This document shows positions 1-55,109 of a DNA stretch of 55,109 nucleotides, piece after piece. Source of the DNA: Basidiobolus meristosporus CBS 931.73 (taxonomy: Eukaryota > Basidiobolomycota > Basidiobolomycetes > Basidiobolales > Basidiobolaceae); NCBI GenBank assembly GCA_002104905.1, contig MCFE01000592.1, positions 1 through 55,109 of the forward strand, written 5' to 3'. The position numbers were made by a program, and so were the translations under genes. Within the stretch, counting starts at the first letter, position 1, and each line of letters opens with the position of its first letter. The notes beneath the pieces were generated by a model. That model saw only the letters and a program-made list of their open reading frames with translations, made no database searches and was not told where the DNA came from.

Positions 1-521
1 TCAGAACCTATACAAGCTGACTTATATTCCATCATATCTGGAAGCCAATATAAGTAACTTAAATGAAGAAACACCAATGCTTTGGCACAGGAGATTTGGA
101 CATATCAATTTTGATTATTTGTGCAAAATGATCAAAGATCAGCTAATTTCTGGAGTAAAACTTGATCCCCCAGCTAGTATGGAGCACCGTGATGCCTGCA
201 TATATGGGAAACAAGCCAGACAACCATACAAGAGCTCTGGGTCAATCAAAACTAAGAAAAAATTAGATCTAATTCACTCAGATCTGTGTAGACCTATGCA
301 AAATTTATCCTTAGGCAGGATGAAGCATTTAATCACTTTTATTGATGATTATACAAGATACACATGGGTTTACTTCATGGAGAGAAAGGAAGAAGCTCTG
401 TCTAAGTTCAGGAAGTTTAAAGTCATGGTGAAGAGAGAAACTGGTGAAAAAATCCAGAAAATATGCTCAGACAATGGTGGAGAATATACCTCAAAACTCC
501 TCATCCACTTTAGAAAATTTT
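1..521 (+). mobile_element. Copia retrotransposon fragment (GAG-pre-integrase and integrase N-terminus)
   Basis: The sequence matches, nearly base for base, positions from about 53949 to 54469 of the copia element at the right end of the window, so it belongs to the same family. It covers the GAG-pre-integrase motif (LWHRRFGH), the zinc-binding region and the first part of the integrase core (DLIHSD and DNGGEYTS). It enters from beyond the left edge. Similarity stops near 521, after the codons for LLIHF, and the frame ends at a TGA at 524-526. The zinc-binding segment reads HRDACIYGK where the other two copies read HCEACIYGK, so one Cys ligand is lost. It is a decayed, truncated copy; nothing from 527 on resembles the rest of the element. 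Confidence 0.9.
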
Positions 522-526
522 GCTGA
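77..526 (+). pseudogene. Truncated copia integrase reading frame
   Basis: An open frame of 149 codons encodes part of a Ty1/copia polyprotein: the GAG-pre-integrase domain, a damaged HHCC zinc region (one Cys replaced by Arg), and the integrase core up to the second catalytic Asp in SDNGGEY. The third catalytic residue (Glu of the NGVAE motif in the sister copies) is missing because the copy breaks off. The last few residues (RKFC) are already outside the homology. It cannot give an active integrase. The start Met is internal to the original polyprotein; the frame is open to the window edge. Confidence 0.85.
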
Positions 527-1194
527 GGTGGTACATTTCCCTTCATGTGCTTTCCTAACTAATAGCACTTGCTTCCTCTTGAAACTCTGGTCCTAGAGGC
601 TTCAAATTGGAATGTAAACAAGTGCTAACAATAGAGTTTTGTACAGATCTATGACTGTATATCAATAGTTGCTGAGTCCCCACATGAGGCAATAATATGT
701 GTACTCAATATAGTTCAAAGCAACAGAAAAGCATCTTCACCATTTAAAAAAGAGAAAATGTACCTATTAGACCCACAGATCTGAGACAAAGACTGTGGTA
801 ATAATCCATAACTTGACTTCAATAGGCCTTTGTTCAAACATATTAATGTACACCATGTAGACATATTGGGATCACCAATAGCTAATCAAAGGGGGAATAC
901 TACGATATTTCTGGACATCAATTTTGGGGGATTAGCCATGGATATGAATGACAAATGCACTGAGATCCCCAAGTATTTCGTTGGGTTCACACAAGGATTC
1001 AACTAACAATGGTCAACGCTCAGCCAATTAGCATCAGGTCAATTGGCGTGAATTAATGCCATGATGAACCATTTTCACGATAATCATGACCTCAACTCCC
1101 GACGATGTGGAGGTTATCAGAAAGCTCCGGCCTTGTTTGTGCATAGAGTACTTCTATTCCCAAGACGCCCCCTTCATACACAAAGCCTACAACT
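527..1194. other. Intergenic, no gene recognised
   Basis: AT-rich sequence between the copia fragment and the EB1 gene. No LTR, no continued retrotransposon homology and no convincing exon was seen. The last 100-200 bases presumably hold the EB1 promoter. Confidence 0.5.
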
Positions 1195-2311
1195 ATGGGA
1201 GAAAGCAGAGCCCAACTTCTAGCCTGGGTAAACGATCTGTTACAACTCAGCTATACCAAAATTGAGCAACTTGGCACAGGTATGTCACTGCGATAATCCT
1301 CTCTCGCTTGTGAATGCTTACTCAACACGCTGTTCCATATAGGCGCCGCATATTGCCAGATCTTGGACTCTATCTACGGTGGGTACGCATAGCATATTTT
1401 CGCAGTTCCCGAGATTGACCTGGGTTGCTGGTTGTTAGGGGATGTGCCTATGTCAAAAGTGAAGTTCCAAGCCAACCAGGAATATGAATACCTCAATAAC
1501 TTCAAGCTGCTCCAAGCGGCCTTTCTGAAGCATCGTATTGACAAGGTAGCGTAGGTTTGCCTCCCCACCACCGTTTTTCTGGCCCTGACACTCTCCCCTC
1601 CCCGACACTACCTAGAATATCCCTATGGAGAGACTCAGTAAATGCCGCTTCCAGGACAATTTGGAGTTTCTTCAGTGGCTGAAGCATTTCCATGAGGAGA
1701 TTGGGCCAGACAGCTACGACCCTATAAGAAGGAGAAAGAGCACCTCCTCCGGTGGAACACTTTCCCCAAGCATACGCTCGAGAGGATCCATCACGCCATC
1801 CTACTCGAAGAGCACCCCAGGTATGCACCACGGTTTTCTACTGGACAAGTATCCGAAGAGTCCCATACTGACACGCACCCATGTACAGATCGTTCCGGCT
1901 CCAGGTCCGGAAGGAATGGCGTTCTTAAATCTGGTGGGTCGCGCTTCACACCCTCGTCCGAACATATGGCATTGGTTGAGGATCTTCACCGACAGATCTC
2001 TGATATGCAAGCGCAAATGGAAACCTTGGAGAGGGAACGTGATTTTTACTACAATAAATTGCGCATGGTGGAGGAATTGGCTGGACAAAATGTGGACCCA
2101 GAGGAACCCGCGACCACAGTCATACGAGCCCTCCACTCCGTCCTCTACGGAACCGAGGTAAGCCACCCTTACTAAATCCCCGAACCATGGAGTCGCGAAT
2201 TGATGCGGTACCCCTCGTGTGTAGGAAGGATTCGTCGATCCTGAGGATGTCAGTCAAGATTTAGCCGGCCTGCATCTAAAAGAAGACGAGGATGCCGATG
2301 AGACATTCTAA
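1195..2311 (+). CDS. EB1/Bim1/Mal3 microtubule plus-end tracking protein
   Basis: Six exons: 1195-1279, 1343-1378, 1439-1545, 1616-1820, 1889-2157 and 2225-2311. They join in phase to 262 codons, close to the roughly 268 of human EB1. EB1 proteins bind growing microtubule ends and recruit other tip proteins. The N-terminal calponin-homology domain is clear (ESRAQLLAWVNDLLQL, QILDSIYGDVPMSKVKF, KCRFQDNLEFLQWLKHF). A basic Ser/Thr-rich linker follows, then the dimeric EB-homology domain (QMETLERERDFYYNKLR). The tail is acidic and ends in DETF, in the place of the EEY/F motif that binds CAP-Gly proteins. All introns are GT-AG, 54-70 nt; the 1379 donor is GTGGGT. The start was chosen because MGESRAQLLAW aligns with the family N-terminus. 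No single frame covers it, so it is easy to miss. Confidence 0.93.
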
Positions 2312-2890
2312 ACGCACAAGATTTGCTCGCTCTGTGGAACTTTGGGTTCGTCACGGATCTTCAAGAAAATAACATTCAAGCTACGTAAGCATCGAACCCC
2401 AAGTAAGTCTAATTCAAAGTCGAAAATGGAAACTCTTCTCGGGTCGCTCTAGGCTTAGTAAGCAACCTTAATCAACATGCCGTGGGTGCAGCTATCCCGG
2501 TCTTGCTTAATTTAACCTTCCCCACAAATATTGATATTATACAAGGATTTTAGCTTTGATCTCTGATTACACAATAAATATATGTCCGATGATTGTCTCC
2601 ACAAGCCAATAGCCAAGCTCGATTGTGCCGTTCTGTTGAAGATCGCCTTTGGCTCGTGGATATGCCAATTGGATCGGCCCACTGTGGGAGAAAACCAAGT
2701 CAAGTGGAAATCATATGAGCTCGCAGCAATTGGTTCAAAAAGAGCGACAAAATTTACCAAGAGAATTGTTTGCTAAGGAACCGTCATAATAATAACAATA
2801 CAAAGAGATTTACAAAATATGCTGAAGTGTGAGGGGATCACTAAACCATTTACACCAAAAGAGGGGAATATTCTTCGGGCACCAGATAGA
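2312..2890. other. Convergent intergenic spacer
   Basis: Lies between the stop codons of the EB1 gene and the PH-domain gene, so it should hold both 3' ends. No coding signal or repeat was recognised. Confidence 0.5.
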
Positions 2891-4036
2891 TCAATATATA
2901 CAACTTGGTGGCTGTGGTGGCTTTCCACGAGGGACAGGTGGTTGAGGTGGAAGATGAGTGCTAGATCGCGGCAGTGAAAGAACGACCGAGGATTTCGAGT
3001 CAATCATAGAGGTGTGAGAGGTTTGGCTACGCAACGGGAACTCGCCGAGCGCATCTACATGGATGGGTTCTCCGTCGGAGGAGAGCAAGCTGCTGCTATA
3101 TTTCTTTCTGATAATGGCCGATTTGAGAACGCTCAACCAAGTCTTCAGCTCGTCAAGACACTCCGCCTGTATATACCACGAAACCCCGGGGTTCGTTATT
3201 TCAATCACCCATTTCTTCCCTGAAAATTTATCGGAGACACACGCGATGGTATCAGCTCGGATGTCCAAATGCTCATCAGCCACCGTGGTTGACTGCGAGG
3301 ACTTGAACCGGTACAGCACGTCGGGGGTGAGGACAAAAAACCGGCGCTTCCAGCTTTTACGAGCCAAGAATGAAGGATTAGTAATATAGAGCTTTTCTAG
3401 CCATCCTACTAGGATTGCAGCGACGAAGGTGTCATTCACTGTGATCTCGCTGCTTGGGCTACGAGTTGACGATTTTGCAGCAGAAGTCAAACCAGCATAT
3501 ACATTCTGGTAGTCCAGCATGCTGTTGGTTCGGTCGACCATAATACTAGAGGTATTGGAGTAGAAACTGGGTGTGTGCTCGCGACAAGATTTGTTGACAA
3601 TGATTGATTGGGTGCTGTAGAACTCGGGTTCGCTAGGAGTAAGCGGCTCGCCATATTGCTGAGCTCTTTCTAGGCAGCTTTCTAGATCTTTCAGCAGGCT
3701 ATGTACTCCCGGGGAAAGCGGCCGAGCGCTTTCTACATCGCACTCATCAAAGCTGTTCGCAACAGGCGAGTTTTCGCTCGCTTTGATGCTTCTTCGCTGA
3801 GAGGCGAGCTTACCTAGTGAGCTTCGGATAAGCTCAAGCTCCAGCCCCACGTGGCGACCGGAGGCGATGTGACTTGTGCGGGAATTGTGAAATAAAGAGG
3901 CAAACTCCTCATGCTCTTCGGATTTCCCTAGACTGGGCATGCCCCCTAGTATGTAGGAATCATCGCGGGAGTATCTGTGAGCCAACCTGAGCATGGGCGC
4001 TTTGGAAGGCTGTGGAGTTGACTGGTTAGAAGTCAT
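2891..4036 (-). CDS. PH-domain protein with proline-rich tail
   Basis: An intronless frame of 381 codons. Residues about 1-205 are low-complexity and Ser-rich, without a recognised domain. Residues about 207-310 form a pleckstrin-homology domain: GWLEKL at the start, KSWKRRFFVL as strands 2-3, and a C-terminal helix containing the invariant Trp (LDELKTWLSVL). The Lys/Arg-rich loop after the first strand suits phosphoinositide binding. The tail holds PPQPPVPRGKPPQPP, a likely SH3 ligand. Such proteins usually act at membranes as adaptors in polarity or trafficking; that role is inference. No orthologue was recognised outside the PH domain. The first Met of the frame is used; one or more downstream Mets are possible. 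Confidence 0.8.
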   Translation of the reverse strand: MTSNQSTPQPSKAPMLRLAHRYSRDDSYILGGMPSLGKSEEHEEFASLFHNSRTSHIASGRHVGLELELIRSSLGKLASQRRSIKASENSPVANSFDECDVESARPLSPGVHSLLKDLESCLERAQQYGEPLTPSEPEFYSTQSIIVNKSCREHTPSFYSNTSSIMVDRTNSMLDYQNVYAGLTSAAKSSTRSPSSEITVNDTFVAAILVGWLEKLYITNPSFLARKSWKRRFFVLTPDVLYRFKSSQSTTVADEHLDIRADTIACVSDKFSGKKWVIEITNPGVSWYIQAECLDELKTWLSVLKSAIIRKKYSSSLLSSDGEPIHVDALGEFPLRSQTSHTSMIDSKSSVVLSLPRSSTHLPPQPPVPRGKPPQPPSCIY

Positions 4037-6405
4037 CTGGGGTGATCACCAAAGATTTGAATGTATGCAAGGCAGAAAGGATGCGGGGTGAAATGTCGAG
4101 AAATTAAAAGGCCCACTCGTTATCCCACTACTATTTATAATGGATCCCAGTGTCTTAACAAAATATTAATTGCACAAGAGGCGGGTGAAACGGACGAAGG
4201 TTGAAACAAGCAATGAATCAATTAGTAAGATGATACCTATACAATGGACCGCAATGGGATGGGAAATTAAAAATCATGATCGCTGGAGACGGGCACTATA
4301 AATATGGACGGATGGATAGCTTGGTATCGGGAATTTACATCGGCTCCTATTAAGCCTTGCTGTGACAGAAGTCCCTGAGCACCAATCAGGCCCAAGGAAA
4401 AAAACTGGACGCACCATCGATTTTCTATTGATTCCATTGTGGCGGCACACGGTGTGTTATTGGCTATTTATAATCAAATAGCTGTAGATACAAAATAGAA
4501 TAGTCAGCTCTTTACGTGTTCAAAGTTGATTACCACTAATCCTTGACGGGTAAGCAATTGCAGTTAGATTCAATTTGATAATGGTTAGTACCAGCGCCGT
4601 ATTAACCTACAGCTGCTGATTAGATCTGGCTAACAAGTGGTGGGGCGGAATTCTGATGAGCAAAATGGGATATCGCTAAACTCCGGCTCCGCTGGGATTT
4701 CTGCGAATACCTGAACAGGTATAATTGCCGCTCAGCACATGGTTCATGCATCCATGTGCTGGTATTTGGCTCATGGAAAAGAGAGGAGCCCAGTTGCATG
4801 TGAGCTAATGAATTACGCAGCCTCAGGGTGATCCCGATATTTCCCAACTGATCGAGCGGTAGAATCACTGCAATATGACTTGGACTGTCCGGCAGATTGG
4901 TGGAGAACGGTTGGGCGAAACAAGATGTGTCATAAGATACTTGGCGCTAGTATAATGACCAAATGGGCTTGAGTCATCGATGTTCCGTCCGAAGAGACCG
5001 AAATATCCGACTTGATACAAAGTTTCGCTTTTGAAAACAACCTTGAAACGATGCGCATATTGTGATTTGGAGAGCATCACTTGCGAGAAACCATATACCT
5101 ACGTGATGGTCGCTTATCTATATCACAGGGCTCTCCGTAATGTATAGGTGTCCTAGTTTAATCGGGATGCACTTTGTCTCATGCCCCTCGTTAAAGCAGT
5201 TCCTGTGCATATGACCGTTTTAGATCATTAGCAAGATTGAATTGGGTATGATATAGGAGGTTGGATGGGTCTAGACAGCTGTCGGCTCGATGCTGTTGGT
5301 GATAACAATGAATTAGAATGCTCAAAATCAGGTGGAGGATGCGCTTGGTTGTTCGCAAAGTCTAAAGATAGACCATGAAAATTTCCTATCAGAATACAAA
5401 TGTTTCCATCCACGGTCGTTTTGACCACTGGCACTGCTGGTGACGTAATTCCTCACCGGCTTAACCAGCCGGCTGCCATTTTAGTAGCGAGCGCACCACA
5501 AACAAGCCATGATCAATCAAGGACTGTTTGTATCTGTGCTTTGAGGGAACACTCGCTTTTCCATAATTAGGGGGGTTTTCTTAACCCTGGTTGTAAACAG
5601 CATTAACCTATTCACCACAACGTCACTCTGTATGACAGAGACAAGTACCGAATTTTTGTACGCATTCCGAAGATGTCGATTATGTGATATCGAAATGGAA
5701 GATGGTGCGCAGCAGTGAAAGCATGTACCTGGCCCTATTGAGACCTCGTCCCTGAAGGAGCGCAGTGGAAACTCCACTGCACTTGCTGGTCACCATTTCA
5801 TCCTTGTATCTGGTCACCTGCCATTTTTCCACGGTGCTGATAGAGCCATTCCCACCTTGTCCGCTTTTGTTCCTTCGGAGTAATTGAGGCCTCATTCGGG
5901 TGGCTGCTTCCCATGTCTCACTCATTACCATAGAAGTATCGATTTGACAGTGGATTTCCCTTTAATAGTCGTCACACAAAATGTGCTTTCCTACCTAAAG
6001 TAATCTGAAGATTCTATCAGTGAAATCGGCATTCATAGGCTAAGTGGTGGATCCATGTTACGATAACAAATCAATGAGGCTATTATAGCAGAAGCGTCGG
6101 TGGAATACTCGAAGCCACGGATTAAAGTGGAAGTGCTATAAAAAGCAGAGATTTACGACGTCATATTCGTCACATGGAACATTGGAGACGTCGCTCGAAT
6201 ATATGGAGTGATGGCCAAATCACCTATGTTAGCCACATGAGACGTTGATCGCCAAGTGGACCTAATCAGGTGGAGATTTGATGGCAGCTGGTGTATTGCC
6301 ATCTAGTTGATTTAAATCTTACTGTATCACAGAGACCTCTTTATTGAAAGATGAGAAGATATGAATGATTGTCAGAACCATATGTCTCGTGGACATGAAG
6401 TTGCA
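4037..6405. other. Long intergenic region (about 2.4 kb), no gene recognised
   Basis: Only short overlapping frames on both strands, none with recognisable domains or a consistent splice structure. No tRNA fold, LTR or simple repeat was seen. The left end is the upstream region of the PH-domain gene; the right end is downstream of the sugar transporter. Confidence 0.4.
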
Positions 6406-7344
6406 TCAATCCAAACCATATAGATAGCTTGAATATATGACTAGAGAGGCCCCCAATATGAACGTGGGTGTGATCTGGAAGTTAAACAGGAATATGGAAA
6501 TAACACTCGAGATGACGATAGATATACTAGTTGCAAATCCTTTGAGTATATTGTCGGCGTACTTGACGACCATCGCAACGATAATTCCTCCAAACGCCTG
6601 GCATCCTATGGCCCCAAATGTCCATATATTATATTGGTACCAAAATCCATTGGTTCTAACCGATTCGCCGTCCATCCACATGACTCCCAAGAACAAGGCT
6701 GGAAACAGAGAAAAGAATGCAAGTTGTGAGTTACGTACCCAGAGAGTACTCTGGCTCCCCTTGAGGATCTTTTCAAAATATACTCCAGCAAGGCCGGACA
6801 GAAGACAGGCACAGATCACTGCAAGAAATCCGAGAGTTCGCTGAGAATAGAGGTCGGAATTTCCCTGGGATTTTTGGGAGGACATTTTGACCAAGATTAC
6901 GCCAAGAGTAAGCAGTAGTAGCGAAATCCATTTTTTCACCGACAATTGTCGTCTTAGCATGATGACAGAAAACAATGCTGTAGTGAGGATCTTAAGTTGA
7001 TATGTCACTTGGAAAGTTGCTGGGTCGAGCAGCTTCACTGCAATGTACTGAAGGTTGTTCTGTATAGTGTAAAGTCCGGCTGGTATGATCATTTTCCAAG
7101 AATCCGGACCAAAAATCCGTTGAAGCGTAGACGCTTTTTTGTCTCGTTTAGGTTGATCTTCTTGACTAACCAGTGTAAAACAGACAACCAGCTTTAAAAG
7201 CTCTGATAGTAGCACTGCCGTTGAAGTGGCATATTTTCCTTGATTGGTAGAGTACTTGAATACCAGCGTCAAGGCGCTATTTTGGACCACCAATATGAGA
7301 AGACTCACATACTTGATTGGAATGTGTGGTGAAGCAACTGACAT
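6406..7344 (-). CDS. UDP-galactose/UDP-GlcNAc-type nucleotide-sugar transporter (SLC35A family)
   Basis: An intronless frame of 312 codons, the usual size for the family (about 310-340). It should exchange a nucleotide sugar for UMP across the Golgi membrane. The sequence shows about ten hydrophobic segments and the SLC35A signatures NNLQYIAV, TYQLKILTTA, GLAGVYFEKILKGS, WVRNSQL and KYADNILKGFATS. The closest characterised relatives are fission-yeast Gms1 and animal SLC35A2/A3. The exact sugar cannot be read from sequence. The start (MSVASPHIPIKYVSLLILVVQNSAL) places the first membrane helix where the family has it. It is divergent from the PTPA gene, with a 498-bp spacer. Confidence 0.92.
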   Translation of the reverse strand: MSVASPHIPIKYVSLLILVVQNSALTLVFKYSTNQGKYATSTAVLLSELLKLVVCFTLVSQEDQPKRDKKASTLQRIFGPDSWKMIIPAGLYTIQNNLQYIAVKLLDPATFQVTYQLKILTTALFSVIMLRRQLSVKKWISLLLLTLGVILVKMSSQKSQGNSDLYSQRTLGFLAVICACLLSGLAGVYFEKILKGSQSTLWVRNSQLAFFSLFPALFLGVMWMDGESVRTNGFWYQYNIWTFGAIGCQAFGGIIVAMVVKYADNILKGFATSISIVISSVISIFLFNFQITPTFILGASLVIYSSYLYGLD

Positions 7345-7842
7345 GAGTTGAAGGGCAGGTGTATGTATTCAAGTTGATGCGTTGGCTGTAGTTGGAGTTG
7401 ACTATGGCTGCTATTTAAACTACTCCTATACAAACACTGCAATTGATGCTCGAATGGTGGCTAAATATACCAACGCTCTACTCATCTATGAGGGGATACT
7501 GGTAAGAATGCTTGTCTTGATTGGTTGATGCATCCCACAGACCTGGATTAAGGCGGTTTTTCACAATTAGTAATCAAAATGCAGTCAATTGATGCCATAA
7601 TAGATATTCGGTCAGAAAACCACCGTTCAGCCCGAGTGGTGCAATTCTACTCCATGGTTTGTTTGTATGCTTATCAGATGGAGCTTTATCATCGAAGATG
7701 ATGTGCAAGTCTGATATCTGATATAATTTGTAGTTGATGAAGAATGATTCATTACATCCCATAACCGTTTTTATTATTTTAATCATTAATAGTTGATACT
7801 AATTTTCGGTACATCGGTACTTTATGCATCCTTTATCTCAAT
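7345..7842. other. Shared upstream region of two divergent genes
   Basis: Separates the sugar transporter (-) from PTPA (+) and so should contain both promoters. No motif stands out that I would defend. Confidence 0.5.
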
Positions 7843-9132
7843 ATGGAGTTTGTAAAGCCCTCTATTCCAGCCCAACCAGCACCAGCAGTGGTACAGAAAG
7901 TGGTTACAAAATGCATCTCTCTCTCAGAGATTCAATGCATAGAACCTATTAGGCGAATCGTCGAGGAGCCAGATGTTCAAATTTGGACAAAATCCGAGGC
8001 TTTCGCTCGCATTATGACCTATATACATGCCCTTAACGAGAGTGTCAAGAACAAGAAAATCTCGGACCACGTGGAAGTTTCTGAAGTATGTCTCTCGTTA
8101 ATTTTCTGAACATCCGATTCTTATGCTAAGATGTCATTCCTCTGTAGAATGTCAACAAATTATTGAGCGTTCTCGAGATACTTGATTCTTGGATCGCTGA
8201 GATCCCTCCTTTACAAAACCCTCAACGGTTCGGTAATAAAGCATTCCGGACTTGGATGAAGCGTCTTAACGAGGTTAGTGAGTTGTGAGCTTGTCCACAT
8301 CTAGGAATATAAATATAACCTTTTTTAGGATACTCAAGAGCTCCTGAACGAGTTGGTCTCAAGCGAGCTACATCAAAGCATTATAGAGTTGAAGGCCTAT
8401 TTTTGCGGGGGCTTTGGCAATGCGATTCGTATTGATTATGGGAGCGGGCATGAGCTTTCCTTTGTAGCTTTTCTATGTTGTTTGGATCTGATTGGCTTTT
8501 TTGGAGAGTCAGATAGAGCTGCTACTGCGCTTCGTATAATAGTCAGGTAAGGTTTTCATTAGAATAGCATTCTCGACTAATACTCAAAGGGATGGCTCTA
8601 CTCAGGTATTTAGAATTAGTGCGTAAACTGCAACGCGTCTACATGCTCGAGCCTGCTGGTAGTCATGGCGTCTGGGGACTTGATGATTATCAGTTTCTGC
8701 CATATCTATGGGGGAGCGCGCAGTTACTAGGTAGTTCTTAAATGTCCTCTTTTCTCCAACATAAACTAACTGATTTTAGACCATAAACATATTAAGCCCC
8801 GTTCCGTTCTTAACCAAGAAATCGTTAACACTTACGCCTCTGAGTACCTGTACCTTCGATGCATTCAATTCATACATGAAGTAGGGCCATTCTGAGAAAT
8901 TCCTGGGTTGATCCGACTTTAACATGTGGTGTTCTTACAGGTTAAGAAAGGGCCTTTCCCCGAACATTCACCAATACTCTATGATATTTCCGGGGTTCCC
9001 TATTGGGGAAAAGTTAATTCTGGGATGTTCAAGATGTACATCGGGGACGTGCTAAACAAGTTTCCCATCGTCCAGCATCTACTCTTCGGAAGTCTTTTGC
9101 CATTCATTCCCGCACAACCGAGCTCGGGCTAA
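7843..9132 (+). CDS. PP2A phosphatase activator PTPA (Rrd1/Rrd2 family peptidyl-prolyl isomerase)
   Basis: Six exons: 7843-8085, 8148-8273, 8329-8546, 8606-8730, 8780-8880 and 8941-9132. They join in phase to 334 codons, as in other PTPA proteins (about 320-360). PTPA helps load metal into and activate the PP2A catalytic subunit, using ATP. Signatures visible in order: [40 protein letters not shown] (read across the exon 4/5 join), [14 protein letters not shown] and W(G)[15 protein letters not shown]. The last exon carries LFGSLLPF near the C-terminus, as in the family. All introns are 49-62 nt GT-AG. One or two paralogues are normal in fungi; I cannot tell which this is. Confidence 0.94.
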
Positions 9133-9540
9133 TCCACAAATATCAATGCGAATGCAAATACACATGCAATAACCAATCACCACTTTGCTTGTACAAAATT
9201 TCGAGGCTGTGTATGAATAAAGCTGTTGAAACACGGGTTATACAGCAAAGTTGAACTCTCAAATATTGAACCAAAGCATTTGTCAATGGCATGGCTCCCG
9301 AAATCAACATCGACCGATCGGCTGATAGATCTTGATGAATACCGTCTTTGAATATGTGTGTTCTCCGACCGGCTTCTGTGTTCAACTCGAAGCCGGCATA
9401 CCGTAATTTCCTAGCATTCACAATCGAGACCAACTTAGTTGAAAAAGTTTATTAAGGCGGATCATATTGGCAGCAAATGAAACGAGCTCTACATAAGCGA
9501 AAATCTACAGATAGTAAAAATCCCCGAAGCACATATAACG
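9133..9540. other. Convergent spacer between PTPA and the C2H2 gene
   Basis: A 96-codon frame exists on the minus strand (9143-9433) but it has no recognisable content. Probably just two 3' untranslated regions. Confidence 0.45.
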
Positions 9541-10753
9541 TCAACGGGAGCATTTAGCGTATGGCCCATTATTAGAAGCTCTAGACTCGTCATGTGTCTG
9601 AGCACGATGGCGAGTGTTTGCTTTGAGGTGACGATTCAAGGCATCTGTATTTGGAATGGTTAGACTGCATGCAGAACTTGGAGACTTGATAGATTTGTGA
9701 ATACCTTGTCTAGCAAAAGATCTACTACAGTTCTCGCACCGAAAGGGTTTTATGCCGAGATGTAACCTTGCATGTCTCTTCATATCGTGCTGTCTGCTGA
9801 AGGTCTGTCCACACGTCTGGCAAACGTATGGCCTCTCTTGAGTGTGGATTCGCATATGCGACTTAAGATTGTACGGCCTACTAAATAATTTTCGGCATTC
9901 AGGGTAGGTGCATTGAAGCTTCTCGGTCTTTTTTGCCATCTTAGCGCCATGATTGTTACTCACTGCATCCGCCAGCGAGGGATGGCCTCCTTGGAGCGGG
10001 GGTGAGGGTGATGCCAAGGAGATATCTGAGCCAGTGGACAGCTTCCTCCCACAGAGAGAATTGCTGCCCATGTCAGGCTCAACATCGACTCTACCTAGTA
10101 GGGGTTACTAAGCAGCAGTATGCAGTATATGTCTATCTAAGCATACCTTCTTGTACTCCCAAAACATTCGGGGATCCAAAATTCGCGGTATCCAAGTTTG
10201 GTAAAGTTTGATCAGCTTCCTCCATGGAGTAACAGGATGGCATGGTACACATCATCGAGTAGTCGACCGATCTTAATGGCAAATAGTCAAGTACCGCAGA
10301 ATTCAAAGCAGCGGCAACATCGCCGAACTCCTCTTGGATTATAGCGTCCAGCTCTACCGACGAAGGGCTGCTTGCGAGTGAAGTCTCGGAGTTCATCTGA
10401 TAAAAGTCGAGCGGCAGTTTCTCCATCATGAATGGAAACGGATTTTCGTTCATGGGAGCAAGTGAAGCACTCCAGTGAGGGAACCCATTATACTCGGATA
10501 TCTGATCAGGAAACAGGCATGGGTTGGTGGAGAGTGGATACGAAGGTTCGGGTAAATCCTGGTTTATTAGATTAGGTTTGTCACTTAGCCCAAAATACTC
10601 TTCGTAAGAGAGATGGGCGTCCATGCCAGCGGCCATCTCTGCATTGATTGCCAGCACGCCCGTGCTCTCCGCCTCACCGTAAGCCAAGCCGCACATGGCC
10701 TCACGGAACATCTCGTAGCCTTGCTTCTGATCGTTGACGAAGAAATAGGACAT
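9541..10753 (-). CDS. C2H2 zinc-finger transcription factor, Crz1-like
   Basis: Three exons on the minus strand: 10753-10147, 10094-9705 and 9644-9541, joining to 366 codons. Near the C-terminus are three C2H2 fingers: CTYPEC...HMRIH, CQTCGQTFSRQHDMKRHARLH and CENCSRSFARQDALNRH. The third is split by the last intron, between FARQ and DALNRH. The linkers and the words RPYNLKSH, RQHDMKRHARLH and DALNRH are the Crz1 signature, the calcineurin-regulated factor for calcium and wall stress. The N-terminal 220 residues are acidic and Ser/Pro-rich, suiting an activation domain. I saw no clear PxIxIT calcineurin-docking motif, so regulation by calcineurin is not shown. The start Met is the first of the frame. 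Confidence 0.88.
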
Positions 10754-12359
10754 GATCTTGGGCGATTTTGTTTTACAAATCCCAGGAGCGACGTGTTGAA
10801 AACAAAATCTACAGTTCGAAGGAGGAAACAGAGTTAAAAAGGGGCAAGCATATGTTGCACTTGGTACTTACTGCACTGATAGTATCCACTTCCAACACCG
10901 CGAACCGCTTTCGGTTGGAAGGGCGCCTCAAGAAGTGGAGGGAATATATATCCATTTCGCCGGAGTGACTGTGTGGATTTTCGGTTGTGAAGCATGAATC
11001 TTGTGTAATGGAGATGCTCAAGTTTCAAGTATGATGCTATCGATTCGTATACCAACTGAAGTACGGAGTAGGAAGGTTTCAAGATACAACTTCCGTTTCA
11101 ACTAAATGGATGTTGGTCGCATTGGCATTGACAGATGGCCCGATACAGTTCGAAAGAAGCTCAGAAATCCCTTGGGCTGAACCCGGCTATGGAGCGATTC
11201 AACAAATTACATACCTCCCCAGTTATTAATGTTTGAGAGTTAGTTCTTGACATTGTTTCATGTTCTGAGAGTTTAGCATGCTGCGGTGAATCCAAATGCG
11301 GCCCCGAGCCTGCTGGATGTGGAGATGAGATTAGAGTTGACTAACCAGACTGCAGCATTAAAGTTGGGAGAGTTGGGGTTGAAACTGAATTCAGGAATCC
11401 CTCCAAGATGGAGGTCCGTCAGATCATTACGGCCGAGAAAATACCCCGCTTCCGCTTCCTTCGTGATTGTGATTCACCTGGAAATAGAGTTCAGAACCAG
11501 TATTACGAGCATAAAGTTATCAGAGTATGTTTCAGAGCAGATGGATATGCCAATGAAAAGCTTCTTAGTAATGAGCTCGCCAGCAAGAAGTAGTGGTGAT
11601 CACATCGCCAGGGAATTCGGCTTTTCTCCATGTGCAGTGATTGACGCAGATCACACCAGCTTTCAGAAGGCAAATTTATCGGAACCAGGATCTCAGTGGT
11701 ATGAATATCTCCAAGTGCGCTCACATACGTTACTCCGAAATGGCCTTGGATGATTTATGCATGCACTAAGAAGTATCGCCAAGCTACTGCCTACATGCCC
11801 AAGGTTCCCGTCAGATCAACGAAACTCTTTCGAGAATCAGATGCCCGTGCCCCCAGTAATCCAGATAAGCCATACATGACCTCAGTTCAGGAGAGTTTCA
11901 CCAAGGACATTAAGCACTTTGACTCGACAAACAGTCAAGAGCAGTCACAAGTATGAAATCATGATAGAATCTGTGACAAGGTAATTCATGCAAGCGTCAG
12001 AAACAAAGCGATGAAGACCGGCGAAGGTGCATCGATTTTTGGGTAGGTTTGTTGGAAGTCCATGCATTTTGTGTTATTTGAAGGATGCATACAGTACGGA
12101 AGTCTACTTCAAAATGATTCCTAGAAGAATAAGCAATTAGGATTAAAGCAGTGGATCTTGGATAGCACCCAACATTCAGGAGTTGATTGGCTATAGAACT
12201 CAGTATTACGAATGATTTGATTGGGAAAATCTGCATAGTTTATGAAATCCGATAGATCTTAAGTAACGATTATTAGGTGAATCAAGAAATTGCCTTGACT
12301 ACTAATAAGCTAACGCTACTGAAGTACCTGCCTATTACACTTGCATACACGTACTTGAC
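10754..12359. other. Intergenic region with a weak candidate exon
   Basis: Between the divergent C2H2 and NAE1 genes. The only coding-like stretch begins with an ATG at 11408: 39 codons (ITAEKIPRFRF, QNQYYEHKVIR) end at a good donor (GTATGT at 11525). An exon from 11584 (QEVVVITSPGNSAFLHV) could join in phase, but I could not continue the model or recognise a family. The rest shows nothing. Confidence 0.25.
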
Positions 12360-14652
12360 ATGGATCCCAAAACACAGAAATATGACAGACAATTAAGGTA
12401 TGTCGACTAGGATGTCTACATGATCTATGTACAGCCTATACGAAATTCAACTAATGACAACCGAAGATTGTGGCATTCTAGCGGCCAGACCGCACTTGAA
12501 AATGCCAAAGTCTGTCTAGTTCACGGAACCGCAACTGGGGCAGAGATTTTAAAAAACCTGATTCTCCCAGGTAGGTTGGATCACGTTTGAGACCACCAGC
12601 TTACTTCAACAACAGCCAATGCTTAAAGGTGCTGAATTTGTTTAACGAAATAGGGATTGGGTCTTTTACAGTGTTAGATAACCAGCTGGTAAAGAGCTCT
12701 GACGTTGGGAGTAACTTTTTCCTCGAGCTTTCCAGTGTTAACCAGTCGCGTGCCCAAGCCGTTACACAACTTTTGAAAGAACTGAACGAGGATGTGGAGG
12801 GATTTCACATAGACGAGGTAAGGTGATAACGTTCAAGGCAAAAAAGTTTGATAGCAAGACTAGCGCGCCTGATTTTAGAGAATGCACCACTCAACTTATC
12901 TTCCACTAGGACGTATACTCGTTAATTGAACATCGCCCGGAGTTCTTTAAGCAATTCTCGGTGGTGATTGCTTCGGATGTTCCAGAAAAATACTTGGTTA
13001 AGCTTTCAGAGTATTGCTGGAGAGAGGACATCGCCCTGGTAGTGGTCCGCAACTTTGGTTACATGGGCTATTTCCGTATTGCGGTCCCTGAACACACAGG
13101 TTTTGTGTCACACAGTTAGACAATGCCATATCACTATCTAACAAGCATTCATTGCTTAGTCATTGAGGCGCACTCCGAGAATACTATCGATCTTCGTGTG
13201 GACTGTCCTTTTGCAGCCCTCCAAGATTACTCCAAATCGTTTGAGCTTGATACCATGAGCAACATGGACCATGGGAATGTTCCATATGTTGTCATCTTGC
13301 TCCAGGCTTTGGACAAATGGAAGAAAGAGGTATGTCAGCGCTCATGGCAATCCTCATCCAGTACAGTGAGCCTTTATCTCATGTCTGCAATGATTCAAAC
13401 AGCATGACGGAAAAATCCCCACCAAATACGCAGAAAAAAATGAACTGAAACAATGGATCCGTCAGATGTCTCGATCCTTCGACGAGGAAAACTTCGAAGA
13501 GGCCATCAACATGGTGCTCCGTGTATGCAACGAAACTGGGGTATGGCTTTGCATAGTAGGCAAGTTTAGTGAACCCCTCATCTCATGACCACTCAGGTAC
13601 CTTCTGAAGTTCAAAACTTGTTTGCTTCCTCGTCATGCAATGAGATAACCAGCCAGGTAAGTTGGATCCGGATGTGTGGTGCCGACATGTTCCTTGAAAC
13701 CTAACCACAGTGTGTCTAGTCTTCCGACTTCTGGTTGTTGGTGCGCGCGCTGAAAGAATTTGTGAACAACGAGGGTAACGGATTACTCCCGGTAACGGCA
13801 ACACTTCCCGACATGAAATCCGACACAGAGCGCTATATCGCTCTTCAGAATATGTAAGATAGTCTTGATTGATACCGGTTGCATAAACAAGGACTAACCT
13901 CATCTTCAGCTACCGTCAAAAGGCGAAAGAAGATCTCTTGGCACTCAAGAATCACCTAGAGAGTTTACTTACTTCCGTAAACCGACCTGCCGACTCGATT
14001 CCTGAGGAGAAAATAGAGACCTTCTGCAAGAATGCGGCATTTTTGAAGGCTCTAAAATTCCGTTCGATCGCTGATGAGTACCAAAACAACCCAAGAACCA
14101 AGGAGATCCGTAAGTATTAAACGAGCGAACCAGCCGGCTACTGCGACATCTGATATCTTTTCAAACAGGCAAATGGCTAGAGGATGAAACTGGGAATTTA
14201 TCTCTTTATGTAATTATTCGGGCGGTTGATCGATTCTACGAGGCACATAAAAGATACCCAGGTAACCGCACACGAATGAACCCTTTCTTCTGTACGCCAT
14301 CCTAATATGTTCATTCCTAGGACAAGAGGACGAGACGGTAGAGGATGATATCAAGCTCCTCAAGGAATCAACCGCCAGCCTGTTGAATGAATGGGGGTTG
14401 CCTCTGGACTGTATCTCTGAAGATTATATTCAAGAAGTGTACGTTGTGTTCGACAGCTTTCAACCAGATGCTATTAACTGACTCGTTCATAGATGCCGCA
14501 CTGGACTTGCCGAGTTACCGAGTATAGCAGCACTCCTAGGTGGTATAGTGTCGCAAGAAGTAATCAAGCTGATCACCAGACAGTATATTCCGTTGAATAA
14601 CACCTGTCTGTACAACGGCATCAAAGCCACTGTCTCGACGTACGAATTATAA
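12360..14652 (+). CDS. NEDD8-activating enzyme E1 regulatory subunit (APP-BP1/NAE1/Ula1)
   Basis: Twelve exons: 12360-12397, 12467-12570, 12654-12817, 12910-13099, 13160-13329, 13403-13540, 13597-13656, 13720-13853, 13910-14109, 14169-14261, 14321-14438 and 14493-14652. They join in phase to 522 codons (human 534). With Uba3 it forms the heterodimeric E1 that adenylates NEDD8/Rub1 for cullin modification. Visible: [13 protein letters not shown] at the N-terminus, [59 protein letters not shown] and, near the end, [24 protein letters not shown]. As in orthologues, this subunit has the adenylation fold without the catalytic Cys. This is the most intron-rich gene in the window. Confidence 0.96.
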
Positions 14653-15478
14653 AAAGATCGCGAGGATTCAAAGCACATGAGCGAACATTTTCCTTTCTTT
14701 CCCTCCTCGCATCTTCCACAATCCAACATTGATTCGTGGGAATACCAGATATTTCGAATCCTGCGATATGCTATCAAAGGAGAAATAGGACAGTTGTTTC
14801 CAATAAACATCATAGATTCTTATGGGTCTAATGGATTGCAATTCCCAGCACAGATCAATATTTACCAATCCAACATCTAATCGTACACCAGAAAGCACGA
14901 TCCTCTGCTAGACTGCTTCAAGCAAATTCAACGAGTCTTCATAGTGGCTTGAGCTCTAGCAACGCAACAACAAAGACGTTAAGATAAATACCGAAAACTA
15001 CAAGGGAAGAATGGCCAGTTTTACTGCTTTCCCATAATGGTCAAGGGGCATGGATTCTATATTGAAGTTGATTAACTTGCCACATGGGAGAACAATGAAA
15101 GAATGTGGTTGAAGGATTCACCGTATAGCTCGGGAAATAACAGCATCGCTATCTGCATGAGCCATACAATGGCATCGAAGTCAACCCCACTCACACTAGA
15201 AAGCAAGACAATCCACGGCTGAGGGATCATGGGAAAGCATCAGATTACTATTTACATCAGCTCATTGTGACATTTTCTTCGAAATCGGACATTATGGCTG
15301 AATTCATGTCCTCATCTCCGTTGAAGGGAAATGCTTGGGCTATCTGGTAGATATAAGACAGGAAACGGCCGGAAATCACATTCATTGTTGCGACTCTAGC
15401 AGTCCATCCCGAAATCCCCTTTAAAGTTAATCCCAAGTTGTCTAAACGTAACCCAATCCTAAGTTAACCCGCTGGAAG
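14653..15478. other. Intergenic, no gene recognised
   Basis: 3' region of NAE1 and upstream region of the coiled-coil gene. Short frames at 14668-14898 on both strands overlap the NAE1 3' end and have no recognised content. Confidence 0.45.
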
Positions 15479-17090
15479 ATGACTAAAAAGCCCCATTTTA
15501 ACTCTATGTTTACCAAATTCTTTTACGAAACTCTCCCAGGAGAAAAGCCAAAGCAACAGGACAAGTGGGTATCATCGAAACGACATTATCCGTGGTTTTG
15601 CTAAACTGTGATTTACTACCAGAGAGATTGGAGTGTTGTCGAAACACCCCATAGATAGAGTGTCTTATTCTCGGTTTCACGACGACAAGTAGGCTTGATA
15701 CCTCTGTTACACCGTATTCCATCGCCACTTTGCTTTAACTTGCTTGTCAACTAGATTAAATCCAGCTTTGAATGACTACGAATACTTCAAAGAACCTTAC
15801 TTCAACGCTTCAAGGGATGACGCATCACATAGCTCTCGATACTCTTTTCCTTCCAACTTCAGTGCATCCACCATAGCACCAGATTCGACCTATGACAGGT
15901 AAAACCAGTCACCTTACAAGATCCGTCTCCACACTTACAGATCGGTCTCTAGATATCCGTTGGATCCGAAACCCCAGGAATTGGAGCTTTCTGTTAACTC
16001 CAAAAGCTTGGACAACTACTTGTGCCAGATTATTGATCTGGAGGTCATCTTGTCTCATGATATTTTGACCAGATCTTGATACTCACCCTGTGTGCACTTC
16101 ATCAATAGAAAGAGAAACGGCAGATCATGCTGGAACGAAAAACCTGGAAAAAGCGGTGTATACGTGCTGAAACTGACCAGGCGAACCAGGCGTTGGAATA
16201 CGAGGGTAGACTGTGGTCACTTACTTCCCCCACGTCCCGCCACCATCTCTAACCCGTTGATCCAGAGAAAACCCATCGATTGAGGGAAAGGTATGCGCAC
16301 GATCTGGAAAAACTTCGTTTGTTACACCGGGAACGCTGCGGAAGCCTAAGCAACCAAGTGGCCCGGTTGTCGCAAATGGCTAAGGGTTACCATCATCAAC
16401 TTCTCGAGCATGGAATAGAACCAGGCAAGTGATTACTTCGACCGAGTCCTACCTGCAACCAACTAACTTCCACCATGTCCGTAGCGTATCTGTTCGACAC
16501 CGAACACAATCCCTCGGATGCGGATCGGAAATATATCGAGGTGAGGTTGGATTCTGCGGAGAGTCGGGGGTTGCCACTAACATCGCCCGGTACAATGTAT
16601 AGAGTTGCTACAAAAGATTGAGGAGTGGTAAGAAACGTGACCAAGAAGAGCAGGATGCACATCTTGATCACACAGTGGAGGTACTTTGCTTTGGATCGCT
16701 TATCCCTGGGCAGACGTTCTAACGATCAGCTAGTATCTCATCCAGGCACTGGGTTACGAGATCAACAACCAACGGGTGGAAATGTATCAAGACTCGCTGG
16801 AGCAAACCAGGCTTCATAGTAAAATGAAGCAGAAGTTGGAATTGGCCACCAGCGTTCGTAAGATCCGTTCCCGAGCGGAGCGATTCAGATCCAGGCCTTC
16901 CAACAGCGACCTCAAGAAGGACGCCCTAACCCCGAAAACCCCCGCCCCGAAAGATCAACCGGAACGTGGAAGGCCCTCCGCAGGCGCCCCAAGAATCCCT
17001 TCGTTGTCAGGGCTTGGCTGTCATGAGAGCTTCGGGAGATCTAGTCTGAGGAGAGTCAAGGCTCAACGTGGAGGGTACAACGCTCACTAA
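15479..17090 (+). CDS. Coiled-coil protein of unknown function, nine exons including a 5-nt microexon
   Basis: Model: 15479-15564, 15755-15898, 15941-16043, 16109-16205, 16266-16424, 16485-16540, 16603-16627, 16676-16680 and 16734-17090. All phases close, giving 343 codons. Residues about 105-200 and 215-260 are rich in Glu, Lys, Arg, Leu and Gln (KEKRQIMLERKTWKKR; RERYAHDLEKLRLLHRER; YLIQALGYEINNQRVEMYQ), typical of coiled coils. The C-terminal 80 residues are basic and Pro-rich. No family was recognised; a cytoskeletal or spindle-pole role would be a guess. Two oddities: intron 5 begins with GC (CCAG|GCAAGT), and exon 8 is only TGGAG. Alternative acceptors near 16602-16604 would change exon 7. 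The N-terminal exons are less certain than the last. Confidence 0.62.
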
Positions 17091-17673
17091 TATTGCAACG
17101 CGGAGCTGGGCGAGGGCCCCCAGAACGCCAATCGCCTTTTACCTGTAACTACATTCACTGGGCTCCCAAGTGTAAATAGAAATAAACCCGGGCCGTTCTC
17201 TTGTTCTGCGATATGCTTGAAAAGGCATTCAGTAATGCATGTAGGCACCAGAACTCGTTCTGATGGTTGGGATGGATGGTGATGTGGATGTGGGTATGGG
17301 TATGGGTTCTGAAGCACAGGCTCCTCCCCCGTATGGCGCAATTGAGTCTAGTAATAGGACACTTCATTTATCTAGGTAGTTGAACGTAGTCTGCATTGGT
17401 GTATAACAAAGGCCAGCTACGAGTAACTAAAAAAATTCATCAGAAAAGAGCTCTCGTGAGGTGATCTATGCACCAGGAATCGGTATCTAAGGTGGTTCAA
17501 TGTCAGTTGGAATTCACGACAAACTAGGTTTCAAACTACTATTCATGTCCTAATACGAAAAAAATGCCATTTACATGGGTACAGGTGTATCGAGGCACAA
17601 CCACTGTCTACAATACTGAATCTCTAACGCTACCCTAATGCTATCCGGAATTCAATCGATCCAGATAGGACCG
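17091..17673. other. Convergent spacer
   Basis: Lies between the coiled-coil gene and the Zn2Cys6 gene stops. It holds a short purine/pyrimidine-rich stretch around 17255-17310 (GGGATGGATGGTGATGTGG-like, weakly repetitive) and nothing else recognised. Confidence 0.45.
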
Positions 17674-20180
17674 CTATTTGGATGACGAATGGGCGCCACT
17701 GTTGCTTGGCAATATCGGATCGTTGGAGGGATATGGGATTGCCGGTGTAAGGTGAGTTAGCGACGGAAGGGTCCCTTGGGGATCCGAGTTGGGGCCGAAC
17801 TGTTGGGCGCGGCTCTGTGAAGCTTGAGGGGCTTGGTTCAGACCCTCCGGTGAATCCCATATCGACGGGTACTGCTCGTCAAGTGTTTTGGAATTCAGAT
17901 CGTAGCTATCATCAAACTGTTGGGATTGATTCTGGGCCAGTATTTGGGCTATGATGTCATTGAACTCCGCGGTCTCGCACAGACCTTGTCCGAAATCTTC
18001 GCATACCTCGTTTCGCCCGAAAGGGTGATCATATGAAAAGCCCGTGCTCGGGTCCCAAGGTACACTGGCTTTCTCTACACTCGGAGTCCCCAGCCTGTAT
18101 TGTGGAGACACGGTGTATTTGTCGCTGACCAATTCCTTCGCAGGCGGGGCGTGCTTCGTGTCTATAAATTGGGGACATTAATACGAAATCAGGAGAACCT
18201 CCCCAAAAAACCCACTCACCAAGTCGAGAAGAATACTCGTTGAGCAAAACGGCATGGATTTCATGCACCCGCCACAGCACCTGCCACTCCTTCAGCGTGC
18301 TGTGTAAGAATTTGAAGAACTTCAGCGAGCGTTGGGCTTGGCCGTTGTCGTGTGACCTACAACCCTGTAGGAAAAATTGGGCAGCCATGAAGATGCATGT
18401 GCCAAACATCGGATGTATCTCGGTCACAGGCAAGCTTTTGACCTCTTGCACGGCGAACGTAATCATCTTGGCCGACATAAAGCACCGCTTGATGGTCTCG
18501 GCAATATCGGGGGTGTTGGACGTGATGGTTTGCTCGGCAATGGGCTTTTTGAAAAGTGGCAAATGGATCCAGATGTCTATGGAGTGTCTCGTGGAGTCCA
18601 GGAATGCTATCTGAGCCAAGAGAGACGGATCTTCCTTGATGGTCTCTTCCGGGCGATATTTGTATTTCGCAGGTATGCTTGCCTCCCACGCTCCCAGTGC
18701 CTGCTTTACTTGGGGGAAGATGAGACTCTTCTGCACCGCGGTCAGAGTTCCAAATCGAATGATCCCCCTCATGGCTCTCGCCATGATGGTCACAAGAGTG
18801 ATGTGCACGGTGAGCAACCCAGTATTGGGCGCCGTTACCATGACAACCACTTGTTCAGAAAGCTCCTTGTCGAACTTGCACACTTTGGTGTTGACCGGGC
18901 GATACTCTTCCCAGTATTGGTCATAGCACGGTAGCATCACGCAGCAATCGTCCTCGTTAATTAAAGGCGGTCGGCTGATCATAACACTAACATACGTATC
19001 AAGGATGTAGCTAAACCACCATATCCTTCTTGCCGCCTCCTTACGAACCCACTGATTAACCGTTAAATCCATGGCACTGATGTAGGTTTCGTCGAGTCTG
19101 AAAAGGCCAAGGCCCTGGACCATTCTACTCGAGAATCAATTAAAATGTCGTGGAGAGAGGGGATTAGCATACCAACCTTACAACAATCCCTGGTACCGCG
19201 TTGCGGATTAGAACAGGTTAATACCGATCAATCGCAAAAGAACAGGGATTATCAGAACTCTTACCGGAATAAGTGCATGCTCGGTTGAGTCTTCCGTTGG
19301 CTAGCTCGTATATACACATCAGCAATATGGCTTGGCTAAACTCTAGACCCGGATTGTCTATGACGTGAAATAGCTGTGCCTCAACCGCGGCCGCATAGGT
19401 GGGATCGTGCGCTTTCTCGGAAGTACTTGCTCTGAACCAAGAGGATAGAGCACAAATACTATTGATAAGTACAGAAGAAACTTTATTTTCATGAAATTTA
19501 TCCCGAAATCCTTGAGGATGTATGAAAGGATAGTGTCGATGGATATTCTCGAAGTAGTAATCTACTAGTTGCTGTACTTCGGAATGCGGAAGATCCGTCG
19601 GCTTGGATTTGTCGAGCGTCAAATGCTTGTCGCTCGGGGCGTTTGGGCTGTCGTCTTCTCTAATAGGCAGGCTGTACGCAACCTCTGGGGCCATAGGCTC
19701 TTCCCGAGTATCCAACAGCTCGTTGATTTTAGGGCACGGCACAGGGAGGCAAGATTCCGGTTCAGGGGATTTGGGAACCGAAGCTGGAATGGCTTGCACA
19801 GCAAATTCGGTTGCTGGAAGCGGGGATGTCTCAGGGGCACTTTGACTGCCTTCGGTGGTGGGGGTTGCGTTGGAAGTATCGTTGTTGCTGGAGGTAGCGT
19901 TGGAATCGACAGGCACGTTGTCAATCAGCTCCACCATTTTGCCCCCGTCAAATTTCATGACGGTCTGGCTGAAGCTCCCAGCGGTGGCACCGTATTTCAA
20001 AGAGGCTGAGGTCTGGCGAGGCCCTCTTTTTTTGTTCCCGGTCAGGAAAGTGCAAGTGACGTTAAGTCTACGACAAGTCGCGCAAGCAGGCTTGTCGGTG
20101 TCACATTTGACTTTCATGCGACGACAGCAATCACAGGCTTGGGTGAGTCGTTTTCGTTTGTTAGAGGAGGAATCGTTCAT
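17674..20180 (-). CDS. Zn2Cys6 (Gal4-type) transcription factor with fungal-specific TF domain
   Basis: Four exons on the minus strand: 20180-19265, 19189-19177 (13 nt), 19124-18220 and 18161-17674. They join in phase to 773 codons. The DNA-binding cluster is at residues 16-43, with cysteines at 16, 19, 26, 33, 36 and 43 (CX2CX6CX6CX2CX6C). An acidic Ser/Pro-rich linker follows. The fungal-specific regulatory domain starts near residue 205 (DYYFENIHRHYPFIHP) and includes RACTYSGIVVRMVQGLGLFR, which is only continuous if the 13-nt microexon is used, and RRIWWFSYILDTYVSVMISRPP. The C-terminus is Gln/Asn/Ser-rich, as in activation domains. Target genes are unknown. No metabolic cluster lies next to it. 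Confidence 0.9.
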
Positions 20181-20783
20181 TCTGAGTTATTACGAGAACG
20201 GACCGCAACAGGACAGGAGAGCTATTCTAAAAACAACCATCTAAAGCCAGGAAAGCTGGGTTTAAATGAGATTGCATTTCATTCAGACAGCAAGTTGGCA
20301 TATGCAAGTCTGACGAAAAAGAGGATAATAAAATCACCAGAATCACCTGGTTATTAATCCAATTTCCAATCCATCTTGTCTAATTTCCGGGGTGGATAGA
20401 CTACATCCGATTGGATGCTATTTCTCCTTATCCTCAGAGGCTAAGCTTCAATTGGCTAGGACGTCGGTGAGGCCGGAAAAACTTCCAAAAGTGGACATCC
20501 CACCGATAGAACTCTTACATTTTCGAAATCGCATTCATGATTCCAGTACCAATTATGTTCTACATGGAGCCAACTCATTCAGCTAATCAAACAGCCTTAA
20601 CAATGTATTAGATAATAGGTAGCTTTATTTGCAAACTAAGTCGAGTCTAGTGAGATAAAAATAAAATTGGTCTGGAGTGGGGGGGGCATCAGACAGAAAT
20701 CTATGATCCAATTCAAAGATGAGTTGGTTGGATTAAGCCAGTAACTAGCAGGGAATACGTGGGCATTTCAGTATTCACTCGGC
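20181..20783. other. Intergenic, no gene recognised
   Basis: Upstream of the Zn2Cys6 factor and downstream of ATG27. A run of G (near 20681) and AT-rich sequence, but no exon or repeat I can support. Confidence 0.45.
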
Positions 20784-22018
20784 TTATAAAGTCGAATACC
20801 CATGTTGTCCGCGGCCAACGCCCATACACTTGTTATACAGTTGATAGCCAAGGTCCTACCGAGAACATGGTTAGTCCCATAACTAGTGGGGATGAAGAGG
20901 CATCAGCTCGAATTTACCTTAATTACCTCCGAGAAGGATCTCCAGAAGTCTAGATAGTACAAATTGTTATAACGCGGGCAATTGAGGGAGCTCTAGGTGG
21001 TGGTACTTACGCAAATGGGGAATGAGATAAATCCCTGTCTCATGGTTTACCAAATAATTATAGATAATCCCGGCGGCGAAGTAGAGGAAGAGGAGGCAGA
21101 ACACTCTGAAGAATGGTTTAGTGTTTGTTAGGAGGGTAGAATGCTGTCGCACAAACTTACACAATGAAGAAAATAGACCATCCACTCCTGGATTGACTGC
21201 TTTCATCTGGCTTATCCTCAACGGGTTTATCCTTCTCAGGCTCGGCGTTGCTGCGTTAAACAATATGAGATCTCCATTCACTATTTGAAATTCATGGCTG
21301 AACCCACCTGCAAGCAAATGGTGATTTCCATTCCAGCGACAACAAGTTGTTTTCATAGCTTTTGATCGTAGGTTCAGAGTCCTTGTTGCCCTATTGAAGG
21401 CAGATTAGCGTGCGTTATGTAACAGCTGAATGCGGAGGTACGTACATCCTTATCGCAGGTAAAAGTAATCTCGGCCTTTTGCTTATCCATTCCAGAAAGA
21501 GACCAGATAAGAGTGTCTATCAAAATGCTTAATATACGTTTGGAGGGAGAATTCACCAACGTTTCAATGGTATACCTTGCTGTGCATTCTCAGAAGTTTT
21601 AAGCGACAGAGTAGGTTCGGTCTCATTAGCACCGCCAGCAAGGCTATTGATTCGAATGATTCTGGGTTCGTTGTTTTTGAAATTCGTAATCAAACGGCAG
21701 ATTTGAGTGTTTTTTGAGCACCGATCGGCTTCCTCTTCTTTTTTTACTTGCAAGGGGGCACACGGGTTGATCAGGTACGTAGTCTGGGTAACTGTTGGAT
21801 AGGTCTCTTCGCTGCTGGAGATGTTGAAGTCTCTAGATAAATCAAAGGATGAGGTTTAGAGGCAAGCGCACCGGACATAAATGTTCCAAACAATACTTGT
21901 TCAAGGGCGAGAGGTCGTAGCGTTTTCCTTCAATTTCAATGCTCTTACATTCCAGGGCAAGGGTCGTGTAGCAACCTGCGAGAGCGACTAGTGTAGATAT
22001 CAATGGTATAATTCTCAT
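20784..22018 (-). CDS. ATG27: Autophagy-related protein 27 (type I membrane protein with MRH domain)
   Basis: Eight exons on the minus strand: 22018-21897, 21832-21576, 21516-21446, 21390-21308, 21250-21161, 21105-21011, 20949-20918 and 20855-20784. They join in phase to 273 codons (yeast Atg27 has 271). Order: signal peptide (MRIIPLISTLVALAGCYTT), a luminal domain with paired cysteines (LECKSIEIEGKRYDLSPL; INPCAPL; RCSKNTQICRL; ITFTCDKD; LEWKSPFAC), a Pro/Glu/Asp-rich stalk, one membrane helix (FFIVVVFCLLFLYFAAG), and a cytosolic tail ending in GYSTL. The YSTL end is a YxxPhi sorting signal, matching the C-terminal tyrosine motif known for yeast Atg27, which cycles among vacuole, Golgi and Atg9 vesicles. 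The exon 6/7 join (VIK|DLGYQLYNK) is the least certain. Confidence 0.87.
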
Positions 22019-23211
22019 TGTTTCGACTACGTGCAACTAAGGTCCACAAGTGATCACTTTTTTCTGGTTAGCTGACTGAGGTAAGCATGGCTGAACTCAC
22101 TGCGACAACCTTATTCCAAACCCCTGGCAAAATCTATGCCCCTGAAGGATGACCTATACAAGCATGATATCATTAAAGTGATTCTTGAGCTTGATTAATC
22201 ATTGTCTGATGATGGAAAATTTTGTGAAGCTCATGTTCATTGATAATGATTTGGGAGGTACCTATTGGGTCAATTATCTGGTGTGAAACATAAAGTACAG
22301 TATGATTTGAGGCACTCGCTATATCGCTTGTATATTGAGCCATGATTCGAACTGTTTTCGGAGGGTAGGAAGCTCTCCCCTAATGAGAGAGAGGATAGCA
22401 TCCCTAGCATTGATACACAAATGGAACTGGGACCTTTCGGATACCACGTTCTTAAGGGTCCAAGCCGCACAGGCGAGTTCATAGCATGATGGATGGAGTT
22501 GGCATAGATCAGATTATGCCACATCAACCTTTATCGTGGTCTGGCGGCACATGTGAAAACGTTACCGACAGTATCGCCGCGGGGTGCGGATGCACATTCA
22601 GGATTGAGATCATGATACCAGCTATCTTTGCCTACAACATAAGGTTAGTGAGGTGTCTAACATGGACTGGAGCTGAATCAATTTGCAAGATCTATTTATA
22701 CCCCTCATGTGGCTAGATTTCGAAGACGGGGCATGAGCAATGCCGTCACAGGACAAGCCCATCACGGACATTGGCCTCTTTCTGGCGCATAGCCATGACG
22801 GTATGGGACAGTCTGTCAGCTTTGGAGGCGAGCAGCACTCGTGCCTTGTCAGTCCAAATGTCCTTACCAACCAGTGATGAACGAGGTTACGAATGACATT
22901 TTTCTGTGTTTGAAGCACAGTCAGCAAAACAACATTTCATTGGGCTACCACCCGATGCGAAATCGAACCAACTCGGCATAGCCAGTTGTTGAGGAGATTC
23001 TGTTTGCTGATAGTTGCTGTTGCAGCGTCAACCTCAAAAAACACGCACCCATTTGTTTTGGGCCAGATGGTCTTGGGCTCCAGATGTGAATCAGTAAACA
23101 AAATGGCCACAGCAATTGGTCCATGGTTCCAATGTGCGGTGTTAGACCGAGGAGGTATAAATGAGCGGGGTACCTCGCGCCAGGACAGATAACACATCCA
23201 ATACCTTCCCA
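22019..23211. other. Intergenic, no gene recognised
   Basis: About 1.2 kb between two divergent genes. Frames of 64-101 codons on both strands lack domains or signal peptides. A TATA-like GGTATAAATG at about 23154 sits some 58 bases before the start of the GPI protein. Confidence 0.45.
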
Positions 23212-23697
23212 ATGAAGTTCTCCATCATCATTTGCGCCTTGGTCACGATGCTATGTGTGTCCAAAGCTGTGGAAGCGACCTGCGCCGCCCAGACTGTATT
23301 CGATGCTTGTATCCAACGAGGCAAAGATATGTTCAATGCCTGTAGTGATCAGGATTATGCATGCAAATGCCAGCGTCAAAAGGATATCCGGCTATGTTAC
23401 GATAACTGCAAAGACGATCCTACCATCACCAGTCAAGGTCAGATCCAAGATGGATTGGTGACGACCTATTGCGCGTTAGTTCCTAGCTCGACATCGTCTT
23501 CTGCCGGGAGCACTTCAACCGGAACCCAAGCATCGCTCGCCCCGTCAAGCCCTAGTGCTTCATCAGCCACCGGCTCCACTCCCTCCAACACCAACACTCC
23601 ACCAACCATTACCCCCAACAGCACGTCAAAGCTTGCCGCACAATGTTCAGGACTCCTTATGGCTGTTGGTATCTTGGTCCATCTCAGTCTTTCCTAA
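23212..23697 (+). CDS. GPI-anchored Ser/Thr-rich wall protein with eight-cysteine domain
   Basis: Intronless, 161 codons from the ATG at 23212. The frame is open upstream to an ATG at 23161, but only the inner start puts the signal peptide (MKFSIIICALVTMLCVSKAVEA) at the N-terminus. Residues about 24-88 hold eight cysteines (TCAAQTVFDAC, NACSDQDYACKCQRQKDIRLC, YDNC, TTYC). This is the pattern of a common fungal family of small GPI-anchored Ser/Thr-rich proteins. It is not the CFEM spacing. Residues about 90-140 are Ser/Thr/Pro-rich, likely O-mannosylated, and the tail (CSGLLMAVGILVHLSLS) is a GPI-attachment signal. Its molecular role is not known; it is expected at the cell surface. Confidence 0.85.
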   Translation: MKFSIIICALVTMLCVSKAVEATCAAQTVFDACIQRGKDMFNACSDQDYACKCQRQKDIRLCYDNCKDDPTITSQGQIQDGLVTTYCALVPSSTSSSAGSTSTGTQASLAPSSPSASSATGSTPSNTNTPPTITPNSTSKLAAQCSGLLMAVGILVHLSLS

Positions 23698-24454
23698 ATC
23701 ACCCCCTGGGATACCTCAGCTCACAAAATAGCCAATGCTAGTGTATGCACCATGTTGCCCATGATTCTCAAAAACCTCCAATAAACCATGTTTACCTATC
23801 TGGCAATCTGTTTACCTTATCCCGACACGACTGAATTGGCCAAGCCTTTAGTTGATGAGCAATATCGCATCCTGCAAATCATCGAGCCTCGCTAAAAAAT
23901 AAGGCCGCCGATTCCAACGGAGCCCGACGCATTTGGCAGTCGGCTCACAACCTGCTTCAACCCCACCGGATATTAAGCAAAAATAACCATGGAGTGACTG
24001 CCGGATCCGGTTGCTTCAGATACCATCGGTCTCATTTATGGTCTTAATCCTGGATTCCCTTGCAACCTGTTGACCCAGAGTTGTCAAAATATTTTGGGGC
24101 TGGCCGGCTGATCAATTAGATGGCACGATTCTTCTGAATGTTGTAACTCAATAAATTCCGAATTGTTTTTCGGTTTTTTGGCATTGCATACCTGGGTGGT
24201 AATGATTGGTAGACATGCGGACGAAAGGGGCAGAGCCCGTATTTTATATTCCATTGCTTGGTCGCCGGTGGAATTCATCGCCTAGCGGGATCTGAATGTG
24301 GGATATTATCATTCAGTAGGGATTCTCTTTAACCGATTCTCTTTAACCAGCCTTTTCCACTTGTACGCTATTTGTGCTCTATCAGCTCTAGAAACCATTC
24401 TTCGTGACAGTTAAATTTTCCGTTCCCCCTGCTTTATTTCACCAGAACTTTGAT
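23698..24454. other. Intergenic with a small tandem duplication
   Basis: Between the GPI protein and Rab6. It contains a perfect 14-bp tandem repeat (GATTCTCTTTAACC twice, 24321-24348) in what should be the Rab6 upstream region. No other feature was seen. Confidence 0.5.
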
Positions 24455-25383
<929 letters not shown>

Positions 25384-28250
25384 ATAATTCTATTCCTAAA
25401 ACAAATCACTCTCAACATATACTCACGAACACGTAAATTTCTGCGCTATGTCCCCTTGCGCCCGTCCCTTGATTTCCACAATATATTCGCGCGCTCTCGG
25501 TTGTAGGCACATGCCACACCTTCTGTAGTGTATATAGTATGGAAATTTATTTGCTGCTTTACAATAATACACTTGATAAATCACCAACTGCTACTTGTCA
25601 ACTGAAAACCCTTCACCTATGTGCTCAAGCGCACTCGACCGATTTGCGTTAAATTTGTGGGCTAGAGTATTTATTTGAGTCAAATACGGTTTCAGGCATA
25701 TGATTTAGGCTTCGTCATGGACTTTCAACAGTCCACCTGAAGTTTGACAAATGATCGCTTGGTTTTTAGAAGACACATGATGTGAGTACGCTGAACAATG
25801 CTATCTGCTTAATGCCGGTTTCAACTAGTGGAGCCACCAGGTTAGGAAATATTAGCATTGTTTCCAATTGGGCAAGTGGTATCATGGCTCCGCAGGGAGT
25901 TCACGCCATTGGCGGAGCTGGCTTTTGGAATTGCGTCGGCAGTTGGACGGTGACGGTAGCTTAGATGGATCTCAACCCTCAACCTTATCAGCAACAATTA
26001 CTGCGCACTCGACTGGATTCATCAGAAGTCTGGGCTCCATCGACTATTGATCAGCATAGATTCGCTGAACAGTTGCTGTTCGCTGTATGCAAATGAGAAT
26101 CGCACATCCCATTAGCATGGGCCCATACCCTACACCATCCCGCCTCAGTTCGCGCTGAGCGATGGCAACGTGCCAAAGTAGAAGCGGTGTATCGTTTTCG
26201 CAAGGCACCGATGTATGCCATCGAAGTAATCGTGTGTACCGGATTTGGTCGCACCGAAATACTCAGATGACGAACAACAGAGGCTACGTGGTGAGTCACG
26301 GGACAGGCCATTGTCGGCCTCAGATGCTTTGGCGACTAGCAATCGTATGGAGCAATAAACAACAAAGCACTGTTAATTCCTGTCCACACCTTGTGTGTGC
26401 AGCAAGCGTACGCTGACAAAGAGCCAGGCTGACCAGGATCCAGTCATAAGGGGTACATCTTATATCAGATTTATTGGTCATGTTTTAGTAGCCCGTTCTG
26501 AATTTCCGCTGCAGTATGAGACTGTGTTTATTTCCATGATTTCCTACGCTTAACTAGGAATCATTATGAGTTATATCGCCGCCAGCCCAACGGTACTACA
26601 AAGGATGAATAGTCACATTGATCGCTAATAACGACTGCCTCGCCCTCAAATTCCATGCGCCCTTGCTAATTGGGGAAATTGCTCTGGGTGCGGCCCTAGC
26701 TGTGTTGGAAATGGCCATATACCGCTGCCTTTGCTCTGAATTGCTACAAATATCCGAGATGGTACAAAAGGAAAAGATGAGATTTGAAATCAGGGCACAA
26801 TCTACCCGATGGATGTTGAGGCTACTCTTGTGTCTCTTGATTCCAACCTGGCGGTTGCACCAACACTCATGAGTATCGCTATTAGAAAGCATGGAAAGAT
26901 TGATTATGCGTCGTGGAAGCTCATCCCATTCTAGGGAAGGCTGCCTTCCTTCCAAGAGCATACCAGTTGGAATCACACCCAAATACCATCATGCTGTCTT
27001 GAAATGTTCGACGGAATGAAGCTATTTCTCCACTCAGATGATTCGTAGAGCACGAAAGTAATTCGTACATAATTGGCGAATTCTGGAATTCGGTATATAG
27101 CTTAACCTAAAATAAGAATGCTCAGCCGTCCATTGGAGGGAGATAGATTCGCAGCAAACATGATTAGCTTGATTTTGTGGCTTTTCGGCGAAAATCTGAT
27201 AAGTTTGATGGATCCGAATGAAGTGACACTGAAACGACTGATCTGCACCTCAACAGTTCAATTTGGCAATCGGGGAGAACGACTGCTCAACAAGGATACG
27301 TTTCAATCAACTGAGGTCGCTGTTTAAGGTTGTTGCAGCTACTCCTTTGCTAAATTTTTAACCTTTGCGCATTCAATGGGGCAGCTGAAGCATGACCCAT
27401 GCTTTCCAAGTATCCTCCCTGGATGCACGATTCCACATTTCGACCCCTACATGAGCTGTTTCGCTCAGTGAAACCCAGATAGGTAACAGTCCTTGTTCCA
27501 AGATGCTGATGGGGTCAGCATACCCGTCCTGATAAGAAAGCCAGAGTTCAGGGGTTGTGTAGGTCAAGGGAGCAAGCATTGTTTTGAAGAATACCACCAC
27601 CAGCACTGGTCAATTAGACCATTGCATTCGATTTCGGAACAAATCCTTCATCGTGCCACAGTGACAATGCCAAACACGACAGCATTGGATAGGCAACCAT
27701 AAGCTTTGTTGTTGGCTCGTGTAACTGGACTCTTACTGAGCGGTGACTTGGTTTGCTCTCCCCTTTCTTTGCAAACCCATTTCATGATTGGGTTTCAGTG
27801 GGATGAATAAATGCAATCTGAATATACAATTACGTAGCCTCCTATCCTTGATGACAATATATTTGAATCTATGGCAACAATGACTGCATTGCTAAAATCT
27901 TGAGAGCTGAAATTGGCGATTCCTATTATTATTTGCCCTTTATGCTTGAGGCTCGTATGGTTTGCTCAAATCTTCCTCAATCACGCGATCACATCAAAGA
28001 ATGTCTTACCTCTTGTTTTCGCAGCACATATTATTTAGGAACCATATCAACCTGACTCCTAATTAATCCTAATCCCATGACTAAGTCAAGGACCCAATCG
28101 GGGTGGTATTGAGATATCCCATCCCCCACCACACCCTATATAACCTAGGTGGGATTCCTACCAGTAATTCAGATCAGTCCATCGTTTCTACCCTTCTCAC
28201 TTGGCTCTATCCTTTTCCTTTTATTTATTCTCGCAGTAGCATCATAGAAA
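25384..28250. other. Gene-poor region (about 2.9 kb)
   Basis: Only short frames without recognisable domains. An 84-codon frame at 26618-26872 has a hydrophobic start but no family or consistent splice sites. No LTR, tRNA or simple repeat was seen. The last 400 bases are the upstream region of the subtilase. Confidence 0.4.
28136..28145 (+). promoter_or_regulatory. TATA box of the subtilase gene
   Basis: CTATATAACC lies 106-115 bases before the start codon, in a GC-richer context (CCCACCACACC just upstream). The position and sequence suit a strong TATA-type fungal promoter for a secreted enzyme. Confidence 0.5.
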
Positions 28251-29513
28251 ATGACCTGGAAGACTAATATCATCTTCGCTACTCTTTGCGCTACTGCTAC
28301 CACCTTTGCAGTTTTTGTTGAAAAACCTGGTGCCCCCGTCATCACCTCTCTTGACGCGGAGATCATCCCGAACTCCTACATTGTTGTTCTAAAGGATGAC
28401 TCCCGTTACGGATTACTCAATCATCAAGCCTGGTTATCCTCTTATTTGCAAATCGCAAACTCCGATGGTGTTCAGGCTAATCAGATCAAGCATATCTACG
28501 ATGCCGAAGGCTTCAAGGGTTATGCCGGGCGTTTCCAATCCGAGGTGGTTGAACGTATCAGAGAAATGGATGATGTAGCCTACATCGAAGCCGATTCTAT
28601 GGTTTATGTCTCCGAGCTGCAAAAGAATGCCCCATGGGGCCTCTCCAGAATCTCCCATCGTGAGGCTCTTTCATTTGGTACATTCAACAAGTACATTTAC
28701 CAGGAGAATGGTGGTAATGATGTGACTGCTTATATTGTTGACACTGGAGTGAATGTGGATCACGAGGACTTCGAAGGAAGAGCTTCATGGGGTGCCACCA
28801 TTCCCGAAAATGACGAAGACAAGGATGGCAACGGTCATGGTACTCACTGTGCAGGAACAGTTGCCGGAAAGCGTTATGGTGTTGCCAAGGGCGCCAAAAT
28901 TGTAGCTGTGAAGGTGCTCCGATCCAACGGCTCCGGAACAATGGCTGATGTAGTAAAGGGTGTTACCTGGGTTATTACCGCTCATCAACAAGCTCTACTC
29001 GAAGCCAAGAAAGCTGGCAAGAAGCACAAGGGCAGTGTTGCGAACATGAGTCTTGGTGGAGGAAAGAGTATCGCCTTAAATGAAGCTGTAAATTCTGCCG
29101 TAAATAGCGGAATTCATTTCGCCGTTGCCGCTGGTAATGACAACAGAGATGCTTGCGGTTATTCCCCAGCCTCTGCCGAGAATGCCGTTACTGTCGGTGC
29201 CAGTGACATTAGCGATGAGAGAGCTTGGTTCTCTAACCATGGTAAATGTGTAGACATTTTCGCTCCTGGAAAGGATATCACATCAACCTGGATCGGCTCC
29301 AAGGACGCCACAAACACAATCTCCGGAACTTCTATGGCCAGTCCCCATATCTGTGGACTTCTCGCTTACATGCTCTCATTCGAGTCCAACTCTACTATCA
29401 CTCCCAAGGAATTGAAGAATAAGTTGATCGAAGCCGGCACTAAGAACGTCTTGCAGAAGCTTCCAGGGGACACACCAAACGTCCTCGCCTACAACAACCC
29501 ACCCAAGGCCTAA
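28251..29513 (+). CDS. Secreted subtilisin-like serine protease (proteinase K family, S8)
   Basis: An intronless frame of 420 codons, unusual among intron-rich neighbours. Order: signal peptide (residues 1-20), I9 inhibitory propeptide (about 36-118, starting at IIPNSYIVVLKDD and ending at VAYIEADSMVYV), then the S8 catalytic domain. The triad is visible: Asp164 in VDTGVN, His196 in GHGTHCAGT and Ser361 in GTSMASP, with the oxyanion Asn296 in AAGNDN. Cysteines (200, 302, 333, 368) could form disulfides. The mature enzyme should be an extracellular or vacuolar alkaline protease. Similar enzymes are common in saprotrophic and insect- or nematode-associated fungi; the sequence alone does not say which lifestyle applies. 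The lack of introns could reflect high expression or retroposition. Confidence 0.95.
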   Translation: MTWKTNIIFATLCATATTFAVFVEKPGAPVITSLDAEIIPNSYIVVLKDDSRYGLLNHQAWLSSYLQIANSDGVQANQIKHIYDAEGFKGYAGRFQSEVVERIREMDDVAYIEADSMVYVSELQKNAPWGLSRISHREALSFGTFNKYIYQENGGNDVTAYIVDTGVNVDHEDFEGRASWGATIPENDEDKDGNGHGTHCAGTVAGKRYGVAKGAKIVAVKVLRSNGSGTMADVVKGVTWVITAHQQALLEAKKAGKKHKGSVANMSLGGGKSIALNEAVNSAVNSGIHFAVAAGNDNRDACGYSPASAENAVTVGASDISDERAWFSNHGKCVDIFAPGKDITSTWIGSKDATNTISGTSMASPHICGLLAYMLSFESNSTITPKELKNKLIEAGTKNVLQKLPGDTPNVLAYNNPPKA

Positions 29514-30325
29514 TTCTTACCCAAAAGGACTCACGACTGTACAAAAGATGTATGATCCGACCTATTTCGCGCGAATAATTTGATAAGCTTGAATTGACAG
29601 CTCATTAATTCCACACTGTAACTTCTACTAACTGGTGCTTTGATTAGTATTTTCAAAACGTAATATACAACTACCAAATTCTGGTGGCAGTACAATTATG
29701 AATAAAGCACTCTAGATAAACCAACAACCACTTTGGTAAAATCAGTTTGTTCAACTCGTGTGTACTTCGTTCCCGCAACCCATAAATTGATGAGATGACT
29801 ATCACATGATACTCCTTGCTACTCGACTCATTTTGAATTTATAGTAGATTGACAGGTTCCAAGAACCGAGCTCATTTCATCTACAGCGGGAGTAATTCAT
29901 AGTCCGGTACCCCGTTTGCCTAACACGATCCACAATTTATGACCCATTTCTCTACCAGCTACGGCCAATCAAAAATTACCAAATTTTCATTTCCCTAGTG
30001 GAATGAATCATGTCTAATCGTGCAGACCAGATTGGTATGCTTGTGGATAATTTAAACTCATGAATTATGTATTCATAATATTTTGGAGCCACCGGCAGGC
30101 CAATCACCTTCGACCACATTTGAATATTTGATGTATCCTATCAAAGAGTGTTCTTCGGCATCTGCGGATTCTCATGTCAAGGAATACCAAAGACATTCTT
30201 GGCGCGAAGAATTTATAAATACCCGACAATGTAACCATCAGAACTCAAGAAATCCAACTCATCTTGGAGTACATACGCAACCTGTTTCTTGAATCTAGTG
30301 CCACAGATCAAAGCCGCTAGTCGTC
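29514..30325. other. Intergenic, no gene recognised
   Basis: 3' region of the subtilase, then the upstream region of the HAC1-type gene. AT-rich; a short frame at 30083-30292 has no recognised content. I did not find a defensible unfolded-protein-response element. Confidence 0.45.
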
Positions 30326-31412
30326 ATGTCCTCTCTTCCCTCAAACCTCCCCCTACAACCAACCATGGTGCCAATTTTAGGGATTGAGGACATGGCGACA
30401 CTCGACAATAAGCTTTTCTTGAGTGTCTCACCTTTTTCGACGCAGAGTAACCATATCGATTCCGACTCGGATTCCAACTCTCTACCTTCTACTCCACCCT
30501 CCATATCGCCAACGAATCCACTCATCCCCGACCAATCATCCTACACTAAATTGCTCGATAACGACCTCCAGTCGCCTGCCTTCCCGCTTAACCCGACCAC
30601 ATCCCCACGAGGTCCTAGCGAGGCGCCGGTGAAACAGGAATGCATTAGCCCACAAGGGATTTGTGATTCGAAAAGAACCAAAACCGGAAACAAGGTTGGT
30701 CGCAAGCGCAAGAGTGAAGTGGTCGATAAGGAGGCCAGGGCAAAAGAGAGGTAGGTCATTGGCCGCATGACAGTACCCCCAGGCCGCGATTTCTAACGAT
30801 TTTCTCAGGGTTATTCGGAATAGAGCCGCTGCCCAAGAATCCAGGGATCGTAAGAGACGCTACATCACCGATCTGGAGGAGGCAAACACCCAGCTTCATG
30901 TGGAGAATGAGAAGTTGGGGAAGAAACTCTATGCAGTCGAACAAGAAAAGCTAACCTTGTCGAGGCAACTTGAAGCAATCACTGCTCAACTTGCCATGTT
31001 CCAAGCTCAAGCGCAAATGGTCGAGATGTCAAATTTCCTTTTTGACGGCTTTGGCGAGTCAGCAGTACTCACCAAGTTCAGACACGGTAAACGTGTCTGG
31101 AATTCTCAGCAGCGGAGGCCGTCAATTTACCAGAGGAACCTTCACAAAATGACTTCAACGGAATCTATGCACCTCAGCCAGCACAATGCTACGGCAACTA
31201 TGTTGATCCTCTTGTGGATCTTCAGCTTTGGCCTCAAGGTCAGCATTATCAGCCTCTGGCGCCAAAAGATTTCCCAATGTGATAAAGAAGTCATGGACAT
31301 CCCGACCTTACTCAAGCTTTCCCAGGAAATGCTTGAACCAAATGTGAAGGAATTGCACAAAGACTGGAGCTCATCTCCATCTTTGAACAATCAGTCTTTA
31401 TGGCCACCCTAA
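30326..31412 (+). CDS. HAC1/XBP1-type bZIP transcription factor of the unfolded-protein response, with a predicted IRE1 intron
   Basis: Exon 1 is 30326-30750; a conventional 58-nt intron (branch-like CTAAC at 30793) leads to exon 2 from 30809. The basic region and zipper are split by this intron: KER|VIRNRAAAQESRDRKRRYITDLEEAN, the Hac1/Xbp1 signature, then leucine heptads. Unspliced, the frame runs to a TAA at 31410-31412 (342 codons). Excising 31063-31109 (47 nt) at two CNG|CNGN sites shifts frame to a TGA at 31280-31282 (283 codons). The spliced tail, AEAVNLPEEPSQNDFNG...LWPQGQHYQPLAPKDFPM, is acidic and aromatic, like an activation domain. N-terminal residues 1-110 are Ser/Pro-rich. Family knowledge: IRE1 cuts such mRNAs during ER stress and tRNA ligase joins them. 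Splicing here is inferred from sequence, not measured. Confidence 0.87.
31053..31119 (+). promoter_or_regulatory. Predicted IRE1-cleaved non-canonical intron with three hairpins
   Basis: 5' site: stem GAGT/ACTC closes a 7-nt loop CAGCAGT (31060-31066), with cleavage expected after the third base (31062). 3' site: loop CAGCAGC (31107-31113), cleavage after 31109, with a weaker stem (TTCT/GGAG, two U-G pairs). Between them CAGACACG (31079-31086) and CGTGTCTG (31092-31099) form a perfect 8-bp hairpin with loop GTAAA that would bring the two sites together. The 47-nt segment (31063-31109) is 2 modulo 3, so removal changes frame, and the joined exons read GAG TCA GCA GCG GAG. Known HAC1/XBP1 introns share the loop consensus CNG|CNGN. 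Confidence 0.8.
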
Positions 31413-32012
31413 CGGGGCATTTGTAATTATATTCTGACGCAGCAATCGGGGACCGAACAAGCGTGACCCCTCAGCCTTACTGCATCCTTTTCTCTGATTT
31501 GTTAACTGAATCTTCAGAATGATTTCTCGGCTGTGTATTTTTATTTTCCTTCAGTTGGCGCAATGAGTTCGCACAATTCAATCCGAATAAATGATCAAAC
31601 AAACAAAAAACTTCTACACACTCTCCAAAGCACCCCGGTTGGACCGGCGATCCACCAAGCCCACCCAATTTTTTTGGGTTTGTTTAAACCACCAACGAGC
31701 TTCGGCACTTCTGACCTCTCTTTTGGTTCATCAAGTATCTGAATTACCCAATGTACCCAACTTCAGTGGTTTTCCCAATCCACCCAAACTAGTAGTCTTT
31801 GATCTGTTTACGTCAACGAGTGTAACCTCAACGGCGACAACTCGATCGATGTTTTACTCCTCGATCACTTGCTATGTAGATCAAACACGTTGACGTATGA
31901 GGCGCAACCATCCAACAATTCTGATTTCAAATCAGGTGGATTTGAATGTATATGATCAGTTCGATGACCAGCAACTGGTCTGGTTTATTTAAAAGTACAT
32001 CTGACGTCACGT
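31413..32012. other. Convergent spacer
   Basis: Between the stops of the bZIP gene and the aldo-keto reductase. If the bZIP mRNA is spliced by IRE1, its 3' UTR starts at 31283. No gene was recognised; a 100-codon frame at 31591-31893 is low in information. Confidence 0.45.
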
Positions 32013-32942
32013 TTACCACTTCATCCAGTCGGGGGATACAACACGTTTTCTGGTCTTGATATTATTAATCTTCTCGATGTCCTCCTTAGATAGCTCGAAC
32101 ACATCGAAGTTGGAGACGATACGTTTCTCGGTGACCGATTTTGGAATAATCGAGATATCACGAGCCAAGAGCCAGCTAAGCAGTACTTGGGCCTCGGTGT
32201 GGTTGTTCTTCTTGGCGATCTCAACAATCACAGGATCATCCATCAGCTTGGGTTCACTGCCAGAGCCAAGGGGACTGTAGGCGGTGATATGAATGCCATG
32301 CTTCTTACAGAAATCGTAGAGCTCATTTTGAGGGTGATATACATGCGTTTCAACTTGAAGAACGGCTGGTGTAACGCTGCCTTCTTTCAAGACTCTTTCA
32401 AGGTGTTGGATCTGGAAGTTGGAGACACCAATGTTCTTCACCTTGCCAGTATCAAGCAACTTCTCCATGGCCTTCCAAGTGTCGACATAGTCGGTGTCGA
32501 CAACATAGGCTTTGCCGTCGTCGCCCTTGGGGAAAGTTTCCTTGCCACTCTTGAAGGCGACAGGCCAATGCATCAAGTAGAGATCGAGATAGTCGACACC
32601 CAACTTCTTCAAAGACAGGTCCAAGGCAGAGGGCACATCAGCAGGGTCGTGGAAGGTGTTCCAGAGCTTGGAGGTAATCCAGAGCTTTTCACGGGGGATG
32701 CCAGAAGCGGCAATAGCTTCGCCAACCTCTTCTTCATTGCCGTAAATGTAGGCACAGTCGATATGACGGTATCCAGCCTTCAAAGCGATCTCAACAGCCT
32801 TTCTGACTTCGTTCTTGGGAGATTGCCAAGTACCGAAGCCAACCAAGGGGATTTGAGAGCCAGAAGCAAGTTGGAAGGTGCGTTGGTTAGCCATTTTCTT
32901 TAGTATGCTCATCGAAGAATGTTTGTAGTTGAGGGTCGGCAC
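32013..32942 (-). CDS. NADPH-dependent aldo-keto reductase (Gcy1/Ypr1-like)
   Basis: An intronless frame of 309 codons; the family norm is about 310-325. It should reduce aldehydes or ketones with NADPH in the cytosol. The catalytic tetrad is visible, counting from the first Met: Asp62 and Tyr67 in HIDCAYIYGNE, Lys92 in ITSKLW and His125 in LYLMHWPV. Other signatures: GVSNFQIQHLERVL, QVETHVYHPQNEL, AYSPLGSGSEP and the cofactor-binding IIPKSVTEKRIVSN. The true start may be Met17 (MANQRTFQLASG, at 32894), which gives the usual short N-terminus. Substrate is not predictable; glycerol-type and xylose-type reductases are both possible. It is convergent with the bZIP gene. Confidence 0.93.
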   Translation of the reverse strand: MPTLNYKHSSMSILKKMANQRTFQLASGSQIPLVGFGTWQSPKNEVRKAVEIALKAGYRHIDCAYIYGNEEEVGEAIAASGIPREKLWITSKLWNTFHDPADVPSALDLSLKKLGVDYLDLYLMHWPVAFKSGKETFPKGDDGKAYVVDTDYVDTWKAMEKLLDTGKVKNIGVSNFQIQHLERVLKEGSVTPAVLQVETHVYHPQNELYDFCKKHGIHITAYSPLGSGSEPKLMDDPVIVEIAKKNNHTEAQVLLSWLLARDISIIPKSVTEKRIVSNFDVFELSKEDIEKINNIKTRKRVVSPDWMKW

Positions 32943-33476
32943 TGCTCTTAAATAATACGGAAGAAATTGTCGCCTGGAATGAAATCAAGGTTGAATGATT
33001 ACCATGACGTGAACGAGCATTATGGTCACCATTCTTCTAGATGACGAAGCATAGCTAGATTAGTCAGCGACAGTCGCATGTAATCGAAATTCATGGTAGT
33101 GAGATATAGAAACAGCAACACGTTCCCATTTGGGAGGGCTTTCGGAACTACTAAGCATTATGATCGTAATGTCTAGAATAGCACATTTGTGAGTGATATC
33201 ACAAATCAATTTGGTGGCCAATCCAAATTGAAATCCTGTTCCTCAAGACGATTCCGGTACCAAGAATGGCATATCTTGTGTTTCACTTCGAGCCAATGAA
33301 ATATGGTCGCAGCAATTTATTATGTTTGAACACGCTCATCATATCACTTGTCAATGTCTAGAGTATCTAATATCAGCAGCAAGATCGTAGACGTATGACA
33401 AAAAAAGATTGCGAACAAATGTGAAGACTCGAGTTCTTCACACAGAGTGGATGGATAACTAGGAGGCAGATCACGA
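32943..33476. other. Intergenic, no gene recognised
   Basis: Upstream of the aldo-keto reductase and downstream of the ABC ATPase. No coding signal or repeat was seen. Confidence 0.45.
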
Positions 33477-34521
33477 TTATGCTGTGTTGATATCTGTGGG
33501 AGTTTCTGGATCGATGACGAGAGATTCGTAGCGCACATTGTCTCCACTGAATGTTAGTGTTTTGGTAGCAATACGTTTCTCTTGTTCCGGGTTATGGGTG
33601 ATCCATAGGCAGGTGTATTGTGCCAAAGTTTTTTCAACTGCCAGACAGGTGGAAGGGTCTAGGGCACTGGTAGGCTCTTGAAATCATCTATATTAGTTGT
33701 GATTGAGATATCTCACTGCTATGCATACATACGAACCATCAAGTAGAACCACTTTTGGTCGCATTGAAAGCCCAATTGCAAGGGCAACTCTTTGAATTTC
33801 TCCACCTGATAGCTGGTTCCACTCCTTTTCCCAAAGAGATTCTGGTACGTCCCAGCTATATGTTGTCATATTAACAAAGCTGTTGTGGGAAGTTGTGCTT
33901 TCAGCAGGGTGTAAACTACCTCTCAGCTATAGAGATCTTTGAACATGCTTTTAGTCAACTGTTTTGGAAATACCACGGATGTGTAAATATTTACCGGATC
34001 GACAAAGTTATTCTTCTTGCGCTGTGAACGGAACTGACGAATCTTCTCGACCAATTCCAAGGGGGTTCCAGGAAGGATAGCTGTATGCGAAGATATGAGC
34101 ATGTTTTGAAACAGAACTTTATGTTATATTGCTCAACATACGTGGCCGCTGTGGGATATATGTTACCAAACTTCTCCAGTTCGGAATGCCATGTTGTTCT
34201 GGAGTGCTACATTGTTCGTGAATTAAAGGCCAACCTCTAAAATCGAATGAGAAAATACGAACAGCCCATCCAAGGTGATTTTACCAGCATCTGCTTCAGT
34301 CAACTGAGATATGCATTTGAGAAAAGTTGTTTTTCTACGAAGACGACAATCTCTGATCAGTATATCCAAGTACAAACAAAACGAGCGAAGGAATCATACC
34401 CAGCACCGCTTGGTCCGCGAATGGCTACTACGTCGCCCTCTCTAACTTGTAGATGGACATCCTGAAATAAGGGACTACCATCCGGTTTATTTTTGCCAAG
34501 ACCGCTAATATCAAGGAGCAT
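33477..34521 (-). CDS. Single-domain ABC ATPase (STAR1/FetA-YbbL-like)
   Basis: Seven exons on the minus strand: 34521-34400, 34334-34263, 34206-34142, 34080-33995, 33936-33920 (17 nt), 33855-33737 and 33676-33477. They join in phase to 226 codons. One nucleotide-binding domain, no membrane segments. Walker A is GPSGAGKTT, split by intron 1; the signature is LSGGEIQRVAL; Walker B and the following Glu read VVLLDEPTSALD, split by intron 6; the switch His is in LWITHN. The segment DGLTPEQHGIPNWRSLVTYIPQRPP and the DPISIAESWDVPE stretch (which needs the 17-nt exon) match the YbbL/FetA/STAR1 group, whose members work with a separate membrane subunit. Two donors are GTTCGT, a rare form. No membrane partner lies nearby. 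Confidence 0.85.
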
Positions 34522-34800
34522 TTTCACAACTGGGAATACAAGTGATAGATGACCAATATATATACATTTGGCTAGGTGAATAGATCCATTTCTCAGAATT
34601 ATAGCCAAATGCGAGCCCCATTTCTGAAAAACATCCAATCCAATACTGATTTGATAAATGAGCCGGCGAAGTCAACTAATGAGCTTGGAACAAGTTTATC
34701 TTATCATGATTGAATCTAACGATAGAATTTGGTCTTCATGAAAATCTTCACGTTGATTCTAAGAAACACTTTATTGCCAATGAAAGATGCCATGATGCCA
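34522..34800. other. Short spacer between two minus-strand genes
   Basis: 279 bases from the prephenate dehydratase stop to the ABC ATPase start, holding the 3' end of one and the promoter of the other. A TATATA at 34557 lies about 40 bases upstream of the ABC start and could serve as its TATA element. Confidence 0.4.
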
Positions 34801-36327
34801 TTAAGCATTGGAAGGACGTTGATTTGGGTATGAGCCCAACACAACGATATCCAAGCAGTAATTGCTGAGGTCGGCCAATGCCTTTTTCACTGAGTCGTCG
34901 TCCTTGTGACCTTCGAATTCCACGAAGAAAACGTAATGCCATGGTCGCTGATGGGATGGCCGGGAATCAATGTGGGTGAGATTAAGGCTATAGTCCTTGA
35001 AAACCTTGAGTCCATCGCACAGGGCACCAGGTTGCCTATGGTCCACGGTAAAGTAGAGCAGTGTTTTATCATCTCCAGTGGATTTGTCACAGTTCTTGCC
35101 AATGATAAAGAACCGAGTGTGATTGTCTAGATATAGAGGCTTAGAGGAGATCTCTATCGAGCAGATACTGTTGCACTTACTCCTCAAATCAGAGATATCT
35201 TGCTGAACAATTTGAAGGTTGTACAAGTCAGCACACACTGAGCTACAAACAGCAGCAGCATACATTTCACGGGATGCTAGCTCAGCGGCATGTGAGGTAG
35301 AGCTGACGTTAATACGCTCGACACCCGGTAAATTTTCGTCAAGCCACTTTTGGCATTGACCAAAGGCCTAAGCAAAAACTAGATTACGCACTGAAGCTTG
35401 CAGCACCACGCAGCTCGAATGCTTACCACTGGCTGGCTGTATATCTTTGTTATAGCGCCCTTCTGGAAGTTCGAGAGTAAACACTGCTGGATCTAATGGA
35501 TAATAGAGCAATCCGGTCAGGGAAGGGTGGACCGAGACATTCTAAGAGGATACAAACCGGTAGGTATGTCTCTGCTCGGATTTGAACTTTATCAGACCTG
35601 ATGAATCTATCAAGAGTCAACACGACCGACCCAAAGGTCGAGTTTTCAATAGGAATGATCCCGTAGGTGACTTGATCACCCTCAATCGCATCGAAAACGT
35701 CTAATAGGCACGTTAGGAGAACATCAATGATGCTTAAAAATAGACGATCCCATACCTGATATGTTATCGTATGGCTTGTAGGTAATGCTATCGCCAAAGC
35801 GTTTCACAGCAGCCTAGAGCTGATTTTAATCACCCCAGTTTGTGAACAACATTGTTTTTGGCTCCTACCTGATGGGTGAAAGAACCCGCTGGTCCGAGAT
35901 AAGCAATAGAGACATCCTTTTGGAGTGAAATGGAGGCTGACATGATTTCTCGGTAAATGGAGCACAAAGAGTCCCCTGAAAGAGGGCCTCTATTCATTTT
36001 CTTGAGCTAAAAGCAGTCAAAATCCCGTTAGAATATACTTTTTGGACTGTAACACAGTCCCATAAGTACCTTCTCGAATACGGCCTTTTCTTGTGCGGGA
36101 ATGTAGACATCCTTGGCTTGGACTTCAGAGCTTCCGAGCAAGACATACGATTTTTAGCGACTTAACGAAAGGGAAAGCTTATTGCCAGCGGGGTACCTTT
36201 CAGCTGCCTGAGCTCTCTTAGCGGCCCCGACCTCCAGCGATAAACTCGCTCGCTCATTCAGCAGATTGACCAACTTGCTATCAAGTGTGCCAATGTAGCC
36301 TCTTAGCCTTTCCAAATCTCTGCTCAT
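34801..36327 (-). CDS. Chorismate mutase-like / prephenate dehydratase / ACT fusion (P-protein)
   Basis: Eight exons on the minus strand: 36327-36197, 36130-36070, 36006-35869, 35813-35756, 35700-35558, 35492-35427, 35367-35181 and 35126-34801. They join in phase to 369 codons. Prephenate dehydratase makes phenylpyruvate for phenylalanine synthesis. Residues about 1-90 resemble an AroQ-type chorismate mutase (LDSKLVNLLNERASLSLEVGAAKR) and run into the P-protein hinge (NRGPLSGDSLCSIYREIMSA). The dehydratase starts at SIAYLGPAGSFTHQAAVKRFG and includes YGIIPIENSTFGSV and the catalytic TRF near residue 265. The ACT domain has GALCDGL and DSRPS, the phenylalanine-binding motifs, so feedback inhibition is likely. 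In the mutase region the Arg of the usual YxPxRE motif is Gln (YIPAQE), so mutase activity is doubtful. Confidence 0.9.
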
Positions 36328-39300
36328 AGTTGCTATGGCAAGGAAGATAAATTTTGTCCAGAAGCGGTTCTAAACGTGCTTTTTGTTGCGCGCATTTCTG
36401 AAAATCCCCAAAATGCATGATATATTATTAGTCATTCAGTGAAATATCGAATCATTCTTTGAACCATCACCAAAGGGATTGTCGTACCCTGCTATTGGTG
36501 TTGGCCTGGTCAGTCCAATGCATTAGAACATTGTATAATCTAGTGACTAGGTATGGCACCATATGCATCATTTATATACGGATTGGGCGGCCTACATAGG
36601 ATATAACCCATCAAATCGTCGTGATATGTTTAATTAGTATTTAACATTGGCCCACCGCCCGATCAAAAAGTGGCCACATGTGTATGGTCTATACACCCCA
36701 TTTCTCCCCGACCACCCTCAATAGAGCGTGTGTTCGCACGCCCGTTCAAAATTTAATGGTGAGTTCCAACCCAAGCTTCTAGACGAAAACGACGATCACC
36801 ACTTGAACCAAGAAACCTCGGCCCCTCGTAGCCTATAAAATGGGCGATGAATTGGTCCCTGATGGCGGAGCATGGCCGGATGTGTAGAGCCCAGCTTGTC
36901 ACTGCCGCATATACCTGGCGATAGCAACTCAGAGCCAATCAATCACCCGCGGAATATCGAAGACACCTTCCCCCTCAGTGCCAAATCCTTTGGAGACGTG
37001 GAGGGTATAGTGTGTAGGTATTAGGCATTTGGCATTTGGCTTTTCACCAAACGGAGCCATCCTCGTTCAATCGGTAGCCACAACCATACTTGGTTAAAAA
37101 TGCGTTCAAACGGGAGGGTGGCTCAGTGCAAACCAATGGTGCTGGTGTGGGGATATAGATGGATATATTATAATATTCGCTTTGCAATTACTGACCCCTG
37201 TATATGATGTATACCGGTGTTCTCTCTAGCTGCTCTCCAAATTTTCACCGAAAGCTGACTACGATTGGTGAGATGTCACCGCAAACGGAATGACAGTCTG
37301 TCAAACATCCAGTTTCGTACGATTGGTAGCTTCGATCGACTATGGACTTCGTTCAAAAAAGACTCCAATGGCCAATCATTGTGCAACACCGGGAAGATTC
37401 CTTGAATGTGGTCAGCAGTCACTAAAATGGCAAATTCCTTTTGAAGCTTTTGCTTCGAATACGCCATGCTGGCGAGAGCCTTCAGCACAGCATCAGTTGG
37501 GGATAATCCATATAGCCATGTTTGGATATAAATATGTGTACATTTACACGTTCTCGAAATTAAAAGTTCCCTCCACGTAAAGTTATGGCCACCGCCAAAT
37601 ACAGCCACAGTACCCTATATTTGGAGCAATTAAGTACTTGCCTGATGGCTTTGAAGGGCATCGTTTCTTTAGGTCCGGTGGGGAATAATTGCTCCACGCA
37701 AGGTGGAATCATGGCCTTGTGGAATGATTAATGGCAGGTTTAAGAGACAATGCTATCTGCCCAATACCAATGAAGATCCCGCAACGCTTCAAAGGATTAC
37801 ATCATCTCGAATCAAGGGGTATTGGCTCCGGATACCCTGATATGTCCATAAATAGCAAGACACCATGTTTCCTCAAGATTGAATCTCCTGGTTGGCAGAG
37901 TGGAGTCTACAATTGGTAGAACGCACAAGTTCAACTCATCAGTTAGCGCTTCACGGGGATGAAAAATTTTAGCAGTTGATGGGACTTGCTAGGGCCCCGT
38001 TATGCATTGGGTACTTGCAAATCGCGTGTGCGGTGTTTAGCCAGCATGATGTGCCTGTGACCCCAGCATGAACCCTTGGGTAACAAGATTCGTCCTACTG
38101 TTGTTCCATGGTCACTAATCCACAAATTCGTGGTGATGTAACGACCTGCGATACTAGCGGAAAGAGCCAATGGTATTCCCGATCACCAGAGCTCTGCATA
38201 GGGTTAGGGTTCCAGCTCCTCACTCTTAGTGTGAGCCAGTTCTAATGTGGGCCCTATTCAATTGCCCATTTCTTTGTGGCGTGGCGTGAAGACACAAACA
38301 ATTAGGCCGTTACCGGCGTCGAGTATATTGGTACGGTTACCTAGATTTCATTGTGGTTCAAATAAAACAGCTGCGGTGGTACTAATATCATGCGAGCCAT
38401 CCGATTTGAGAGAACCGTGAAGTTTTTGGCATCATGCCACGAGCTGGATCTCATGCGGTGAGATCCCACGGGATCGCTTGGGTGGGCTTTGCTTGTCCGT
38501 TATACCACCTAATAAAATAGAGAGCAGTCAAAATATCATGGCGATTATCTGGGTTGCCTCAAATGAATCTGGGCAATTCTACCTCTGCAGCCATTGAGCA
38601 TCCTCCGACCTGCCTCATCGTCGAGGGTATGTAGACCACATCACAATGTTCGCAACATCCCAGCGGTAGAGATATCTCGAACCCTCAACCAATCCACAGA
38701 GGCCAGTTCTTTAGCGTTTGAGTGGACTGTACTAATATGTCAATCAACCATCTTCGAGTCAGGGCTGAAGGTGGATTCATGACCGGCAGATCATTCGAAA
38801 TGTGCCACCGCTTCCCCGTATGATTTCGGCTAAGATTAGTGATTCACTGACATAATCAACACCCTCAATATGTTCATCACACAATTAGCCTTCGTAGCTC
38901 TTCGCCACTCCTTCTACGGCAATATATTCACTTACAGATATAGTCAGACCAACTGAGTTTTCTGGCGCAGAAATATCTTGCTTGTTATCTATTCGCGGCC
39001 GCCGGTAACTCAAGTACTGAGGGGTTTTCAGGCAGGTAGCATTGGCCACCCGCCATCTAGTATTCAAGGGATCTAAGGTTTATGTGTACAAATATGATGC
39101 TTTTGTAAAATTTCGGGGAGAAAGGGGTCCATATTAAGTTAAATATACTCTGTGATAGTATATTTAGCCAGTGCCTCGCCCCACCTCCCGAGACTTGCTA
39201 ATTTCAGACATCACCAATACGTATTTCATATAAATAGTGAGGCGAGGTCCATGGGATCGCTAAGTCTTTGATTTCACCAACACACACTCCTATTGAATTA

Positions 39301-39390
39301 TTTAATTTTATTTTGATATTGTCCTTTAATTTAACCTTCTCATTCCAGCTTCGTCTTAATCGTTTTTAAAAGTTTCTTGAAAAAATCATA
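36328..39390. other. Gene-poor region (about 3 kb)
   Basis: Divergent upstream regions of the dehydratase and arrestin genes with a long middle part. Frames are short (60-110 codons) and carry no domain. No tRNA fold, LTR, or tandem repeat was recognised. A weak TATA-like run sits near 36575. Confidence 0.4.
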
Positions 39391-40447
39391 ATGTTTTCCG
39401 TTCCCGTAGTTGATATCATCTTCGACCAAGAAGTAGTCATTGCTCGCGGCTCTGCCTCCGAGTCACAAGGGTACTTTGTCGAAGGAGTTGTTGACTTGAA
39501 GCTTCAGGAGCCGACCAAGGTTAATGATATTGTTCTTAAGCTAGTTGGAACCATAAGTTTATTCACCGCCACCAAAGGTAATTACTATACAGTTCTAATG
39601 GTGCGTTTCTTATGCTAAAGATGTTTACTATCATTCAGGTTGGCTTCATAAAACAATTGTAAAACAAAAATGGTCCTTAATGGACCGGTCAAGTGGTGGG
39701 AAAGCGCTGGCTGCCGACACCTATCAATATCGGTTCAATGTATTCCTTCCTGGCAGTCTACCAGAAAGCGTCATCTTGGAATTGGGCGAAATCAACTACA
39801 GGTTAACCGCTCAGGTGAAGAGGCCGGCTTTCGCAAGAGACGTAAGCGCAAGCAGACTTGTAACTCTGCGCAGGGACTCTCTTCTCTATCTTGAGCCCCA
39901 GGAGACATTGTTTGCTAATGATCAAGAGATCAAATTACCTATTCAGGACTCCATCCGTTTACCTACTCGAACCGTTCTTCAGGGGGACTCGATTCCTCTT
40001 CAAATCTTGTTTTGTCATCTTATCGGTCATCAAATTGAGAAGGTATCGATATCCATTATGGAGCACGTGAGATATCAGAGTAATATCTCTGCATATCAAA
40101 CCACCAAGCAAATAGCCAAATTTAAACTCGACATCCAATTGGAGGATTTATCTCAAGAGAAGCTATTGATGCTGGATCTGAGCAGTTGCGAAGTGCGGTT
40201 CAGTTGCAACACAAGCTTTATTCAGGTGGAGCATTACCTCCAAGTCGAGTTTAGTTCGTGCGAATGCCCTGACACTGATGACCTCGGCCCCATGGCCATG
40301 AGGATTCCCATTTGGTTTGCGCCGAAAGAGCTCCAGACTGCTTATGACGAGCTTCCTCCGTATTCCGGTCAATTGAGCGGTCCAGAGAACGGAAGCTTGC
40401 CTTCCTATGAGCTGATTGCACAAATCCCATCCCCGATCGTGGCTTGA
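39391..40447 (+). CDS. Arrestin-like protein (ART/alpha-arrestin type)
   Basis: Two exons, 39391-39577 and 39639-40447, joining in phase to 331 codons. The N-terminal arrestin fold is visible: VVDIIFDQEVVIARGSASESQGYFVEGVV and VLKLVGTISLF, then YQYRFNVFLPGSLPESV. The C-terminal arrestin sheet follows (LPTRTVLQGDSIPLQILF; HYLQVEFSSCE; MRIPIWF). Near the end are LPPYS and LPSYEL, [LP]PxY motifs of the kind that recruit Rsp5/Nedd4 ubiquitin ligases. Alpha-arrestins link such ligases to plasma-membrane transporters and direct their endocytosis. It is short for a fungal ART, which often exceed 500 residues. The cargo cannot be read from sequence. Confidence 0.85.
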
Positions 40448-40855
40448 TGGGGGGGGGTTGCAACTCACATGTAATATTCCATATTTTCGGTTTACTTGTA
40501 AAAATGTCAAAGCAGCAAAGCGATCGCCCATACACCTGCTCGAGGATGTGACGGAGAGGTATAGGGTGAATGCTTTCTTTCTTGTATCTTAATTCTTTTC
40601 TGCATATTTGGTTGGCGTACTTGCATTTCTTTGGAACCATTCTCCCGATTTGTAAGATATTATGTTTGGATTCTGCTTTTTGTTCTGTTTATTTTGAGCT
40701 CTTCTATTGTTCATTCCTTGGCCCTTCTGCATGATTTAACTAAAACCCACAAAAATTCGCTCAAACAACCTAATACAAAACTTAACCCTGATTTGTCGTT
40801 GCAGTTCAGTATCAGTAATCGGCTGATGCGAAAGATTGCTTTTTGTATCTTCGTA
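40448..40855. other. Convergent spacer
   Basis: Between the arrestin and helicase stops. It starts with a run of nine G (about 40449-40457). No gene recognised. Confidence 0.45.
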
Positions 40856-43171
<2,316 letters not shown>

Positions 43172-45143
43172 GGATTTCTCGTGAAGGTTATGTTGTTTAT
43201 CACTTGTACATATCCAATGCTACTTTAAGGATTTTTTGTCCAATTCACGTGATCTCGCGGTGAATGAAAGTCACATTTCTTGGATTTGCTTCAGGATTTT
43301 ACAGTAAAAATAACAGAATGCTCCAAGCAAACATTAAAACCTCATTCTACCAACATTTCAATCCAACTCTAGACCACAAAATGGTTGGTGAAGCAAAGGT
43401 AAACTTGATAAGTAGCCATCGATACAAGTCACAGAGCTAACGTAAGATTTTCTAATAGGCCGGGCGTGTCAAGCCTGAAGGACATTGAAGAGTCTAGGTA
43501 GCTATGCTACATTGGCTGCTATATACTCGCTTTATCCGTGAAATATAGGATTGGGACCCTTGATCTGGTTAGAAGCCTGCCTTCACAAAGGATTACGCCG
43601 TAAGGATTCTACTGGGAATCTTTAGCAAAAGTCACGGATCGTTTAGTACACTAGGGTCAATCTAAATATCGGTGCTTGGCTGCAGCATCCCCAAAATAAC
43701 CGTAGTTTAAGGAATTAGAAAGCTTGGCGGGGTTAACCCAGCTTTACACTCGTCCAAGAAACAATGGCCCTAGGCCATACAATTCGAGTCACGCCTTAAA
43801 CAGATTGATATCAAGCCCAATCTAGGATTGTATACTAGCCGCCATTGGCCTATAACCATCACCAGCGATAGTGGCTTGATTTATATTGAACAGCCCCCTG
43901 TGTGAAGCGATCCATTGTGGATGATCCCGTGAACCGGATAATTCAGGATGCATCCTTAATTGAAAGCTGTCTCTCATATGACATGATTGTTATTTTCCCG
44001 GTCAACCAATGCGCTTGACCCAAGTTGTTCGCTTGAAACATGGTCATTAGCAGCTGGTCATATTGATTAGTACCTGCTTGAGAAGAAAACGAGAAACTCA
44101 AACCACCAACCTCCACTAGTTATTCCAAAATTTGGAACTCAGTTACAACTCGCCTCACGTCTTGCCACGTACGACTCTGAGCTCGAGGGTACTACTTCGA
44201 TAGCATCATCAATTCGTGCGGTGTGAAAATGCACTTGGACATGTGAGCACTGTGGACTTGACGGAGGCTTGTGTGCATCTAGGCCCGCAAGGCTCAAGTG
44301 CACCGGCCAAGTACGAAGCAAATTCATCTCTAGAAAACCTCTGCGGCCCAACTGATGCATGCCTGGGACATGACAGCTTGCTTCTCAATGGATCCTATCG
44401 ATGAAGAGGTGGGCCAAGTAGCGCAAGCCGTCTGATGTATTCTTTGCAGTAAGGCTCAATCAGCGCCACAACAGCATTCCTTTTGCTACAACACCCAGTA
44501 CTAAAATCAGAGTAGCCCCTAACTTCATCGGAGATGATTGGTCGGGGAGATATCAATTCTCAAATAAGTCCTAGATTGGATAATTAGTGGATTTGGGTTC
44601 CCTCAAAAATGTAACCCAGGCGAATTAAACAAGTCTTGCTGGACACGCATATAGAAATAGTCTTATTAATGTGTTGATAAAGAATTATATATCGCTATTT
44701 ATGACATCATGTATGGTATATCTTTGTAGCAGGCCCTCTGCATTTCTCCATACTGACCGACTTGGTTTGTCGTTTTTACAAGCACATCAGTTCTTCTGGT
44801 GGTTCATTTCACTCACCTTGCTTGTCTAAGCACCGCTTTGAGCCGAACTTAGCTTTCAGGTTCTTGGCAACCTTCGCTGTCCCTACTTACACCCCTTTCC
44901 TATCTGCTTAGCCACCATAGCCTACTCGGTGGCACTCAAGCATCCCTCTTTCAGGTCTCAGTACAGCATATCAGAGCCTATCCGAGATTTGTATAGCCAA
45001 ATAGTTTAGCATTTGTCTGTTTCTCCTAAAAGTGAGGTTCTTATGATATTGCTTGACGTGTTGACTTAACCTTTTATACCTGACATAACATAGAATAGAG
45101 TATAAAATCATCCGCCTTTCACATTGAACCAGCTTTTGATACC
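43172..45143. other. Intergenic (about 2 kb) between divergent genes
   Basis: No domain-bearing frame. A tiny two-exon frame can be drawn (43381-43398 joined to 43459-43488, 15 codons, MVGEAK|AGRVKPEGH) with good splice sites, but it is too short to claim. The last 100 bases hold the membrane-protein promoter (a TATAAAATC at about 45101). Confidence 0.4.
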
Positions 45144-46867
45144 ATGTGGGTTAGACCTGGCCTAGTCGGCTCGAGCTTAGGTCGTAAGAATCTGAGGACC
45201 TCGACAAACTTCGTTCTCCAAGCTATTGATCCTCAGCGCAACACTAAGGCGCCGTATTTTTATCGGATCATCACCAAAAATTTCCCGCATTACAAAGGTA
45301 CCTTCAAGGAGTAATTTCTCAGCGTCATGTATCTAGCCAACCAGTTACTCACAAGTCACTGAAAAGTTGCTGAAGGTGATAATTATGAGGAGATGCAAGA
45401 AAACTTCACCTATCTCAATGAAATTCTCCTGCCGTCGATCGCCGAGAAGAAAACGTCAAAAAATATTGCGAAATGGTTGAGAGTTTGGTACGAGGAGAAT
45501 TATGTAAGTGCAGAGGGGGAATTCTAGTACAAATACCATATCTTTGCTAACCCAATCCTCCGCACTAGTCTATCTTGGCCACTAATGGTAATCGTGACTC
45601 GCTAGTTGGCGGTGACTCCACCGAGGATGAGTCGTCGGATATCTCACAGCACTCCAATCCTGGAGAGCCTGTGCTTGATCGTGCCAATCCGATTTTCACT
45701 TCAGAGCCAGTACCGAGTTGTTTAACGACCGAAGCCCAAATTGCCGATCCGGTGAACACCCGGAGGCCATCAATCACCGCTCCTGAATCGTTGGAAAGCC
45801 CAATCGATGGTGAGGGCGATACCTCTTTGCTTCAAATCCAGGCTCAAGAAAATGACCCACCGGCCAACGAGCAAGCCAATGACGAAAGGCTTGGTCCAGA
45901 CAACCCGGAATCCGTACACTCCGAGAGCTTGAGCTCTGAATCGACCCACTCCGAAAACAAGCTAACGGAGGATTTGGAGCCTAGTGTACATGACAATTGG
46001 TGGTCATCGCAGGGGTTGGGTGTGCTGAGCAATTGGTTTGATAGCCCTGCCGCTGTCAAAAAGAATAACCAGAATATCGGCATCTGGGAGATTCCCATCC
46101 AATTGATCGCCCTACTAACGTACCCAGTAACGGACGCCCACCCAGGGAAGAATCCAAGCTATGCAGGTAGGTAGAAAGCATGACATTCTCGAACTCTCCA
46201 GTAATTCACGTGTTATGCAGAGCTTCGAGCAATCTCGCAGGTAACCCAAAGGCGCAAAATCCTACTGTTCCTAACGCTCTACGTATTCGTCATCCGCTAT
46301 GCCTCGTTTGATTTGTTTCTTCTCCTACTGTGTGCTACCCAATGCGCCATGCTTTTTCTGATGAAGAACTCGGCCAAAGTAAACATGCAAATGGCCAAAA
46401 GGTGATGCTCATATCCTCTTTTATTGACTAGACCTTCCAAGCATTAAATGGCTCTCTTTTGTTACAGGACTGTTCGACAGCGGGTGAATTGGGCAAAGCA
46501 ATGGGCCGGGGGCTTTTTCCGCAAAAGTTCGCCCCCAAATCAAGCACCAACTCAACCCCGTCCTTCTAACATTGTATTATATCCAAACAAGCAATCCCCA
46601 ACTGGGTCTCCGACCGAAAGTCCAAGCGCCAGCCAGCCCGATCCTCAGATGAAGTCCCAAAAACGCTTCTTTTCGCGGACCAGAAACAATACTGCTCCAG
46701 ATTTGAGCACTAATTTTGTGGCAAACGAAAACTCCTCGCCAGCTCCAACAGCCAAGCAAAGGCGCAGGTTTTTCTCTAAGTCCAAGGGATTCAATTCGAA
46801 CCTTCCGCCTACCATTGAGGCCTCTGATATAGAGCCGGATGGCCGAAAGTCTCTTGAAAGTCCTTGA
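45144..46867 (+). CDS. Predicted membrane protein of unknown function
   Basis: Five exons: 45144-45297, 45367-45503, 45569-46166, 46221-46401 and 46468-46867, joining in phase to 489 codons. No family was recognised. Residues about 30-95 look folded (YFYRIITKNFPHYK; NEILLPSIAEKKTSKNIAKWLRVWYEENY). Residues about 100-260 are acidic and Ser/Glu-rich, likely disordered. Around 280-350 is a membrane region: IPIQLIALLTYPV, then two adjacent hydrophobic stretches, LLFLTLYVFVIRYASFDLFLL and LLCATQCAMLFLM. After it comes a basic segment (KRTVRQRVNWAKQW) and a Ser/Pro-rich tail containing two repeats of QKRFFSRTR/RRRFFSKSK. A hairpin-type membrane anchor with cytosolic tails is likely. Confidence 0.72.
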
Positions 46868-48572
46868 ATACCTGTTGGTTGCACTTCAACAAAATCCTGT
46901 ATCTGATGCATATATTCTTCCCACCTACCATCTCATATATATTTTTTATTTTATGCAAGGCAGCTACTGTAGTCAATAAACAAATTACATGTATGTAGGC
47001 CTTGCAGCTTTATTTAGATATGATTTTGTGCTCAGAATGCGTGCTCAAATGTCCAGGAGGAATATTAATTCTATTTTACCCCTAACAGCAACATACTATT
47101 TGGTGCGATCATTGTTAAATCGATGCTATTGCAATTTAGGCGGGGGTGGCATGGCTACCCTACCATCAGATCTTGCTATTCTAAAATGCTTGTATAAATC
47201 GTGAGGAATTAGCACAGATTTAGATGAGGGTAAGCCGCAGAAATGATGAAATTTGTTGGGTGATTAGTTTGGCACCTGATAATTGATATAACTTGATACT
47301 TTGTTGTGATTGTAATGTTTGTCTCTGTAGAACAAATTTTGTATAATACTCACATCTTAAACATAGTAGTAATACCAAAAGTTATCACTAATTGCAAACA
47401 AGCATAAACAGTCCCAAGCATTGTACAAAACCTCCCAAGTTCTCCCTCCCTATGAAAAATCACAAAGTTGGAATTCATTGGATTTTTGGCTGGTATTCAG
47501 CTGGTATTCTGATGGAATTTTGCTGGCATTTTGTTGGTATTCAGCTGGTGCTTCAGCCTCAAGTTCTCAGTTGCAATTTTGGGTGGAGGTAATGAGCAGC
47601 TGATTACCAAACTTGATATGAATGCTAGTAGGCCTATTTTCCCCTGGAAAGAATGACTGCTTGTCTGCTGTGAAGCTAGTACCTGAGATATTGAGAGTTG
47701 TCACTTTTGGGAAAGTTGGAATTCAGCTGATATTATGATGGCATTCTGCTGGCCTTTTCCTAATTTATTCTCTTAGGGTTAACCAAGTTATTCCCCATAT
47801 ATGTTGACAGTTGCATGGCATTCACATCAGAAAATGCCACCATTACAAGGTGTACAACTTGTCATGAATCTACCACCATAGGAGGAAAACATTGCTAACA
47901 CTCCAGATACATTCCAGTAATACCCTGTCTACAGAAGCTCATGCAATCCAGCAAATATTGCAAACTACATAGTACTGCACCCAGTAACAATCAGGTGCAA
48001 AATCTTGCAATATAGTTGATGGCAAACATTATAAACAATTAAGAAGCAAGGGCTACTCTGAAGGTATGTATGACCATGTGTTTGCCTTGGCACTTGATGG
48101 ATTTTCATTAAACAAGTACTCTACCAGCAAATCCTACTGGCCAATGATTCTGATTAACCTGAATCAGCCACCAATCTTATGATATTGGAGCAGAAATCTG
48201 ATGATATATCACTGATATTTGGGCCTATATGACCATCCAACCTGGATAGTTACCTGTATCCACTGCTGGATGAGTTTTGTATGCTTTCTAGTGGGATATT
48301 AGTGAATTGCCATCATATCAATGCACAAAATACTATCTGGATCAGAGATAACCCAGCCATAAGCAGGATAGCTGGCTTTTCTGGGCACAATGGATGGTGT
48401 TGCTGTCAAATTTGTTACTATCTAAAAAAACAACAACAGGAATATTGTCTTCTCACAGAGAGAATGTTCAGAAGTCAGCATGCAATTGCAGGAAAGTTGG
48501 CAAGCTATGTGCCATTGGGCACATTATGGAATTAACTGGAAACCAGAGATACCTAAGATTGAGGGTATATAC
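46868..48572. other. Intergenic with degenerate low-complexity repeats
   Basis: No gene recognised. From about 47480 to 47760 short words such as GCTGGTATTC, TTCAGCTGGT and GATGGCATTCTGCTGG recur imperfectly, like a decayed minisatellite. This region separates the last gene from the retrotransposon pair. Confidence 0.45.
47481..47600. repeat. Degenerate minisatellite-like repeat
   Basis: Imperfect copies of a GGTATTCAGCTGGTATTCTG-like unit about 10-20 bases long, with related words again at 47720-47760. Copy number is low and the units are diverged. Confidence 0.4.
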
Positions 48573-48921
48573 TGTTGTAAGAGTCTTGGAGATATTGGAA
48601 GTGATTGGGAGAACAAGTAGATTATGTGGTTTTCACTTAGTGATTTATTGAATGTAAAAGTAGTATTTATACTTTTACATGATCTTGGCATTACAAACAC
48701 GTAGAATAGGTTAAGGAAGGTCCCAAGAACATGTATGCAAAGTTTGGGGCTGTTTGGTCAACTTTGAGAATTTTCGTGTTCTGGGTACCTGGTATTTTGG
48801 TGAAAATATTCTAAGTAAATCCCGACAAGGAATTTAGTCAGTATTCTCTAGGATTTGAAGGTGATGATCTAAGTGACTAAGTTAGGTGAATATTTAGGTG
48901 GAATTACAAATTTTTACAACA
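48573..48921 (-). repeat. 3' LTR of the reverse copia element
   Basis: 349 bases bounded by perfect 8-bp terminal inverted repeats TGTTGTAA and TTACAACA. It is an inverted near-copy of 52415-52760. It contains the same 25-bp palindrome with an embedded TATA box (48654-48678). Confidence 0.92.
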
Positions 48922-48930
48922 CTCCCACTC
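48922..48930 (-). other. Polypurine tract of the reverse copia element
   Basis: On the minus strand GAGTGGGAG lies directly against the 3' LTR, the place where plus-strand DNA synthesis is primed in LTR elements. Confidence 0.7.
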
Positions 48931-48932
48931 AG

Positions 48933-50529
48933 CTAAATGTTCATACTGACTAGTCCTAATTTTGACCTAAGATATTCAAACTTTTCTCTAGCTAATGGTT
49001 TGGTAAATATGTCTGCAATCATTTCATCTGTAGGACAGTAAACTAAGCTAACTAAGCTATTCTCTATAGCTTCACATATGAAATGATGTCTAATATCTAT
49101 GTGCTTGGTTCTAGCATGAAAAGTTGGATTTCTACCTAATTGTATACATCCTTGATTATCCTGAAATAAAGTAATGGGCGTTTTTTGACATAGGCCTAAA
49201 TCTGTTAAGAGTTTTCTTAACCACATTGCTTCTTTTGTAGCTTCACAGGCTGCCATATACTCTGCCTCTGTAGTAGAAAGTGCTACGGTTGGTTGCTTTC
49301 TTGAATTCCATGAAATTGCTCCTTTACAGTAAAGAAAGGTGTATCCTGTGGTGGATCTTCTGTCTTCCAAATTTCGTCCCCAATCTGCATCAGAGTATCC
49401 CACAAGATCTTGTTCTGAATCTATATAAGTGTATCTTAAGCAGATATCAGCAGTTCCTTTTAGGTATCTAAAAATCCGCTTAACTGCTGCAATATGATCA
49501 GATCCATAGTTCTGATTATGTTGGCTGACAACTCCCACTGAATATGAGATATCTGGACGTGTTCCCAGCATGATATACATCAGACTGCCGACCATTGATT
49601 GATAAGGAAAGTCAGGGCTTTCAGATGGCACCAAGCTCTCTTGATTTGGTCAAGTTTTGACCAAGTTAAGGTTTGTCTCCATTGGGGTAGCTGCCGGTTT
49701 ACAGTCTTCCATTTTGTACTTCTTTAGTATATCTTGAATATACTTGGATTGGCTTAGGGTAATAGTCTGGGTACTTCTGTCTATGGAGAACTTAATCCCT
49801 AAGTAGTAACTAAGTTCTCCTAAATCAGACATCTTGAACTCCTTAGATAGGCTGGATTTAGTCTCTTCCAATGTTTCTAGGTTATTGGCGGCTATAATAA
49901 GATCATCCACATATAGAGCTAATAGAACTGGATTTGCTCTATCTGGCTTATAGTATATACTATAGTCAGCATTACTCCTTTGAAACTCAAAGATTCCAAA
50001 TAAGAATCTATCTTGCAATTCCAGGCTCTCGGTGATTGTTTGAGACCATATAGTGACTTTTTAAGCTTGCAGACCAAATGGGGGTTATTTTGGTCAACAA
50101 ACCCATCAGGCTGGTCCATATACACGTCCTTATCAAGTTCTCCATTCAAAAATGCAGTTTTTACATCCATTTGATGAATAAAAAACTTATATTTGGCTGC
50201 AATAGCCAATATTAATCTGATGGAATTAAACTTGGCTACCGGTGCAAAGGTCTCAGTACAGTCAAGTCCTTTTGTTTGAGAGTATCCTTTGGCTACAAGT
50301 CTTGCTTTGTATCTTTCAATTGTGCCATCAGCCTTGTATTTTGTCTTGAAGACCCATCTGCATCCAATTGATTTTTGGTTGATTGGTAATTTGACTAAGT
50401 CCCAAGTTTGATTTTCCATCAGGGCCTGATATTCCTCAGTCATTGCAGATCTCCAAAACTTTGTCTGAGGGCTATTTAGGGCCTCTTTTACAGTCTGGGG
50501 TTCATCAATATGGACTGAATAGGCATAGG
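48933..50529 (-). pseudogene. Copia reverse transcriptase and RNase H, frameshifted
   Basis: Three overlapping minus-strand frames (50443-49919, 50018-49650, 49634-48933) together carry one domain series. The reverse transcriptase has KARLVAKGYSQ, FLNGELDKDVYMDQPDGF, KKSLYGLKQSPRAW and YVDDLI (the catalytic Asp pair). RNase H has DADWG, EAEYMAACEATKEA, DNQGCI and HIDIRHHFI. One indel near 50000 shifts the frame inside reverse transcriptase and an in-frame TGA lies near 49653. A further shift separates this part from the integrase frame. No full polyprotein can be made. Confidence 0.9.
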
Positions 50530-51783
50530 CTAAGTTTGTACCCTCATTGATATAGTAATTTGGGTATATCTTGTCCGATTTGATCTCCGGGCATTTGATA
50601 CTAGAATGATCACTTCTGGGATATTCCTGGGCACTGATTCTGGCTGAACCACGGTTGTAGAGTCCTCTGGAGTGAAAAAATTTTCATTGTTTTGCTCTGA
50701 TTCAATCCTGACAATTGGTGGACTTGAGATCAAATTTTTGTCATCATCTGATGTCATTTTTTGTGAAAATTTTGAATTTTCATCAAACAACACATCCCTG
50801 GACTTGATCAGCTTCTTTGCTTTGGTATTGTAGAGTCTGTATGCCTTACTCTCATTGCAGTAGCCCAAAAATATGCATTTTACACTTTTTGGCTCAAATT
50901 TTGACTGATTTCCGGCCAGTTTTTTGGCATATGCTGTACACCCAAATATTCTTAGATGTTCTGCACTTGGTCTGTATCCATACCATGCTTCAAATGGAGT
51001 AGAATCACGAAGTATTCTGTTATAACTCCTATTTTTAAGATATACAGCAGTGGCAACTGATTGCGCCCAAAAATCATAGGATAATTTTTGATCATGATTC
51101 ATAGATCTTGCCATATCAATTATTGATCTGTTAGCTTGTTCTGCTACTCCATTTTGCTGTGGGGAGTATGGTACAGTAGTCTCTTGCTTTATCCCATGAA
51201 TTTTGCAGAAGTGGATGAAGAGTTTTGAGGTATATTCTCCACCATTGTCAGAGCGTATTTTCTCAATTTTTTCACCAGTTTCTCTCTCCACCATGGCTTT
51301 AAACTCCCTGAACTTAGACAGAGCTTCTTCCTTTCTCTCCATGAAGTAGACCCATGTGTATCTTGTATAATCATCAATAAAAGTGATTATATACTTCATC
51401 CCGCCTAAGGATAAATTTTGCATAGGTCCACACAGATCTGAGTGAATTAGATCTAATTTTTTCTTAGTTTTGATTAACCAAGAGCTCTTGAACAGTTGTC
51501 TGGCTTGTTTCCCATATATGCAGGCTTCACAGTGCTCCAAATTAGCTGGGGGATCAATTTTCACTCCAGAAATTAGCTGATCTTTGATCATTTTGCGCAA
51601 ATAATCAAAATTGATGTGCCCAAATCTCCTGTGCCAAAGCATTGGTGTTTCTTCATTTAAGTTACTTATATTGGCTTCCAGATATGATGGAATATAAGTC
51701 AACTTATATAGATTCTGATCTCTGATGCCCGAAAGCAATATGAGCACCATTTTGATCAGTGATCCTGCATCCAGAATTGTCAA
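50530..51783 (-). pseudogene. Copia integrase of the reverse element
   Basis: A 417-codon frame covering GAG-pre-integrase (MLWHRRFGHINFDYL), the HHCC zinc region (HCEACIYGK) and the DDE core: DLIHSD, SDNGGEYTS and SPQQNGVAEQ. The C-terminal GKGY-like region (FLGYCNESKAYRLYN) is present. It is joined to protease only across a one-base shift near 51735. It ends in a shifted tail after NARRSNRT. Confidence 0.9.
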
Positions 51784-52255
51784 AACTGATACTGAGTCCT
51801 TCTGCTGTGGCCTTGCTTACAGAGCGTAGGTTCTTGGCTATTTCTGGTACATAGAGTACTTCTTTAAAGGTCAGTATATGGCTTCCTTCACTGCTTCTAA
51901 GGTTTACTTGGATAGTTCCTTCTCCCACTGCATCAAGTGTTGTATTGTCACCCATGAAAACCTTCTTAATTGGAATTTCTTGATATTGGGTAAAAAGTTC
52001 TTTTTGGTGTGTAAAGTGTTGAGAAGCTGCAGAGTCAATATACCACGTCTGAGAATCCTTGTTTGTGGTCATATTTAGTGCAGATATGAATAGTCTATCT
52101 TCAGTTGTTGCAGTATTTCCATATTCAGGCTTCTTTTGCTGATAATCTCTCTTTTTGAAACACCGTCTGATGTGTGTCCTTTCCTTTTGCAGTAGTTGCA
52201 AAATAGGTTGCTGTTGCCTTTGTAGGTCTTGGGTACCTCCTTTGTTGGTTATCAT
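51704..52255 (-). pseudogene. Copia gag C-terminus and protease of the reverse element
   Basis: Frame of 183 codons. The start lies out of frame for the zinc knuckle, which is broken compared with the forward copy. The protease region follows (WYIDSAASQHF), where the active-site Asp-Ser-Gly is Asp-Ser-Ala. Compared with the forward copy there are small deletions in gag upstream (around 52310-52330). Confidence 0.85.
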
Positions 52256-52414
52256 TGCTTATTAAAGCATTTTCTTCTTCCTTCTTATTGGCGCTTGATT
52301 TTCTTAATTCTCATCCAGGAGCCTTCCATATACGTAATTTAAGTCAAATCTTCAGTTCTGGACTCTAGGCTGATACAGCCTGAACGTGTCTGTCAGCTAT
52401 CAGGATGTAACTAT

Positions 52415-52760
52415 TGTGTAAAATTCGTATTTCCACCTAAATATTCACCTAACTTAGTCACTTAGATCATCACCTTCAAATCCTAGAGAATACTGACCAA
52501 ATTCCTTGTCGGGATTTACTTAGAATATTTTCACCAAAATACCAGGTACCCAGAACATGAAAATTCTCAAAGTTGTCCAAACAGCCCCAAACTTTGCACA
52601 CATGTTCTTGGGACCTTCCTTAACCTATTCTACGTGTTTGTAATGCCAAGACCATGTAAAAGTATAAATACTACTTTTACATTCAATAAATCATTAAGTG
52701 AAAACCACATAATCTACTTGTTCTCCAATCACTTCCAATATCTCCAAGACTCTTACAACA
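52415..52760 (+). repeat. 5' LTR of the forward copia element
   Basis: Inverted near-copy of 48573-48921, with a handful of substitutions by eye. The right end is TTACAACA; the left end (TGTGTAAAATTCG) has drifted from TGTTGTAAAAATTTG, so its first base is uncertain by one to three positions. It carries TATAAATA at 52663-52670 and AATAAA at 52685-52690. Confidence 0.9.
52656..52680 (+). promoter_or_regulatory. LTR TATA box inside a 25-bp palindrome
   Basis: GTAAAAGTA and TACTTTTAC are perfect 9-bp inverted arms around a 7-base spacer, with TATAAATA overlapping the left arm. It is conserved in the reverse LTR at 48654-48678. It is the likely RNA polymerase II core promoter of the element. Confidence 0.65.
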
Positions 52761-52772
52761 GGTTATGAGCCC
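52761..52772 (+). other. Primer-binding site for a half initiator-Met tRNA
   Basis: GGTTATGAGCCC abuts the 5' LTR and is the exact complement of GGGCUCAUAACC, the anticodon stem-loop of eukaryotic initiator tRNA-Met. Copia and Ty5-type elements are known to prime from this internal site after tRNA cleavage. The ATG at 52765-52767 lies inside it, opposite the CAU anticodon. Confidence 0.85.
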
Positions 52773-54141
52773 CGAGCTGTCACTCTCTGCAATGTCTACT
52801 ACTGCTATTACTGGAATTTTTCCCTCTGCTGAAAAGTTGGATGGATCTAACTACCAAGTGTGGAAGGTGAAGATGAAGATGCTGCTACAAGAAAGAGGCC
52901 TTTGGGATATTGTCATGGGAGAAGAATGCCCTCCTAAAAACGTGGGAGAGGAAGCCTTAAAGTACCAGAAGAAAGAACAAAGTGCCTTTAACTGCATTTG
53001 CCTTAATGTCAAGGACAAATTGCTAATTCAATGCTCAAGAGCAAAAACGGCAAAGAATGCCTGGAAGGCATTAGAAGACACCTACCAGTCATGTTCAGCT
53101 GCCAAGAAAATGTATCTGAGAAGAAAATTCTTTACTACAAAGATGCTGCCAGGAGAAGAAATGAAAAATCTAATTAACAGAATTACCCTGCTGGTAGATG
53201 AGATGGAATCTGTGGGCGTACCAACTACTGATGAGGATGTGATAGTTACCATCCTGAATAGCCTGACAGACAAGTTTCAGGGCCTTGTATCAGCCCTAGA
53301 GTCCAGAACTGAAGATTTGACCTTAAATTACGTATATGGAAGGCTCCTGGATGAAGAATTAAGAAAATCAAGCGCCAATAAGAAGGAAGAAGAAAATGCT
53401 TTAATAAGCAATGATAACCAACAAAGGAGGTACCCAAGACCCTACAAAGGCAACAGCAACCTATTTTGCAACTACTGCAAAAGGAAAGGACACACATCAG
53501 ACCGGTGTTTCAAAAAGAGAGATTATCAGCAAAAGAAGCCTGAATATGGAAATGCTGCAACAACTGAAGATAGACTATTCATATCTGCACTAAATATGAC
53601 CACAAACAAGGATTCTCAGACGTGGTATATTGACTCTGGAGCTTCTCAACACTTTACACACCAAAAAGAACTTTTTACCCAATATCAAGAAATTCCAATT
53701 AAGAAGGTTTTCATGGGTGACGATAGAACACTTGATGCAGTGGGAGAAGGAACTATCCAAGTAAACCTTAGAAGCAGTGAAGGAAGCCATACACTGACCT
53801 TTAAAGAAGTACTCTATGTACCAGAAATAGCCAAGAACCTACTCTCTGTAAGCAAGGCCACAGCAGAAGGACTCAGTTTCAGTTTTGACAATTCTGGATG
53901 CAGGATCACTGATCAAAATGGTGCCCATATTGCTTCGGGCATCAGAGATCAGAATCTATACAAGTTGACTTATATTCCATCATATCTGGAAGCCAATATA
54001 AGTAACTTAAATGAAGAAACACCAATGCTTTGGCACAGGAGATTTGGACACATCAATTTTGATTATTTGCGTAAAATGATCAAAGATCAGCTAATTTCTG
54101 GAGTGAAAATTGATCCCCCAGCTAATTTTGGAGCACTGTGA
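52765..54141 (+). pseudogene. Copia gag, protease and start of integrase (forward copy), frame broken at 54126
   Basis: Frame of 458 codons. The gag capsid region resembles UBN2/retrotran_gag (KLDGSNYQVWKVKMKMLLQ; AWKALEDTYQ; LINRITLLVDEME). The zinc knuckle is intact (CNYCKRKGHTSDRC, CX2CX4HX4C). The protease keeps DSGAS in WYIDSGASQHF. GAG-pre-integrase follows. An extra T in the run at 54126-54129 then ends the frame. The start could be the ATG at 52765, inside the primer-binding site, or the ATG at 52792 (MSTTAITG), which resembles typical gag starts. Confidence 0.88.
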
Positions 54142-54886
54142 AGCCTGCATATATGGGAAACAAGCCAGACAACCGTTCAAGAGCTCTGGGTTAATCAAAA
54201 CTAAGAAAAAATTAGATCTAATTCACTCAGATCTGTGTGGACCTATGCAAAATTTATCCTTAGGCGGGATGAAGTATTTAATCACTTTTATTGATGATTA
54301 TACAAGATACACATGGGTCTACTTCATGGAGAGAAAGGAAGAAGCTCTGTCTAAGCTCAGGGAGTTTAAAGCCATGGTGGAGAGAGAAACTGGTGAAAAA
54401 ATCAAGAAAATACGCTCTGACAATGGTGGAGAATATACCTCAAAACTCTTCATCCACTTCTGCAAAATTCATGGGATAAAGCAAGAGACTACTGTACCAT
54501 ACTCCCCACAGCAAAATGGAGTAGCAGAACGAGCTAACAGATCAATAATTGATATGGCAAGATCTATGATCCATGATCAAAAATTATCCTATGATTTTTG
54601 GGCGGAATCAGTTGCCACTGCTGTATATCTTAAAAATAGGAGTTATAACAGAATACTTCGTGATTCTACTCCATTTGAAGCATGGTATGGATACAGACCA
54701 AGTGCAGAACATCTAAGAATATTTGGGTGTACAGCATATGCCAAAAAACTGGCCGGAAATCAGTCAAAATTTGAGCCAAAAAGTGTAAAATGCATATTTT
54801 TGGGCTACTGCAATGAGAGTAAGGCATACAGACTCTACAATACCGAAAGCAAAGAAGCTGATCAAGTCCAGGGATGTGTTGTTTGA
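54110..54886 (+). pseudogene. Copia integrase of the forward copy
   Basis: Frame of 258 codons holding the zinc-region end (HCEACIYGK) and all three catalytic residues (DLIHSD, SDNGGEYTS, NGVAERANRS). It continues the gag-protease frame after the one-base insertion at 54126-54129. A second insertion near 54844 shifts it again, after RLYNT; the remainder reads on in another frame to the window end. Confidence 0.88.
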
Positions 54887-55109
54887 TGAAAATTCAAAAT
54901 TTTCACAAAAAATGACATCAGATGATGACGAAAATTTGATCTCAAGTCCACCAATTGTCAGGATTGAATCAGAGCAAAACAATGAAAATTTTTTCACTCC
55001 AGAGGACTCTACAACCGTGGTTCAGCCAGAATCAGTGCCCAGGAATATCCCAGAAGTGATCATTCCAGTATCAAATGCCCGGAGATCCAATTGGACAAGA
55101 AATAGCCCA

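Follow-up and report, generated by a model that had tools for sequence, protein, structure and literature searches.

The HAC1/XBP1-type locus and its two reading frames

The DNA analyzed here (hereafter, the window) is a 55,109-nt stretch corresponding to contig C860 of the genome of Basidiobolus meristosporus CBS 931.73 (Basidiobolomycota; 89,006,234 bases in 1311 contigs). It harbors a bZIP gene whose basic region is split by an ordinary GT-AG intron; in the paralogue C1024 (see below), the ORF runs through the site of that intron. The bZIP domain, which lies upstream of a second, IRE1-type intron, was recovered above cut-off with both PF07716 and PF00170 from Pfam. If only the GT-AG intron is removed, the gene encodes a product of 342 residues that ends at the stop at 31410-31412 and is the same as the public protein P0003 of this strain. 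Excision of a further 47 nt, which is 2 modulo 3, leads to a stop at 31280-31282 and a product of 283 residues that has its first 227 residues in common with the longer one. This switch from a 342-codon to a 283-codon frame, as claimed in the original prediction, was reproduced exactly from the sequence. The C terminus encoded by the spliced frame is similar to that of C1024 (z 9.8). Judged by its sequence, the gene is a HAC1/XBP1-type unfolded-protein-response regulator of B. meristosporus. The features of the locus are collected in Table 1.

Table 1. Coordinates of the features of the bZIP locus in the window
Feature	Position	Strand	Evidence
Coding exon 1, bZIP (HAC1/XBP1-type) gene	30326..30750	+	ORF, GT-AG join, identity to P0003
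Ordinary GT-AG intron, 58 nt, within basic region	30751..30808	+	GT-AG join; absent from paralogue C1024
Coding sequence to predicted IRE1 5' cut (rest of basic region, zipper, ...GES)	30809..31062	+	ORF; Pfam
Exon-exon stem, 5' arm	31042..31049	+	partner 31118-31125; all 8 pairs kept in 3 copies
Outer helix of 5' splice hairpin	31051-31054 with 31072-31075	+	pairs in all 3 copies
5' splice hairpin GAGU[CAGCAGU]ACUC, predicted cut after 31062	31056..31070	+	sequence; pair probability 0.94-0.98 in window
Putative IRE1-excised intron, 47 nt	31063..31109	+	heptamers CAGCAGT 31060-31066, CAGCAGC 31107-31113
Intronic hairpin, 10 bp (31077-31086 with 31092-31101)	31077..31101	+	fold; comparison with C580
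3' splice hairpin UUCU[CAGCAGC]GGAG, predicted cut after 31109	31103..31117	+	identical in 3/3 copies
Exon after IRE1 intron, spliced frame; stop TGA 31280-31282	31110..31282	+	translation; C1024 similarity in spliced frame
Exon-exon stem, 3' arm	31118..31125	+	partner 31042-31049
Hydrophobic segment, unspliced frame, residues 273-289 (MLILLWIFSFGLKVSII), proposed HR2 counterpart	31200..31250	+	hydropathy; codon randomization
Unspliced-frame coding sequence past spliced stop	31283..31409	+	C1024 similarity in frame; frame-blind alignment
Trp-Pro-Pro-stop end of unspliced frame	31401..31412	+	TGGCCACCCT (31401-31410) invariant in all three copies

The neighboring genes, by the look of their sequences, code for a subtilisin-like protease and an aldo-keto-reductase-like protein (28251-29513 and 32013-32912 [-]). 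The end of the contig (48933-54886) is occupied by Copia-type retrotransposon ORFs, with two similar copies in opposite orientation.

The IRE1-type intron and its predicted fold

IRE1 sites of the HAC1/hacA type are described as two 7-nt loops cut at CNG|CNGN (PMC6037481). The original prediction had placed a 47-nt segment between two such heptamers, and its coordinates, heptamers, and length proved exact. There are four matches to CNGCNGN in the region 30326-31500, of which only the two that bracket the intron are closed by 4 pairs (the others by 1 and 0). The composite splice-site pattern GAGTCAGCAGTN{20,50}TCTCAGCAGCGGAG occurs 3 times in the 89 Mb of the genome, each time in a bZIP paralogue, and its reversed version, run as a control over the same 89 Mb, has 0 matches. 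We infer that IRE1 splices this transcript and regard the 47-nt segment as almost certainly a HAC1/XBP1 intron excised by that enzyme, as originally proposed; the proposal fits the conservation of the site in two paralogues, the compensatory pairs, the bZIP domain, and the presence of two IRE1 genes and a Trl1-type ligase in the genome. The length of the intron, which had been given weight as unusual, is within the published fungal range and is not exceptional in itself, because the intron of Cryptococcus HXL1 measures 56 nt (PMC3154848) and yeast introns of the HAC1 type were reported to span 19 to 379 nt and later up to almost 850 nt (PMC6222058).

The region 31000-31170 folds better than all 200 of its shuffled versions (z -2.70). 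Of the three hairpins expected from folding, the intronic one was recovered, with a stem of 10 bp rather than the 8 bp originally read, as was the 5' splice hairpin in the window; the hairpin of the 3' heptamer, however, is absent from the minimum-energy fold in all three copies of the gene, the pair probabilities of its stem being at most 0.05. The 5' splice hairpin is favored in two of the three copies and is not in the fold of C1024 (pair probabilities of at most 0.12). Enforcing both 7-nt hairpins would cost 2.9 kcal/mol in the window, 7.4 in C1024, and 7.8 in C580. In place of this two-hairpin form, the predicted fold is dominated by the 8-bp stem that joins the two exons, a stem that is expected here since a zipper has been described for XBP1 (PMC6037481). 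Two pairs of this stem are changed on both sides among the three copies, and in the intronic stem a gapless alignment of the window with C580 shows 8 of the 10 pairs kept, 3 two-sided changes, and 2 broken pairs. Controls in which the structure was slid along the alignment gave 0 or 1 two-sided pairs, versus 4 and 2 observed; with only 2 and 3 sequences to compare, 35/500 and 64/500 shuffles score as high, and the covariation of the intronic and exon-exon stems is suggestive only.

Paralogues and splicing machinery in the same genome

A search of the genome with the bZIP part yielded 10 matches, including the window and two close paralogues with identities of 69% and 65%. C580 and C1024 keep both loops and both 4-bp stems, with introns of 47 nt (C580) and 59 nt (C1024) that are both 2 modulo 3; heptamers and 4-bp stems are found in 3/3 copies (window, C580, and C1024). 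The C580 protein (P0005) is without a precomputed Pfam domain and lacks five residues of the basic region (alignment A1: RNRAA-----EIKRR), and the C580 gene has early stops in both frames and the Trp-Pro-Pro bases out of frame. It looks like a decaying copy or an antagonist without DNA binding.

The IRE1 RNase domain (PF06479) was matched three times, at the two loci C374 and C747, both of which also have kinase exons; the genome carries two IRE1 genes. Compared with solved structures, the C374 RNase domain matches 16 of IRE1 and 2 of RNase L (best E 1.4e-38), with RNKxHH kept. The first long exons of C374 and C747 gave no Pfam match, and the luminal domain is thus unconfirmed. A further locus, C620, encodes the RNA ligase, kinase, and CPD domains of a fungal (Trl1-type) tRNA ligase. 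The two IRE1 genes (C374 and C747) stand beside three HAC1-type genes, and the paralogues might pair by function.

Probable selection on the unspliced frame

The 342-codon frame had been presented only as the form that precedes splicing. Its own conserved C-terminal tail had been overlooked, and this tail is the more interesting part of the locus. Past the spliced stop, coding is possible in the unspliced frame alone. Comparison of the window with C1024 in this region gave a score of 77 in the unspliced frame (z 12.2; 0/2000 shuffles). The z values of the two control frames were 3.0 (31/2000) and 0.1, and those of the 3'UTR were 1.6, 0.4, and -1.1. An alignment made blind to frame placed 124/124 aligned bases in phase beyond the spliced stop, at 55% identity, compared with 22/137 bases in phase and 41% identity in the 3'UTR. 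Substitutions past the spliced stop are distributed over the three codon positions as 18, 16, and 22, with little third-base excess. Where the two frames overlap, the wobble base of the spliced frame is changed in 17/51 codons and that of the unspliced frame in 21/50, compared with 61/99 for the bZIP part (binomial 4e-5 for the spliced frame and 0.004 for the unspliced one).

We also randomized codons, keeping the spliced-frame protein, drawing its codons at random, and scoring the hydropathy of the unspliced frame in 5000 trials. The unspliced frame came out as hydrophobic as the natural one in 5/5000 trials for the window, 9/5000 for C1024, and 661/5000 for C580. Thus, the spliced frame does not by itself account for the hydrophobic segment of the window and C1024, whereas C580 fails this test. 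In the reverse test, with the unspliced protein fixed, an open spliced frame resulted in 121/5000 trials for the window, 152/5000 for C1024, and 851/5000 for C580, and the net acidity of this frame does not stand out much (408/5000, 195/5000, and 125/5000 in the same order). The clean part of the randomization is hydropathy only, and the paralogues are not independent of one another; the similarity of the unspliced frame in these trials (0/5000 in each of the three copies) was dropped as proof, because it is inflated by common descent. These comparisons make it very probable that the unspliced frame is under selection, as is the spliced frame.

The C-terminal tail and a candidate route to the ER

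The hydrophobic segment, which exists in the unspliced frame only, has a mean hydropathy over 17 residues of 2.24 in the window and 2.10 in C1024. We compared the tails of five full-length Basidiobolus proteins from two species, leaving out a partial sixth, P0023, and all five contain a conserved hydrophobic stretch (WILIWIFSFGL or similar). At the C-terminal end, Leu-Trp-Pro-Pro is found in 3/5 and Leu-Trp-Pro-Thr in 1/5 (one B. ranarum protein), and the motif is lost in C580; hence, 4/5 combine the hydrophobic segment with a Leu-Trp-Pro-Pro/Thr end. The distance from the segment to the C terminus is 53 residues in the window and 57, 57, and 47 in the others with this end; it is 37 in C580. 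The ribosome exit tunnel is 30 to 40 residues long. With 47 to 57 residues lying in between in four of the five proteins, the segment would be outside the tunnel by the time the C-terminal end is made.

Animal XBP1u directs its uncut mRNA to the ER via SRP by means of a hydrophobic region, HR2, together with a pause at the C terminus (PMC4138184, PMC9217131, and PMC4456659), and in human cells a terminal diproline stalls ribosomes (PMC9648851). On the strength of these two precedents, we propose an XBP1u-like recruitment for the Basidiobolus gene. Before stress, the unspliced mRNA would be translated, and with some 50 codons left to the stop the hydrophobic segment would emerge from the ribosome and be bound as a signal-anchor (SRP route). 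Slow termination at Leu-Trp-Pro-Pro-stop would prolong this tether, such that the mRNA would wait at the ER beside IRE1. Upon ER stress, IRE1 would be activated and cut both loops, the covarying exon-exon stem would keep the cut exons together, and the Trl1-type ligase would join them, allowing the 283-residue activator to be made. We consider it reasonably probable, from sequence features and analogy with animals, that the unspliced mRNA is recruited in this XBP1u-like manner in a fungus; SRP binding, pausing, and ER association are the predicted elements. Recruitment of this kind would follow the logic of animal XBP1u rather than the 3'UTR logic of yeast.

Related proteins in other fungi

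An alignment search (A2) contributed only 3 proteins. A search with the tail of a Podila protein recovered 41 proteins, nearly all of the named ones from Mortierella relatives. Both splice-site signatures are recognizable at the protein level in 38/41 of these Mortierella-type proteins. The 17-residue hydropathy beyond the zipper reaches at least 1.6 in 34/41 and at least 1.3 in 40/41; the sole exception, P0069, is apparently translated in a different frame in this part. A fixed pattern for an IVTE-type helix near the end matches 36/41. Searches of viral and genome contig collections for the Mortierella-type loci found no relative, and these tails, known from proteins alone, may be the shadow of an acidic segment. 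Separately, 27/41 end in Lys-Lys, and most share an amphipathic-looking EEIVTEFRQGRKDVARGLLVKALL stretch near the end.

The hydropathy tally is drawn from 69 retrieved proteins, with P0011, P0012, P0014, and P0023 omitted as short, partial, or divergent. Outside the Mortierella type, a hydropathy of at least 1.3 was reached by 0/9 Mucorales-type proteins (5 named and 4 unnamed look-alikes), 1/1 from Endogone, and, in counts that may mix spliced and unspliced forms, 2/6 from metagenomes and 2/3 from chytrids. The chytrid proteins P0022 and P0029 are HAC1-like and have a strongly hydrophobic segment (2.03 and 2.12) with no recognizable splice-site signature. Two annotated Mucor proteins disagree in the neighborhood of the site: P0013 has CDSAAEVAKHDE and looks like the product of a spliced frame, and P0019 has CDSARIAKKESEVAKHDE. 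The arrangement in Mucor may be different or shorter.

Alternative explanations

The conserved tail might serve another protein-level role, either as the anchor of a membrane-bound precursor resembling plant bZIP60u, in which a membrane anchor is present, or, like pXBP1(U), as a degron or an antagonist acting on the spliced form. The same evidence from tail conservation, frame similarity, and codon randomization speaks for such a role, and pXBP1(U) is reported to target pXBP1(S) for degradation (PMC5636610). However, 47 to 57 residues separate the segment from the C terminus in 4/5 proteins, and it is the very last residues that are conserved, which suits a termination pause more than an anchor; one function does not preclude the other, and we rate another protein role as the explanation of the tail as rather unlikely. 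Constraint might instead act on the RNA, with TGGCCACCCT being part of a localization element that docks the mRNA at IRE1, like the bipartite element in the yeast 3'UTR. This element spans the unspliced stop, and 10/10 of its bases, wobble bases included, are invariant, even in C580, where it is out of frame, a pattern that suits an RNA element no less than a peptide. An RNA element would nevertheless leave unexplained both the hydrophobic segment and the protein-level similarity past the spliced stop (z 12.2), and no Rfam family matched 30300-31600 up to an E value of 1; we consider this explanation improbable but a real rival.

It is a little more improbable still that the locus has a plain HAC1-type intron and that its unspliced tail is a side effect of conservation in the sequence it overlaps. 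A shadow effect of this type can happen, because the hydrophobic stretch of the Mortierella type overlaps the acidic segment ELFDSFLDLDW of P0069 in another frame, and the hydrophobicity of C580 is within chance. Yet the similarity extends past both spliced stops into sequence that lacks a second frame, and the codon test returned only 5 and 9 of 5000. As for the frame switch itself, the original prediction had pointed to a spliceosomal junction elsewhere, for example from 31086 to 31110, as a competitor to IRE1; the GT lies at 31087, not 31086. Together with the AG at 31108-31109, it would delimit an intron at 31087-31109 of 23 nt, also 2 modulo 3, and 23 nt is very short for a spliceosomal intron. 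This candidate was rejected as highly implausible: the aligned GT reads GG in C580, both conserved heptamers would go unexplained, and P0003, the public model, is continuous across this segment. XBP1u-like recruitment thus remains our preferred reading of the tail, and excision by IRE1 that of the intron.

Comparison with known systems

The uncut message is described as reaching IRE1 in two ways: in yeast, translation of HAC1 mRNA is blocked and an element in the 3'UTR recruits the message, whereas in animals a nascent peptide does so (PMC9217131), a route called conserved across metazoans (PMC4138184). A fungus with an HR2-like segment and a conserved end in the unspliced frame would make the ancestral mode of recruitment testable. 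We tentatively raise the possibility, which we consider doubtful as it stands, that the XBP1u device predates the animal-fungal split and survives in early-diverging fungi (Basidiobolus and Mortierella relatives), with the 3'UTR docking of yeast HAC1 as a later replacement. Among the matches listed in our searches of open-licence PubMed Central, there was no report of the Basidiobolus case or of an XBP1u-like tail in any fungus.

Like ascomycete HAC1/hacA and Cryptococcus HXL1, the Basidiobolus system combines two 7-nt loops with IRE1 and a Trl1-type ligase, and its intron is similar in size to the 56-nt one of HXL1. Unlike in yeast HAC1, the unspliced frame is conserved and a duplex between the 5'UTR and the intron is no better than chance; a yeast-like block was accordingly rejected (-22.2 versus a mean of -17.9 kcal/mol; 38/300 shuffles as low, with the 5'UTR assumed to be 30201-30325). 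In plant bZIP60, the unspliced form has a hydrophobic membrane segment that is removed by IRE1 splicing, and the likeness to Basidiobolus is one of general description rather than of sequence. The uORFs that stall ribosomes with a terminal diproline, namely, uORF2 of cytomegalovirus UL4 and several human uORFs (PMC9648851), likewise have Pro-Pro right before the stop; in Basidiobolus, unlike in these uORFs, Pro-Pro ends a 342-codon frame.

The differences from metazoan XBP1 are an intron of 47 or 59 nt instead of 26, a Leu-Trp-Pro-Pro end that shares none of the motifs tested with the XBP1u pause peptide, and the presence of Trl1-type ligase domains where animals use RtcB as the ligase. The likenesses are a bZIP gene with IRE1-type loops, a frame switch that provides a new C terminus, and an open unspliced frame that is itself conserved and in which a conserved C-terminal end comes after a hydrophobic segment.
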